A DNA stretch of 64,000 nt from an uncultured Pelagibacteraceae bacterium. GTDB taxonomy: Bacteria > Pseudomonadota > Alphaproteobacteria > Pelagibacterales > Pelagibacteraceae. The position numbers were made by a program, and so were the translations under genes. The notes below the pieces were generated by a model, which did no database searches, had not been told where the DNA came from, and worked only from the letters and a program-made list of their open reading frames with translations. Where the stretch lies: the NCBI GenBank assembly GCA_902545555.1, contig CACCGK010000001.1, positions 1-64,000 of the forward strand. The letters are read 5' to 3'. This document shows, in pieces, positions 1 through 64,000 of this stretch. Numbering within the stretch: the stretch's first letter is position 1; every line of letters begins with the position of its first letter.

Positions 1-521
1 TTCTTGCTGTAAATAATATTGTTTTTTGAAATAGCTATTTTGCCAGTAACAAAGGGTAATTTTTTCTTTCTATTAAAAAAATAAGGCAAATAAAAACTTT
101 CAATTTTGCTTTTTAATAAACCTTTTTTTACAATTATTTTTTTTGACTTTAAAATTTTAAAACTCTTATTTCTTACTCTTTTATCTATATCGGTAACTGC
201 ATATATAACCTCTGAAATTCTAGATTTTATTATCGCGTCAGTACATGGTGGTGTTAATCCATGATGACAACATGGCTCTAAAGTAACATACATTTTTGAG
301 CCTTCTAATTTTTCAAAACTATTTTTAATCGCATTTAATTCAGCGTGTGGTCTTCCATTAAATGAGGTTTGTCCTATGGAAATAATTTTATCATTTTTGA
401 TAATAACACATCCTACAGAAGGATTTGATCCGGTCTGTCCATGACGAGATTTAGCCAGGTCTAAGGCTAATTCCATGTAAAATTTGTCTTTTGATGAAAA
501 TTTATCTTTTTTTGTAGACAT
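1..521 (-). CDS. ribD: Riboflavin biosynthesis protein RibD, N-terminal deaminase part (3' end beyond window)
   Basis: This is a partial gene running off the left edge, read from an ATG at 521. The first ~150 residues form a cytidine-deaminase-type domain. The zinc site is visible as an HAE motif (in GRPHAELNA) and as PCCHHGLTPPC, the standard PCxxxGxTPPC signature of diaminohydroxyphosphoribosylaminopyrimidine deaminase. After a lysine-rich linker the reading enters LPFVTGKIAIS, which resembles the start of the C-terminal reductase domain, so the full gene is probably the usual bifunctional enzyme for steps two and three of riboflavin synthesis. The start overlaps the end of nrdR by 20 bases. 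The nrdR-ribD order is common in proteobacteria and supports the call. Confidence 0.93.
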   Translation of the reverse strand, partial: MSTKKDKFSSKDKFYMELALDLAKSRHGQTGSNPSVGCVIIKNDKIISIGQTSFNGRPHAELNAIKNSFEKLEGSKMYVTLEPCCHHGLTPPCTDAIIKSRISEVIYAVTDIDKRVRNKSFKILKSKKIIVKKGLLKSKIESFYLPYFFNRKKKLPFVTGKIAISKNNIIYSK

Positions 522-960
522 CAAGCTTGTCCACGAATTGTACAAAATCTTTTTCTTCTCTAAAGTTTCTATATACAGATGCAAATCTTACATATCCAAC
601 TGGGTCTAAATCTTTTAATCCATCCATAACCATTGTCCCAATTGTATTTGTTGATATCTCTCCCTGTCCTAGTTCTTCAAGTGATCTTGAAATGTTACTG
701 ATGAATTTTTCTATTGTAGCCGTATCTATTGGTCTTTTTTTTAGAGCTATGTAGATTGATTTAGATAATTTATCACGATCGAATGATGATTTTCTTCCAT
801 TTTTTTTTACAACCATCAATTCTCTAAATTGAATTCTTTCAAATGTAGTAAATCTTTCACCGCATATGCACAACCTTCTTCTTCTTATTGCGGTACCATC
901 TTCAGTTGGACGTGAGTCTACAACAGATGTATCACCTTTTTTTTCACATGGACAAATCAT
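502..960 (-). CDS. nrdR: Transcriptional repressor NrdR with shortened zinc knuckles
   Basis: NrdR is a nucleotide-sensing repressor of ribonucleotide reductase genes. The 152-residue length is normal. The N-terminal zinc-ribbon region retains DSRPTEDGTAIRRRR and the ERFTTFER hallmark, followed by the ATP-cone domain (about residues 47-137). The oddity is the metal site: the cysteines are C3-P-C5 and C31-I-C33, two CxC pairs, whereas the family normally has two CxxC pairs (alphaproteobacterial forms read like CPYC and CPDC). Both changes are in frame, so they are not simple sequencing indels. The gene sits between glyA and ribD, the classic neighbourhood. Identity is secure; whether zinc is still bound is open. 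Confidence 0.93.
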   Translation of the reverse strand: MICPCEKKGDTSVVDSRPTEDGTAIRRRRLCICGERFTTFERIQFRELMVVKKNGRKSSFDRDKLSKSIYIALKKRPIDTATIEKFISNISRSLEELGQGEISTNTIGTMVMDGLKDLDPVGYVRFASVYRNFREEKDFVQFVDKLDVYKKR

Positions 961-963
961 TTA

Positions 964-2271
964 CTAAAGGTTCTTATATATCGGAAATGAGGAAGTTAAA
1001 GAAATAACTTCATTTTTTACTTCGTTTTCTATTTTGCTGTTATCTGTTGGGTTTTCAGATAAACCTTTTAGAGTTTTCGTTATTAGTTCACCTACTGTTT
1101 TAAACTCATTTAAACCAAATCCACGAGTTGTGGCCGCTTGAGTTCCTAATCTTATTCCAGATGTAATCATGGGCTTTTCTGTATCAAATGGAATACCATT
1201 TTTATTACATGTAATGTTTGCTCTAGACAAACTCTCTGCCGCAAGATTTCCTTTTACATTATAGGGTCTCAAATCAACCAACATTAAATGTGTGTCCGTT
1301 CCATCTGAATAAATTTTAAACCCATTATTTTTTAAAGTTTCTGCTAACATTTTTGCGTTTGCTAAAACAGATTTAATGTAATCTTGAAATTCTGGTTGTA
1401 GTGCTTCAAGAAAGCCAGCTGCTTTTGCGGCAATAATATGCATCAAAGGGCCTCCTTGGTAACCAGGAAAGACAGCTGTATTAAATTTTTTAGCAAGTTC
1501 TTCGTGATTAGTTAAAATTATTCCTCCTCTTGCACTTCTAAAAACCTTGTGGGTTGTTGAAGTTACCACGTGAGCATAATCACATGGATTAGGATATCCT
1601 TTGCCAGCAACTAAACCTGAGAAATGAGCCATATCAACCATTAAGTATGCTCCAACTTTATCTGCTATTTCTCTAAATCTTTTAAAGTCTATTACTCTAG
1701 AATAAGCACTTCCACCCGCAATGATTAGTTTGGGTTTATGTTCTAATGCTAGTTTTTCAACATTATCATAATCTATCAACTCAGATTCTTTGTCTACATC
1801 ATAACCAATAGCGTTAAACCACTTACCAGACATTGATATTTTTAATCCATGAGTAATGTGGCCACCTGAATTTAAACTCATACCCATGAATGTATCACCT
1901 GGGCTTAAGAGTGCTAAAAACACAGCTCCGTTAGCTTGTGCACCTGAGTGTGGTTGAGCATTTGCAAATTTACAATTAAATAATTTTTTTAATCTTTCAA
2001 TGGCGAGGTTTTCTGCTACATCAACATGCTCGCAACCATTATAATATCTTTTACCAGGATAACCTTCTGCATATTTATTGGTTAAAACCGATCCTTGTGC
2101 TTCTAATACTGCTTGAGAAACTATATTTTCAGACGCAATTAGCTCAATATGTTGTTGCTGTCTGATTAATTCATCTTTAATAGCTTTATAAAGTTCTGGA
2201 TCTTTTACAGATAAACTATCCTCAAAAAAACTTTTATAGCTATCATTTAAATAACTTTTTTCACTCGACAT
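964..2271 (-). CDS. glyA: Serine hydroxymethyltransferase
   Basis: This PLP enzyme interconverts serine and glycine while charging tetrahydrofolate with a one-carbon unit. The length of 435 residues fits the family. Recognisable blocks include [27 protein letters not shown] and VDMAHFSGL, with the PLP lysine at K242 in [13 protein letters not shown]. The loop after that lysine differs from the usual TTTHKTLRGPRGG, with V, F, S and A at normally conserved positions, while H241, K242 and the terminal RGG are kept. It lies 3 bases upstream of nrdR and 2 bases after rpiB, so it is probably co-transcribed with both. I saw no riboswitch upstream: there is no room, because rpiB begins immediately. 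Confidence 0.96.
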
Positions 2272-2273
2272 AA

Positions 2274-2699
2274 TTATATTTTTTTTACTCTTTTTAGGTG
2301 TCTACCACCATCAAATTTTGTATTTAAAAAAACACTAACAAACTTTAAAGCATTTTTTTTGGTAATCAATCTAGATCCTAATGTAATGATGTTTGCATCG
2401 TTATGCAATCTGGATAATTTCGTTGATTTTAGATTAAAACATTGTGCAGCGCGAATATTTTTATGCTTATTTGCCGCAATATTCATACCAGTCCCAGATC
2501 CACATACTAAAATACCAACATTAGTCTTATTGAGTTTAACTCTTTTAGCAACTTTATGAGCATAATCAGGATAATCAACGCTGCTATCATTTTTAGGACC
2601 AAGATCCTCAACTTTTACTTTTTTATTTCTTAAAAAAACTTTGATTGTTTCTTTTAATCTAAATCCAGCGTGATCTGATGAAATAAATATTTTTCTCAA
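2274..2699 (-). CDS. rpiB: Ribose 5-phosphate isomerase B
   Basis: RpiB interconverts ribose 5-phosphate and ribulose 5-phosphate in the non-oxidative pentose phosphate pathway. The 141 residues match the RpiB/LacAB family. Key features are SSDHAGF near the N-terminus (H10), the catalytic cysteine C66 in [14 protein letters not shown], and ANIITLGSR. The rpiB-glyA-nrdR-ribD order is typical of alphaproteobacteria. The gene begins one base after the stop of the hydroxylase gene upstream, so the two are probably on one transcript. Confidence 0.94.
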
Positions 2700-2700
2700 A

Positions 2701-3339
2701 TTAATTAAATTTATAATCTAAAACACAAGCAACTAAATGGATTCTATTCTCTTCTCCACCATTAAATGCATTGTGATACTTAGTATTGTTTGTAACCCAA
2801 ACTGAACCATCAGCGGGCATGTGTTTTGCAACATTATCAATTACCATTATACAACCAGGGTTTGTTATAATTGGGATATGTAATCTTGGTTCAGGATCTC
2901 TATGCCAACTTAAAGTTGATCTAGGCTCTTTTAAAAGAATTCTAACTCTTCCAAGTTTATATTTTTTTGAAAGTACATCATAAACCTCTTTAAAATACGT
3001 GTTCTCATAGTCTTTAATAAATTCTGAATAAGATGCTTCATCAATGATTTCGTCTCTAGAAACTTCTTTTCCTGATTTATCAGGTTTAGTCCAATATGCA
3101 CCTCTAGCCTTGTTACCTTTAATTGAATTTGGATCACCAGGTACCTGTGTTAAGGATATAGCACCAAAGTGTGTAACACCAGCATCCTCAAATTTTTTAA
3201 TCTTAACTATTTGATGATAAGCTTCTTGCAACTTCTCTATATCAAACTTAATTTCCTGTTTCTGGAAATCGCTAAAGTCTAAAATTCTCTCTTCTTTTTT
3301 AACATTTAAATCTACAACTTTTGAATTTTCTGTTGCCAT
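2701..3339 (-). CDS. Aspartyl/asparaginyl beta-hydroxylase family protein (Fe(II)/2-oxoglutarate dioxygenase)
   Basis: The C-terminal half carries the jelly-roll dioxygenase signature of the Asp_Arg_Hydrox family. H146 and D148 in SWHRDPEPRLHIP together with H189 in NNTKYHNAFNGG form the likely iron triad, and R199 in EENRIHL would bind 2-oxoglutarate. The first ~100 residues are charged and less conserved. No signal peptide or membrane segment is seen, so it should be cytosolic. The substrate cannot be read from the sequence: the family includes protein and free amino-acid hydroxylases. It heads the hydroxylase-rpiB-glyA-nrdR-ribD run, with a plausible promoter directly upstream. Confidence 0.85.
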   Translation of the reverse strand: MATENSKVVDLNVKKEERILDFSDFQKQEIKFDIEKLQEAYHQIVKIKKFEDAGVTHFGAISLTQVPGDPNSIKGNKARGAYWTKPDKSGKEVSRDEIIDEASYSEFIKDYENTYFKEVYDVLSKKYKLGRVRILLKEPRSTLSWHRDPEPRLHIPIITNPGCIMVIDNVAKHMPADGSVWVTNNTKYHNAFNGGEENRIHLVACVLDYKFN

Positions 3340-3364
3340 CGTGATTGCTTTCTACTCTTTTTTT

Positions 3365-3393
3365 TGTATATGTGTATATTACATTTGTCGCAA
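3365..3393 (-). promoter_or_regulatory. Predicted sigma-70-type promoter for the hydroxylase-rpiB-glyA-nrdR run
   Basis: On the minus strand TTGCGA (3393-3388) and TATACA (3370-3365) are separated by 17 bases, ending 25 bases before the ATG at 3339. The region is very AT-rich, so chance matches are possible. The support is the spacing and the position in the only gap between divergent genes (3340-3412). Confidence 0.45.
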
Positions 3394-3412
3394 TTTAAAA
3401 GTAAATTAAAAC

Positions 3413-4402
3413 ATGATTATTGGTAAATATCCTAGTCTTAGACTTAGAAGAAGTAGAAAAGAAACTTGGTCAAGAAGACTGATTCAAGAAAATACCTTAA
3501 GTCCAAATGACTTTATACTGCCTATTTTTTTAATTGATGGGTCAAATAAACGACAAGAAATTTCATCAATGCCTGGGGTTTACAGGTATACAATTAATCG
3601 ATTGAGCCAAATTGTAGACAAAGCGATAAAATTAGAAATACCGATGATAGCTCTTTTCCCAAAAACTCAAAATACAAAAAAAAATGAATTGGGAACAGAA
3701 TCACTGAATGAAAAAAATTTAGTTTGTAGAGCAATTCAGGAAGTCAAAAAAAAATACAAAAACCAAATAGGTATCATGTGTGATGTTGCTTTAGATCCTT
3801 ACACATCACATGGTCATGATGGTTTAATCAAGTCTAACACTATATTAAATGACGAAACAATTGAGGTTTTAATTAATCAGTCATTACTACAAGCTGAGAT
3901 GGGTTGTGATGTACTGGCTCCTTCAGACATGATGGATGGCAGAATAGGGAAAATAAGAAAAGCTTTAGATAAAAATAAATTCCAAAATGTTCAATTATTA
4001 TCTTACGCTGCAAAATATGCTTCAAGCTTTTATGGGCCTTTTAGAGATGCAGTCGGATCTAAAGGTTCTTTAAAAGGTGACAAAAAAACTTATCAGATGG
4101 ATTATAGAAATTCTGATGAAGCTTTAAGAGAAGTCGCATTAGATATTAAAGAAGGTGCTGATATGGTAATGGTTAAACCAGGTATGCCCTACTTAGACGT
4201 AATAAAATCAATTAAAGAAAAATTTAAATTACCTGTATTTGCCTATCAAGTATCAGGAGAATACAGCTTAATTGAAACAGCTATAACAAAAAAATTAATT
4301 AATAAAGATGCTATATATGAAAGCTTGGTTGCTTTTAAGAGAGCTGGTGCTAATGCTATAGTAAGTTATTACGCTGATAGAATTGATAAAATAGTAAAAT
4401 AA
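3413..4402 (+). CDS. hemB: Delta-aminolevulinic acid dehydratase (porphobilinogen synthase), Mg-type
   Basis: HemB condenses two 5-aminolevulinate molecules to porphobilinogen in haem synthesis. The 329 residues are full length. The Schiff-base lysines are K201 (in LLSYAAKYASSFYGPF) and K255 (in MVMVKPGMPYLDV). At the metal site the sequence reads DVALDPYTSHGHDG, lacking the three cysteines of zinc enzymes. It therefore belongs to the magnesium-type group common in alphaproteobacteria and Pseudomonas. The stop codon ends at 4402 and the stop of the convergent recO begins at 4403, with no base between them. Confidence 0.97.
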   Translation: MIIGKYPSLRLRRSRKETWSRRLIQENTLSPNDFILPIFLIDGSNKRQEISSMPGVYRYTINRLSQIVDKAIKLEIPMIALFPKTQNTKKNELGTESLNEKNLVCRAIQEVKKKYKNQIGIMCDVALDPYTSHGHDGLIKSNTILNDETIEVLINQSLLQAEMGCDVLAPSDMMDGRIGKIRKALDKNKFQNVQLLSYAAKYASSFYGPFRDAVGSKGSLKGDKKTYQMDYRNSDEALREVALDIKEGADMVMVKPGMPYLDVIKSIKEKFKLPVFAYQVSGEYSLIETAITKKLINKDAIYESLVAFKRAGANAIVSYYADRIDKIVK

Positions 4403-5083
4403 TTATTTTAATGTATTTAAGAATAACAACCTGCTATTTGGATAATTTAAATTATTTGGTCTTAATATAGTTTTATCCAAATAATCACCTACTAATTTCA
4501 AACCATTCAATAAAGTGCCGAGATCGTTAACTTCTATATCTTTTTCAATTAAAAAATTAGGCACATATTTTTTTTCATTTAAAGAACTTGCATAATATAC
4601 AGTTTTGTTACCCTCTAAATCTTTTTCAACTAAATTTTCAAGGGCTAAGTCATATCCTAATATTTTAAGTAACTCCAATTCCCAAAATATATATTTTTTT
4701 ATCCAATCTTTTTCTTTTAAAATTAAAAATAAATTTTGAATTATAAAATAAACTTTATCGTTAGATTGAGACTCTGCTGTCAATATTTTAATCAAATTCA
4801 TTGCGGATGTAATACAAGACAACTTTTGTTTGTGATCAAAATATAAAGGGGCATAAGCATTTAAAATTTCAATTTTAAAATAACCTATTCTGTTTTCATT
4901 TTTCGAATTGTAATTAACATGGAGTTTGTTACCAAGCTGAAGATAATTTTTAATTTTTTTTGAAGTACCACCAAATATGATTCCAGATATCTTTCCTTTA
5001 TCTTTTGTAAATAATTCAGCAATTAATGAATTTTCATTATATCTATTTTTACTTATTAAAAATCCTTCGTCTGACCAATTCAT
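4403..5083 (-). CDS. recO: DNA repair protein RecO
   Basis: RecO helps load RecA on SSB-coated single-stranded DNA in the RecFOR pathway. The N-terminal OB-fold is recognisable from WSDEGFLISKNRYNENSLIAEL and KGKISGIIFGG, followed by a helical region with LLKILGYDL. The usual C-terminal zinc cysteines are not evident. The length of 226 residues is slightly short for the family. The start overlaps rnc by four bases (ATGA type). In many proteobacteria era lies between rnc and recO; here it does not. Confidence 0.88.
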   Translation of the reverse strand: MNWSDEGFLISKNRYNENSLIAELFTKDKGKISGIIFGGTSKKIKNYLQLGNKLHVNYNSKNENRIGYFKIEILNAYAPLYFDHKQKLSCITSAMNLIKILTAESQSNDKVYFIIQNLFLILKEKDWIKKYIFWELELLKILGYDLALENLVEKDLEGNKTVYYASSLNEKKYVPNFLIEKDIEVNDLGTLLNGLKLVGDYLDKTILRPNNLNYPNSRLLFLNTLK

Positions 5084-5748
5084 TTTTTATTTGTATTTTT
5101 TAAACATTCAATAGCAGCATTTTGTTCAGCTTCTTTCTTTGATTTCCCAGTTGCTATGAAATATTTTGTATTAGGCAATTTTACTCCAACTTTGAATATA
5201 GGTTTGTGTCTTGGTCCTGTATTTGAAATTAATTTATAAGTAGGTAATTTTTTAAAATTTTTTAGAGTCATTTCCTGTAACTTTGTTTTTGCATCTATTT
5301 CTGTTACTACACTTTTTTCAATATGATCTTGCCACAAATTTAAAATTGTTTTTTCAACAATTACAAAACCTTTATCAAGATATATGGCTCCAATTAATGC
5401 TTCACAGCTATCAGATATAATTTTGTCCTCAATTTTTATTTTTTTATTGTTAGGATTAAATGTTTTAATATAATTAGCTAAATTGATTTTTTTTGCTATA
5501 TCCAAACAAGTTTTTTTATTAACTAGGGATGCAAATTTTTTATCAAGAATACCTTCTTTTTCCTCTGGATAAATTTCTAAAAGTTTTTTTGCTATCACTA
5601 AACCAAGAACTCTATCGCCCAGAAATTCTATCTTTTCATTATTTTCATTTGGATTAAAGCTTTTATGTGTAAGGGCTTGAATAAGTAGATCTTTATTTTT
5701 AAATTTATAATCAATTTTTTTTTCTAAACTTTGATAATTAATTTTCAT
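5080..5748 (-). CDS. rnc: Ribonuclease III
   Basis: RNase III cleaves double-stranded RNA in rRNA precursor processing and mRNA turnover. The 222 residues have the usual order of nuclease domain (1-150) then double-stranded RNA-binding domain (about 155-220, LQEMTLKNFKKLPTYKL to KEAEQNAAIECL). Catalytic and metal residues E38, E41, D45 (in NEKIEFLGD), D113 and E116 (in SDSCEALIGAIYLDKG) are all present. It overlaps lepB by one base upstream and recO by four bases downstream. Confidence 0.96.
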   Translation of the reverse strand: MKINYQSLEKKIDYKFKNKDLLIQALTHKSFNPNENNEKIEFLGDRVLGLVIAKKLLEIYPEEKEGILDKKFASLVNKKTCLDIAKKINLANYIKTFNPNNKKIKIEDKIISDSCEALIGAIYLDKGFVIVEKTILNLWQDHIEKSVVTEIDAKTKLQEMTLKNFKKLPTYKLISNTGPRHKPIFKVGVKLPNTKYFIATGKSKKEAEQNAAIECLKNTNKK

Positions 5749-6485
5749 TAATTAATTTTATTAAATGTTCTATTAAATCTTATTGACTTATGCCATTTCC
5801 AAAATTCTATAAAACTTCCAATTTTTTTATTGGAAGAAAAAAATATAAATTGAGCTTTTCCTACTAAATTATCTTTATGCACGTACCCTACACTTGTTAA
5901 GTACCTGCTATCTTTTGAACAATCCCTGTTGTCTCCTAAAAAGAAATAATGATCTTTAGGTACAGTAAATACATCAGAATTTTGATAGGTATAATCTTTT
6001 AGATAAACAGTATGAAACTTTTTCCCATTTGAAAGCTTTTCCTCAAACCTATACACATCAATATTTTTATCTCCACAGAAAATAGTAGTTTTGTTATTAA
6101 TTTTAGATTTAAGAATTTCAGAATTATTTAAATATAAATTAGAGTCTATAAACTGAATTTTATCACCAGGTATTCCAATTAATCTTTTAATGTAGTCTGT
6201 TCTATTATCTGCGGGGGTTTTAAACACAATCACATCACCCCTTTCAGGAGCACTAAACATAATTCTTTTATTTAATATTGGAGGGCTAAAAGGAAATGAA
6301 TGCTTGCTATAACCATAGGTATATTTTGTTACAAATAATCTATCACCTACCAGTAAAGTAGGTTCCATAGATGAGGATGGAATATAAAATGGTTGTACTA
6401 AAAGCGATCTAATTATAATTGCAATTACTAATGCATAAATTAAAGTTTTTATATTTTCTGAAAAAAAATTTTTATCTAATTTCAT
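5748..6485 (-). CDS. lepB: Signal peptidase I
   Basis: LepB removes signal peptides of exported proteins at the outer face of the inner membrane. The sequence has one N-terminal hydrophobic anchor (about residues 12-32). The nucleophile is S39 in IPSSSMEPTL and the general base is K100 in YIKRLIGIPGDK. The conserved GDNRDCSKDSR box lies near the C-terminus. Length (245) and box order are typical. It shares four bases with acpS and one with rnc, so translation of the run is probably coupled. Confidence 0.96.
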   Translation of the reverse strand: MKLDKNFFSENIKTLIYALVIAIIIRSLLVQPFYIPSSSMEPTLLVGDRLFVTKYTYGYSKHSFPFSPPILNKRIMFSAPERGDVIVFKTPADNRTDYIKRLIGIPGDKIQFIDSNLYLNNSEILKSKINNKTTIFCGDKNIDVYRFEEKLSNGKKFHTVYLKDYTYQNSDVFTVPKDHYFFLGDNRDCSKDSRYLTSVGYVHKDNLVGKAQFIFFSSNKKIGSFIEFWKWHKSIRFNRTFNKIN

Positions 6486-6868
6486 AATGTCTGAATAATT
6501 GCAAATGCAGTTGAATATTTTTTTTCATCCGAAATTGACAGAAAACATTTAAAATTTTTGATTTTAAAATTTTTTTGTATAATTTTTGTAATTTTTTTAT
6601 TTTTAACATAATAAGGCTTTCCCATTTTATCATTAACAACTTCTATATCTTTAAAATTTAAATTCATACGAAAACCTGTACCAAGAGCTTTAGAAAATGC
6701 TTCTTTTGCAGCAAATCTCTTCGAAAAATACGCTACCTTATTGTTTACTGAATTAGATTGTTTCAATTCATTAGATGAGAAAATTCTTTTTATAAATAAA
6801 GGATTTTTAATCGATTTTTGAATTCTTTTATTTTCTACAATATCAAGTCCAATACCTAGAATTTTCAT
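6482..6868 (-). CDS. acpS: Holo-[acyl-carrier-protein] synthase
   Basis: AcpS transfers 4'-phosphopantetheine from CoA to apo-ACP. The 128 residues show the two family signatures: GIGLDIVENKRI near the N-terminus (magnesium-binding Asp) and RFAAKEAFSKALGTG in the middle. It starts on the base directly before the stop of pdxJ (6869) and overlaps lepB by four bases. The pdxJ-acpS-lepB-rnc order is characteristic of proteobacteria. Confidence 0.95.
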   Translation of the reverse strand: MKILGIGLDIVENKRIQKSIKNPLFIKRIFSSNELKQSNSVNNKVAYFSKRFAAKEAFSKALGTGFRMNLNFKDIEVVNDKMGKPYYVKNKKITKIIQKNFKIKNFKCFLSISDEKKYSTAFAIIQTL

Positions 6869-7588
6869 TTATTTTTTTATAATTTTTTTAAAATTTTTAA
6901 TTACTTTTGAAAATCCATCAAATATTGACTCTCCAATTATAAAATGTCCAATATTATACTCCTCAATATCTATTATTTTTGTTAACATTTTGGTGGTTTT
7001 ATAGTCTAAACCGTGACCAGCATGAACTTCTAAATTTAAACTTGATGCTAATTTTGCACTTTTTTTAATTCTGTTTAATTCACTAGTATAATTTTTTTTT
7101 GATTTAACTAGGTTTGCTAGTTTTCCAGTATGTATCTCAATGCAATCAGCATTTAATTTTTTAGCAAGTCTAATATCAATTGGAGATGGATTAATGAACA
7201 AACTTGTTCTTATCTTTACTTTTTTAAATTTTTTAATTATTTTCTCTAATTTATTATAATTATTTTTTATATTTAAACCTCCCTCAGTAGTAATTTCTTT
7301 TCTATTTTCTGGAACTAAACAAATAAAACTTGGTTTTATCGTAAGTGCTTTATTAACAATTTCTTTGTTCATAGAAATTTCAAGATTTACAGGCACATTT
7401 CTTAAAACACAGATTTTTTTTGCATCAATATCATTAATATGTCTTCTATCTTCTCTTAAATGAATTGTTACAGAATCAGCTCCATAACTAATAACTTTTT
7501 TAGCTGCGTATAATGGATCAGGATGTTTCTCTCCACGAGCGTTTCGTAAAGTTGCAATATGATCTATATTTACACCTAACCTTTTCAC
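6869..7588 (-). CDS. pdxJ: Pyridoxine 5'-phosphate synthase
   Basis: PdxJ makes pyridoxine 5'-phosphate from 1-deoxyxylulose 5-phosphate and the PdxA product in the DXP-dependent vitamin B6 route. The TIM-barrel sequence (239 residues) contains the N-terminal VNIDHIATLRNARGEKHPDP block, EISMNKEI, CIEIHTGK, VHAGHGLDY and the phosphate-binding NIGHFIIGE. It shares four bases with pyrE. Confidence 0.96.
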   Translation of the reverse strand: MKRLGVNIDHIATLRNARGEKHPDPLYAAKKVISYGADSVTIHLREDRRHINDIDAKKICVLRNVPVNLEISMNKEIVNKALTIKPSFICLVPENRKEITTEGGLNIKNNYNKLEKIIKKFKKVKIRTSLFINPSPIDIRLAKKLNADCIEIHTGKLANLVKSKKNYTSELNRIKKSAKLASSLNLEVHAGHGLDYKTTKMLTKIIDIEEYNIGHFIIGESIFDGFSKVIKNFKKIIKK

Positions 7589-8172
7589 TTAATAAATCTG
7601 CTTCCTGGGGTTGTTATTGGTATAGATTTAAGTTCTGATGGTAATTTATTTGCCTTATAAGTTGGAACATCAATTTTTAAATGAGATGTTATTCCAGTTT
7701 TTATTTTTAAAGATTGTTTGGTTGATCGATCAATAATAGATGCAAATCCAATTAATTTTGCTTTTGATTTTTTAATCAACTTTACACACTCTAAACTTGA
7801 TTTTCCTGTAGTGATTACATCTTCTATAATTAATACTCTTGCTCCTTTTTTAATATAGAATCCTCTTCTCAGAGTAAATTTACCATTTACTCTTTCACAA
7901 AAGATTGTTTCTTTTTTTAGCAATTTTCCAATTTCATATCCAATGATTACTCCTCCCATTGCAGGGGCTAATATTAAATCAATTTTTTTAAATTTTTTTT
8001 TAATTTTATTTGCTAAAGATTTACAAATTTTATCACCTAAATGAGGGAAACTTAAAAGTTTTGCACACTGAATATATTTTGAAGAATGTAGACCTGAGGA
8101 TAGAACAAAATGACCTTCTAATAATGCATTAGTTTTTTTTAAAATATTTAAGGATTTTTTGGGTGAAAGCAT
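7585..8172 (-). CDS. pyrE: Orotate phosphoribosyltransferase
   Basis: PyrE adds the phosphoribosyl group of PRPP to orotate in pyrimidine synthesis. The PRPP-binding loop VLIIEDVITTGKS is clear and the N-terminal ALLEGHFVLSSGLHS block is typical. The start at 8172 lies inside the end of rel (44-base overlap). No later ATG, GTG or TTG precedes the conserved ALLEGHF block in this frame, so I keep it. pyrB and a pyrC-like gene are also in this window, at 23.8-26.0 kb. Confidence 0.95.
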   Translation of the reverse strand: MLSPKKSLNILKKTNALLEGHFVLSSGLHSSKYIQCAKLLSFPHLGDKICKSLANKIKKKFKKIDLILAPAMGGVIIGYEIGKLLKKETIFCERVNGKFTLRRGFYIKKGARVLIIEDVITTGKSSLECVKLIKKSKAKLIGFASIIDRSTKQSLKIKTGITSHLKIDVPTYKANKLPSELKSIPITTPGSRFIK

Positions 8173-9874
8173 TTCTTTTTTCTTCGTGTCTAATTATCTT
8201 AAATTTTATACTCTTTTGTTTTAGCTCTGCAATAAAATTAGTAAAATTCTTAAGGTTTCTGATAATTAATTTAAATTTAAAATTAATATAATTGGGATTT
8301 TTACCAACCATTTCTAAGCCTGATATATTTAATTTATGGCTTCCTATGAGTGAACTTATATCTCCTAATTGACCTGGCTTATCAGGTAATGACATCCATA
8401 GAGTGGTATTGTATTTTTTTGTTTTTTCCTCTTTTTGCTCTCCTTTATCATGCCAATATCTTCTTATTGCTGCTCTAGCTTTACCTGTTTTAGTTGTTGG
8501 TATCCAGTGAAGTGACGGTGAATTATTTTTAGATATTATGATATTTACTCGATCACCATTTCTTAAAATAGTTTGTAATTCACTTTTGTTTCCATTAATT
8601 TCGCAACCAATTGCTGAATTACCAATTTTAGTATGAACAGCATATGCAAAATCTATAGCAGTTGCGTCTTTAGGTAATTTTATAACTGAACCTTTTGGTG
8701 TAAAACAAAATACGTTTTCTTGAAACATTTGTAGTTTTGTATATTCGTATGAATCTTCGGGATTTTCATTTTTTTCTATAATCTCAACAAGATCTTTTAA
8801 CCAATCATACTCCTTCCAACTTAATGAATTAAATTTTTCTGAAGATTTATACTGCCAATGAGATGCGACACCTCTTTCTGCAAATTCATGCATTTCGTGT
8901 GTTCTAATTTGAATTTCTATTGGTTTTTTATTCGAACCAATTACAGATGTATGAATAGATTTATAACCATTGATTTTTGGAGATGAAATATAATCTTTAA
9001 ATTTTCCCGGTATACAATTCCATTTTTTATGAAAAATACCAAGAGTTTTGTAACAATCGTCTACATTTTTTAAAATTATTCTAAATCCAATAATGTCTGT
9101 TATTTGTTCAAGAGAAACTCTTTTTTTTTGTACTTTTCTCCAAATTGAAAAAGGTGTTTTTTCTCTTCCATGAATCTCTGCATTAATTTCATTATCATTC
9201 AATATTTCACTTAACTCAAAAGATTGTTCTTCAAATAAATCTTTCCTATCCAATTTTATTTCATCAAGTCTTTTTTTTATTAATTTTCTTCCTTCATTAT
9301 TTAAAATTTCAAAAGATAAATCCTCAAGTTCGTCTCTTATTCTATGCATTCCCATTCTATCAGCTAATGGGGCATAAATTTCCATAGTTTCTTGAGCTAT
9401 CCTTTTTCTTTTTTCTTCTTTTGTGATTGCTTTAATCGTCCTCATATTATGTAATCGATCAGCAATTTTCACTAACAGAACTCTGATGTCTTTTGATGTT
9501 GCTAAAATTAATTTTCTAAAATTTTCAACTTTAGAATTAGCTCCAGCTGAATTTTCAAATGCTGAAATTTTAGTTACACCATCTACTAAATCAGCAACCT
9601 CATCTCCAAATTCTTGTTTGATAGTTTCATACGTTGCAAAAGTGTCTTCTATGGTGTCATGCAATAGACCTGTTGTAATTGTAGCGCTATCTAATTTTAA
9701 TTCAGTTAAAATATTTGCAACCTCAATTGGGTGAACAGAATAAGGATCACCCGAGGCTCTTTTTTGACTCTTATGTGCTTTAACAGCAAAATTATATGCT
9801 TTATCTAATTTTTCAGGATTAAGAAATTTATTATAATTCTTAACTTTATTTATAAGTTCATTTGAATTAAGCAT
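8129..9874 (-). CDS. rel: Bifunctional (p)ppGpp synthetase/hydrolase, short Rel/SpoT type
   Basis: This enzyme makes and degrades the alarmone (p)ppGpp. In order it has an HD hydrolase domain (about 20-180, HSQKRASGDPYSVHP-like start, LLHDTIEDT, VKIADRLHNMRT), a synthetase domain (about 220-350, IIGFRIIL and GKFKDYI, the basic variant seen in bifunctional enzymes), a TGS domain (about 375-440, VFCFTPKGSVIKLPK) and a C-terminal ACT domain (about 490-565, MSLPDKPGQLGDISSLIGSH). It is 581 residues long, while usual Rel/SpoT proteins have about 700-750. The missing part is the helical plus zinc-finger/RRM module that normally sits between TGS and ACT. Both catalytic halves look intact. Confidence 0.92.
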   Translation of the reverse strand: MLNSNELINKVKNYNKFLNPEKLDKAYNFAVKAHKSQKRASGDPYSVHPIEVANILTELKLDSATITTGLLHDTIEDTFATYETIKQEFGDEVADLVDGVTKISAFENSAGANSKVENFRKLILATSKDIRVLLVKIADRLHNMRTIKAITKEEKRKRIAQETMEIYAPLADRMGMHRIRDELEDLSFEILNNEGRKLIKKRLDEIKLDRKDLFEEQSFELSEILNDNEINAEIHGREKTPFSIWRKVQKKRVSLEQITDIIGFRIILKNVDDCYKTLGIFHKKWNCIPGKFKDYISSPKINGYKSIHTSVIGSNKKPIEIQIRTHEMHEFAERGVASHWQYKSSEKFNSLSWKEYDWLKDLVEIIEKNENPEDSYEYTKLQMFQENVFCFTPKGSVIKLPKDATAIDFAYAVHTKIGNSAIGCEINGNKSELQTILRNGDRVNIIISKNNSPSLHWIPTTKTGKARAAIRRYWHDKGEQKEEKTKKYNTTLWMSLPDKPGQLGDISSLIGSHKLNISGLEMVGKNPNYINFKFKLIIRNLKNFTNFIAELKQKSIKFKIIRHEEKRNAFTQKILKYFKKN

Positions 9875-9895
9875 AATTAATATTATACCACTAAA

Positions 9896-10414
9896 TCAAA
9901 TTTGTTTAATAGATCTAATGTCTCTATCAGGAAGTAGAGAAATCAAGGTTTTAACATCAATTTGTTTATCAGGGTGGATCCAATTCTTTTGAATCTCAAA
10001 TAATGGAAATAATACAAAGTTTCTTTTGTGCATCATTTTGTGAGGCAAGTTAATTTTAGAATTTTTGGTTGATACCAATTTATTAAAATCGATTATATCT
10101 AAATCACATGTACGAGGAGCATTTTTTTTTGCTTTTTTTCTACCTAATTGAATTTCTATAGTCTTGCAAATTTTTAATAGTTCTTGAGGACTGTAATAGC
10201 ATTTTAATTTTAAAATTATATTTAAGAACCTAGGTTTTCTTGGATCAGGCCAGGAAGGGGTTTCATAATAACTGGATACCGAAAGAAAATCTAAATCATG
10301 TTCTACTAATAAAAATTTTGCTTTTTCTATATTTGTTTTTCTTAAACCTAAATTTGAACCTATTCCTAAAAAAACAATTTTAGCTTGATTTTCTAATATA
10401 TCTTGCCTTTTCAC
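9896..10414 (-). CDS. folK: 2-amino-4-hydroxy-6-hydroxymethyldihydropteridine pyrophosphokinase
   Basis: FolK (HPPK) transfers pyrophosphate from ATP to the pterin in folate synthesis. Signatures are FLGIGSNLG at the N-terminus, YYETPSW and the [13 protein letters not shown] block that binds ATP and magnesium. An ATG-initiated reading would start at 10474 and overlap smpB by 95 bases, giving a poorly conserved tail. The in-frame GTG at 10414 gives 172 residues and a 35-base overlap, so I prefer it. No usable start exists after the smpB stop. Confidence 0.88.
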
Positions 10415-10850
10415 GGTTCCAATCTCTACTCTTTTTTGTTGCTCTTTTATCATATTGCTTTTTTCCTTTAGCAACTGCTAATTCTATTTTGGCCTTTCCT
10501 TTTTTAAAATACATTTTTGTCGGAACTAATGTGAAACCATCTCTTTGCATTTTACCTATTAATTTATTTATTTCTTTTTTATTAAGAAGTAATTTTCTAT
10601 CATCCGTTGGATTATGATTAGAATAACTGGCTTGCTTGTATGGAGATATATGTGAATTAATTAAAACAATTTCACCTCCCTTTTCAACAGCATAAGACTC
10701 AGCGATATTCACCTTGCCCTCTCTTACTGATTTAATCTCTGATCCTTTTAAAACAATTCCAGCTTCAAAAAGATCTTCAAAAAAATAGTTAAAACTAGCT
10801 TTTCTATTTAAACAAATGATTTTCAAACCAGGATTGGTTTTTTTGTTCAT
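10380..10850 (-). CDS. smpB: SsrA-binding protein SmpB
   Basis: SmpB binds tmRNA and delivers it to stalled ribosomes for trans-translation. The 156 residues contain the family blocks [40 protein letters not shown] and the basic C-terminal tail ([19 protein letters not shown]) that enters the mRNA channel. The start shares one base with the dapA stop. The tmRNA gene itself is not in this window. The dapA-smpB neighbourhood is common in alphaproteobacteria. Confidence 0.96.
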
Positions 10851-11731
10851 TAAATTAACTTAGCAGACTGAAGAGCATTTTTTACAATTTCTTTTGTTGT
10901 GTCTGTTACTTTTACAAGTGGCAGTCTTACATTATCATCACAAAGTCCTAAAAGTTTTGCAGCAAATTTTACAGGACTAGGATTGCTCTCAACAAACATT
11001 GAGTGATGAACTGGTTGTAATATTTTATCTAATCTTTCTGCTTCTTGCATTTCATTATCAGTGTCTGATTTGGAAAATTTTTGAAAATCTGAACAAAGCT
11101 TAGGTGCAATATTAGCGGTTACACTGATAGTTCCTACACCCCCACGTTTATTAAATTCAAAAGCATTATCATCATTACCTGTTAATTGAATAAAATCTTT
11201 ACCCATTTTTTCAAGTGTCTGATTAACTCTATCTAAATCACCTGTTGCATCTTTAACACCTACTATATTTTTTAATTCATACAGTCTAGCCATTGTATCC
11301 ACTGACATATCAATCACAGATCTACCAGGAATATTATAAATTATAATTGGGAGACCACACTTGTCATTAATTGCTTTATAATGTTGATACAAGCCCTCTT
11401 GGGTTGGTTTGTTGTAATAAGGTGTAACTATCAAAGCACCACTAGCTCCTGCTTTTTCTGCATGTGTGGTTAAAGAAATCGCCTCCTCTGTTGAGTTTGA
11501 GCCTGTACCAGCAATAACTGGAATTTTTCCATTACTTTCTTTTATGCATAAATCTATTACTCTTTGATGCTCATCATGACTTAACGTAGGAGATTCACCT
11601 GTTGTACCAGCTGGTACAAGACCATTGGTACCATTATCAATGTGGAAATGGATTAATTTTATATATGCTTCCTCATCTAGACCATTATTTTTAAATGGTG
11701 TAATTAAAGCAACATTTGATCCTTTAAACAT
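10850..11731 (-). CDS. dapA: 4-hydroxy-tetrahydrodipicolinate synthase
   Basis: DapA condenses pyruvate with aspartate semialdehyde in the lysine/diaminopimelate pathway. The 293-residue TIM barrel has the catalytic lysine K160 in [12 protein letters not shown]132 in IIYNIPGR and T43 in [10 protein letters not shown]. It is the first gene of the minus-strand run ending at recO and is divergent from the lytic transglycosylase across a 43-base gap. Confidence 0.96.
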
Positions 11732-11774
11732 AAATACTTATAACATAGTTTAAAGATTCATATACTAAAAGATT

Positions 11775-14000
11775 ATGCTCAAAAAAATATTATTTTTAGG
11801 TTACATCGTATCAATATTAATATTTTCAAATAATCTCTTTGCTGAAATCAATTCAGTTGTACCTTTAAAAAAACCTGTTTTAAGCAAAGAAGAAATTCAA
11901 AAGAAAATATCTATAAATATCCTTAAGCCATTAAAGAAGCCCAAGAAAACCAAAGAAATTAAAATCGAAGAAGTGATTGTTAAAAAAGAGTTGGTTTTAA
12001 AAGAAAAAAAATTAAGTTTTAAAATACCGAAGAAAAAACCAACTATAGCTGGCACTAGCACAGCTAAAAATATTAAGATTTCAAGATATTATAGCAAAAA
12101 AGACTTTGGGCTAGCTAAAAAGGCCATTTCAGAAATGCAAAAAAGCAAATGGTCATCTGCACTTAAAATAGCAAAAAAAGCAAAAGATAACTCTATTTAT
12201 AATTTTATACAATGGAGACATCTTTTAACGTCAGGTAACCAGGCGTCTTTTTACGATTATCAAGTTTTTTTAAATAAAAATCCAGATTATCCTAGAATAA
12301 GCAGAGTTAAATATCTTGCTGAGCATAAACTATCCACGGAGAGTGTTTCACCTAAAAAAATAATAAAATGGTTTGGTGAAAATGATCCATTAAGTGGTTA
12401 TGGAAAAATGATACTTGGAGAAAGTCATATTTTAATTGGAGACAAAAATAAAGGTACAAAACTAATTAAAGAAGGTTGGGTTACAGCAGATTTATCCAAA
12501 AATGAATTAAAATATTTTAGAAAAAAATATAAAAAATATTTAAATGCTGATGACTATATTAAACGAGCTGATTATTTAGCTTGGAATGGGGATCATTGGG
12601 ATTTACGAAGGTTAATAAGGTATCTGCCAAAAGATTACGAACTTTTATATAATGCAAGACATCTTTTAATGACCAAAGGTTATGGGGTTGACCAAGCTAT
12701 AGCAAATGTTCCTCAAAAATTTAAGAATGATGCTGGTTTAAACTATGACCGATTGAAATGGAGAAGAAAAAAAGGACGTGTAGATTCTTCAACAGAAATC
12801 TTATTAAAAATAAGAAATGATAAAGAGTATTTAGTTAGGCCTGACAAATGGTGGAAAGAAAGAGAAATTATCTCAAGAGCATTGCTTTATAAAAAGAAAT
12901 ATGAAATTTCATATAAAATTTCAAGTAATCATGGAATGACTGAAGGAGCTGAATATGCAGCTGCTGAATGGATGAGTGGATGGATAGCTTTAAGTTTTTT
13001 AAATGATCCAATAACTGCTAAAAATCATTTTAGAAATTTTTATGAAAATGTTAGTTATCCAATAAGTTTGTCTAGAGGTGCCTATTGGCTTGGGAGAGCA
13101 TATGAGAAAATAGGCGAAAGAGAGCAATCAAATAATTGGTACAGAGAAGCCACAAAATATCTTACTACTTACTATGGTCAGCTAGCTTTTTTAAAATTAA
13201 ATCCAAATGGAAAATTTGAGTTAGAAAAAGATATGGAAATTGATCCAAAATATAGAATTCAATTTTTTAATAAAGAGCTTGTAAAAATTTCTTATCTTCT
13301 AGATGAATTAAAGAAAGACAAATATACAAAACATATTTTAAGGCATTTAGCTAACGACAATATAGCTAAGGGCAGTGAAGTTTTGGCTGCAGAATTAGCT
13401 ACAAGCATAAACAGATATGACTTTGCTATTCAGGTTTCAAAAATTGCGTCTTATCAAAAAAGATTTCATAATAAATACAATTATCCAATAATTAGTACTC
13501 CTAAATATATTAATAAAAGAAAAATTCCAGAAAGTGCTTTGATCTTATCTATAATTAGACAAGAAAGTGAATTTGATTTGGAAGCTAATAGTCATGCTGG
13601 TGCAAAAGGATTAATGCAATTGATGCCCTACACAGCAAAATTAGTTTCAAAACAAGCCAAACTTCCTTATTCAAAATCAAGATTAACCACTGATCCAGAA
13701 TATAATATTAATTTAGGCTCACATTATATTGCAGGTTTAATTCTACAATACGATGGCGCATACCCTTTTGCAGTTGCTGCTTATAATGCTGGACCCAACA
13801 GAGTTAAATATTGGAAAAAAATAAATAAAGATCCACAAAAAAAACAAGTTGATTATGTTGATTGGGTTGAATTAATTAAATTTAGAGAAACAAGAAATTA
13901 CGTACAACGTGTTATGGAAAATTATAATGTATATAGATATATTTTGGAACAACGGCCTGTACCAATGATAAACTTTTTTAAAGATCAGCCTCTATTTTAG
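11775..14000 (+). CDS. Lytic murein transglycosylase (soluble Slt70 type)
   Basis: The enzyme cleaves peptidoglycan glycan strands in the periplasm. An N-terminal hydrophobic stretch ending in NNLFA/E is a likely signal peptide (residues 1-23), followed by a lysine- and proline-rich linker. A long alpha-helical superhelical region (about 90-570) precedes the C-terminal SLT catalytic domain, where ALILSIIRQESEFD contains the catalytic E597 and GAKGLMQLMPYTA, LGSHYIAGL and AVAAYNAGPNRV follow. The architecture matches Slt70. The stop codon is followed immediately by the 3' end of tRNA-Ser on the other strand. Confidence 0.93.
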   Translation: MLKKILFLGYIVSILIFSNNLFAEINSVVPLKKPVLSKEEIQKKISINILKPLKKPKKTKEIKIEEVIVKKELVLKEKKLSFKIPKKKPTIAGTSTAKNIKISRYYSKKDFGLAKKAISEMQKSKWSSALKIAKKAKDNSIYNFIQWRHLLTSGNQASFYDYQVFLNKNPDYPRISRVKYLAEHKLSTESVSPKKIIKWFGENDPLSGYGKMILGESHILIGDKNKGTKLIKEGWVTADLSKNELKYFRKKYKKYLNADDYIKRADYLAWNGDHWDLRRLIRYLPKDYELLYNARHLLMTKGYGVDQAIANVPQKFKNDAGLNYDRLKWRRKKGRVDSSTEILLKIRNDKEYLVRPDKWWKEREIISRALLYKKKYEISYKISSNHGMTEGAEYAAAEWMSGWIALSFLNDPITAKNHFRNFYENVSYPISLSRGAYWLGRAYEKIGEREQSNNWYREATKYLTTYYGQLAFLKLNPNGKFELEKDMEIDPKYRIQFFNKELVKISYLLDELKKDKYTKHILRHLANDNIAKGSEVLAAELATSINRYDFAIQVSKIASYQKRFHNKYNYPIISTPKYINKRKIPESALILSIIRQESEFDLEANSHAGAKGLMQLMPYTAKLVSKQAKLPYSKSRLTTDPEYNINLGSHYIAGLILQYDGAYPFAVAAYNAGPNRVKYWKKINKDPQKKQVDYVDWVELIKFRETRNYVQRVMENYNVYRYILEQRPVPMINFFKDQPLF

Positions 14001-14092
14001 TGGCGGAAGAGGAGGGATTCGAACCCTCGGTACAAGTTTCCTCGCACGGTCATTTAGCAAACGACTGGTTTCAGCCTCTCACCCACTCTTCC
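14001..14092 (-). tRNA. tRNA-Ser (anticodon GCU)
   Basis: The minus strand folds as a class II tRNA of 92 nt with the 3' CCA encoded. The acceptor stem is GGAAGAG paired with CTCTTCC, and the TTCGAATC T-loop lies in the GAGGGTTCGAATCCCTC arm. The anticodon loop is TTTGCTAAA, giving GCU. The long variable arm is typical of serine tRNA. Its CCA end touches the stop codon of the transglycosylase gene. Confidence 0.95.
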
Positions 14093-14119
14093 GTATGACA
14101 TTGTGTATTAAGCGATTGT

Positions 14120-14149
14120 ATTGAAAATTCAATATATATAAAGTAATTA
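14120..14149 (+). promoter_or_regulatory. Possible promoter/operator upstream of soxB
   Basis: The 67-base gap between tRNA-Ser and soxB holds a palindrome ATTGAA-AA-TTCAAT (14120-14133). TTGAAA (14121-14126) is followed 17 bases later by TAATTA (14144-14149), 11 bases before the ATG. A dyad overlapping a promoter would suit a regulator of sarcosine use, but the AT richness makes chance matches likely. The gap is too short for a glycine riboswitch. Confidence 0.33.
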
Positions 14150-14159
14150 TTCAATTATT

Positions 14160-15413
14160 ATGAGAAATAAGTACTCAGTATTTTCGTTAATTAAAAATGC
14201 TATTTCATATCATGAAAATTGGCAAAGAGCATGGAAAGATCCTGCTCCTAAAAAAGAGTACGATGCAATAATTGTTGGTGGTGGTGGCCACGGATTAGCA
14301 ACAGCCTATTATTTAGCAAAAAAACACAACATGAATAATATTGCTGTAGTCGAGAAAGGTTGGATTGGTGGTGGAAATACTGGTCGTAATACTACTATAA
14401 TTAGATCAAATTATTTATGGGACGCCAGTGCGGGTTTATATGATCATGCGTTAAAAATTTGGGAAGGTTTATCTCAAGAATTAAACTACAATGTAATGTT
14501 TAGTCAAAGAGGCGTAATGAATCTTGCACATAATTTACAAGATGTTAGAGATTTAAAAAGAAGAACACATGCAAATAGACTAAATGGAATTGATGCGGTT
14601 TACTTAAGTACCGAAGAGGTAAAAAAGTTTTGTCCAATTATAAATACATCACCAGATATTAGATATCCTGTTTTAGGAGGAACTTTACAACGAAGAGCTG
14701 GTACAGCAAGACACGATGCAGTTGCTTGGGGATATGCAAGAGGAGCTGATGCAATGGGTGTTGATATTATTCAAAATTGTGAAGTTAAAGGAATAAAAAG
14801 AAATGGAGATAGTGTTGAAGGAATAGAAACAACAAAAGGATTTATAAAAACTAAGAAAGTTGGTGTAGTTGCAGCTGGTCATTCTAGTGTAATAGCTAAT
14901 ATGGCTGGTCTAAGACTTCCACTTGAAAGTAAACCTTTACAGGCTTTAGTTTCTGAACCTGTAAAACCAATTATTGATACAGTTGTAATGTCTAATGCAG
15001 TACATGCTTATGTTAGTCAATCTGACAAAGGAGAATTAGTCATTGGTGCTGGAACAGATGATTATGTTTCTTATACTCAAAAAGGTAGTCATCAAATAGT
15101 TGAAGGAACACTAAATGCTATTTTAGAATTATATCCAATTTTCAGTAGAATGAGAATGTTAAGACAGTGGGGAGGAATAGTAGATATTTGTCCTGACGCT
15201 AGTCCAATTTTAAGTAAAACTTCCATTAAAGGATTATACTTTAATTGTGGTTGGGGTACTGGAGGATTTAAAGCAACTCCTGGATCAGGAGATTTATTTG
15301 CTCACACTATTGCAAACGATGAACCCCACAAACTTAATGCTGCATTTAATTTAAATAGATTTGTAAGCGGAGACCTTGTTGATGAGCATGGTGCTGCAGC
15401 AGTTGCTCATTAA
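14160..15413 (+). CDS. soxB: Sarcosine oxidase beta subunit
   Basis: SoxB is the FAD/FMN subunit of heterotetrameric sarcosine oxidase, which demethylates sarcosine to glycine and feeds formaldehyde into the folate pool. The 417 residues contain the dinucleotide fold [18 protein letters not shown] (residues 35-52), [15 protein letters not shown] and the conserved [14 protein letters not shown], where H185 corresponds to the histidine that carries covalent FMN in characterised enzymes. The C-terminal [13 protein letters not shown] and [14 protein letters not shown] blocks are intact. Its TAA overlaps the ATG of soxD. The gene looks complete, unlike its downstream partners. Confidence 0.95.
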
Positions 15414-15580
15414 TGTTTTTAATAAACTGTCCATACTGTGGAGAACGAGATCAGCAAGAATTTAAGGCTGGTGGTGAAGCTCATATCGAGAGACCTAAAC
15501 AACCAACAGAATTAAGTGATGATGAGTGGGCAGAATATTTATTTATGGGAAAAGTGCATAGAAGCAGGTCGAGAGTTTAA
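15413..15580 (+). pseudogene. soxD: Truncated sarcosine oxidase delta subunit (soxD 5' part)
   Basis: The ATG at 15413 overlaps the soxB stop. The first 45 residues are recognisable SoxD, with the zinc-binding NCPYCGERDQQEF, GGEAHIERP and LSDDEWAEYLFM. Full-length SoxD has about 90-100 residues and more conserved sequence after YLF. Here the reading continues for only ten unrelated residues to a stop at 15578-15580. From about 15537 the DNA is soxA coding sequence in another frame. The break is at the TATTTATTTATG stretch (15536-15547). The gene is therefore 3'-truncated by a deletion or by an assembly error. Confidence 0.85.
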
Positions 15581-16052
15581 CATTACGCCTTATGGAACTG
15601 AAACAATGCACTTATTAAGAGCAGAAAAAGGTTTCATAATTGTAGGACAAGATACAGATGGAACAATGACTCCTATCGATCTTCAAATGGATTGGATAGT
15701 AAGTAAGAAGAAATACGATTTCATAGGAAAAAGATCTCTTTATAGATCTGATACAATGAGAGAAGATAGAAAGCAATTAATAGGTTTATTAACTGATGAT
15801 CCAAATATTGTTTTAGAAGAAGGAGCACAAATAGTTTCTGAGTTAAATCAAAGTCCAGTAGAAATGCTTGGACATGTAACTTCAAGTTATTTCAGTCCAA
15901 ACCTAAAGAAATCAATAGCACTTGCAGTAGTTAGAGGTGGAAAAGATATGATGGGAAAAAAACTTTTTGTGCCCATGGAAAATAAAAATATTAATGTCAC
16001 TGTTGCGAATCCAGTATTTTATGATGAGAAAAATGAGAGGTTAAATGCTTAA
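15516..16052 (+). pseudogene. soxA: C-terminal remnant of sarcosine oxidase alpha subunit (soxA)
   Basis: From about 15537 the frame encodes YLWEKCIEAGREF, ITPYGTETMHLLRAEKGF, IIVGQDTDGT and IGKRSLYR, the C-terminal GcvT-like (folate-binding) part of SoxA. About 170 residues remain, whereas the complete subunit has about 950-1000, so the N-terminal thioredoxin-like/ferredoxin-like and NAD-binding domains are missing. The apparent ATG cluster at 15516 belongs to soxD sequence read out of frame and is not a credible native start. There are no internal stops or frameshifts in the remnant, so the loss is recent or an assembly artefact. It overlaps the start of soxG by eight bases, as in intact operons. 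Confidence 0.85.
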
Positions 16053-16608
16053 CTATAATTCAGTTATTAAAAATGAAATTAAGCACGAAAGTATTTCTGT
16101 AAAGGAAATCTCTCCAGTAATAAAAATTAATTTGAGAGGTAAAAAAAGAGAATTTTTAACAAATGTTGGTAAAAATCTTAACATGATCTTACCTACAGAA
16201 GCAAACACTTCAACAACAAGTGATAAATTAACAGCAATATGGCTTAGCCCAGACGAATGGATGATAATCTCAAATGAGCTGGCAAGTAAAGACACAAATA
16301 AATCCGATCTATATGAAATGTTATTTAATAGTATTTCAAAAACAAATTTAGGTGCTGCTATAGATGTAACAGATCAATTTGTTCAATTAGAACTTAAAGG
16401 TGAAAATGTCTATGAAATTTTTTCAGCAGGATCTCCCTTTAATTTTAATGAATTTAAAGAAAAAAAAGGATCAACAACTCAGACAGTTTTAAATCATGTA
16501 GATGTAATTCTGCAACATAAAGATGAAAATATTTTAAATCTGTTTGTTAGAAGATCTTTTGCTGAACACCTTTTCTCATGGATTGAAGACTGTGCTTCAA
16601 GATTATAA
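16045..16608 (+). CDS. soxG: Sarcosine oxidase gamma subunit
   Basis: SoxG is the small GcvT-like subunit of heterotetrameric sarcosine oxidase. The 187 residues show AIWLSPDEWMIIS, AAIDVTDQFVQLELKG and the C-terminal HVDVILQHKDENILNLFVRRSFAEHLFSW pattern of the family. The gene looks complete and lies in the expected last position of soxBDAG. Without an intact alpha subunit it would have no partner. It ends two bases before the stop of the convergent nuclease gene. Confidence 0.88.
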   Translation: MLNYNSVIKNEIKHESISVKEISPVIKINLRGKKREFLTNVGKNLNMILPTEANTSTTSDKLTAIWLSPDEWMIISNELASKDTNKSDLYEMLFNSISKTNLGAAIDVTDQFVQLELKGENVYEIFSAGSPFNFNEFKEKKGSTTQTVLNHVDVILQHKDENILNLFVRRSFAEHLFSWIEDCASRL

Positions 16609-16610
16609 AC

Positions 16611-17138
16611 TTATTTTTTTCTTCTAAAGTCCCATGGCATTTCAAATTTACCTTGCCAAAGGCCTTTTTTTTCATTTTTAGCATTAATTTCGTTTGATAT
16701 ATATTTTTTTGAGTATTTTCTATAAGCTACTGCATAACCGTTTGAAACTAGCCAAGAATTCAGATTTAAATTTCTTTTATAGCACTCTCCAATTAATCTT
16801 TTATATCTATCAATATCCAAAATTTTACAAGTTATTACTTTGTTATTTATTTTTTTTTTTAATTTTTGAGTTGAAATTTTTCCACATGGATAATCTTTAG
16901 TAAAAGTAAAAAAAATTATTGTTAAATATGGTTTTTTACACATTTGCTTAAATTCAGGTGCATCAATTCCATGCAATCTTATCTTTTTTGAATTTATTTT
17001 TATTGTATCACCATCAATAATTTGAGCATTTCCAGAAATTTCTTTAATCTCTTCAGACCTAACATCGTTATATGTGAGAATAAAAAAAATCGAACAGATT
17101 ATAATTAATATTATCGCTTTCCTTTTTGTAAAAAACAT
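16611..17138 (-). CDS. Thermonuclease-family (SNase-like) secreted or membrane-anchored nuclease
   Basis: A staphylococcal-nuclease fold is indicated by QIIDGDTIKINSKKIRLHGIDAPE and DIDRYKRLIGECY, which hold the Arg/Glu and second Arg expected at the active site, and by WLVSNGYAVAYRKYSK. An N-terminal hydrophobic segment (about 8-24) should export or anchor it, so it probably acts in the periplasm on nucleic acids. At 175 residues it is the normal size for small bacterial members. A nutrient-scavenging role is plausible but not shown. Confidence 0.85.
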   Translation of the reverse strand: MFFTKRKAIILIIICSIFFILTYNDVRSEEIKEISGNAQIIDGDTIKINSKKIRLHGIDAPEFKQMCKKPYLTIIFFTFTKDYPCGKISTQKLKKKINNKVITCKILDIDRYKRLIGECYKRNLNLNSWLVSNGYAVAYRKYSKKYISNEINAKNEKKGLWQGKFEMPWDFRRKK

Positions 17139-17150
17139 TTTTAAAAAATA

Positions 17151-18488
17151 TTAAATATTAACTAATTTATGTTTAATATAATATTTAACATAAAATAGTA
17201 ACATCAACGATATCAACCATTGAAAGATAGCCCAAATGTAAAAAAAAGTGTTAAAATCTGCATTTAAATACTTTGCAATGTAAAAGGATAAAATTGGTAC
17301 TATAACATTTCTGGCAATATTATTAACCATGGCTTTTTCAGATTTTTTTAAAGCCATAAAAAATCCATTTGATAAGAAAAATATTGGATAAGCAGGTAAA
17401 ATAAATGCAGAAATCTTAAGGTACATCGAGCCATGCATAATTACATCAGGGTTTGAAGAAAAGAATTTAGGAACAATGTCAGCACTTATAAAAATAACTA
17501 CACCTGCGATTAACATTATAAATAGACCGTATTTTATTGAGGTAAAGTAGGATTGCTCCACTCTATCGTAATATTTTGCACCAATATTTTGCGCTATTAT
17601 AGAAATTATTGCTGTATTAATTCCTAATATTGGTAGCAAAACTACTTGCTCAATTCTTGTGGCAGATCCATACCCTGCTACAGCATATTCTCCAAATAAC
17701 CCAACATATGTAAAAACAATTGTTGCGGCAATAGAATACCCTAATATAGCAATTGTAATTGGCATTGATTGAAAAAAAATGTTTTTTAAGAAAAAAAATT
17801 TAGCTTTGAAATGGTCTAAAGTTATTTGTTTAATTCTTTTATTATTTAATATTTTTATCAAAATAACTAACAAAGATACAAATTGAGCAATTAAAGTTGC
17901 TATCCCAATACCAGTTATTCCTAATGGTGGAATAAATAAAAAACCAAATATAAAAATTGGATTTAAAATAATGTTTAAGAAAAAAGAAAATATTAGAACG
18001 TTTCTGTAAGTTTTAGTATCTCCTTCTGCATGTAAGAATGAATTTAATGCTACTACTAAAATAAATAATATCGTACCTAAAAAAATTACATTTATATATT
18101 CGATTCCAAGAATCGTTACTTCTTGAGAGGAATTCATTAATAAGAATATCTTTTCACCAAAAGAAAATCCTAAAATAGATACAACTATCGAGATTATAAT
18201 TGAATAAATTATTACATTTCCAAAATAACTTAAAACATTTTTTTCGTTTTTTTCTCCGATACTACTGCCAATCAATGATGTTCCTGCTACGGTAACTCCA
18301 ATGGATGTCGCAATAATCAAAAAATATATCGGAAAAGACTTGCTCAAAGCAGATAAGGCTTCTGGCGATATTTTTCCTGCATAAAAAGTATCTACGATTG
18401 TATAAAGTGTTTGGAATAAGGTTCCTACACTTGCTGGTACAGCAAGTTTTCTTACTAACAACGAAACTTCATCTTTTAATAAATTCAT
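17151..18488 (-). CDS. MATE-family efflux transporter
   Basis: The 445 residues are dominated by about twelve hydrophobic segments. They carry the MATE pattern: an N-terminal PASVGTLFQTLYTIVDTFYAGKISPEAL block and its counterpart in the second half (YGSATRIEQVVLLPILGINTAIISIIAQNIGA). Such proteins export organic cations or metabolites in exchange for sodium or protons. The substrate cannot be predicted. It is 12 bases upstream of the nuclease gene and 14 bases downstream of trhO. Confidence 0.92.
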   Translation of the reverse strand: MNLLKDEVSLLVRKLAVPASVGTLFQTLYTIVDTFYAGKISPEALSALSKSFPIYFLIIATSIGVTVAGTSLIGSSIGEKNEKNVLSYFGNVIIYSIIISIVVSILGFSFGEKIFLLMNSSQEVTILGIEYINVIFLGTILFILVVALNSFLHAEGDTKTYRNVLIFSFFLNIILNPIFIFGFLFIPPLGITGIGIATLIAQFVSLLVILIKILNNKRIKQITLDHFKAKFFFLKNIFFQSMPITIAILGYSIAATIVFTYVGLFGEYAVAGYGSATRIEQVVLLPILGINTAIISIIAQNIGAKYYDRVEQSYFTSIKYGLFIMLIAGVVIFISADIVPKFFSSNPDVIMHGSMYLKISAFILPAYPIFFLSNGFFMALKKSEKAMVNNIARNVIVPILSFYIAKYLNADFNTFFYIWAIFQWLISLMLLFYVKYYIKHKLVNI

Positions 18489-18502
18489 TAATTTAAGATT
18501 TG

Positions 18503-19408
18503 TTAATACTCTTTTTGGAAGATATGTCTTTTTCCTGCTTCTTTAGCAAGATTAATTTGTTTTTGTCTCATCCTAAATCTTGATTTTTGATGATCTGTCA
18601 GATTGTCGTGACAATTTGGACATGAAACACCCTCTTCATATTTTTTTGATTTTTTATCCTTACAAGATACAGGCTTCCTACAACCGCTACACATTGAATA
18701 AGAACCAACTTTTAGACCATGTTTTAAACTAATTCTGTTATCAAAAACAAAGCATTCACCTTTCCATAAACTTTTTTTTTTATTTGTTTTTTTAAGATAA
18801 TTTAAGATTCCACCATTTAACTGATAAATGTTATTAAACCCTTTATTCTCCAAATATACAGATGCCTTTTCACAACGAATTCCACCAGTACAAAACATAG
18901 CTATAGGTTGATTTTTTTTTAATTTTTTTAGATATTTTGGAAAATCTCTAAAGTTATCAACATCAGGATTGATTGCTCCCTTAAATGTTCCAACATCATA
19001 CTCAAATGGTTTTCTTACATCTATAAGAACTGTATCCTTTTCTTTAATCAGCTTATTCCATTTGATTGGATCTACATGGCTATCCTTTTTCTTTATTCTT
19101 TTGTTTAAAATTAAATTCATAGGAACAACCTCGTTTTTGATTTTCACTTTAGGTTTATGAAATGGTTGGAATAAACTTTTAGACATATTACTGCTGTTAA
19201 ATTCTTTAAATTTAAAAGCTCTTTTTAAATTGTTAATTGTGAATTTAATGTCTGCAGCTTTACCAGAGATAGTTCCATTTAACCCTTCTTTAGAGATAAT
19301 TATCGTACCTCTAATGTTTTTCTTTTTTAAAGTTTCTAATAAAACTTTTTGATTTTTCTTTAGATAAGAAATTTTGGCAAATTTATAAAAACCAACTACT
19401 TCAAACAT
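18503..19408 (-). CDS. trhO: tRNA uridine(34) hydroxylase TrhO (rhodanese-like)
   Basis: TrhO (YceA family) makes 5-hydroxyuridine at the tRNA wobble position. It has an N-terminal acylphosphatase-like part (GTIIISKEGLNGTISG), a rhodanese domain (about 110-215, VLIDVRKPFEYDVGTFKGA) with the active loop CTGGIRCEKAS (C173 to R178), and a cysteine-rich C-terminal module (CSGCRKPVSC, CPNC). The length of 301 residues is normal. The start overlaps the stop of the O-methyltransferase gene by one base. Confidence 0.92.
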   Translation of the reverse strand: MFEVVGFYKFAKISYLKKNQKVLLETLKKKNIRGTIIISKEGLNGTISGKAADIKFTINNLKRAFKFKEFNSSNMSKSLFQPFHKPKVKIKNEVVPMNLILNKRIKKKDSHVDPIKWNKLIKEKDTVLIDVRKPFEYDVGTFKGAINPDVDNFRDFPKYLKKLKKNQPIAMFCTGGIRCEKASVYLENKGFNNIYQLNGGILNYLKKTNKKKSLWKGECFVFDNRISLKHGLKVGSYSMCSGCRKPVSCKDKKSKKYEEGVSCPNCHDNLTDHQKSRFRMRQKQINLAKEAGKRHIFQKEY

Positions 19409-20058
19409 TATAATTTTCTACAAATAGTCATACCATCACCAAGAGGAATTATTAACTTTTCAACCCTTGTATCCTTTGAGATATGACTATTAAACTCTTT
19501 AATATTTTTAGTAAATTTATCATTATTGTTTTCATTCACAACTTCTCCATACCATAAAACATTATCAATGATAATTAGACCATTTTTGTTCAATAATTGT
19601 AAAGATCGTTCATAGTATTCAATATAATTCATTTTATCAGCATCAATAAAAACTAAATCAAATTTTTCATTTTTAATTTCATCTAAACTTTCTAAAGCAG
19701 GTTTAATTAATGTTTTTATTTTATGATCTTGATTAGCTTTTTTAAAAAAATCTATTGCAACTTTATTCGTTTCTTCATTTTTATCTAAAGCAATTATTTT
19801 GCCGTCATCTGATAATGCCAAAGCCATAGATAACGTACTTAATCCTGTAAATGTACCTATCTCTAAAATTTTTTTGATATTTGAAATTTTTATTATTAAA
19901 TGCAGAAATTGACTTTGTGAAATTGAGATTTGCATTCTTTTGATATCACCAAGAGAAGTGTTGTAATCAATTATTTCTTTTTGGACTGGATGTAAATTAA
20001 ATCCATGACTTAAAATATACTCTTGGAGTTCTTTAGTTATATTTAGGTCTGAACCCAT
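19408..20058 (-). CDS. Class I SAM-dependent O-methyltransferase (caffeoyl-CoA/TrmR-like family)
   Basis: The SAM-binding motif is ILEIGTFTGLSTLSMALAL, followed by KIIALDKNEE and the metal-binding FDLVFIDADKMNYIEYYE and LIIIDNVLWYGEVV, which define the cation-dependent methyltransferase-3 family. It has 216 residues. Bacterial members methylate small catechols or, for the TrmR branch, tRNA uridine 34. Its place next to trhO would fit the latter, because TrmR methylates the 5-hydroxyuridine that TrhO makes. That specific role is inference from context. Confidence 0.82.
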   Translation of the reverse strand: MGSDLNITKELQEYILSHGFNLHPVQKEIIDYNTSLGDIKRMQISISQSQFLHLIIKISNIKKILEIGTFTGLSTLSMALALSDDGKIIALDKNEETNKVAIDFFKKANQDHKIKTLIKPALESLDEIKNEKFDLVFIDADKMNYIEYYERSLQLLNKNGLIIIDNVLWYGEVVNENNNDKFTKNIKEFNSHISKDTRVEKLIIPLGDGMTICRKL

Positions 20059-20063
20059 AAATT

Positions 20064-21527
20064 CTAAAGTTTTTTCTTTAAAATCTCATTAACTAATTGA
20101 GGATTTGCTTTTCCACCAGAAACTTTCATTACTTGACCTACAAAGAAACCAAATAATTTAACTTTACCTGATTTATATTCGGTAGCTTTGTCTCTGTTAT
20201 CATCAATAACCTTATCTATCAGTGCCTCAAGTGCTTTTGGATCACTCTCTTGTTTTAAACCTTTTTCTTCAACAATTTTCTTAGGATCTTTGTCGCCTTC
20301 CATCATTTGTTCAAAAACTGTTTTTGCAATTTTTCCAGAAATTGTTCCGTCTTTAATTAAATTAATTAATTTTGATAAGTTGCCTGCGCTAATAGGGCTT
20401 TCAGTTATTTCTAAATTTTTTTCATTTAACGCTGCAAATAATTCACCGATTATCCAATTTGTTGCAAGTTTTACATCAGACTTCTTAATTACATTTTCAA
20501 AGTAATTTGATGTTTCAATATCAGAAACTAAAATGTTTGCTTCATAAGGAGATAACTTGAATTTTTCTATAAATCTTTTTTTCTTTTCATCTGGTAGCTC
20601 TGGGATTTCTGATTTTAAGTTTTCAATAAAATCATCTGAAACTTCTAATGGCAATAAGTCTGGATCTGGAAAATATCTATAATCATGAGCATCTTCTTTT
20701 GATCTCATTGATCTAGTTTCATTCTTTTTAGTATCAAAAAGTCTTGTTTCTTGATCAATCGTTTGACCATCCTCAATTAAATCAACTTGTCTATTAGCTT
20801 CGTATTCAATTGCCATCTGCATAAATTTTATTGAGTTAACATTTTTGATCTCACATCGAGTTCCAAAATCTTTTGAACCTTTTTTTCTAACAGATACATT
20901 TACATCGGCTCTTAAAGATCCTTCCTGCATGTTTCCATCACAGGTGCCTAAATATCTCATTATAGATCTTAATTTTTTAATATATGCATTTACTTCATCT
21001 GGGGACCTTAGGTCAGGTTTACTTACAATTTCCATTAAAGCCACACCTGATCTATTTAAATCTACAAACGTATTTTTAGGGTCTAAATCATGAATGCTTT
21101 TACCGGCATCTTGCTCCAAGTGTAATCTTTCTATACCTACCTCTTTTTGACCATCTGGCATATCAAGTATTACTTTACCCTCACCTACAATTGGATCTTT
21201 GAATTGTGAGATTTGATATCCCTGAGGTAAGTCTGCATAAAAATAATTTTTTCTATCAAAGACAGATCTCTTATTGATCTTAGCTTTTAAACCAATTCCT
21301 GTTTTGATAGCTTGTTTAACGCAATACTCGTTTATTACCGGCAACATTCCTGGAAATGCTGCATCAACTAAACTTACTTGGGTATTTGGTTCAGCTCCGA
21401 ATTTGGTCGCTGATGTCGAGAATAATTTTGACTCCGATGTAACTTGTGCATGAACTTCTAAACCAATGACAACTTCATATTGATTATCATGTCTATTAAT
21501 TAGATATTCAGATTTGTTCTTAATCAC
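20064..21527 (-). CDS. gatB: Aspartyl/glutamyl-tRNA amidotransferase subunit B
   Basis: GatB phosphorylates the misacylated Glu-tRNA(Gln) or Asp-tRNA(Asn) before transamidation. The signature [12 protein letters not shown] opens the catalytic domain. [31 protein letters not shown] and CEIKNVNS follow, and a C-terminal YqeY-like tail domain ends the 487 residues. It overlaps gatA by four bases. Confidence 0.97.
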
Positions 21528-22981
21528 TTAATCCACCAATCAGTAATATTGTTTTTAAAATTAATTTTTTCTTCCATAGCATATGCAATATTTAAAATAT
21601 TTTGTTCATCAAAGGCTTTACCAATTATCTGTAATCCTAATGGATATCCTTTAGCATCATGGCCTGCAGGTATAGAAATTCCAGGTAAACCTGCTAAATT
21701 TACAGGAACAGTAAAAATATCATTTAAATACATTGAAACCGGATCATTTGTTTTTTCACCAATTTTAAAAGCTGAACTTGGAGTGGATGGGGTTAGAATT
21801 GCATCAACTTTTTTATAAGCATCATCAAAATCATTTTTAATAAGTTTTCTTACCTTTTGTGCTTTAAGATAATAAGCATCATAATATCCTGAAGATAAAA
21901 CATAAGTTCCAATCATTATTCTTCTTTGAACCTCAGCACCAAATCCTTCAGATCTAGTTTTTTCATACATATCAATAAGATTTTCTCCTTCAGCTCTAAA
22001 TCCGTACTTTACACCGTCGTATCTAGCCAAATTAGATGAGGCCTCTGCTGGTGCTACGATGTAATAAGTTGGTAGTGCATAATTAGTATGAGGTAGAGAT
22101 ATATCGATAATCTCAGCACCACAATCTTTTGCATATTCAATACCTTTTTTCCATAGTTCTTCTATTTCTTTAGGCATGCCATCTACTCTATATTCTTTGG
22201 GTATTCCTATTTTTTTACCTTTGATATCTTTTGTTAATTCTTTGCTGTACTCATTTCTTTTAAAATCTATTGAAGTAGAATCTTTTTCATCATAAGTGCT
22301 AATAACTTGCTGTAACAATGCACAATCTTTAACATTTTGTGCCATTGGACCAGCTTGATCTAGGGATGATGCAAATGCTACAATTCCATATCTAGAGCAA
22401 CTACCATAAGTGGGTTTTAATCCGACAGTTCCAGTAAATGAAGCAGGCTGTCTTATAGATCCACCTGTATCTGTTCCAATAGTTATTGGTGTTAATTGAG
22501 CTGCTACAGCAGAAGACGATCCACCAGAGGATCCTCCTGGAACTAAATTTTTATCAATTGGGTTTTGTACATTACCAAAAAAACTAGTTTCATTAGATGA
22601 ACCCATTGCAAATTCATCACAATTTAATTTACCCATTAGGATAGCTCCTTCATTCCAAATGTTTTGTGTAACAGTTGACTCGTAAGTTGGAACAAAGTTA
22701 TTTAAAATCTTACTGCCTGCAGTAGTTTTTAAATCTCTTGTACAAAATAAATCTTTTACAGCCATTGGTATGCCAGGTAATTTCAAATCAAGATTAGGTT
22801 TTTCATCAAATTTTTTTGCTTTATTTAAAGCATTTGCATAATCTTCAGTTATATATGCATTTAATTCTTTTGATTTTTCTGATCTTTCAACAAATGCTTT
22901 AGTAACTTCACTTGAGGAAAGTTTTTTACTTTTTATATTTTCTACTAACTCAGATAATGATTGTTTAGTTATATCTGACAT
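21524..22981 (-). CDS. gatA: Aspartyl/glutamyl-tRNA amidotransferase subunit A
   Basis: GatA is the amidase that releases ammonia from glutamine for the GatCAB complex. The amidase-signature triad is visible as Lys in AVKDLFCT and the two serines in the [15 protein letters not shown] and [14 protein letters not shown] blocks. Length is 485 residues, the family norm. It shares one base with gatC and four with gatB, so the order of translation is gatC-gatA-gatB. Confidence 0.97.
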
Positions 22982-23268
22982 TATTCAATTACCTTTGGTA
23001 CTACAAAATAATCTTCGTTTTCCTTAGGAGAATTTTTTATTACTTGATCTCTTAAGTTTTTGCTTTTTACTTCATCTGACCTTAGTTTTAGAGTTGTTTC
23101 AGCAACAGAAGTTAATGGATCAACATTGTCAGTTTTTAATTCGTTAAGTTTTTCAATAAAATCGAAAATTGAATTTAAATCTCCTGCAAGTTTCTCTGCT
23201 TTTTTCTCATCTACAGAAATTCTTGATAGTTTAGATATGTGCTTTATTGTTTTAAGATCGATGCTCAT
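22981..23268 (-). CDS. gatC: Aspartyl/glutamyl-tRNA amidotransferase subunit C
   Basis: GatC is the small belt that holds GatA and GatB together. I start at the ATG at 23268 (protein [19 protein letters not shown]), giving 95 residues. The upstream ATG at 23298 would add ten unconserved residues and reduce the gap to divergent ruvX to 20 bases. The conserved DPLTSVAE block is present. Confidence 0.93.
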
Positions 23269-23318
23269 ATGGTATTTAAATATTTCGCAAACTATCACTT
23301 AAGTTTAAAATATACAAT

Positions 23319-23774
23319 ATGATCACTATTGAAGAATTCAAAAAAAAACAGTCTGAAACCTCTAGATTGATTGGTCTAGATCTTGGTTCAAAAAGAATCG
23401 GTGTATCAATTTGTGATGAAAAACAGTCAATAGCCACACCTTTTAAAACGATCAATAAAACCAATAATGATGATCTAATCAACGAATTAAAAAAAATAAT
23501 AGAGGAAAACAATATTAAAGGAATTATCATTGGGTATCCAATTAACATGGATGGTTCATTAGGTCCTTCTGCACAATCAGTAAGTGATGTATCTAAAAAT
23601 ATAGACCAAAATGTTGATGTAGAAGTTTGCTTATGGGATGAAAGACTCTCAACTGTTGGGGCATTTAATCTATCTAGTCAGCTTGATGTTAATGTTTCTA
23701 AGCGTGAAAAAAATATAGATCAAAATGCAGCTGCATTTATTCTTCAAGGAGCTATAGATTATTTAAATAATTAA
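23319..23774 (+). CDS. ruvX: Putative pre-16S rRNA nuclease / Holliday junction resolvase-like YqgF
   Basis: The RNase H-like fold is shown by LIGLDLGSKRIGVSICDE, IKGIIIGYPINMDGSLG, VCLWDERLST and the late acidic DQNAAAFILQGAIDYL. Members process the 5' end of 16S rRNA. The 151 residues are complete. It is divergent from gatC and lies 42 bases before pyrB. Confidence 0.93.
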   Translation: MITIEEFKKKQSETSRLIGLDLGSKRIGVSICDEKQSIATPFKTINKTNNDDLINELKKIIEENNIKGIIIGYPINMDGSLGPSAQSVSDVSKNIDQNVDVEVCLWDERLSTVGAFNLSSQLDVNVSKREKNIDQNAAAFILQGAIDYLNN

Positions 23775-23816
23775 TCCTTGCCATTTAGGGGCTTTATAGA
23801 TATAGAGTTAATTTTA

Positions 23817-24758
23817 ATGGCAATTAAAACCAATAAAGCTATTAAAATCTCACAAAAACATCTGTTAGGTATCCAAGATTTATCAGTTAATGATATTAAT
23901 TATATCCTGGATGAGTCAGAAGCTTTCATAAAATTAAACCAGAGTAAAAATAAAAAAATTGACGTGTTAAGAGGTAAAACACAAATAAATTTATTCTTTG
24001 AGCCATCAACTAGAACTCAAAGCTCATTTGAACTTGCTGGAAAAAGACTTGGTGCGGATGTTATGTCAATGAATATGGGTAACTCTGCAATTAAGAAAGG
24101 TGAAACTTTGATTGATACGGCAATGACCTTAAATGCAATGCATCCTGATATAATTGTGATCAGACATCAAGACTCTGGTGCATGTAATCTATTATCTCAA
24201 AAAGTTAATTGTGTCGTATTAAATGCTGGTGATGGTAGACGCGAACACCCCACCCAGGCATTATTAGATGCATTAACAATTAGAAATCGAAAAAAAAAAA
24301 TTCAAGGATTAAAAATAGCAATATGTGGAGATATACTTCATTCAAGAGTAGCTAGATCAAATATTTATCTTCTTACAATGTTAGGAGCTGAGGTTAATAT
24401 AGTTGCTCCATCTAACCTGATGCCAAAAGAAATTGAAAAATTTGGAGTAAATACTTTTACTGATATGAAAAAAGGCGTCAAAGATTGTGATATTGTGATG
24501 ATGCTTAGATTACAAAATGAAAGGATGACCAGTTCATATCTTTCATCGAACAGAGAGTACTACGAATATTATGGATTAACACCAGATAAACTTGATCATG
24601 CAAAATCAGATGCTTTAATTATGCATCCTGGTCCAATGAATAGAGGAATTGAAATTGATACAAGATTAGCTGATGACATAAACAAGAGTGTAATTAAAGA
24701 ACAAGTCGAATTAGGTGTAGCTGTAAGAATGGCATGTTTAAAAATATTTTGTGAATAA
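23817..24758 (+). CDS. pyrB: Aspartate carbamoyltransferase catalytic subunit
   Basis: PyrB makes carbamoyl aspartate in pyrimidine synthesis. The carbamoyl-phosphate site [20 protein letters not shown], the [12 protein letters not shown] block and MHPGPMNRG are all present. I chose the ATG at 23817 ([12 protein letters not shown], 313 residues). A TTG at 23778 would add 13 residues that do not look like the family. pyrC-like follows without a gap, and no pyrI is present. Confidence 0.95.
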
Positions 24759-26045
24759 ATGAAAAAAAAATACTTTATAAATGCAAATATTATAGATCCT
24801 CATAATTCCATAAACGAAAATGGTGGATTAATAATTGGAGAAGACGGAAAGATAGAAGCAATAGGAAAAAAGGTAAATAAAAACAATTTACCAACTAGAG
24901 AAAAACCTACTGACTTAAAGGGTAAATATATATTTCCTGGTATAGTGGATATGAGAGTTTTTGTAGGCGAGCCAGGATATGAATATAAAGAAAATTTCAG
25001 GACTTTAAGTAATGCAGCATTGTCTGGAGGAGTAACTTCTGTCGTAACCATGCCTAATACAGATCCAATTATAGATAATGTATCAATTGTAGATTTTTTA
25101 AAAAGAAGAGGACGTGATAAGTCTAAAATAAACATCTTTCCTTGCGCTTCATTAACTCAAAATACTGATGGCACTAATATGACTGAATTTGGGTTACTAG
25201 CTAAAAAGGGAATTATTGCATTTACTGATGGAGTTAAAACAATTCAAAATACTAGACTTATGTCTAGAATTATGAATTCGGCTAAAGATTTGGGATGTCT
25301 TATAATGCAACATGCTGAAGATTACGATTTAGCTAAAAATGGAATGATTAATTCTGGTATTATTGCAACAAAACTAGGCTTATCAAGTATACCAGATATT
25401 GCTGAAAGAATTATAATTGAAAGAGATCTTACTCTCTTAGAAAAAACTAAATGTCGATATCATATATCTCAACTATCAGCTGGAAAATCTGTAGATATAA
25501 TTAAGGAACGTAAACAAAATGTTAAATTTACCTGCGGTGTATCAATAAATAATCTCTCATTAAATGAAAATGATATTGGAGATTTTAGAACATTTTTAAA
25601 ATTGTCACCTCCACTAAGAAGAGAAGAAGATCGAGAAGCTTTGGTTCAAGGATTAAAAGATAAAACTATTGATGTAATTGTTTCTGACCATAAACCTGAA
25701 GATGAAGAATCTAAAAGATTAACTTTTGCGCAAGCTGCAACAGGTGCATCTGGTATTGAAACATTGTTATCTTTAAGTTTAGAATTATTTCATAATGGAT
25801 CTGTAAAACTTGAAACAATAATTCAGGCTTTAACCTCTAACCCAGCAAAAATACTAAATATAAATAAAGGGAACCTGTCTATTGGTAATGATGCGGATTT
25901 TTGTATAGTAGATATCAATAAACCATGGATTGTAAAAAAAGAAAATTTAATCTCTAAATCTAAAAATACTTCAATTGAGGATAAGAAACTTCAAGGAAAA
26001 GTAACCAATACATTTGTAAAAGGTAAAGAATTATTTAAAATATAA
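24759..26045 (+). CDS. pyrC: Dihydroorotase-like protein (PyrC'/PyrX type, HxH motif missing)
   Basis: This amidohydrolase-fold protein of 428 residues lies directly after pyrB and is probably its structural partner. At the position where active dihydroorotases have the metal-binding HxH (usually in a HVHLREPG block), it reads VDMRVFVGEPGYEYKE, so both histidines are lost. MQHAEDYD and VSDHKPEDEESK are kept. Non-catalytic PyrC' proteins in pyrBC' complexes are known from Pseudomonas and many alphaproteobacteria. The active dihydroorotase should therefore be encoded elsewhere. Assignment to the dihydroorotase family is secure; loss of activity is inferred. Confidence 0.9.
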   Translation: MKKKYFINANIIDPHNSINENGGLIIGEDGKIEAIGKKVNKNNLPTREKPTDLKGKYIFPGIVDMRVFVGEPGYEYKENFRTLSNAALSGGVTSVVTMPNTDPIIDNVSIVDFLKRRGRDKSKINIFPCASLTQNTDGTNMTEFGLLAKKGIIAFTDGVKTIQNTRLMSRIMNSAKDLGCLIMQHAEDYDLAKNGMINSGIIATKLGLSSIPDIAERIIIERDLTLLEKTKCRYHISQLSAGKSVDIIKERKQNVKFTCGVSINNLSLNENDIGDFRTFLKLSPPLRREEDREALVQGLKDKTIDVIVSDHKPEDEESKRLTFAQAATGASGIETLLSLSLELFHNGSVKLETIIQALTSNPAKILNINKGNLSIGNDADFCIVDINKPWIVKKENLISKSKNTSIEDKKLQGKVTNTFVKGKELFKI

Positions 26046-26047
26046 AA

Positions 26048-26626
26048 ATGGAACTTTTTATAATAGGTATAATCTCATACCTAATGGGATCAATTCCTTT
26101 TGGATTAATTTTAACTAAAATATTTTTAAAAAAAGATATTAGAGAGATAGGCTCAGGCAATATTGGTGCAACAAATGCTTTAAGAACTGGCAATAAACTA
26201 ATTGGTTATTCCACACTTATACTTGATGTATTAAAAGCAGTAATACCTGTTTTATACGTAAAAATTAATTTTCCTGATGCAGTATATATATCAGCTTTAT
26301 TTGCTTTTATAGGCCATGTGTTTCCTGTTTGGTTAAAATTTAAAGGTGGCAAAGGTGTAGCTACATATGTTGGGATACTTTTTTCTTTAAATATTATTTT
26401 TGGTTTAGTATTTGGTATTTGCTGGTTAATAACTTTTTTTATTTCTAAATATTCATCTTTAGCTTCTTTGATAGGATCGCTTTCTATACCTGTTTATATT
26501 TTAATTTTGGAGGATTTAGAAAATGTATTTTTTTACGTAATAATGTTTATTTTAATATTTTTTACCCACAGAGAAAATATTAAACGCTTGAAAAATAAAG
26601 AAGAAACTAAGACAAAAATTTATTAA
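26048..26626 (+). CDS. plsY: Glycerol-3-phosphate acyltransferase PlsY
   Basis: PlsY transfers an acyl group from acyl-phosphate to glycerol 3-phosphate, the first step of phospholipid synthesis. The membrane protein has five hydrophobic segments and the motifs GSIPFGLILTK, IREIGSGNIGATNALRTG and KGGKGVATYVG. Length is 192 residues. It follows the pyrC-like gene after two bases. Confidence 0.95.
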   Translation: MELFIIGIISYLMGSIPFGLILTKIFLKKDIREIGSGNIGATNALRTGNKLIGYSTLILDVLKAVIPVLYVKINFPDAVYISALFAFIGHVFPVWLKFKGGKGVATYVGILFSLNIIFGLVFGICWLITFFISKYSSLASLIGSLSIPVYILILEDLENVFFYVIMFILIFFTHRENIKRLKNKEETKTKIY

Positions 26627-26663
26627 TTTGACTATCAAACTCTTTTGAGTAGTTTGTTATTTT

Positions 26664-29249
26664 ATGAATCTAGTCATAGTTGAAAGCCCTGCTAAAGCGA
26701 AAACAATTAATAAATATTTAGGTGATAACTATACCGTTTTAGCTAGCTATGGTCATATTAGAGATCTTCCCTCAAAAAATGGATCAGTTGATCCTGATCA
26801 AAATTTTAAAATGGAATGGGAAGTTGATAGCTTTTCAAAAAAATATTTAAAAGAAATTACTAATGCTGCGAAAGACTCTTCAAAAATAATTCTTGCTACT
26901 GACCCAGATCGTGAAGGTGAAGCAATAGCATGGCATGTGAAAGAATATTTAGATGAAAAAAAACTATTAAAGGATAAAGAAATTGAACGTGTGGTATTTA
27001 ATGAAATAACAAAAAAAGCCGTCACACATGGTATTGAAAATCCAAGACAGATAGAGCCTTTATTAGTAGATGCATATATGGCTAGAAGAGCATTAGATTA
27101 TTTGGTTGGATTTAATATATCACCAATACTGTGGACTAAGTTACCTGGATCAAAATCAGCAGGTAGAGTTCAATCTGTTGCGCTGAAATTGATCACTGAA
27201 AGAGAGCATGAAATTGAATTATTCAAACCAGAGGAATTTTGGACTTTAAGTGTTAATTTTCAGGATAAAAAGAAAAGTAAAATTACAGCAAGTATTTCTC
27301 AACTTGATGGAGAAAAAATTGAAAAATTCTCGTTTAAAAATAAAGAGGAAATTGAAAAGGCAATTTCCAATATTAAGACTAAAAAATTTAACATAACTGA
27401 CATTTCCTCAAAAGTTGTTAGTAGAAATCCCTCAGGGCCATTTACTACTTCAACACTTCAGCAAGTTGCTTCTAGCAGATTGGGTTTTGGTGCATCAAGA
27501 ACAATGCAAATAGCACAAAAACTTTATCAAGGAATAGAAATTGAGGGAGATACAGTTGGTTTAATTACTTATATGAGAACAGATGGAACTAATTTATCAG
27601 CTGATGCTGTATCTGATTTTAGAAATTTTATTAAAAAAGAATATGGAAATGAATACTTGCCAGAAAATCCAAATAATTACTCAGGGAAAAAGGCAAAAAA
27701 TGCTCAGGAAGCTCATGAAGCAATAAGACCGACTGATATTAATAGAAATCCAGACTCTGTTAAAAAGTATTTAAGTTCTGACCAGCAAAAATTATATTCT
27801 TTAATTTGGTCTAGAGCTCTATCGTCTCAAATGGAAACAGCAAAATTTGATAGAAATACAATAACAATTGAATCTGAAGACAGTAAAACTATATGTAAAT
27901 CAAGCGGATCAGTTTTGAAATTTGATGGATTTTTAAAAGTTTATTCAAATCAAAGTAAAGATGATGATGAACAAATTTTACCTGAGATGTCAAAAGGGCC
28001 AATTAATATAGAAGCTCTTATTGATGAACAACATTTTACACAACCTCCCCCGCGTTATTCTGAGGCTAGTTTAGTTAAAAAATTAGAAGAGTTAGGAATT
28101 GGTAGACCCTCAACTTACGCAAGTATAATTTCAACAATAGCAAATAGAGGTTATGCAGAAATAATTAATAAAAGATTTTTTCCAACTGATAGAGGTAAGT
28201 TAATTTCTGCATTTTTGGAAAAACTTTTTTCAAAGTACGTGGATTATAATTTCACAGCTGGATTAGAGGATCAGCTAGATGAAATAACCTCTGGAAAAGA
28301 AAGTTGGTTAAAAGTTCTAGAATTGTTTTGGAAGGATTTTAATAGCAATGTTTTAGAAGTAAAAGAAAAAAGAACCAGGGAGGTTTTGGATCTTTTAAAT
28401 GAAAGTTTGGGAGCATTGATATTTGATACTGATAAAGAAGGAAAGATAGTTAGAAAATGTCAGTTATGCCAAAAAGGTTCCTTGAGTTTAAAAAATAGTT
28501 TTAGAGGAGGAGCATTTATCGGATGCTCAAACTATCCTGAATGTAAATTTACTAGACCATTATCAAAAGCTAAGGCAGCTGCTCAATCACAACTAGCAGA
28601 GCCTAAATTTCTTGGCAAACATGAGAATGGAAAGGATATTTTTCTAAAAAATGGAAGGTTTGGTCCTTATCTGCAATATGAGAAAGTTCTCGAAGAAAAT
28701 ATTGAAGAAGAAAAACCTAAAAAGAGAAAAAAGACAAAAAAAAAGAAACCTGAGGTGAATGAACTTTTAAAAAATGTTTCTATTCCAAAAGGAATTGAAT
28801 TGGAAAGTATTGATTTAAATAAAGCTAAATTTTTGTGTTCACTTCCTAAATCGTTAGGGATGAATCCAGAAAATCAAAAAGAAATTACCTTAAATACAGG
28901 TAGATTTGGACCGTATTTAAAATGTGAAAATAAATCAGCTAGAATAGAAAATATAGAGGAAATTTTTTCAATTGGATTAAATAGAGCTATAACACTTATT
29001 GCAGAAGCAAAACCTGGAAGAATGTCTTCTTCAATCATAAAGGACCTAGGAGAACATCCAGAAGATAAAAAACCAGTTAGAATTATGAAGGGTCAATATG
29101 GGCCTTATATAAAATACAAATCTTTAAACGCCACAATTCCTGAAGAAAAAGACCCTATAGAACTTACAATGGAAGAAGCATTAATCCTTATTGAGAAAAG
29201 AAGAGAATACGATAAAAATAAAAAATCTAAAAATAAAAAAAAAAAATGA
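26664..29249 (+). CDS. topA: DNA topoisomerase I
   Basis: TopA relaxes negative supercoils. The TOPRIM domain carries VIVESPAKAKTINKYLG and DPDREGEAIAWHVKEYL. The active-site tyrosine is Y303 in GLITYMRTDGTNLS. One four-cysteine zinc finger (CQLC, CSNYPEC) follows the core, then several basic repeats with xGRFGPYLxxE or GQYGPYIKYK patterns, and a lysine-rich tail. It has 861 residues. The stop overlaps the start of the next small gene by four bases. dprA, which often separates plsY and topA in alphaproteobacteria, is absent. Confidence 0.97.
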   Translation: MNLVIVESPAKAKTINKYLGDNYTVLASYGHIRDLPSKNGSVDPDQNFKMEWEVDSFSKKYLKEITNAAKDSSKIILATDPDREGEAIAWHVKEYLDEKKLLKDKEIERVVFNEITKKAVTHGIENPRQIEPLLVDAYMARRALDYLVGFNISPILWTKLPGSKSAGRVQSVALKLITEREHEIELFKPEEFWTLSVNFQDKKKSKITASISQLDGEKIEKFSFKNKEEIEKAISNIKTKKFNITDISSKVVSRNPSGPFTTSTLQQVASSRLGFGASRTMQIAQKLYQGIEIEGDTVGLITYMRTDGTNLSADAVSDFRNFIKKEYGNEYLPENPNNYSGKKAKNAQEAHEAIRPTDINRNPDSVKKYLSSDQQKLYSLIWSRALSSQMETAKFDRNTITIESEDSKTICKSSGSVLKFDGFLKVYSNQSKDDDEQILPEMSKGPINIEALIDEQHFTQPPPRYSEASLVKKLEELGIGRPSTYASIISTIANRGYAEIINKRFFPTDRGKLISAFLEKLFSKYVDYNFTAGLEDQLDEITSGKESWLKVLELFWKDFNSNVLEVKEKRTREVLDLLNESLGALIFDTDKEGKIVRKCQLCQKGSLSLKNSFRGGAFIGCSNYPECKFTRPLSKAKAAAQSQLAEPKFLGKHENGKDIFLKNGRFGPYLQYEKVLEENIEEEKPKKRKKTKKKKPEVNELLKNVSIPKGIELESIDLNKAKFLCSLPKSLGMNPENQKEITLNTGRFGPYLKCENKSARIENIEEIFSIGLNRAITLIAEAKPGRMSSSIIKDLGEHPEDKKPVRIMKGQYGPYIKYKSLNATIPEEKDPIELTMEEALILIEKRREYDKNKKSKNKKKK

Positions 29250-29497
29250 AAAAAATATTTATAGCTTTAGTATTCTATCTTTTATCTTCAAGTGTTTTAG
29301 TTGCTAATGAAAGTGATTGTTCAGGAATTAAAAAACTTTCAAAAGAATATCTAACCTGTAAAGCCAAAAATATTAAAGATGGTGCTAACAAAGTGAATAA
29401 TAAGATAAAAGTAGGTTCTGCAAATAAAACTGAGCAAATAAAAGAAGGAACAAAAAATATTTTTAATAAGATTAAAAATAAAATTAAAAAAAACTAA
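29246..29497 (+). CDS. Small secreted lysine-rich protein, function unknown
   Basis: I do not recognise this family. The 83 residues begin with a clear signal peptide (MKKIFIALVFYLLSSSVLVANE, probable cleavage after VLVA). A short region with two cysteines (SDCSGIKKLSKEYLTCKAKN) and a lysine/asparagine-rich helical tail follow. The ATGA overlap with topA implies translational coupling, so it is likely to be a real gene. It would act in the periplasm. The two cysteines could form a disulfide. Confidence 0.7.
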   Translation: MKKIFIALVFYLLSSSVLVANESDCSGIKKLSKEYLTCKAKNIKDGANKVNNKIKVGSANKTEQIKEGTKNIFNKIKNKIKKN

Positions 29498-29504
29498 ATT
29501 AATT

Positions 29505-29966
29505 ATGAATTTTGAAAGAAAAATTGAAGAACTTAAAATTTTATTACCAGAAGCTAAACCTCCTGTTGGATCATATGTTGCGACAAAAATATCTGGAAAT
29601 CTATTATTTATATCTGGTCAAATCTCAATTGATGAAAACGGTAATTTAATAAAAGGAAAGATTGGAAAAGATTTATCAGTAGAAGATGGATATAAAGCAG
29701 CTGAAAGATGTGGTTTAAGTATTATATCTCAAGCAAAAATTGCATGTAATGGAGATCTTTCAAAGATTAAATCTTGTGTAAAGCTAACAGGTTTTGTTAA
29801 TTCAACAGATAGCTTTACTGAACAACCTAAAATAATTAATGGAGCTTCGGATCTGATCGCATCTATTTTTGGAGACGCAGGAATGCATACTAGAGCGGCA
29901 GTAAGCACAAATAGTTTGCCTCTTGGGGTAACTGTTGAGGTTGATGCAATATTCGAATTAAACTAG
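29505..29966 (+). CDS. RidA/YjgF-family protein
   Basis: The 153 residues form a RidA-like chorismate-mutase fold with FISGQIS, KIKSCVKLTGFVNS and the family signature ending THTRAAV-type sequence (HTRAAVSTNSLPLGVTVEVDAIFEL), including the arginine that binds the substrate carboxylate. RidA enzymes hydrolyse reactive enamines and imines. It is longer than canonical RidA (about 128), so it belongs to a side branch. It ends directly against the stop of the convergent ugd. Confidence 0.87.
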   Translation: MNFERKIEELKILLPEAKPPVGSYVATKISGNLLFISGQISIDENGNLIKGKIGKDLSVEDGYKAAERCGLSIISQAKIACNGDLSKIKSCVKLTGFVNSTDSFTEQPKIINGASDLIASIFGDAGMHTRAAVSTNSLPLGVTVEVDAIFELN

Positions 29967-31265
29967 TTATCTCCCAATCCCAAAATACTTTATATTTAAT
30001 TTTTTCATTTTTGATGGTGAATAGAGATTTCTCATATCAAAAACTTTAAAATTTTTTTTTTTTACCAACTTTCTAAAATTTAATAATTTAAAATCATTCC
30101 ATTCTGTGTGTAGGATAATTAAATCTGCATTCAAACATGCTGTACTTGAATTGTTTACATATCTTACATTTTTTAAATTTTTAAAATCAATCTTCTCACC
30201 AGATGGATCATAGTAAGTAATTTTACAATTTTTTTTATTTAAATAATTAATCATTGGTATACTTGAAGCTTCACGCATGTCATCAGTATTAGGTTTAAAA
30301 GTAACACCTAAAAAAGTAATTTTTTTGTTTTTTAATTTATCATTTAAGATTGACTTTACTTTTTTAATTAGCAAATGTTTTCTTGAATTATTAGAATTTA
30401 CTACACTTTTTATAATAGACATGTTTGTTTTAAATTTTTGCCCTATATCAATTAAAGCACGTGTATCTTTGGGAAAACATGATCCACCATATGCAGGTCC
30501 TGCTCTTAAAAATCTATCTCCTATACGTTGGTCTGAACCCATGCCTAAAGATACATCTTTGACATCTACATCTGTTTGCTCACATAAATTTGCAATTTCA
30601 TTGATAAATGAAATCTTAGTTGCCAAAAAGGAGTTCGATGCGTATTTAATTAATTCGGCACCTCTTCGTGAGGTATTAAAATAGCGACTTGTTTTTTTAA
30701 TTATTGGCATATACAGAGACTTAAGAATTTTATTTGCTTTTTTACTATCTGTTCCAATAATTACACGATCAGGATAAATAAAATCTCTTATAGCTTCACC
30801 TTCTCTAAGAAATTCTGGATTAGAAACAACATCAATTAGTTTTTTATTTTTTAAATTTTTTAAAATTTTTTCAACTTTATCTCCAGTTGTTACTGGAACC
30901 GTAGACTTATTTATAATTATTTTATATTTATTAATTATTTTTTTTAACTCGTGAGCAACATTAAATACGTACTTTAAATCAGCTGAATTGCTGTTTTTTT
31001 TAGTTGGTGTTCCTACACAAATAAAAATTATATCTGAATTAGAAACTGCTTTTTTAAGGTTGGTTGTAAAAATTAATCTTTTTTGTTTGTAATTTTTTTT
31101 TAAAATTTCCTCTAAACCTGGTTCATATATTGGGACTATTCCTTTATTTAAAGAATTAATTTTATTAATATTATTATCAACACAATAAACTGTATTACCT
31201 AAATCAGAGAAACATACACCACTTACCAAACCAACATAGCCTGTCCCAATCATACACAGCTTCAT
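29967..31265 (-). CDS. ugd: UDP-glucose 6-dehydrogenase
   Basis: Ugd oxidises UDP-glucose to UDP-glucuronate for surface polysaccharides or lipids. The NAD site KLCMIGTGYVGLVSGVCFSD opens the protein. NPEFLREGEAI is in the middle, and the thiohemiacetal-forming cysteine is C263 in GPAYGGSCFPKDTRAL. The length of 432 residues is typical. galU overlaps by four bases upstream, so substrate supply and use are encoded together. Confidence 0.96.
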   Translation of the reverse strand: MKLCMIGTGYVGLVSGVCFSDLGNTVYCVDNNINKINSLNKGIVPIYEPGLEEILKKNYKQKRLIFTTNLKKAVSNSDIIFICVGTPTKKNSNSADLKYVFNVAHELKKIINKYKIIINKSTVPVTTGDKVEKILKNLKNKKLIDVVSNPEFLREGEAIRDFIYPDRVIIGTDSKKANKILKSLYMPIIKKTSRYFNTSRRGAELIKYASNSFLATKISFINEIANLCEQTDVDVKDVSLGMGSDQRIGDRFLRAGPAYGGSCFPKDTRALIDIGQKFKTNMSIIKSVVNSNNSRKHLLIKKVKSILNDKLKNKKITFLGVTFKPNTDDMREASSIPMINYLNKKNCKITYYDPSGEKIDFKNLKNVRYVNNSSTACLNADLIILHTEWNDFKLLNFRKLVKKKNFKVFDMRNLYSPSKMKKLNIKYFGIGR

Positions 31266-32077
31266 AATTTACCTATTTCTTTAGAAGAATTTATGTAACC
31301 ATTCATAGTTCCACAGTCGAGATACTTGCCCTCAAAATTATGACCTATGAATTTTTCTTTATCATTTATCAATAGTTGAATTGCATCAGTAATATGAATC
31401 TCCTTACCTTTTTTTGGTTTCAAGCATTTAATTTTATTAAAAATTGATCGAGGTAAAATATATCTTCCTATAACAGCATTACTTGATGGTGCTTTTTTTT
31501 TAGAAGGTTTTTCAACAACACCTTTGATAATAAAATTTCTATTATTTAATTTTTTATTAATTTTATATATTCCCCAACGTGAAACATTATTTTTTTTAAC
31601 TTTCATAGAAGCCATAACTGAAGCTCGATATTTTTTATGAACTTTAATCATCGCTTTAGAGCAATTCTTTTTAATAATTAAATCATCTGGTAGTAACATT
31701 AAGAAATATTTGTTTTTAATAAATTTTTGAGTTTTAAGGACAGCATCACCTGTACCCTTTGGTGTGTTTTGAAATACAAACTTAATTTTATTTTTGTATT
31801 TTAATATCTTCTTATATTCGTAAATTATTCTAGAGTCTTTCTTTTTTTTAATAACACTTTTGTAAAATTGATCACTATAAAAATATTTTTTTATCATTAT
31901 TTTTTTAGTGGAGATAATAAATATAATTTCTTTAATACCTGCTTCAATACATTCATCAAGAATATATTCAATTCCAGGTCTTCCATTAATGGGTAAAAGC
32001 TCTTTGGAAAAAACACTTGTTAAAGGGAGTAACCTCGTTCCGAGTCCAGCCAGGGGAATAATTGCTTGTTTAATCAT
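31262..32077 (-). CDS. galU: UTP-glucose-1-phosphate uridylyltransferase
   Basis: GalU makes UDP-glucose from UTP and glucose 1-phosphate. The nucleotidyltransferase signature is IIPLAGLGTRLLPLT followed by SKELLPINGRPGIEYIL. VEKPSKKKAPSSNAVIGRYIL and KGKEIHITDAIQLL are also typical. The length of 271 residues is slightly short for the family (about 280-300). It is divergent from panC across 34 bases. Confidence 0.95.
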   Translation of the reverse strand: MIKQAIIPLAGLGTRLLPLTSVFSKELLPINGRPGIEYILDECIEAGIKEIIFIISTKKIMIKKYFYSDQFYKSVIKKKKDSRIIYEYKKILKYKNKIKFVFQNTPKGTGDAVLKTQKFIKNKYFLMLLPDDLIIKKNCSKAMIKVHKKYRASVMASMKVKKNNVSRWGIYKINKKLNNRNFIIKGVVEKPSKKKAPSSNAVIGRYILPRSIFNKIKCLKPKKGKEIHITDAIQLLINDKEKFIGHNFEGKYLDCGTMNGYINSSKEIGKL

Positions 32078-32111
32078 TTAAATGTTTTACTTATTAAATA
32101 TTTTAATACAA

Positions 32112-32927
32112 ATGAAAATTTTATTAAACAATACATCATTATTTGATTCATTAAGGCCATTTAATGACATTGGTTTTGTTCCCACAATGGGTGGCATACA
32201 TCAAGGTCATTTATCACTGATAAATAAAGCAAATAAACTTTGTAAAAAAACAATTGTAAGTATTTTTGTTAATCCAAAACAATTTAATAACAAAAAAGAT
32301 TTAAAATCTTATCCGAGAAATATAAAGAAAGATTTAAAGATTCTTAAAAAAAGCAAAAAAGTTGATTTTGTTTATCTTCCTAAATTTAAAGACATATACA
32401 CAGACAAAAAAAAATCAAAAATTAAATTACTTAAAAAAGATAAAATTTTGTGTGCAAAATTTAGAAAAGGTCATTTTGAAGGTGTTTTAGATGTAATGAA
32501 TAAACTAACTAAAATTATAAAACCTCAAAAAATATTTATGGGAGAAAAAGATTTTCAACAATTATATTTGGTAAAAAGACAACTGGAACAAATCTACAAA
32601 ATTAAGGTTATTCCTTGTAAAACAATTCGTGATAAAAATAATGTAGCACTTTCATCAAGAAATTTTTTATTAAATAGATCATGTTTAAATATAGCAGCAA
32701 AAATTTATCAAAAATTAGCAAATATAAAAAAAAAAATTAAAAATAAAAAAAATATTTCAAGCTTTTTAAATCTTCAAAAAAAAGAAATAAAAAATAATTA
32801 TAAAATTAAAATCGATTATTTAGAGTTAAGAAATATAAATAATCTAAAAATTTCAAATACAAAAAAAAATTCAAGATTATTTATTGCTTATTATTTAAAT
32901 AACGTAAGATTGATTGATAACCTGTAA
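32112..32927 (+). CDS. panC: Pantothenate synthetase
   Basis: PanC joins pantoate and beta-alanine using ATP. The nucleotidyltransferase HIGH-like motif is in GFVPTMGGIHQGHLSLI. VNPKQF, YPRN, FMGEKDFQQL and VALSSRNFLL follow. I use the ATG at 32112 (MKILLNN, 271 residues). The ATG at 32082 would add ten hydrophobic residues not typical of the family and almost touch galU. panB is not next to it. Confidence 0.94.
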   Translation: MKILLNNTSLFDSLRPFNDIGFVPTMGGIHQGHLSLINKANKLCKKTIVSIFVNPKQFNNKKDLKSYPRNIKKDLKILKKSKKVDFVYLPKFKDIYTDKKKSKIKLLKKDKILCAKFRKGHFEGVLDVMNKLTKIIKPQKIFMGEKDFQQLYLVKRQLEQIYKIKVIPCKTIRDKNNVALSSRNFLLNRSCLNIAAKIYQKLANIKKKIKNKKNISSFLNLQKKEIKNNYKIKIDYLELRNINNLKISNTKKNSRLFIAYYLNNVRLIDNL

Positions 32928-32929
32928 TT

Positions 32930-34303
32930 TTATAAAAAATATGCTCCTACACCTAAAAAAGAAACAAAACCAATTACATCTGTAATTGTTGTGACAAAAA
33001 CACTTGAGGCAATCGCAGGATCTATATTCATTTTTTTTAGAGTAAATGGAACTAATATACCAAACAATCCAGCTATGATCATTGTTAGCACCATTGATAT
33101 TGCTATAATCATTGAAAGAATACTATCTTGAAACCATATCTGAACAATAAAAGCACTTATTGCTGCAAATATTATTCCATTTAGAATACCAATAGAAAAT
33201 TCTTTAAATACATTTGATGAGAAGTTGTTTTGAGTTAAATCATTTGTGGCTATAGTTCTTACAGTAACTGCAAGTGTTTGCATACCAGCATTTCCACCCA
33301 TTGAAGCTACAATAGGCATCAAGAAAGCTAATACTACCATTTGTTCAATTGTTGCTCCAAACAAACTAATGCACCATGTAGCTAGAAAAGCAGTAAATAG
33401 ATTAAGTAAAAGCCAATTGAATCTTCTCTTTGTTTTTTTTACAACTCCATCAGTAATTTCTTCATCTCCTACCCCTGCTAATCTTAAAGCATCTTCCTCA
33501 GCTTCCTCTTTCAAAACTGTTAAAACATCATCGTTCATAATCATACCAACTAGTTTATTGTTTTTGTCTACAACAGCGGCTGAATTCAAATTGTAATTTT
33601 CAAATAAGTTAGCAACTTCCTCTTTATCCATTTCAACAGGAATTAATAATTGGGACTCTGACATAATTGTTGCCATTTTAGTGTCTCGAGGTGTTGTCAA
33701 TACTCTAGATGAAGGAACAGTACCTATTGGTTTAAAATCCTCATTGACAATAAAAATTTCTAGAAACTCTTCTGGTAAATCTTTGTTTTCTCTTAAATAG
33801 TCAATAGTTTGACCTACAGACCAATTACTTGGTATAGCTGTAAATTCACGCTGCATAAGTCTAGCAGCAGTGTCCTCTGGATAACTTAAGCTTTCTAATA
33901 GAGCAAATCTATCTTTAGGGGGTAAAGAGCTAAGGATTGTATTTTTATCCTCTTCAGGAACATTCTCTAATATAGATATGGCATCGTCTGATTCTAAACC
34001 TTTTAGAATACTTACTATAGATTCTGAAGATAAATAGGTAATAATTTCTGATTGAATAGACTCATTTAATTCAACAAAAACCTCCGGATCAATTTTGAAA
34101 TTATTTAGTTTGATTAAACTTTCTCTATCCCCCTCGCTAAGATGTTCGATAATATCTGCAGCATCAGCAGGGTGCATTTCATTAAATGAATTAGTGATAA
34201 ATTGAGCATCATTGTTAGCTATTTTGCTATTAACAACTCTTATATATTCTTTATTAAACTCAAAATTTACTTTTTTATCTTTAGTTTTTTTAGTTAAAGA
34301 CAT
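32930..34303 (-). CDS. mgtE: Magnesium transporter MgtE
   Basis: MgtE is a Mg2+ channel of the inner membrane gated by cytosolic magnesium. The order is an N-terminal helical domain (about 20-140, MHPADAADIIEHLSEGDR), tandem CBS domains (about 145-265, with VVDKNNKLVGMIMNDDVL), and a five-helix pore (about 290-457) with MPIVASMGGNAGMQTLAVTVR and ITDVIGF. Length 457 is normal. It is divergent from lipB. Confidence 0.95.
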   Translation of the reverse strand: MSLTKKTKDKKVNFEFNKEYIRVVNSKIANNDAQFITNSFNEMHPADAADIIEHLSEGDRESLIKLNNFKIDPEVFVELNESIQSEIITYLSSESIVSILKGLESDDAISILENVPEEDKNTILSSLPPKDRFALLESLSYPEDTAARLMQREFTAIPSNWSVGQTIDYLRENKDLPEEFLEIFIVNEDFKPIGTVPSSRVLTTPRDTKMATIMSESQLLIPVEMDKEEVANLFENYNLNSAAVVDKNNKLVGMIMNDDVLTVLKEEAEEDALRLAGVGDEEITDGVVKKTKRRFNWLLLNLFTAFLATWCISLFGATIEQMVVLAFLMPIVASMGGNAGMQTLAVTVRTIATNDLTQNNFSSNVFKEFSIGILNGIIFAAISAFIVQIWFQDSILSMIIAISMVLTMIIAGLFGILVPFTLKKMNIDPAIASSVFVTTITDVIGFVSFLGVGAYFL

Positions 34304-34324
34304 AAATCTACCTATAATTTAGAT

Positions 34325-34353
34325 TTGCACTATTAATACATAATAAAGATAAT
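34325..34353 (+). promoter_or_regulatory. Possible promoter for lipB
   Basis: TTGCAC (34325-34330) and GATAAT (34348-34353) are separated by 17 bases, with the lipB ATG 12 bases further on. This is the only gap (34304-34364) between divergent mgtE and lipB. Support is limited to motif and spacing. Confidence 0.38.
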
Positions 34354-34364
34354 ACAAATTATAA

Positions 34365-34982
34365 ATGAGCATAGAGATCAAAAAGTCAATAAAACCAGTA
34401 AATTATTTTGATGCTATTAATATACTAGAGTCAAGATTAAAGGATTTATATGAAAATAATGAGCAAGAATTAATTTGGACTTTGGAGCATAATGAAGTTT
34501 TTACAGCAGGAACTTCTTATAAAGAGAATGAGATTATTGATAAATCCATAAAAATATTAGAAACAAACAGAGGTGGTAAGATTACTTACCATGGGCCAGG
34601 TCAATTAATTTGTTATTTTGTTTTAGATTTAAGGAAAAAAAAAGATATTAGAAAATTTATAACAATTATCGAAAAAACAATAATTCAAACTTTAAAATTT
34701 TATAAAATAGAAACTTTTCCAGATAAAGATAATATCGGTGTATGGTATAAATATAACAATGAGGTTAAAAAAATTGCTGCAATAGGTATCAGGGTTAGTA
34801 AATGGATTGCTTACCATGGTTTTTCAATAAATATTAATAATGATCTAGAAAATTATAAAAAAATTATACCATGTGGTATTTCAAATAAAGGGGTAACTAA
34901 TTTGAAAAATATTCTAGATCAAGATTACTCTAATCTAAGTGATATATTAATTAAAAATTTTATTTCAAATTTGAAAATCTAA
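34365..34982 (+). CDS. lipB: Octanoyl-(acyl-carrier protein):protein N-octanoyltransferase LipB
   Basis: LipB moves octanoyl from ACP to the lipoyl domains of 2-oxoacid dehydrogenases and GcvH. The acyl-binding [16 protein letters not shown] block, catalytic K136 in [13 protein letters not shown] and C170 in [15 protein letters not shown] are present. The length of 205 residues is typical. Its 3' end overlaps the 3' end of the pseudouridine synthase gene by 23 bases, tail to tail. Confidence 0.95.
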
Positions 34983-35877
34983 GTCTTTTAGATTTTAAAA
35001 GTTTTTTAAAATAATCAGGTAACAATGCTGAATAAGTATGTTTTATGTCATTAATTTTAAATTTAATTTGGTATGAATGTAACATTAAATTTTTATTAAT
35101 TCCTTTATTAGAATTTGGTAATTTATATTTTGTATCTCCAAATATAGGATTTCCAATTGCATATAATTGTTTTCTTAACTGATGTTTTCGTCCAGTAATA
35201 GGTTTTAATTCTAATAAACTTGCTTCAGAATTTTTATCAATAACTTTAAAAAATGTTTTTGCTTTTTCAGCTATTTTTTTATCACCATCATACCTAATTA
35301 AATCATAATCCCATACACCAGTTTTTTTATTAATTTCGCCTTGGCAGATAGCTAAATAAGTCTTGTGCACTTTTCTTAATCTAAATAAAGAGGTAAGTAA
35401 TTGAGCACTCTCTCTATTTTTGGCCATAATAAATACTCCAGAAGTATCTTTGTCCAATCTATGAACAGAATATGGTTTTGTTCCTTCAAAAATTTTACTT
35501 TTAGCAAAAATATCAACTAGATTTTTTTTTGATTTAGTTCCACCTTGAACCGATATGCCTGAAGCTTTATTTATAACAACAAAATTGTTATTGTTGTCAA
35601 TAATTTGATCTTCATTCGATTTTACAATTTCTTTTGATGGTAAAAATTTAATTTTTTTTTGTTGAATTGTTTCTTTAAATTCAATGTTAAATATATTTAT
35701 TTCATCTTTTGTTTTTATTTTAAAAGAGCTTTTAACTTTCTTTCTATTTAACTTTATTTTTCCTATTCTTAAATATTTTTCAACAAGTCCTTGTGGAATT
35801 TTTCCAATTTTTAATCTTATCCATCTATCCAAACGCATATCATTACACGTTGAATCAACGATGTAAGATTTTTTCAT
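34960..35877 (-). CDS. rluC: RluA-family 23S rRNA pseudouridine synthase (RluC-like)
   Basis: An N-terminal S4 RNA-binding domain (about 12-65) precedes the catalytic domain. The catalytic aspartate is D142 in [47 protein letters not shown] and [10 protein letters not shown] complete the RluA family pattern. The S4 domain and 305-residue length suggest RluC or RluD. I prefer RluC, but the target position cannot be read from sequence. It starts 10 bases after rplQ ends and may be read through from the alpha operon. Confidence 0.85.
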
Positions 35878-35887
35878 GATTTAAGAT

Positions 35888-36331
35888 TTAAGCTGTAGCT
35901 TGTTTTTTCTCTTCCGTTTTAGGAGATTCTTTAGTTGTGTCTTTTTTTGGTTTATCGACTCTCTTAGCTTCAACGTCTCTATCAACAAATTCAATTATTG
36001 CCATTGGAGCATTATCTCCATATCTAAATCCAGCTTTAATTATTCTTGTGTAACCACCTTTTCTTTTCAGATATCTTTTAGAAAGTGTTTTTTTAACTTT
36101 ATTAGCTGATTTAATATCTTGTAGTTTAGAAACCAACATTTTGGTTGTCTGTAAAGTTTCTTTTTTTCCTAATGTTATTATTTTATCCGCTTGAGGTTTT
36201 AAAAATTTAGCTTTTGGCAAAGTAGTTTTAATCTGCTCATATTTAATCAATGAATTAAGCATATTCTTAAGTAAAGCTTTTCTGTGCTCTGATGTTCTAT
36301 TTAACTTCTTATTTGCTAAACCATGTCTCAT
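35888..36331 (-). CDS. rplQ: 50S ribosomal protein L17
   Basis: L17 lines the exit region of the large subunit. The core [20 protein letters not shown] and [25 protein letters not shown] are standard. Beyond the core is a charged C-terminal tail (about residues 118-147) rich in Lys, Glu and Thr, making it longer than the typical 120-130. Last gene of the alpha operon; it shares one base with rpoA. Confidence 0.97.
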
Positions 36332-37359
36332 TAAATTGCTTCCTCCAGTTTCTTAGACATTTCTGCAATGTTGTCAGGTGGCCAGTTAGGGATTTCCATT
36401 CCTAAATATAAAGACATACCTGTTAAAACTTCTTTAATTTCATTTAATGATTTTCTTCCAAAATTAGGTGTTCTCAACATTTCACCTTCAGATTTTTGAA
36501 CTAGGTCACCGATATAAATAATATTATCATTTTTTAAGCAGTTCATTGACCTAACAGACAATTCTAATTCATCCACTTTTCTTAATAAGTTTTTGTTGAA
36601 TTCTGGCTCTGTAGAAACTTCTTTTACAGGAGCTTCAACTGGCTCATCAAAATTTACAAACATTTTAAGCTGATCCTGAAAAATCCTAGCCGAATAAGCC
36701 ACAGCATCTTCAGCAGAAATTGATCCATTAGTTTCAACTTCCATAATTAATTTATCATAATCTAATGCTTTGCCTTCTCTAGCTGTGCTAACTGAATATG
36801 AAACTTTTTTAACTGGACTATAAAGTGAGTCAATAGCTATAAGACCCAGTGGTGGTTCTTCAGGCTTATTTAGCTCTGCAGGAACGTATCCTTTACCTGT
36901 ATTTACATTCATCTCCATATGAAAAGTAGTTTTTTCATCTAAATTACAAATAACTAAATCGGGATTTAGAATTTCAACGTCTGCAACTGGAGTTATGTCT
37001 GAAGCTTTAATTTCTCCAGGTCCTTTTGCGTCTAAAATTAATTTTTTTGTACCTTCTGAATTACTTTTTAGTGCTAAAGATTTTACGTTTAAAACGATAT
37101 CAGTAACATCTTCTCTAACACCTTTTATTGAAGTGAATTCATGTAAAACTCCATCAATTTGAATAGATGTAACAGCGGCACCTCTTATAGATGATAACAA
37201 GATTCTTCTTAAAGAATTTCCTAATGTTAAACCGTAACCTTTTTCTAAAGGCTCAGCTACAATTTTTGCATGAGTTAAGTCATCACTAATTTGAACATCT
37301 AATTTAGATGGCTTAATTAATGACTTCCAATTTTTTACATTAACGTTTTCGACTTCCAT
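36331..37359 (-). CDS. rpoA: DNA-directed RNA polymerase alpha subunit
   Basis: The N-terminal dimerisation domain has [22 protein letters not shown] and [15 protein letters not shown]. The C-terminal domain (about 255-330) has [15 protein letters not shown] and [16 protein letters not shown], the part that contacts UP elements and activators. The 342 residues are complete. It lies between rpsK and rplQ; rpsD is absent from the operon, as is usual outside gammaproteobacteria. Confidence 0.98.
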
Positions 37360-37808
37360 TAAACTCTCCTTTTCTTTGGTGGTCTAGTTCCATTATGGGG
37401 CATAGGCGTAGTGTCCTTGATTGACAAAATCTTAAATCCTCTAGCTTGCAATGCTCTTAAAGCTGTTTCTCTGCCTGATCCAGGTCCTTTCACTTCGACG
37501 GATAAAGTTTTCATTCCGTACTCAAGAGCTTTCGAGGCTGCAGAATCAGCTGCTATCTGAGCAGCGTAAGGAGTTGATTTTCTTGATCCCTTAAATCCTT
37601 TTTGTCCAGCAGATGCCCATGAAATTACATTTCCATTTGTATCAGCAATAGAGATGATGGTATTATTAAATGTTGATTGCACATAAGCAATTCCATTTAA
37701 AATATTTTTCTTAACTTTCTTTTTTTTTGAATAAGAACTTTTTACAATTTTCTTGGTAGATTTTTCTACTTTCTGATCTTTATTATCAATCTTATCAGGC
37801 TTAGCCAT
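37359..37808 (-). CDS. rpsK: 30S ribosomal protein S11 with lysine-rich N-terminal extension
   Basis: S11 forms the platform of the small subunit. The core from [17 protein letters not shown] through [13 protein letters not shown] and [15 protein letters not shown] is standard. The first ~35 residues are almost all Lys, Ser, Asp and Val. The protein has 149 residues against the usual ~129, so the tail is about 20 residues longer than normal. No later ATG could serve as the start, and the 1-base overlap style of the cluster continues at the rpoA side. Confidence 0.96.
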
Positions 37809-37810
37809 AA

Positions 37811-38194
37811 TTATTTTTTAGTTGGTGTTAATTTTTTTCCAGCAATAGCGATTGCTTTTCCTTTTCTTGTCCTAGCATTACATCTAGTTCTTTGTCCTCT
37901 AACAGGTAATTTTTTTCTATGTCTTGTTCCTCTGTAGCAAGCTAGATCGATTAATCTTTTAATGCTTAATGAATAATCTCTTCTCAAATCACCTTCTACT
38001 TTAAAGTTTTGATCTATGTACTCTCTAATTTTTAAAATCTCTTCATCAGTTAATTCATTTACTCTTTTAGCTCTTGGAATTTCTAAAGATGAACAAATTT
38101 GCTGAGAGAATTTATCACCAATTCCATAAATATAAGTTAAACCTATATGAACAAGTTTATTCTGTGGAATGTTTATACCTGCGATACGAGCCAT
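37811..38194 (-). CDS. rpsM: 30S ribosomal protein S13
   Basis: S13 sits in the head of the small subunit and contacts the P-site t[28 protein letters not shown] opens the protein and [24 protein letters not shown] closes it. 127 residues. It follows adk after 55 bases, one of the larger gaps in the cluster, so it may have its own promoter. Confidence 0.97.
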
Positions 38195-38249
38195 AATTTT
38201 TGTGATAAATTGTGCCTTTTATATAAGAAGATTAATCAAAGTCAACGTC

Positions 38250-38813
38250 TTATACATTGATAAAAGCGTCTATTTTCCTTGTTATTTCTTCAATTTCTAA
38301 GCTTCCATCAATCTCTTTAAAATTCGGATTCTCAGAGTAGAAATTTAGAACTGGTTGGGTTGTTTCCATGTATTTCTCATACCTTGAAACTATCGTATGA
38401 GTATCATCATCAGACCTATTTTCTATAATTTTTCTTTTCTCAAGTCTTTTGAGAATTGTTTCTTTATCTACGTTTAGAAATAAAATTAAATCTATTCCCT
38501 GATTTGAATTTTTTAATAACACTTCTAAATTTTTAGCCTGACTTAAGGAACGAGGATATCCATCAAAGATTAATTTATTTTTTTTTTGAGGATCAGATAT
38601 TAAATTTTCTATAAGTTTATTAACAATATCATCACTTATAAATTTTCCATTCTTCATGTCATTGGTTATTGCTTTACCAATATCTGAATTTTTTTTGATT
38701 TCTTCTCTTAAAAGATCACCTGTTGAAATTTGAAAAGCATTTAATTTGTCTACAAGATATTTAGACTGAGTACCTTTTCCAGCACCAGGAGGTCCAAATA
38801 AAATTATATTCAC
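38250..38813 (-). CDS. adk: Adenylate kinase, short type
   Basis: Adk equilibrates ATP, AMP and ADP. The P-loop IILFGPPGAGKGTQS, the AMP-binding STGDLLREE and FDGYPRSLSQA are clear. RLEKRKIIENRSDDDTHTIVSRY shows that the long LID insert, with or without zinc cysteines, is lacking, which fits the 187-residue length. The secY-adk-rpsM order is typical of alphaproteobacteria. Its start lies one base before the secY stop. Confidence 0.96.
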   Translation of the reverse strand: MNIILFGPPGAGKGTQSKYLVDKLNAFQISTGDLLREEIKKNSDIGKAITNDMKNGKFISDDIVNKLIENLISDPQKKNKLIFDGYPRSLSQAKNLEVLLKNSNQGIDLILFLNVDKETILKRLEKRKIIENRSDDDTHTIVSRYEKYMETTQPVLNFYSENPNFKEIDGSLEIEEITRKIDAFINV

Positions 38814-40094
38814 TTACTTACCAAATTTTGTTTTTTTAATCAGTTGTTCGTATTGTGAACTCATTAATCTTGTTTGTATTTGTGTTACAGTATCGATAGC
38901 TACCACAACAACAATTAATATAGATGCACCACCTAAATAAAAAGGTATTGGATAGTTTGCAATTAAAAATTCTGGCATCAAACAAACTAAAGTTAGATAG
39001 AGAGCTCCAATCGTAGTTAGTTTTGTTGAAATATTTTGAATATATAGGGCCGTGCTTTCACCAGGTCTAATTCCAGGTACAAAACCGCCATACTTTCTTA
39101 AATTCTCAGCAGTCTCTGTTGGGTTGAATGTTATGGATGTATAAAAAAAAGTAAAAAATATTATTCCAGATGCATAAAGCAGCATATAAAGTGGTTGTCC
39201 TTGAGTGAAATAAGAGCTCAAGTTTAAAAATGTTTCATTGTTAGAAAATGAAAAATTTGAAAATGTCACTGGCAGTAATAGAAGTGCAGAAGCAAAAATT
39301 GCTGGAATCACGCCAGCCTGATTTATTTTTAAAGGTAAATGTGATGACTCTCCGCCATACATTTTGTTACCCATTTGTCTTTTAGGATAGTTAATTATAA
39401 TTTTTCTTAATGCTCTTTCCATAAAAACTACAAAAAGAATTGTAACTATTAATAAAACAAATATAGCTAGGATCATAAATGTTGAAACCGCACCGGTTCT
39501 ACCTAATTCAAAAGTTGTAACTAAAGCTCTTGGTATTTCAGCTACAATACCAGCAAAAATTATTAACGATATACCGTTACCAATACCTCTTTGAGTAATT
39601 TGTTCTCCTAGCCACATTAAAAATATTGTTCCCGCAACAATTGTTGTAACAGTAGTTATTTTAAAAAAAGCTCCTGGGTTAATTACTAAGTCAGCCGACG
39701 ACTCTAGGCCAACAGATAATCCATATCCTTGAACTGTTGCAAGTAATACTGTTCCATATCTAGTGATTTGTGTAATTTTGGCTCTTCCTGTCTCACCTTG
39801 AGCTTTTAGATTTTTAAAATAATCAGAAACCCCTGTTAAAAGCTGCACTATAATTGCAGAAGAAATGTAAGGCATTATACCTAATGCAAATATCGCCATT
39901 CTACTAACTGCGCCTCCTGCAAAAACATTAAACATGCCTAATAATCCTTTTTGATTACCTTCCATCATGATTTTTAATTGTTCAGGATCTATACCTGGTA
40001 AAGGTACAAAAGTTCCAAACCTATAAACGGCTAATATTAAAATAGTAAATATAATTCTATTTCTTAAATCATTTGTTGATGATGATGCACTCAT
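38814..40094 (-). CDS. secY: Protein translocase subunit SecY
   Basis: SecY is the pore of the general secretion channel. The 426 residues have ten hydrophobic segments. Signatures include LAVYRFGTFVPLPGID, ALGIMPYISSAIIVQLL and the cytosolic loop NYPKRQMGNKMYGGESSHLPLKIN with FVPGIRPGE. secE is 23 kb away in the rpl-rpo run of this window. Confidence 0.97.
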   Translation of the reverse strand: MSASSSTNDLRNRIIFTILILAVYRFGTFVPLPGIDPEQLKIMMEGNQKGLLGMFNVFAGGAVSRMAIFALGIMPYISSAIIVQLLTGVSDYFKNLKAQGETGRAKITQITRYGTVLLATVQGYGLSVGLESSADLVINPGAFFKITTVTTIVAGTIFLMWLGEQITQRGIGNGISLIIFAGIVAEIPRALVTTFELGRTGAVSTFMILAIFVLLIVTILFVVFMERALRKIIINYPKRQMGNKMYGGESSHLPLKINQAGVIPAIFASALLLLPVTFSNFSFSNNETFLNLSSYFTQGQPLYMLLYASGIIFFTFFYTSITFNPTETAENLRKYGGFVPGIRPGESTALYIQNISTKLTTIGALYLTLVCLMPEFLIANYPIPFYLGGASILIVVVVAIDTVTQIQTRLMSSQYEQLIKKTKFGK

Positions 40095-40103
40095 ATAAAC
40101 AAA

Positions 40104-40556
40104 CTATTTTTTTAATTGAATAGATCCACCAATTTTTTCTAGTTTTTCTATTGCTGATTTAGAGGCCAGGTCAGCTTCAATATTGATTTTATCTTTTACT
40201 TCCCCAAATCCTAAAATTTTTAATTTTTTTGAGTTTTTATTTATTAGTTTAAGTTTTTTTAATAATTCAGAGTTTAATACTTCATTTGGATTGATATTTT
40301 TCTTGTCTATATAAGATTGAATTTTATCTAGATTTAAAATTGCAACATTCTCTTTTGATATTGGATTAAAACCTCTTTTTGGAAGTCTTCTGTATAATGG
40401 CATTTGGCCACCTTCAAAACTTTTTATAGCTACACCAGATCTTGATTTTTGACCTTTTACACCTCTACCTGATGTCTTTCCTTTACCGGAGCCAATTCCT
40501 CTTCCAACTCTTAATTTAGATTTATTGATTTTTTCTCTATTATTTAAAGTAATCAT
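40104..40556 (-). CDS. rplO: 50S ribosomal protein L15
   Basis: The N-terminal RVGRGIGSGKGKTSGRGVKGQKSR tail and FEGGQMPLYRRLPKRGF block are diagnostic. 150 residues. It overlaps rpsE by one base, leaving no room for rpmD (L30), which normally lies between them. Confidence 0.97.
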   Translation of the reverse strand: MITLNNREKINKSKLRVGRGIGSGKGKTSGRGVKGQKSRSGVAIKSFEGGQMPLYRRLPKRGFNPISKENVAILNLDKIQSYIDKKNINPNEVLNSELLKKLKLINKNSKKLKILGFGEVKDKINIEADLASKSAIEKLEKIGGSIQLKK

Positions 40557-41071
40557 TATCCTCTTTTTTCAATTATTTCAGAAATTTTTTTATTTCTAAT
40601 TGCAGATATTTGTTTTGGTGAACTTTGTTTCATTAATGCTTTCATTGTAGCTCTAATAACATTATGTGCGTTAGAAGTTCCCATAGATTTTGCAACAATA
40701 TCTTTTACTCCTAAAACTTCACACACTGCCCTAACAGGACCACCCGCAATAATACCTGTTCCTTTTGAAGCAGCTCTTAGAACTATTCTACCCGAGCCAT
40801 CTTTTGCCTTAACATCATGATGTATCGTTCTACCTTCTCTTAATGGTATATGAGTAAGTTTTCTTCTTGCCATCTCATTTGCTTTTTTTATAGCATCAGG
40901 TACTTGCTTAGCTTTTGCGTGAGCTATACCAATTTTACCTGCTTGATTTCCAACAACTACAAGCGCTGAAAATCCAAATCTTCTTCCACCTTTGACAACT
41001 TTAGTAATTCGATTTATGTGGACTAATTTTTCTAATATATCGTCTGTTTTTTTATCTTTTAAATTTTCCAT
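40556..41071 (-). CDS. rpsE: 30S ribosomal protein S5
   Basis: S5 helps decoding fidelity at the mRNA entry site. VHINRITKVVKGGRRFGFSALVVVG starts the double-stranded-RNA-binding-like domain, and the GTGIIAGGPVRAVCEVLGVKDI and GTSNAHNVIRATMKAL blocks follow. 171 residues. Two bases separate it from rplR. Confidence 0.97.
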   Translation of the reverse strand: MENLKDKKTDDILEKLVHINRITKVVKGGRRFGFSALVVVGNQAGKIGIAHAKAKQVPDAIKKANEMARRKLTHIPLREGRTIHHDVKAKDGSGRIVLRAASKGTGIIAGGPVRAVCEVLGVKDIVAKSMGTSNAHNVIRATMKALMKQSSPKQISAIRNKKISEIIEKRG

Positions 41072-41073
41072 AA

Positions 41074-41430
41074 TTAAAATTCCATTCCGTTTTCTCTTAA
41101 AGTTTCTGCAAAAACTTTAATTCTACCGTGATATTTGTAAGAACCTCTATCAAAGTAAATTTTAGTAATATTTTTCTCTTGAGCTTTTTTAGCTAATTTT
41201 TGAGCAACCAGTTTAGATAGTTCGGTTTTATTAACTTTGTCTGCTGATCTAAGATCTTTTTCAACAGATGAAGCTGATAACAAGGTTACGTTTTTTGTAT
41301 CATCAATTATTTGAGCTGAAATATTTTTTGATGATCTAGAAATACTTAATCTAAATCTATCTTTTGAAGCAACTTTTTTAGCCTTATTGCTAACTCTAAA
41401 TCTTTTTCTGATACTAGTGTTTAATTTCAT
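41074..41430 (-). CDS. rplR: 50S ribosomal protein L18
   Basis: L18 binds 5S r[23 protein letters not shown] and [23 protein letters not shown] are the family blocks. 118 residues, full length. It shares one base with rplF. Confidence 0.97.
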
Positions 41431-41969
41431 TACTTTTTCTTACCCTCTTTTTTAAGAACATACTGTCCCTTTTCTCGAACACCTTTACCTTTATAAGGTT
41501 CGATTTTTCTTAATGTTTTAATTTTAGATACAACTTCACCAACTAGCTGCTTATCAGATCCTGTAATTTTTAATGTTGTTTGTTTTTCAACAGCAATTTT
41601 GATTCCTTCTGGTATATCAAAATTAATATCATGACTATAACCCAATTGTAAATTTAACTGATTCCCCTTTAACGCTGCTCTATAACCAACACCAACTAAT
41701 TCTAAAGTTTTTTCATATCCTGTGCTAGATCCAATAACAGCATTATTGATTAAACTTCTATTCATTCCCCAAAGTCTTTTTGAGTTTTGATCTACTTTTT
41801 TTGGTTTAATAGAAATTTCTTTACCCTCAATTATGTCTAAATTAAACATATCTAGATCAACATTGATCGATTTTTTCCCTAGAGGTCCTTCTATATTTAT
41901 AATATTTCCAGCTAAAGCAACTTTTACTTTTTCAGGGATTGATATGTTAATTTTTCCTATTTTAGACAT
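41430..41969 (-). CDS. rplF: 50S ribosomal protein L6
   Basis: Two related alpha-beta domains are visible. The C-terminal signature is [14 protein letters not shown], then [17 protein letters not shown] and [23 protein letters not shown]. 179 residues. Single-base overlaps join it to rpsH and rplR. Confidence 0.97.
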
Positions 41970-42364
41970 TAAAATACCTTACAAATTATTTCGCCACCAA
42001 CTTTTTGTTTTCTTGCATCTATATCAGTCATTACTCCTTTTGGAGTTGAAACAATAGCAATTCCCAAGCCATTATTTATTTTAGGTAAGCTATCAGCAGA
42101 TGAAAAAATTCTTCTTCCAGGTTTTGACACTCTTTCAAAAGCACTAATAACTGGATTTCCAGAATGATACTTTAGTTCTAATGATAATATTGGTTTTTTT
42201 TCCTCAGAACTTACTTTAAAATCTTTTATGAAACCTTCATTTTTGAGTATATCTGCAATTTTTGTTTTAAAATTTGATGAAGGTAATTCTACTTTTTTAT
42301 GATTTCTTGCTTGAGCATTCTTCACTCTTGCAATCATATCTCCTATCGGGTCACTTAAACTCAT
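41969..42364 (-). CDS. rpsH: 30S ribosomal protein S8
   Basis: S8 is a primary 16S rRNA binder and in E. coli represses the spc operon. The protein reads SDPIGDMIARVKNAQARNHKKV at the start and GLGIAIVSTPKGVMTDIDARKQKVGGEIIC at the end. 131 residues. Confidence 0.97.
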   Translation of the reverse strand: MSLSDPIGDMIARVKNAQARNHKKVELPSSNFKTKIADILKNEGFIKDFKVSSEEKKPILSLELKYHSGNPVISAFERVSKPGRRIFSSADSLPKINNGLGIAIVSTPKGVMTDIDARKQKVGGEIICKVF

Positions 42365-42375
42365 AATTTTCCTTT

Positions 42376-42681
42376 CTACCAGCTAGATTTAACTAAGCCA
42401 GGTATCTTTCCTTGTAATCCTAATTGTCTTAATGCAATTCTTGAAATCTTTAATTTTCTGTAAACACCGTGAGGTCTTCCGGTAATCTCACATCTATTCA
42501 TAACTCTTGTTTTAGCGGAGTTTCTTGGCAGCTTAGATAATTTTTGTTGCGCTTTAAATCTTTCTTCTAATGGAATCTTTTTATCCATTACAATCTTCTT
42601 TAATGCTTGTCTTTTCTTATAAAGCCTATCTGAAAGCTTAATTCTTTTTTTATTTTTATTAACAGCGCTTATCTTTGCCAT
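42376..42681 (-). CDS. rpsN: 30S ribosomal protein S14, zinc-free long form
   Basis: The 101-residue length and RCEITGRPHGVYRKLKISR (only one cysteine, no CxxC pairs) identify the zinc-independent long type. A zinc-dependent short paralogue, if any, is not here. Confidence 0.97.
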   Translation of the reverse strand: MAKISAVNKNKKRIKLSDRLYKKRQALKKIVMDKKIPLEERFKAQQKLSKLPRNSAKTRVMNRCEITGRPHGVYRKLKISRIALRQLGLQGKIPGLVKSSW

Positions 42682-42683
42682 AT

Positions 42684-43238
42684 TTAATTATCTCCTTTTT
42701 TAATAAATGGAAAATTCATTTTTTCTAGTAATGCAAAACTATGCTCTTTATTTATTGCTTTAATAACTATTACTATATCTAAACCTCTAACTTTGTCAGC
42801 TCTATCAAAGCTTACTTCTGGGAAAATTATATGCTCTTTAATTCCAAATGTATAATTACCAAATTTATCAAAACCTTTTGGCGACAAACCTCTAAAATCT
42901 TTAATTCTTGGTAATGCAATATTCACTAATCTATCTAAGAATTCATACATTCTATTTTTTCTTAATGTTACCTTTAAACCGGCATTTGATCCTTTTCTGG
43001 TTTTAAAATTTGCTACTGATTTTTTAAATTTTGTTGTCACTGGTTTTTGTCCAGTAATTTTAGCCATATCTTCTTCACATGATTTTAAAATCTTAGAATC
43101 TGTAGCATCTAATCCAAGACCCATATTTAAAACAACTTTCTCAATTCTTGGAGCCATATAATTATTTTTAAAACCAAACTGATCTTTTAATGCAGGCTGA
43201 ATTTCTTTATTGAATATTTCTTTTAATCTTGGTGTCAT
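42684..43238 (-). CDS. rplE: 50S ribosomal protein L5
   Basis: L5 binds 5S rRNA and contacts P-site tRNA. IEKVVLNMGLG, GQKPVTTKFKKSVANFKTRKG and ALPRIKDFRGLSPKGFDKFGNY are diagnostic. 184 residues. It shares one base with rplX. Confidence 0.97.
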   Translation of the reverse strand: MTPRLKEIFNKEIQPALKDQFGFKNNYMAPRIEKVVLNMGLGLDATDSKILKSCEEDMAKITGQKPVTTKFKKSVANFKTRKGSNAGLKVTLRKNRMYEFLDRLVNIALPRIKDFRGLSPKGFDKFGNYTFGIKEHIIFPEVSFDRADKVRGLDIVIVIKAINKEHSFALLEKMNFPFIKKGDN

Positions 43239-43483
43239 TATTTTTTAGCCTCTTTTTTCTTAGCTACTTTTTCATCAATTAGTTTTAAGTTAGAAATATG
43301 AATAAAGCTTTCCTTTGGAAAAATTCCACCTTTTTTCTCTTTTGTTGTTTTAACGTGTTTTTTAACCATGTTTATTTCTTTAACTTTAGCTCTGTTATTA
43401 ACTCTATCAATTTCAATAACTTCACCTTCTTTTTTTTTATCTTTTCCAGTTAAAACTCTTACTTTCAAACCTTTTTTAATCAT
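43238..43483 (-). CDS. rplX: 50S ribosomal protein L24
   Basis: A KOW motif ([21 protein letters not shown]) and [21 protein letters not shown] identify L24. At 81 residues it lacks about 20 residues of the usual C-terminal tail but keeps the fold. Confidence 0.96.
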
Positions 43484-43851
43484 TATAAAACCTCCGGTGC
43501 CAATGAAATAATTTTCATTTGACCTCTACTTCTTAATTCTCTAGTAACAGGACCAAAAATTCTTGTGCCCACTGGCTCACCTTTGTCATCAACTAAGACA
43601 GCGGCATTATTATCAAATCTTACTTTAGAACCATCATTTCTGTGAATTCCCTTTTTAACCCTTACAACTACAGCTTTATGAACAGATCCTTTTTTAACTT
43701 TTCCTTTAGGTATCGCCTCTTTAACTGCAATTACAATGGTATCACCAATACTAGCGTATCTTCTTTTTGATCCACCTAGAACTTTAATGCACTCAATTCT
43801 TTTTGCACCAGTATTGTCAGCTACTTGTAATTCTGTTTGAACACCAATCAT
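43483..43851 (-). CDS. rplN: 50S ribosomal protein L14
   Basis: L14 sits at the subunit interface. [38 protein letters not shown] and [27 protein letters not shown] are near-canonical. 122 residues, the usual first gene of the spc operon; it shares one base with rpsQ. Confidence 0.98.
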
Positions 43852-44087
43852 TACTTTGTACTCTCCATAACTTGAAATTTTTTATTTTTTGAAAAGGGTT
43901 TGCTCTCAATAATTGAAACTTTATCACCAGTTTTGAACTTATTATTTTCATCGTGAGCGTTGTAGTTTTTTCTAACCTTGATTACTTTTTTTAAAACTGG
44001 GTGAGAATATTTACGTTCTACCATAACAGTAACTGTTTTATTTGGTTTATCGCTTATAACCACACCTGTAAGTATTTTTTTAGGCAT
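43851..44087 (-). CDS. rpsQ: 30S ribosomal protein S17
   Basis: The OB-fold protein reads [25 protein letters not shown] and [18 protein letters not shown]. 78 residues. Its start overlaps rpmC by eight bases. Confidence 0.97.
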
Positions 44088-44271
44088 TTGCTTTTCCTTT
44101 TAAAATTGTTTTTAATCTTGCTATTGTTTTTCTAGTTTCCCCAATTTTAGATGGGTTTGTTACTTGTGAATTCATTTTTTGAAACCTGAAATTAAAAAGA
44201 TCTTTTTTAAGCTTATCAATATTCTTCACAATTTCGTCCTTTGATAATTTTTTAATTTCTTGTTTTTTCAT
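44080..44271 (-). CDS. rpmC: 50S ribosomal protein L29
   Basis: L29 is a small helical protein at the tunnel exit. Its 63 residues contain [37 protein letters not shown] in overlapping family blocks. It shares one base with rplP. Confidence 0.96.
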
Positions 44272-44681
44272 TATGCAAATCTCTTAATAGTTTTAGTCTT
44301 AATTGGTAATTTAGCTGATGCTTTATATAAAGCCTCTTTGGCAATTTGTTCAGAAACACCATCAACTTCAAACAATATTCTTCCTGGTTTTACTCTGCAT
44401 GCGAAGTATTCTGGTGAACCCTTCCCTTTACCCATTCTGACCTCAATGGGTTTTTTAGAAACTGGTATATTTGGAAATATTCTTGTCCAAACTCTTCCTT
44501 GTCTTTTCATGTGTCTTGTTAATGCAACCCTTGCAGCCTCTATTTGTTTTCCAGTAACTCTTTCAGGCTGCAAAGCTTTTAATGCGTAAGCACCATAATT
44601 AATACTACTTGCTCTAGTAGCATTCCCATGGATTCTACCTTTATGAGCTTTTCTCCACTTTGTTCTTACTGGTTGAAGCAT
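44271..44681 (-). CDS. rplP: 50S ribosomal protein L16
   Basis: L16 shapes the A-site tRNA pocket. [41 protein letters not shown] and [24 protein letters not shown] are diagnostic. 136 residues. Confidence 0.98.
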
Positions 44682-45361
44682 TATTGTTTACCTTCCTTTG
44701 GTGTTACCTTGTTTGTCTCTTGGCTAAATTCTCTTGCAAAAACTTCACCTTTATATATCCAAACTTTAATACCAATAATTCCATAAGTTGTAAGAGCCTC
44801 TGCCTCAGCATAATCTATATCAGCTCTTAAAGTATGTGATGGAATGCTTCCATCTCTTAACCACTCTGTTCTAGCTATTTCATTTCCACCAAGTCTTCCA
44901 CTCACAGAAACTTTAATTCCTTTTGCTCCAAGTCTAATACATGATTGCATTGCTCTTTTCATTGCTCTTCTATAAGAAATTCTTTTAACCAGTTGCTGAG
45001 CTATGTTTTCAGCCACTAAATAAGCATTTGTCTCAGGTTTTTTTACCTCTTTTATGTTTAGATTTACTTCATTTGTAGTTAATTTTGAGAGATTATTTTT
45101 AATTTTGTCAATATCACTTCCTTTTTTACCAATCACAAATCCTGGTCTAGAAGTATAGATTGTAACATAACACTTATTAGAGGTTCTTTCGATCATTACC
45201 TTGGATACACCAGAGTTGATTACATTTTTCTTGATATATTCTCTAATTTTAAAATCTTCGATTAGATAATTTCCAAAATCTTTTTTCTTAGCATACCAAA
45301 CAGAGTCCCATCCTCTGTTGACACCTAATCTAAAACCTACAGGATTAACTTTTTGCCCCAT
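44681..45361 (-). CDS. rpsC: 30S ribosomal protein S3
   Basis: S3 forms the mRNA entry channel. The KH domain (about 40-110, [27 protein letters not shown]) and the C-terminal domain ([19 protein letters not shown]) are complete. 226 residues. It overlaps rplV by 17 bases. Confidence 0.98.
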
Positions 45362-45743
45362 GCTTCTCCATTTGTTTTGCTTCTGATAAAATTATTGTAA
45401 CAGTTGACCAAGGTTTTAATATTGGTGCTGCTCTTCCTTTGGCTCTTGGTCTAAATCTTTTCATAACTATTTTTTTTCCACAATATGCTTCTTTAACTAT
45501 TAATTTATCAATATCGTATTGAAAATTATTTTCAGCATTGGCTACTGCTGAACTAATAGTTTTTCTAACATCTCTAGTAACTCTCTTTTCTGAAAATTGT
45601 AAATCTCTAATTGCAACATCAACTTTTTTGCCAACAATGCTTTTTAGTATTGGATTTAGCTTTCTAACACTTGATCTAATACCGTTGTTAACAGACTTTA
45701 CTGTTTTGTCGGTAGTTTTATCAATTTTCTTTTTTTTACCCAT
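45345..45743 (-). CDS. rplV: 50S ribosomal protein L22
   Basis: L22 lines the exit tunnel. The C-terminal [25 protein letters not shown] is diagnostic. The N-terminal ~22 residues are a Lys/Thr-rich extension before [20 protein letters not shown]. 132 residues against a usual 110-127. Confidence 0.95.
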
Positions 45744-45745
45744 AA

Positions 45746-46042
45746 TTATTTCTTCTCTGCTGTTGCTGGTTTAGCTTTCTTATCAGCTGGTGTATGACCA
45801 AAAAATGTTCTTGTTGGTGCAAATTCACCCAATTTGTGTCCAACCATATCTTCTGAAACTGTTATTGGTATAAATTTTTTTCCATTATAAATTTGGAAAC
45901 TTACCCCTACAAAATCAGGTAAAATTGTAGATTTTCTTGACCAAGTTTTAATAGGAATTTTCTTTGGGTCGTCTTTATACTTGTCTACTTTCTTCATTAA
46001 GCTTTCCTCAACAAACGGTCCTTTCCAAACTGCTCTGGCCAT
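45746..46042 (-). CDS. rpsS: 30S ribosomal protein S19
   Basis: [44 protein letters not shown] and [18 protein letters not shown] are standard S19 blocks. 98 residues. It shares one base with rplB. Confidence 0.97.
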
Positions 46043-46881
46043 TACTTAGTATCCTTCCTCTTATTTCTTCTCTTAACTATAAACTTATCTGTTCTCTTAT
46101 TATCTCTAGTTTTTAAACCTTTAGCAGATTGTCCTGTAGGTGAAACTGGATGTCTTCCTCCAGCAGATTTTCCTTCACCACCTCCATGTGGGTGATCAAC
46201 TGGGTTTTTAACAACACCTCTAGTATGAGGTCTTCTACCCAACCATCTTGATCTACCTGCTTTTCCAATTTTGATATTTTTTTGATCTGGATTACTTAAA
46301 ATTCCAATTGTAGCTAAAGCTCTAGAATCTATTTTTCTCACTTCACCTGAGGCTAATTTTATTAAACTATAGTTTCCATCTAGACCACTAATAGTAACTG
46401 ATGAACCAGCTGCTCTAGCGATTTTTCCACCACCACCTGGCTGTATCTCGACATTATGTATATTTATACCCACTGGAATGTCTTGCAATGGCATACAATT
46501 ACCTACTTTAATTTCCTTTTTAGAACCGCTTTCAACTTTATCTCCAACTTTAATTTTTTGTGGTGCTAAGAAGTACGCATGCTTATTATCCTCAAATTTA
46601 ACTAACATTATGTAACATGATCTATTTGGATCATACTCTATTCTTTCAACTGTAGCTTCCATGTCGAATTTTTTTCTATAAAAATCAACATGTCTGTACA
46701 TTTTTTTATGTCCACCAGCTCTATTAATAGAGGTAATATGACCATTGTTATTTCTACCTTTCATGGCATTTTTTGGAGAGACTAATGACTTAAATGGTTT
46801 ACCTTTCCATAAGCCAGTTCTATCAACTAAAATAGTGCCTCTTGTAGATTTTGTGTATGGTTTAAAAGTTTTTAATGCCAT
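46042..46881 (-). CDS. rplB: 50S ribosomal protein L2
   Basis: L2 is needed for subunit joining and peptidyl transfer. [39 protein letters not shown] and [19 protein letters not shown] (with the conserved functional histidine) are present. 279 residues. Confidence 0.98.
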
Positions 46882-46884
46882 TTA

Positions 46885-47178
46885 TTAAATTCCTGTTGTT
46901 AGATCAATACTTTGACCTTTTTTTAAAGTTATTATTGCTTTTTTATAACCAGATACTTTTACTTTTCTACCTCTGGTAACTTTTGTTCTGTTTTGTTTGT
47001 TTATAATATTTATCTTAGTCACATTAACTTTAAATATTTTTTCTATATTCTTTTTTAAATTTTTCTTATTTGCTCCATCCGGAACTTTAAAAACAATTTT
47101 GTTAAGTTCAGATAAATTAGTAGATTTCTCAGTAACCACTGGAGAAAGAATTTTATCGTATAAGTGAATTTTTTCCAT
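46885..47178 (-). CDS. rplW: 50S ribosomal protein L23
   Basis: L23 docks trigger factor and SRP at the tunnel exit. ILSPVVTEKSTNLSE, FKVPDGANKKNLKKNIEKIFKV and RGRKVKVSGYKKAIITLKKGQSID are typical. 97 residues. Confidence 0.97.
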   Translation of the reverse strand: MEKIHLYDKILSPVVTEKSTNLSELNKIVFKVPDGANKKNLKKNIEKIFKVNVTKINIINKQNRTKVTRGRKVKVSGYKKAIITLKKGQSIDLTTGI

Positions 47179-47180
47179 TT

Positions 47181-47804
47181 TTATGAATATCTCTTTTCTA
47201 GTTCTTTTACGGAGCTTTCTGTGAAAACTACTTTTTTAAATTTAATAATGTCATAAGCACTGAAATGATTTACATCTGTAACTTTAACATTTGGAATATT
47301 TCTTACTGATTTTTCGATTTTTTCTTTTGAATTTTTATCTAGAATTATCAGTGAATTTGTAATTTCAAGTTTATTAATAATTGAGTTCATCTCTTTAGTT
47401 TTTTTAATTTCTGAACTAAAGTCATTTAATATTAATAAGTTTTTATTATTATTTTTTTCTGTAATTAGTGAAGCTACACTTTGTTTTTTCTCAGCTTTGT
47501 TTAATTTTCTTTTTTTATAAGCTAATTCACCTTTTGGTCCGTGAGCAATACCTCCGCCAACAAATATAGGAGCTTTTCTACTAGCATGCCTTGCACCACC
47601 AGTCCCTTTTTGAGCATATATTTTTGAAGTTGGTCCTTTTACTTCATTTTGTTGTTTAGTTTTGGCATGTCTTCCTTTGTAATTAGCGTTTGTTTTGTAA
47701 AGAACAGCGCTAACTAATTTATGGTTAATTTTAGCAGAAAAAATCTTATCTAAAACTTCGATACTATCTTTTTTTCCGTCAATGCTAATTTTGTCTAATT
47801 TCAT
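47181..47804 (-). CDS. rplD: 50S ribosomal protein L4
   Basis: L4 lines the exit tunnel; in E. coli it also represses the S10 operon. The tunnel loop holds KIYAQKGTGGARHASRKAPIFVGGGIAHGPK in overlapping blocks. 207 residues. Confidence 0.97.
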   Translation of the reverse strand: MKLDKISIDGKKDSIEVLDKIFSAKINHKLVSAVLYKTNANYKGRHAKTKQQNEVKGPTSKIYAQKGTGGARHASRKAPIFVGGGIAHGPKGELAYKKRKLNKAEKKQSVASLITEKNNNKNLLILNDFSSEIKKTKEMNSIINKLEITNSLIILDKNSKEKIEKSVRNIPNVKVTDVNHFSAYDIIKFKKVVFTESSVKELEKRYS

Positions 47805-48514
47805 TATTTTTTCTTTTTCTCAGGTGTTTTTTTAGCCTCTTCAGCAGCTGCTTGTTTCTCACCAATTGTCATTTTGCTAATATTTTTTACTGATTTTCTA
47901 ACCATTACTTCAGAATTTTTTGAACCAGGTATTGATCCTTTTAAGTAAAGAAGTTCGTTTTCTAAATCAGTTTTTATTATTTCAATATTTTGCATTGTTC
48001 TTAGCTTGTCACCCATATGGCCAGCCATTTTTTTCCCTTTAAAAACTTTTCCTGGATCTTGACTATGTCCAGTTGAGCCATGTGCTCTGTGTGATATTGA
48101 AACACCATGACTGGCTCTTAAACCACCAAAATTATGTCTTTTCATAGCACCTGCAAAACCTTTACCAATTGTCTTTGATCTTGTGTCTACAAATTTAATA
48201 TCTTTTAATATTTCTAAACCAAACTCGTTTCCTTCTTTGTAAACAGAAGTGTCATTTACTCTAAATTCTTTTAATTTTTTCTTAGCTTCTGTATTTTTTT
48301 TAGCAAAAACACCTTTCATTGCTTTTGTTAATTTTGAATTTTTAATCTTTCCATATCCAAGCTGAACAGCCTTGTACCCTCTTTTTTCTTCTTCAATAAC
48401 CTGAATAACTCTAGCTTTTTCGACCTTAAGTACAGTCACGGGAACTAATTGACCAGATTTATAGAACTCTCTCGTCATGCCTATTTTCTTTCCTATTAAA
48501 GCTATCTCACTCAT
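47804..48514 (-). CDS. rplC: 50S ribosomal protein L3
   Basis: L3 nucleates large-subunit assembly. IGKKIGMTREFYKSGQLVPVTVL, TIGKGFAGAMKRHNFGG and GKKMAGHMGDKLRTMQNIEI are diagnostic, including the MAGHMG glutamine-methylation loop, where the usual Gln position reads His. A 15-residue Lys/Glu/Ala-rich tail ends the 236 residues. Confidence 0.96.
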   Translation of the reverse strand: MSEIALIGKKIGMTREFYKSGQLVPVTVLKVEKARVIQVIEEEKRGYKAVQLGYGKIKNSKLTKAMKGVFAKKNTEAKKKLKEFRVNDTSVYKEGNEFGLEILKDIKFVDTRSKTIGKGFAGAMKRHNFGGLRASHGVSISHRAHGSTGHSQDPGKVFKGKKMAGHMGDKLRTMQNIEIIKTDLENELLYLKGSIPGSKNSEVMVRKSVKNISKMTIGEKQAAAEEAKKTPEKKKK

Positions 48515-48516
48515 AA

Positions 48517-48825
48517 TTAAATTTTTATCTCCACATCTACACCAGAAGCTAAATCCAGTTTCATCAAAGCTTCTACAGTTTGTGGTGTTGGTTCAATAAT
48601 ATCGATTAATCTTTTGTGTGTTCTTGATTCAAATTGTTCTCTACTTTTCTTATCTATGTGAGGTGATCTTAATACAGTATATCTTTCAATTCTTGTAGGT
48701 AATGGAATTGGCCCTTTTATTGTAGCCCCAGTTCTTTTAACTGTGTTTACAATTTCTTCTGTAGAGGCATCTAAAACCTTATTATCATAAGCTCTTAGTT
48801 TTATTCTAATATTTTGCTTTTCCAT
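48517..48825 (-). CDS. rpsJ: 30S ribosomal protein S10
   Basis: S10 (also NusE, an antitermination partner of NusB and NusG). [46 protein letters not shown] and [13 protein letters not shown] in overlapping blocks are standard. 102 residues. It shares one base with fusA: tuf, usually between them, is elsewhere in the window. Confidence 0.98.
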
Positions 48826-50903
48826 TATCCTGCTACCTTTTTAGTTACTTCGTCTTGAACGTTTTGAGGAACTTTAGAATAATGATCAAAGAACATTGAA
48901 TATTGTGCTCTTCCTTGTGACATTGATCTAAGATTATTAATGTAACCGAACATATTTGCTAGAGGAACCATAGCTGTAATTACAGTTGCATTTCCTCTTT
49001 GTTCTTGAGTACTAATTTGTCCTCTTCTACTGTTTAAATCACCAATAACATCTCCCATATAATCTTCAGGAGTAACAACTTCTACTCTCATAATTGGTTC
49101 TAGAAGTTTTAATCCACCTTGAGTACATGCTTCTTTAAAACATGCCCTGCTTGCAAGTTCAAAAGCTAAAACGCTTGAGTCAACATCGTGATGTAAACCA
49201 TCAACAATAGTTACTTTGTAATCAATCATTGGGAAACCTGCCAAAATTCCACTATCAGATACTGTTTCAATACCTTTTTCAACACCAGGAATAAATTCTT
49301 TAGGAATAGCTCCACCCTTAATAGCACTTTCAACTTCTCTACCTTTTCCTGGTTCTTGAGGTTCAACAAATAATTTAACTTTAGCGAACTGACCAGCACC
49401 ACCACTTTGTTTTTTATGTATGTATTCATACTCAGCAGATTTTTCTATAGTTTCTCTGTAAGCAACTTGTGGAGCACCTACGTTTGCTTCAACTTTAAAT
49501 TCTCTTTTCATTCGATCAACAATGATATCTAAGTGAAGTTCACCCATACCTTTAATTATTGTTTGACCTGACTCTTCATCTGAAGAAACTCTAAATGATG
49601 GATCCTCTTTAGCTAATCTTGCTAAAGCTTCACCCATTTTTTCTTGGTCACCTTTTGTTTTTGGTTCTACAGCAATTTCAATTACTGGCTCTGGGAATTC
49701 CATTGGCTCTAGCAACACTGGATTTTCTTTGTCACATAAAGTGTGACCAGTCATAGTATTTTTTAATCCTGCAAGTGAAACAATATCACCTGCATTAGCC
49801 TCTTTAATATCTTCTCTTGAATTAGCATGCATTAAAAGCATACGACCAACTCTTTCTTCTTTATCAGATGAAGAGTTGTATACGGCAGTTCCAGACTTAA
49901 TTGTACCAGAATAAATTCTAACGAATGTTAAAGAACCTACAAAAGGATCGTTTGCAACTTTAAATGCTAAACCGGAAAAAGAAGAACCATCATCAAATTT
50001 CATTTCTATTTCATCTTCTGATCCAACTTTTGTTCCTTTAATTGAACCAATATCAACTGGACTTGGCAAGTAGTTCACAACTGCATCTAGTAAAGGCTGA
50101 ACACCTTTATTTTTAAAGGCAGATCCAGTTAAAACAGGAACAAAACTAAAATCCAATGTTCCTTTTCTTATGCATTTAACCAAATCTTCTTCCTTAATTT
50201 CGTCTCCATTTAAGTAAGACTCCATTAACTTTTCATCTTGTTCTACAGCAGTTTCGATTAATTCCGTTCTATACTTTTCAGTTATTTCTTTAAGATCATC
50301 AGGAATATCTTTGTATTCCCATTCTGCACCTAAAGCCTCATTTTTCCAAACTTGAGCTTTCATTTTAACTAAATCAACAACTCCAGTTAGAGAAGCTTCA
50401 ATTCCAATAGGAACTTGTAATACTAATGGTTTAGCACCTAATCTATCTTTAATCATGTCTACACATCTAAAGAAATCAGCACCTGTTCTGTCTAATTTGT
50501 TTACAAAACAAATTCTTGGTACTTTATACTTATCGGCTTGTCTCCATACAGTTTCGGATTGTGGTTCTACACCTGCTACGCCATCAAAAACAGCTACTGC
50601 ACCATCTAAAACTTTTAAAGATCTCTCTACTTCAATAGTAAAGTCTACGTGACCTGGAGTATCTATAATGTTAACTCTGTGATCATTCCAAAAACAAGTA
50701 GTTGCTGCAGAAGTAATTGTAATACCTCTTTCTTGTTCTTGCTCCATCCAATCCATGGTTGCTGCACCATCGTGTACTTCACCTATTTTATGACTTTTAC
50801 CTGTGTAATATAAAATTCTTTCTGTAGTAGTTGTTTTACCAGCATCTATATGGGCCATGATCCCAATGTTTCTGTATTTATCTAATGTATGAGTTCTAGC
50901 CAT
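48825..50903 (-). CDS. fusA: Translation elongation factor G
   Basis: EF-G is the translocation GTPase. G-domain motifs are [31 protein letters not shown] and [11 protein letters not shown]. The conserved [15 protein letters not shown] switch and C-terminal domains IV-V ([14 protein letters not shown]) are present. 692 residues, full length. Confidence 0.98.
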
Positions 50904-50909
50904 ATCTTA

Positions 50910-51380
50910 TTACCACCTAAAATGAGCAAAGGCCTTATTGGACTCCGCCATTTTGTGTACATCCTCTCTTTTTTTAACAGCAGCACCTTTTTTTTCATAA
51001 GCATCATAAAGCTCATTAAAAATTTTATCTGCCATGTGTTTATCTTTTCTTTTTCTTGCTGACTCAACTAACCATCTAATGGCTAAAGCTTGTGCTCTTT
51101 TACTTTTTACCTCAACAGGAACTTGATAAGTTGCACCACCAACTCTTCTAGATCTAACTTCTACAGTTGGTTTGATGTTATTAATTGCTTCATTGAAAAT
51201 ATTAATTGGTTCATCTTTAGTTTTTGTTTTAATTTTATCTATAGCGTCATAAACTATTTTGGCAGCAATACCTCTTTTGCCGTCATACATGATATTGTTG
51301 ATTAATTTAGGAATAATAGTTGATTTGAATTTTGGATCTGGAACTACATTTTTTTTCGGTTGAGTTTTTTTTCTAGACAT
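50910..51380 (-). CDS. rpsG: 30S ribosomal protein S7
   Basis: S7 nucleates head assembly; in E. coli it represses the str operon. VPDPKFKSTIIPKLINNIMYDGKRGIA, EVRSRRVGGATYQVPVEV and RKRKDKHMADKIFNELYDA are diagnostic in overlapping blocks. 156 residues. Its start shares one base with the rpsL stop. Confidence 0.98.
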   Translation of the reverse strand: MSRKKTQPKKNVVPDPKFKSTIIPKLINNIMYDGKRGIAAKIVYDAIDKIKTKTKDEPINIFNEAINNIKPTVEVRSRRVGGATYQVPVEVKSKRAQALAIRWLVESARKRKDKHMADKIFNELYDAYEKKGAAVKKREDVHKMAESNKAFAHFRW

Positions 51381-51751
51381 TATTTACCTTTTTTTGTTCC
51401 GTATAAAGATCTTCTTTGTTTTCTATTTGCAACACCCTGAGTATCTAGATTACCTCTTAGAATATGATAACGAACACCTGGTAAATCTTTTACTCTACCA
51501 CCTCTAATCAATACTACCGAGTGTTCTTGTAGGTTATGACCTTCACCAGGAATATAAGCTGTAACTTCAAATCCATTTGATAATCTCACTCTAGCAACTT
51601 TTCTTAATGCAGAGTTTGGTTTTTTAGGTGTTGTTGTATAAACTTTTACACAAACACCTCTCTTTAAAGGTTGTTTTTGTAGAGCAGGAACTTTGTTCCT
51701 TGCCGCTGGTTTAACCCTTTTTTTTCTTAACAACTGATTAATAGTTGGCAT
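51380..51751 (-). CDS. rpsL: 30S ribosomal protein S12
   Basis: S12 is at the decoding centre. [19 protein letters not shown] and [19 protein letters not shown] are standard. The lysines at streptomycin-resistance positions (in KKPNSALRK and [10 protein letters not shown]) are wild type. 123 residues, first gene of the str-S10-spc-alpha supercluster, with its own leader and promoter region upstream. Confidence 0.98.
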
Positions 51752-51787
51752 AAATTTTTAAAATTAATTAATTTATTTTTAGATGAA

Positions 51788-51805
51788 AATAACTGACAGG
51801 TTATT
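51788..51805 (-). promoter_or_regulatory. Small hairpin in the rpsL leader
   Basis: A perfect inverted repeat of six bases (AATAAC and GTTATT) around a six-base loop lies 37 bases upstream of the rpsL ATG in the 166-base gap. It could be part of leader RNA structure. Six A/T-rich base pairs are weak, so function is uncertain. Confidence 0.3.
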
Positions 51806-51860
51806 TAGTGGCAGCGTTTAGTACCGTTAGAAGCACTACATTCCAACCAAAAATATCGCC

Positions 51861-51888
51861 AAATTACTTATTAATAGCACTTTGTCAA
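51861..51888 (-). promoter_or_regulatory. Predicted promoter of the str-S10-spc-alpha supercluster
   Basis: A consensus TTGACA (51888-51883) is followed after 16 bases by TAATTT (51866-51861) on the minus strand, about 110 bases before the rpsL ATG. It is in the largest gene gap of the window, upstream of the longest ribosomal gene run. The perfect -35 element is unusual in such AT-rich DNA. Confidence 0.55.
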
Positions 51889-51917
51889 ACTAAAACTGCA
51901 ATTTTTAGGCGATTTTT

Positions 51918-54900
51918 TTACTGATTTGTCTGTGTTTCTTCAGGTTCTGAAGCTTCTATTTTATCCTGCTCAGCTAAGAAATTATTATCATCCTCTAGAG
52001 CTTTATTGTTCCATCTATTTTTAATATTACCAGTACCTGCAGGAACTAATCTTCCAACAATTACGTTCTCTTTTAGCCCATTTAATGGGTCAACTTTTCC
52101 TTTAATTGCAGCATCAGTTAATACTCTTGTTGTTTCTTGGAACGAAGCAGCTGAAATAAACGACTCAGTTTGAAGTGAGGCTTTAGTGATACCCATCAGA
52201 ACTCTCTCACCAACAGCAGGGGTTTTGCCTTCAGCAACTAATTTTTCGTTTGTATTATCAAATTTAATTCTATCAATCACTTCACCAGGTAAATAACTTG
52301 AGTCACCTGACACTTTTACTTCAACCTTTTTAAGCATTTGTCTTAAAATAGTTTCAATGTGTTTATCATTTATAATTACACCTTGTAATCTATAGACTTC
52401 TTGAACTTGGTTAACAAAGTATTCCGTTAATTCTTTAATACCTAAAATTCTTAAAATATCATGTGGCAATGGCTGACCATCAAGAAGATATTCTCCTTTT
52501 TGAATTTTTTCACCGGGGTTGAAATTGATATGTTTACCTTTTGGAATTAAATAATTTGAAGGTTCTGATCCATCTTCAGGAACAATAGATACTCTTTGTT
52601 TACCTCTTACCTCTTTACCAAATACAACACTACCATCATTTTCAGCAATGATTGCGCTGTCCTTAGCTTTTCTAGCTTCAAATAACTCAGCAACTCTTGG
52701 AAGACCTCCGGTAATATCTTTTGTTTTTGTAGTTTCCTTAGGTAATCTTGCAATTACGTCACCAGCATAAACTTTTTGACCATCTTTAATTGATAAAATC
52801 GAATCTGGCACTAAATAATATCTAGCTTCATTATCATCAGCTTTTTTAATTACATTTCCTTTTTCATCTCTAAGAGTAATTCTAGGTTTTAAATCAGTGC
52901 TTTTTGATTGACCTCTCCAATCAATTACTGATTTAGAAGAAATTCCTGTTGCATCGTCAGTAGTTTCTTGAATTGAAACACCGTCAATTAGATCTACATA
53001 ACTAGCTGTACCACTTTTCTCTGCTATAACTGGTGTTGTGTAAGGATCCCATTCACATATTTTAGTATTCGCTTTTACTTTATCACCGTTATTAAAAAAT
53101 AATCTTGATCCATATGCAACTTTATAAACTGCAATTTGAACTCCATTATCATCCTCAATTGAAAGCTGAGTATTTCTACCCATTACAATTAAATTCTTTT
53201 TAGAATCCTCTAATATATTTGAGTTTATAATTTTTAATGTTCCTTCATTTTTAGTTACAATTTGTGAGTCCTGTTTAACAGAAGCAGTTCCACCTACGTG
53301 GAAAGTTCTCATTGTTAACTGTGTTCCTGGTTCCCCGATTGACTGTGCAGAAATCATTCCAATAGCTTCACCAACGTGAACCATTTTACCTCTAGATAAA
53401 TCTCTTCCATAAGAAGTAGCACAAACACCTTCTTTTGAACCACAAGTCATTACTGAGTAAACTTTTATTGATTTTACCCCTGCAGCATCAATTTTATCGC
53501 ATCCAGCCTCATCGATCATGGTTTGTTTTTTGATTATTACTTCGCCAGTTAAAGGATGTTTAACTTCATCAAATGTAACCCTGCCTAGCGCTCTTTCAGA
53601 AAGGCTAACTACTACATTACCACCTTCTAAAATTTCAGAAAGTTCAATAAATCCTGGATTTTTACAGTCACAATCTTTTTTGGTGACAGTTAAATCTTGA
53701 GCTACATCGCAAAGTCTTCTCGTCAAATATCCAGAACTAGCTGTTTTAAGTGCTGTATCTGCTAACCCTTTTCTAGCTCCGTGGGTTGAATTAAAGTATT
53801 CTAAAGCAGTTAATCCCTCTTTAAAGTTTGAAATAATTGGACTTTCGATAATTTCTCCTGACGGTTTAGCAATCAAACCTCTCATACCAGCTAATTGTTT
53901 CATTTGAGCAGCAGATCCTCTAGCTCCACTGTCTGCCATCATAAATACAGAATTTATTTTCAATCCTTCGTCAGTTTTTTCTGTAGCTGAAATTCCTTTC
54001 ATCATTTCTCCAGCAACTTTATCTGTACACTTAGACCAAGCATCAACAACCTTGTTGTATTTTTCACCTCTTGTAATTAAACCTTCGGCATATTGTGTTT
54101 CATAATCCGCAATTAATTTCTTAGTATCATCAATTAATTGGGTTTTATTTGCAGGGATTACAAGATCATCTTTTCCAAACGAAATTCCTGCTTTAAACGC
54201 ATGTTTAAATCCTAAATCCTTCAGCTTATCACAGAAAATTACAGTTGTTTTTTGACCACAAAATCTAAATACAACATCAATTATTTCTGAAACTACTTTT
54301 TTAGGTAATAATCTATCTACTAAAGAAAACTTAATGTTACTATTTTTAGGTAATAAATTTGCTAATAAAAATCTTCCAGCTGTAGAAATATATTTTTCTA
54401 TTTTCTTATTCCCTTCTTCATCTACAGTCTCGTATCTTGAAATGATAGTGCTATGTACATTTATTTGACCAGATGATAATGCAAATTCAATTTGATCTGA
54501 ATTTGTAAAGTATCCAGCTGGTTTATCAGATATAGGTTCTTGTGACAGGTAGTAGATTCCTAATATCATATCCTGACTCGGAACAATAATTGGTTTACCG
54601 TTTGATGGAGAGAGAATATTATTTGTAGATAACATTAAAATTCTTGCCTCTAATTGTGCTTCTAAACTTAACGGTACGTGCACTGCCATTTGGTCACCAT
54701 CGAAGTCAGCGTTAAATGCTGCACAAGTTAAAGGGTGTAATTCAATTGCATCTCCTTCAATTAATTTTGGCTCAAAAGCTTGAACTCCAAGTCTATGAAG
54801 TGTTGGTGCTCTATTTAAAAGTACCGGATGCTCTCTAACTATTAATTCTAAAGCGTCCCAAACTGCATTTGTTTCTTTTTCAACTAATTTTTTAGCTTGT

Positions 54901-56096
54901 TTAATTGTTGAAGCTAAGCCTAATTTATTTAATCTTGCATATAAAAATGGTTTAAATAACTCAAGAGCCATTTTTTTGGGCAAACCACACTCATGTAGTT
55001 TCAAATCAGGACCAACAACAATTACTGATCTTCCAGAATAATCAACTCGTTTACCTAATAAATTTTGTCTAAATCTTCCTTGTTTACCTTTTAACATTTC
55101 AGCAAGAGATTTAAGTGGTCGCTTACCTGTTCCTGTTATTACCCTACCTCTTCTACCGTTATCAAATAGAGCATCTACAGACTCTTGAAGCATCCTTTTT
55201 TCATTTCTCACAATGATATCTGGAGCCTTAAGATCCATTAATCTTTTTAATCTGTTATTTCTGTTAATTACTCTTCTGTATAAATCGTTAAGATCTGAAG
55301 TGGCAAATCTTCCACCGTCTAGAGGAACTAATGGTCTTAGTTCTGGTGGTATAACTGGTACAACAGTCATAATCATCCACTCAGGTTTTTGACCTGTTTC
55401 AATAAATGACTCTATTAATTTTAATCTTTTAATCGCTCTTTCTTCATTAACTTTTGATTTGGTTTCTTTAATAAAGCTAACAAGATTTTTTCTTTCTAAT
55501 TCTAAATCTAAATTTTTCAGCATCTCAAGAACCGCTTCTGCTCCTATTCCCGCTGTAAAACTTTCTTCACCAAACTCATCCTGGTATTTTGCTAATTCTT
55601 CCTCGTTTAAGAGTTGATTTTTTTGTAAACCAGTTAAACCAGGTTCTATTACTATAAAGTTTTCAAAATAAAGAACTCTCTCTATTTCTTTTAATTTCAT
55701 GTCTACTGCTAAAGCAATTCTGCTTGGAAGAGACTTTAAGAACCAAATATGTGCTACCGGTGTAGCAAGATTAATGTGGCCCATTCTTTCTCTTCTTACA
55801 TTTGATTTTGTAACCTCAACACCACATTTCTCACATATAATCCCTCTAAATTTCATTCTTTTGTACTTACCGCATAAACACTCATAATCTTTTATTGGTC
55901 CAAAAATTCTTGCACAGAACAAACCATCTTTTTCAGGTCTAAACGTTCTATAATTAATTGTTTCAGGCTTTTTAATTTCACCAAATGTCCAAGATTTTAT
56001 TTTCTCTGGGCTAGCAAGTGAAATTTTAATGCTGTTAAAATTTTGAGCTTCTGAAATTTCGCTGCCCTTAAATAGATCTGTTAATTCTTTTTTCAT
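51918..56096 (-). CDS. rpoC: DNA-directed RNA polymerase beta' subunit
   Basis: The catalytic [12 protein letters not shown] block holds the three Mg-binding aspartates. The N-terminal zinc finger is [20 protein letters not shown], and the second zinc site has CDCKNPG with later CGSKEGVC. The bridge/trigger region includes [16 protein letters not shown]. 1392 residues. It shares one base with rpoB. Confidence 0.98.
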
Positions 56097-59000
56097 TAAT
56101 TAAGCTCCACATTTAATGCTAATGATTTAATCTCTTTAACTAAAACGTTAAATGATTCTGGTATTCCAGACTCAAAGTTCTCTTCACCTTTAACTATAGT
56201 CTCGTAAACTTTAACTCTTCCTGCAACGTCATCGGATTTAACAGTTAAAATTTCCTGTAATGTATATGAAGCGCCATATGCTTCAAGTGCCCACACTTCC
56301 ATTTCACCAAATCTTTGACCACCTAATTGTGCTTTACCACCAAGTGGTTGTTGTGTAACCAAACTATAAGGTCCAGTAGATCTCGCGTGAATTTTATCTT
56401 CAACTAAGTGATGAAGTTTTAGCATGTAGATTATTCCAACAGTAACTGGTCTATCAAATTTCTCTCCTGTTCTTCCATCCCATAAATAAGTTTGTCCTGA
56501 TCCTGGTAAATTTGCTAGTTCAAGCATCTCAGTAACATTTTTTTCTTTAGCACCATCAAAAACAGGTGTTGAGATTGCAATACCATTTTGTAAATTTTCA
56601 CAAAGATCTTTAAATTCACTCTTGCTTAATTTATCCACTTTTTCGTTAAAAATTTCTTCTCCATAAACAGATTTTAAGAATTTTTCGATTTTTTCAGTTC
56701 TTTCAATTTTTTTGTTATTTTCGTTTACTAAATTTTTAACTTGTTCACCAAATTCTTTACATGCCCAACCTAAGTGTGTCTCTAAAATTTGTCCGACGTT
56801 CATTCTACTTGGAACTCCTAGAGGGTTTAATACAATATCAACTGGTCTACCATCTTCTCTATATGGCATATCTTCAACAGGTACAATTTTACTTACAACT
56901 CCTTTGTTTCCATGTCTTCCTGACATTTTATCACCAGGTCTTAATCTTCTTTTTATAGCAACGAATACTTTTACCATTTTCATAACACTTGGTAATAAAT
57001 CATCACCACTTCTAATTTTTAAAACTTTATCTTCAAATCTCTCTGTTATGTCTTCTTTTGCTTTGTTGTATTGATCTTTTAATTGAGCTAATGTCGCTTC
57101 GTCATTTACATTACCTACTGTGATTTTGAAGACATCATTAATTGATAGTTTATTAATTGTATCAAAATCTAAATTGGTTCCTTCAGATAAATCTTTTACT
57201 TTTTTAGTTAAAGATGATCCTGACAAGAACTGTGAAGCCCTTTGTTTAATACTTCTTTCTAATATTTCTTCCTCAACAATTTTATCTTGTTGAACTTGTT
57301 CAATTTCAGCTCTTTCAATTGTTATTGATCTTTCGTCTTTCTCAATTCCATGTCTATTGAATACTCTTACATCCACTACTGTTCCACTTGATCCTCTAGA
57401 CATTCTTAAAGATGTATCTGTAACATCGATAGCTTTTTCTCCAAATATTGATCTTAATAATTTTTCTTCAGGACCAGATGCTGAGTCACCTTTTGGTGTA
57501 ACTTTACCAACCAAAATATCACCAGCGTTAACCTCTGCACCAATATAAACTATTCCTGATTCATCAAGGTTTTTTAAAGCTTCTTCATTAACATTTGGTA
57601 TATCTCTAGTTATTTCTTCTTCACCAAGCTTTGTATCTCTTGCCATTATTTCATATTCAACAATGTGAACTGATGTGAATACGTCATCTGTCACACATCT
57701 TTCTGAAATTAAGATTGAGTCTTCAAAGTTATAACCTTGCCAAGGCATGAATGCTACAGTAACGTTCTTACCTAATGCAAGTTCACCTAATTTTGTTGAA
57801 GGACCATCTGCAATAATATCTCCAGATTTAACTTTATCACCAACTCTAACTAGTGGTCTTTGATTTATACAAGTATTTTGGTTTGATCTTTTAAACTTTT
57901 GGAGGTTATAAATATCTACACCAGACTTACTAAAATCTGTTTCCTCAGTTACTTTTATAACAATTCTTTTACCATCTATCTTATCAACAACTCCATCACG
58001 CTTTGAAACAATAGTCACCCCAGAATCTAAAGCAACATCACTTTCAATTCCTGTACCGACAAGTGGAGACTCAGGTTTTAATAATGGAACTGCTTGTCTC
58101 ATCATGTTTGATCCCATTAAAGCTCTGTTTGCATCATCATTTTCTAAGAATGGAATTAAAGATGCTGCAACTGAAACTAATTGTTTTGGTGATACGTCAA
58201 TGTAATCAATAGAGTCAGGTTTTGCTAAAAGAAAGTTTAAGTTTTGTCTGCATGAAACTAGTTCCTCAGTAATTTTTCCATTTTTATCAAGTTTTGTATT
58301 TGCTTGAGCAATAGTAAATTTTGTTTCTTCCATTGCTGATAAGTATTCTACTTTATCTTGAACAATGCCGTCTTTGACTTTTTTGTATGGACTTTCTATA
58401 AAACCATACTTATTAATTTTTGCATAAGTAGATAAACTATTAATCAAACCAATATTTGGACCCTCTGGTGTCTCAATTGGACAAATTCTTCCATAGTGGG
58501 TTGGATGGACGTCCCTTACTTCAAAACCTGCTCTTTCTCTTGTTAAACCGCCTGGACCTAACGCTGAAACTCTTCTTTTATGAGTAATTTCAGATAAAGG
58601 ATTTGTTTGATCCATAAACTGGGATAGTTGTGAACTTGCAAAAAAATCTTTCAATGAAACTGTTAATGGTTTTGCATTAATTAGATCTTGTGGCATTGCT
58701 GACTCAACATCCAAAGTTGTCATTTTTTCTTTTATAGCTCTTTCCATTCTGTAAACACCAATTCTAGCTTGGTTCTCAACTAACTCTCCAACAGAACGTA
58801 CTCTTCTATTTCCAAGGTGATCTATGTCATCAACATCATCTTTACCATCACGTAAATCCAACATTTTATGAATAATTGCAATGATATCATCATTTCTTAA
58901 TATAGTTATTTTGTCTGAACACTCTTGGTTTAATCTTGAATTCATTTTAACTCTTCCAACATCAGACAAATCATATCTGTCTGAGCTAAAGAAAAGATTG

Positions 59001-60184
59001 TTAAATATTTGAGTTGCTATCTCTATGGTTGGCGGCTCTCCTGGTCTTAACATTTTATAGATTTCCGTGATAGCTTCGTCTTTAGTATTATTTTTATCAG
59101 CTAAAATAGTAGTAAGTAGATAAGGTCCTTTATTTATAGAGTTTGTAACAGAAATTTTAAGTGTATGAATATTTGCATCTAAAATTTGTTGAATAATTGT
59201 GTCGTTTAATTCAGTCCCAATTTTAAATACACCGTCTTCTTCATCATTAACTTTTACATCTCTGTGTAAAAATTTACCAAACAAAGACTCTCTAGAAACT
59301 AGTATATCTTTAAGACCATCATTAGCTAATTTTTTTGCACTTAAAAAATTAATCTTGTCACCTAATTTAATTACTACTTCACCAGTCTTTGCATCAATTA
59401 CTTCTTCTGAGAAATTTTTAGCTTTGTAGTTTTCTGGATTAAACTTTGTTTTCCACTTTTCTGTTTTTGGATCAAAATTATATTGTTCATTTTCATAGAA
59501 CTCATCTACTATTTCTGATTTTGAATAACCTAAAGCTAACAATAGAGTAGATGAAAAAATTTTCTTTTTTCTATCAATTTTAAAATATAGAAAATCTTTA
59601 ACGTCGTACTCAAAGTCTAACCAAGAACCTCTATTAGGAATTACTCTACAATTAAATAAAAGCTTACCACTTGCGTGAGTTTTTCCTTTATCATGATCAA
59701 AAAAAACACCTGGACTTCTATGCATTTGGTTTACTACAACTCTTTGAACACCATTAGTAATAAAAGTTCCACTATTAGTCATCATAGGAACTTCACCCAT
59801 ATAAACTTCTTGCTCTTTAGCTGATAAAATATCTTTTGTATTATTTTCTTGATCTATTTCGTAAACAACTAATCTCAAAGTACACTTAAGAGCTGAAGAA
59901 TATGTGAGACCTCTTGCTATACACTCTTCAACATCAAATTTTGGTTTCTCTAATCTGTACGAAACATACTCTAGAGTTGCTTTATCATTTAAATCTTCAA
60001 TTGGAAAAATACTCTTAAATACTCTATCAAAACCTTTTTTAAGTTCAGCTGCTTCAGCATTAAATTCTGTTAATTCTTTATAAGAATTTTTTTGTACTTC
60101 GATTAAGTTAGGAATAGATAAACTTTCTTTAAGTTTACCAAAACTTTTTCTTATGTTTTTCTTTTCAGTAAAAGATAACTGCAT
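56096..60184 (-). CDS. rpoB: DNA-directed RNA polymerase beta subunit
   Basis: The rifampicin region reads [20 protein letters not shown] and [11 protein letters not shown], matching the sensitive consensus. Further signatures are [45 protein letters not shown] and [24 protein letters not shown] in overlapping blocks. 1362 residues. It is preceded by a strong hairpin in the rplL-rpoB gap. Confidence 0.98.
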
Positions 60185-60194
60185 CTATGTTTAT

Positions 60195-60223
60195 AAATAC
60201 TGATTAAAAAATAATCAGTATTT
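60195..60223 (-). terminator. Perfect 12-bp hairpin between rplL and rpoB (attenuator or processing site)
   Basis: The arms AAATACTGATTA (60195-60206) and TAATCAGTATTT (60212-60223) are perfect inverted repeats with a five-base loop. The hairpin is in the 57-base gap after rplL and before rpoB. No U-run of an intrinsic terminator follows on the transcript (it continues AUAAACAUAG), so partial attenuation or an RNase III-type processing site is more likely than full termination. E. coli has both kinds of element at this junction. Confidence 0.7.
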
Positions 60224-60241
60224 GAATTCTTTCTATTTAAT

Positions 60242-60607
60242 TTATTTAAGTTCTACTTTAGCGCCAGCAGCTTCTAACTTAGCTTTGATCTCTTCAGCGT
60301 CTTTTTTGTTTACACCAGATTTAACTTCTTTTGGTGCTCCTTCTACAAGATCTTTAGCTTCTTTTAAACCTAATGAAGTAGCTGCTCTTACTTCTTTAAT
60401 AACATTAATTTTTTTATCACCTGCAGAAACTAACATGATTGTAAAATCATCTTTATCTTCTGCTGGAGCCGCACCACCTGCTGCTGCTGGAGCTGCTGCT
60501 GCCATTGGAGTTACACCCCATTTTTCTTCTAATTGTTTTGAAAGTTCAGCTGCCTCTGCAACAGTTAAACTTGATAGGTCCTCGATAATTTTGTTTAGGT
60601 CAGGCAT
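60242..60607 (-). CDS. rplL: 50S ribosomal protein L7/L12
   Basis: The stalk protein has an N-terminal dimerisation domain ([20 protein letters not shown]), an alanine/proline-rich hinge (about 36-52) and the C-terminal factor-binding domain ([28 protein letters not shown] in overlapping blocks). 121 residues. Confidence 0.98.
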
Positions 60608-60612
60608 ATATA

Positions 60613-61134
60613 TTACTCTTTGGGTTGTGTTTCAGAATTTTCTGCCGTCAAACTACTCATTTTTTCTGAATGTGCAAGCAAAATACTGATTAATTTAGAT
60701 GCAGAAGCGTTCAAAATACCCACAATATTGGCTCTTGCTTCATCTAATGTAGGTAAACTAGCTACATTTTGGACACCGGCCTGATCTAGAACCTCGTTAT
60801 CCATAATTCCACCAATTAATTTTAAGTTTTCGTTATCTTTTGCAAATTTTGAAAGAATCCTTGCAGACATTATTGCGTCCTCTCCAAATGCAACTGCTGT
60901 AGGACCTTTAAATAAATTTGATAAATCTTTACACTTTGTTTTTTCTAAAGCTAGTTTTGTAATTCTGTTTTTTGTTATTTTAAATATTATTCCATGTTCT
61001 CTCATTTTAGCTCTTAATTCATCTAGTTGAGTCATGGTTAAACCTTGGTAATGAGTGACCATAACAGCATTGCTATTTTCAAACTTGCTAGTCATTTCCT
61101 CAATATAATTTTTCTTTTGTTCTTTATTCATCAT
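60613..61134 (-). CDS. rplJ: 50S ribosomal protein L10
   Basis: L10 anchors the L7/L12 stalk. [37 protein letters not shown] and [12 protein letters not shown] are family blocks. 173 residues. In E. coli L10 binds a leader before rplJ; here only two bases separate rplA and rplJ, so that leader cannot exist. Confidence 0.97.
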
Positions 61135-61136
61135 AA

Positions 61137-61826
61137 CTATATCGATTTTCCTAACTTAACTTTATACGAAACACCCATTGTTGATGTAGCAAACACACTT
61201 CTAATTAAGTCACCTTTCAAGGTGTTATTTGATTTTTCTTTATCTAAAGCATCTATAATTGCATTGTAGTTTTTTAGTAGTTGATCATCAGTAAAAGATT
61301 TTTTACCAATACTAACTCCAATGTTTCCGTCTTTATCATTTCTAATTTCTACTTGACCAGATTTAGCATTAGTTACAGCTTCTTTGATGTTTTCAGAAAC
61401 TGAACCAAGCTTTGGATTAGGCATTAAACCTTTTGGTCCTAAAACTTTTCCTAATTTGGAAAGTTTAATCATCATTCCCGGTGTACAAATTAATTTTTCA
61501 AAGTTTAATTCACCACCTTTAATTCTTTCAACAAATTCATCACCACCAACAATATCTGCACCAGCATCTTTTGCATCTTGTGCTTTATTATCTTCACAAA
61601 CAACAGCAACTTTAACTTTCTTTCCAGTTCCACCAGGTAAATTAACTACTGTTCTAATATTAACTTCACTCTTCTTTTGTTTGTTATTTATTTGAAAACT
61701 CAAATCTAAAGATTCATCAAATTTAGTTGTGCAGTTTTTCTTAAGTTCGGGTAATAACTTTTCTATAGTTTCCACATTTAAGTCTTTTGTCTTTTCAGGT
61801 AATTTTTTGTATCTTTTTGATGCCAT
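61137..61826 (-). CDS. rplA: 50S ribosomal protein L1
   Basis: L1 forms the mobile stalk near the E site. VNLPGGTGKKVKVAV, DIVGGDEFVERIKGGELNFEK and LGPKGLMPNPKLGSV are diagnostic in overlapping blocks. 229 residues. It shares one base with rplK. Confidence 0.98.
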   Translation of the reverse strand: MASKRYKKLPEKTKDLNVETIEKLLPELKKNCTTKFDESLDLSFQINNKQKKSEVNIRTVVNLPGGTGKKVKVAVVCEDNKAQDAKDAGADIVGGDEFVERIKGGELNFEKLICTPGMMIKLSKLGKVLGPKGLMPNPKLGSVSENIKEAVTNAKSGQVEIRNDKDGNIGVSIGKKSFTDDQLLKNYNAIIDALDKEKSNNTLKGDLIRSVFATSTMGVSYKVKLGKSI

Positions 61827-62251
61827 TATTCTTTTACCTCAATACCCATTGATCTAGCTGATCCTGCAATAATTTTTACAGCTTCTTCAATATCGTGGGC
61901 ATTTAAATCATTCATTTTTTCTTTAGCTATACTTTCTAATTGTTTTTTAGAAATTGAAGCAACAATGTTTCTTCCAGGTTCTTTTGAACCACCTTTAAGT
62001 TTTACTGCTTCTTTAATATAAAAAGATGCTGGAGGTGATTTAATTTTAAAATCAAATTTTTTATCTTTATAAACTGTAATTTCAACTGGAACAGGTTTAC
62101 CTGCCATTGATTTAGTTTTATCATTAAATGCCTTACAAAATTCCATTATATTCACACCACGTTGACCCAATGCAGGACCAACTGGAGGAGCTGGATTAGC
62201 TTGACCACCCTTAATTTGTAGTTTTATAAATCCACTAATTTCTTTTGCCAT
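61826..62251 (-). CDS. rplK: 50S ribosomal protein L11
   Basis: L11 forms the GTPase-associated centre. [20 protein letters not shown] and [15 protein letters not shown] open the protein; the RNA-binding C-terminal domain ends with [14 protein letters not shown]. 141 residues. Confidence 0.98.
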
Positions 62252-62781
62252 TAACTTACCTTCTCAACCTGATTATATTCTAAATCTACAGGAGTAGGAC
62301 GACCAAATATAGAAACTGACACCTTAAGTCTAGCTTTTTCTTCATCAATTTCTTCAATCATTCCAGTAAATGAAGCAAATGGACCATCTACAACCTGAAC
62401 TTTTTCACCTACACTGTAATCTACACCAGATTTTGGCTGAGCAACACCATCTTTAATCTGACCTAAAATCTTCTCTACTTCTTTATCCGATACTGGAACA
62501 GGAATACCTTTTGTGCCCAAGAAACCACTGACCCTCTTTATATTCTTAATCATGTGATAAATATTATTATCCATCTCACTTTTAATTAGTACATATCCAG
62601 GAAAGTATTTCTTCTTTCTTTGGATTCTTTTACCTCTCTTAACCTCAGTAACATCATGAGTAGGTACAATAATCTCTTCAAACTTGTCAGCAATTTTAGC
62701 TTTATCAGCTTCCTCTTTAATTAATGAGGCTACTTTATTTTCAAAACTAGAATGAGACTGAACAATGTACCAATTTTTCAT
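62251..62781 (-). CDS. nusG: Transcription termination/antitermination protein NusG
   Basis: NusG links RNA polymerase with Rho or with S10 of the ribosome. The NGN domain has [15 protein letters not shown] and [11 protein letters not shown], and the C-terminal KOW domain has [22 protein letters not shown]. 176 residues. It shares one base with secE and one with rplK. Confidence 0.97.
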
Positions 62782-62972
62782 TAAATGCTCACTTTAAGTA
62801 AAAGTTCTAAGAAAAATTTCAAAACCTGATCTAAAAGTAGAAAAAATAAAGACATAACAACTGCCATAACAAAAACCATTAATGCACCTTGCAATGTCTC
62901 TTTCCAAGTTGGCCAAGTAACTTTAAAAGCCTCTTGTTTAACTTCCTGTATAAATTTTATTGGGTTTCTCAT
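62781..62972 (-). CDS. secE: Protein translocase subunit SecE
   Basis: Short SecE with a single transmembrane helix (about 30-55) preceded by the amphipathic block FIQEVKQEAFKVTWPTWKET. 63 residues, typical outside gammaproteobacteria. It starts 17 bases after the 3' end of tRNA-Trp. Confidence 0.96.
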   Translation of the reverse strand: MRNPIKFIQEVKQEAFKVTWPTWKETLQGALMVFVMAVVMSLFFLLLDQVLKFFLELLLKVSI

Positions 62973-62989
62973 AATTTATAAGCTCAAAT

Positions 62990-63065
62990 TGGCAGGAGCG
63001 GAGGGACTCGAACCCTCAGCCTCCGGTTTTGGAGACCGGCGCTCTACCAATTGAGCTACACTCCT
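62990..63065 (-). tRNA. tRNA-Trp (anticodon CCA)
   Basis: The minus strand folds as a 76-nt tRNA. Acceptor AGGAGTG pairs with CGCTCCT, the D-arm has GCTCAATTGGTAGAGC, the anticodon loop is CTCCAAA giving CCA, the T-arm has GGTTCGAGTCC, and 3' CCA is encoded. It lies between tuf and secE, an arrangement common in bacteria. Confidence 0.96.
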
Positions 63066-63075
63066 ATTTATAGAG

Positions 63076-64000
63076 TTACTCTATAATTTTAGTTACTACT
63101 CCTGCTCCAACAGTTCTTCCACCTTCTCTAATAGCAAAATTTAATTTCTCTGCCATAGCAATAGGTGTAATAAGTTTAACAGTAAATTTAGCATCATCAC
63201 CTGGCATAACCATTTCAGTACCAGCTGGTAATTCTACTTCACCTGTAACGTCTGTTGTTCTAAAATAAAACTGTGGTCTATACTTAGTAAAGAATGGAGT
63301 ATGTCTTCCACCTTCATCTTTTTTAAGTACATATGCTTGAGCCTCAAATTTAGTGTGTGGAGTTATTGAACCAGGCTTACAAAGAACTTGACCTCTTTCG
63401 ATATCAGTTCTTTCAATACCTCTCAATAAAATTCCAACATTATCACCAGCTTCACCAGAATCTAAAAGTTTTCTAAACATTTCAACTCCAGTACAAACTG
63501 ATTTTTTAGTTTCTCTAATTCCAACTATTTCAACTTCCTCTCCAGTTTTAATTACACCAGATTCAACTCTTCCGGTTGCAACTGTTCCTCTTCCAGAAAT
63601 TGAGAATACGTCCTCAACTGGCATCAAGAATGGTTTATCAACTTCTCTAGCTGGCTGTGGAATATGTTCATCAACAGCTTTCATTAATTCTAAAATTGAA
63701 TTTTTTCCAATTTCATCATCTCTACCCTCAACTGCTGCTAAAGCTGAACCTTTAACGATTGGCGTTTTATCACCTGGGTATTTGTATGAAGTTAAAAGTT
63801 CTCTAATTTCTTCCTCCACAAGTTCGATCATTTCTTTATCATCTACCTGATCTACTTTATTTAAGTAAACAACAATTGCAGGAATACCAACTTGTCTTCC
63901 TAAAAGAATATGTTCTCTTGTCTGTGGCATAGGTCCATCAGCTGCGTTAACAACTAAAATTGCTCCATCCATTTGTGCAGCACCAGTGATCATGTTTTTA
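63076..64000 (-). CDS. tuf: Translation elongation factor Tu (5' end beyond window)
   Basis: Partial gene running off the right edge; about 308 of the expected ~396 residues are present. The [11 protein letters not shown] GTPase motif, [23 protein letters not shown] of domain II and the C-terminal [18 protein letters not shown] are standard. The N-terminal P-loop region is missing because of the window edge. It heads the tuf-tRNA-Trp-secE-nusG run, ending 10 bases before the tRNA. Confidence 0.98.

Follow-up and report, generated by a model that had tools for sequence, protein, structure and literature searches.

The stretch of DNA that we analysed (the window) comprises the initial 64 kb of a contig of 199,946 bp, in a draft genome of 1.05 Mb that consists of 43 contigs and is 77% complete. 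A search with the tail of SoxA placed its nearest named relatives among assemblies of the Pelagibacteraceae (SAR11), bacteria that are abundant in the ocean. On its forward strand, the window carries a broken operon for a heterotetrameric sarcosine oxidase (hereafter Sox1). The first gene, soxB (14160..15413), encodes an intact beta subunit of 417 aa, which matches TIGR01373 with 713.8 bits (cut-off 529.45) and has 2gag_B as its closest solved relative (582.5 bits). The last gene, soxG (16045..16608), encodes an intact gamma subunit that matches PF04268 with 46.4 bits (cut-off 21), and its start overlaps the soxA stop. Against TIGR01375, 9-150 of 152 positions of the profile were matched at 73.5 bits, below the cut-off of 143.95. 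An open soxG frame of 187 codons is present in 74 of the 75 relatives that span the site; the stretch of the other ends there and was unscored.

Between these two genes, the operon falls short of a full set of four intact subunit genes, with soxD reduced to 45 of 91 codons and soxA to about 168 of about 1000. The 5' remnant of soxD (15413..15547) covers positions 1-45 of 82 in PF04267, and its out-of-frame tail continues to a stop at 15580, yielding an ORF of 55 aa (15413-15580). The 3' remnant of soxA (15548..16052) matches TIGR01372 positions 825-995 of 996 and includes the end of the folate-binding domain (PF01571 positions 203-254 of 255) and the C-terminal barrel (PF08669 positions 1-80 of 80). 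The remnants lie in different frames and meet at a junction (15541..15547), ATTTATG, which is common to the parental soxD and soxA sites of the relatives. The ORF that carries the SoxA tail (15516-16052, 178 aa) is open, with a GTG at 15516. Overall, the profile matches agreed well with the original prediction, made from the sequence of the locus, in which soxB and soxG were complete, SoxD was recognisable for only 45 residues, and the C-terminal ~170 residues of SoxA followed in another frame.

The gene order B-D-A-G is shared with the heterotetrameric sarcosine oxidases soxBDAG (2GAG, 1VRQ) and, according to the available part of a SAR11 study, with the operons SAR11_1064-1067 and SAR11_1281-1284 (PMC3160333). 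Unlike in all of these, soxD and soxA of the window are cut and joined. To characterize the break, we used relatives fetched by the SoxA tail, namely the best 80 of 547 confirmed loci, a selection that may leave out records very near the window. The comparison set is formed by the 75 loci that span both sides of the site; the remaining five, L044, L074, L083, L099 and L108, lack a left match and sit on contigs that end 1.3-2.5 kb upstream, inside soxA. Aligned with the 75 relatives, the window forms two blocks that meet at 15541-15553, with a single stretch missing, in line with the predicted deletion between soxD and the end of soxA. All 75 loci match the window on the left up to 15553; on the right, the match begins at 15541 in 64 loci and within 15543-15546 in the other 11. 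The missing length is 2643 bp in 68 relatives, 2647 bp in four, 2644 bp in two and 2642 bp in one; the deletion had been estimated at half of soxD plus roughly 2.5 kb of soxA, a size that we refine to about 2643 bp in all. SoxD is 90-91 aa long in every spanning relative, and soxA is open over at least 1001 codons in 73 of them. In L043 and L056, soxA has a one-base frame break with both parts otherwise intact, reflecting indel errors or recent mutations. The surroundings of the operon also vary, with accessory insertions before soxB (window 13999-14001; 1.5 kb in G424 and 5.0 kb in G423) and after soxG (window 16609-16615; about 1.3 kb in L059, L085, L090 and L092).

The parental soxD site reads ATTTATGAGAAAA in 68 of the 75 spanning relatives and ends in ATGAGAAAA in all of them, and the parental soxA site, ATTTATGGGAAAA, is identical to the window in 43. 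The two sites share 7 exact bases (15541-15547) within a 12/13 match. At 15541-15553, the window carries the soxA version of this imperfect repeat, which places the switch point within ATTTATG, as far as the relatives represent the lost parent. The comparison with related genomes recommended in the original prediction thus yielded both intact relatives and microhomology at the two breakpoints. The proposed junction, TATTTATTTATG, said to be readable in both frames, was attributed to a short direct repeat; the repeat was confirmed, but the sharing of all 12 bases was not, as both parental sites have only the last 7 (ATTTATG) in common and TATTT belongs to soxD alone. In short-direct-repeat deletions of bacterial genomes, one copy of the repeat stays and the DNA between the copies is lost. 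Similarly, one parental copy remains at the window's joint and the intervening DNA is absent, although the repeat is short (7 exact bases) for a span of 2.6 kb and the event is seen in an assembly only. The repeat itself is unexceptional: the 5094-bp operon of the intact relative L041 contains 57 pairs of 13-mers located 0.5-5 kb apart that differ at no more than one position, as well as 37 maximal exact repeats of 10 bp or longer.

The SoxD of an intact relative aligns with 1vrq_D over 1-89, and in the intact SoxD of L041 the residues C6, C9, H59 and C63, which we take to be zinc ligands, all align with 1vrq_D and 2gag_D. The remnant retains residues 1-45 only, such that H59 and C63 are lost. 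If the deletion is real, SoxA is missing its first ~830 residues and SoxD these two residues, and no Sox1 tetramer could form. The open 178-aa frame could instead reflect an established remodelling of the lineage, either a fusion of soxD and soxA or a free C-terminal SoxA domain starting from the GTG at 15516. We consider such remodelling very unlikely, given that the frames of the two parts differ, that only profile positions 203-254 of 255 are left of the cut folate-binding domain, that none of the 398 other genomes of the genus has the junction, and that no private change points to a new role. A functional soxD-soxA fusion was rejected outright on account of the frames.

To estimate how widespread the break is, we searched 399 genomes of the genus. 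The junction pattern (at most 3 mismatches) was matched in one, the window's own. The pattern of the intact soxD site was present in 311 of the 399 genomes, and in 54 of the 57 with a completeness of 90% or more. The 88 genomes without it, again including the window's own, would fit a genus that often lacks or loses the operon, with the window capturing one stage of ordinary decay. However, only three of the 57 high-quality genomes are without the pattern, and these can be explained by incompleteness: in G390, soxB and the end of soxA lie on separate contigs, and G130 and G189 show only the paralogous operon. The Sox1 operon is near-core in the genus and its break is seen once; we regard ordinary decay as exceedingly improbable. 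The confinement of the joint to one assembly favors an artefact and counts against a real deletion.

The age of the event was examined through substitutions private to the window. The soxD remnant, the soxA remnant and soxG show none relative to 64 relatives, and soxB has two, both silent. The test is low in power, since the neighbouring intact nuclease gene also shows no private changes (51 relatives). Such a lack of private change is compatible with an event that happened very recently and with an artefact; it favors the latter and, as the remnants display no sign of relaxed selection, weighs somewhat against a real deletion. The absence of decay and the single occurrence of the junction also accord with the earlier proposal that the change is recent, polymorphic or an assembly artefact.

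A real, recent and unfixed deletion in the ancestry of the cell, arising by replication slippage or by microhomology joining between two short repeats, is a possibility that we take seriously, though with some doubt. It would have eliminated the latter half of soxD along with the first ~83% of soxA; no alpha subunit and no Sox1 complex would remain, delta would keep half of its presumed zinc site, and Sox2, encoded by a second operon on contig C4, would be untouched. The exact parental sites at both ends agree with such a deletion, as does the collinearity of the window with its relatives elsewhere, gene-border insertions aside. In its favor, too, a search of the same assembly for the missing segment recovered only three pieces of the C4 paralog, at ~70-75%, and one 53-base match on contig C17. 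There was no orphan contig with the missing 2630 bp, although the assembly includes contigs down to 2110 bp; this speaks against an artefact, even if an orphan trimmed at its ends would come near a 2-kb cut-off.

A real microhomology deletion and a chimera of phi29 amplification would look alike, and we consider it fairly probable that the 2643-bp gap is an artefact of amplification or assembly. Plate-well codes, which we take to mark single-cell assemblies, appear for all 80 of the nearest named relatives (the best 80 of 547), although 24 of the titles begin with 'MAG:'. We infer that the genome is of single-cell origin and that a template switch occurred at the 12/13 match. As phi29 polymerase amplified the DNA of one cell, a 3' end displaced within soxD, or within soxA on the opposite strand, would have re-annealed at the match between ATTTATGAGAAAA and ATTTATGGGAAAA and been extended across, and the assembly would have taken up the shortcut in place of the true locus. 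In that case, an intact Sox1 operon was probably present in the cell.

In the part of the report available, benchmark cultures processed with a single-cell workflow showed 0.9 mis-assemblies per 100 kb (PMC7507113), which over 1.05 Mb would amount to about 9, counting every kind. As described there, the same workflow trims contigs and discards those shorter than 2 kb (PMC7507113); the contig sizes here, the smallest being 2110 bp, fit this cut-off, and such trimming or discarding could have hidden the orphan segment. Chimeras of multiple displacement amplification (MDA) include direct joins of less than 10 kb as a known class, with shared bases in 90.9%, in the accessible portion of one study (PMC1855051). 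Similarly, the window's segments lie less than 10 kb apart (~2.6 kb) and are joined at a few shared bases (7 exact), and the commonest overlap among inverted MDA chimeras in a human data set was 7 nt, going by an excerpt of that work (PMC5372508). However, the window's joint, known from the assembly alone, is in direct orientation, a minority class: the cited portion counts only 11 of 475 chimeras as direct joins of less than 10 kb (PMC1855051), a rarity that favors a real deletion. The position of the junction within a contig of 199,946 bp also argues against an artefact.

We further looked for signs of rearrangement elsewhere. Inverted duplications, a sign of MDA rearrangement, were unremarkable in the window: the 17 pairs reach at most 38 nt, with 71-89% complementarity, and most of them are AT-rich. 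We scanned the window and portions of contigs C1, C2 and C4 against one to four relatives each, and the ~568 kb aligned, in which some stretches are repeated, contained no inversions and no other gaps of the window's assembly inside a relative's gene. Near 95.55 and 99.15 kb of C1, gaps of 85 and 631 bp truncate an ORF of a relative at its end, at places comparable with G425 alone. Near 17.1-17.8 kb of C2, both G424 and G425 have extra DNA, at different offsets. A 2.9-kb stretch of the same contig (40444-43353) is missing from all three relatives compared.

Comparing the window with G423, G424 (up to 51.3 kb), G425 and G426 (from 5.9 kb) revealed a similar loss in a relative. G426 (locus L082) is missing 622 bp, opposite window 53588-54209, inside the gene at window 51918-56096, which is rpoC (TIGR02386, 1695.7 bits, cut-off 963.5). 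The joint has 5 shared bases, and at this site the window is collinear with both G425 and G423. The frame is still open, with 1184 codons versus 1393, and the loss removes about residues 630-836, presumably the part that holds the bridge helix of RNA polymerase, without which a cell could hardly live. Since rpoC is essential, this deletion is almost surely an artefact of amplification or assembly. It was the only loss inside a window ORF among 84 targets (80 loci, the best of 547, plus four long stretches overlapping four of them; ~838 kb aligned), and no clearly real microhomology deletion was seen in the relatives' assemblies scanned. At least one assembly of the group, therefore, almost surely carries a microhomology deletion that is artificial, which supports an artefact in the window and weakens the case for a real deletion. 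The rpoC case turned our assessment: before it, we had placed a real deletion a shade above an even chance and an artefact a little below; with it, the artefact became fairly probable and a real deletion a doubtful possibility. An artefact, the reading that the original prediction had named last and a caution that was well placed, now looks the likeliest; the alternative is that a single line of cells lost the segment very recently. In a literature search on SAR11 sox genes or pseudogenes in single-cell genomes, none of the entries listed named the deletion.

The original prediction held that, if real, the change had cost the lineage a functional heterotetramer while two subunits were kept. 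Sox1 is indeed broken in the assembly, but this was overstated: a second operon, soxB2D2A2G2, is complete on C4, and a real deletion would remove no more than one of two heterotetramers. All four of its genes are open (418, 89, 998 and 195 aa). Its SoxA scores 1325.7 bits (cut-off 1164); its SoxD is above the Pfam cut-off and, at 109.6 bits, just under the NCBIfam cut-off of 116.5; its SoxG, at 62.9 bits, is under the cut-off of 143.95, yet covers 17-152 of 152 profile positions. The operon adjoins a gene for formate-tetrahydrofolate ligase, as does soxB2D2A2G2 of HTCC1062 in the portion of the study available (PMC3160333). If it is the counterpart of that operon, the broken one would correspond to SAR11_1064-1067. 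Which SAR11 operon is the sarcosine oxidase and which the N-methylglutamate dehydrogenase is left open in that portion (PMC3160333); the scores against 2gag_B (582.5 bits for the window's SoxB, 475.9 for SoxB2) give a weak hint that the broken operon may be the sarcosine oxidase proper.

By itself, the break has little significance, and it is ordinary whether artefact or real. In a draft, probably single-cell, SAR11 genome, an apparent gene loss can be an amplification joint, as the rpoC of a relative illustrates. A real break would amount to a natural knockout of one operon in a paralogous pair, the respective roles of which are left open in the cited part of the study (PMC3160333). We think it unlikely that such a knockout is real and segregating; if it were, its holder would show which SAR11 operon oxidises sarcosine and which N-methylglutamate.
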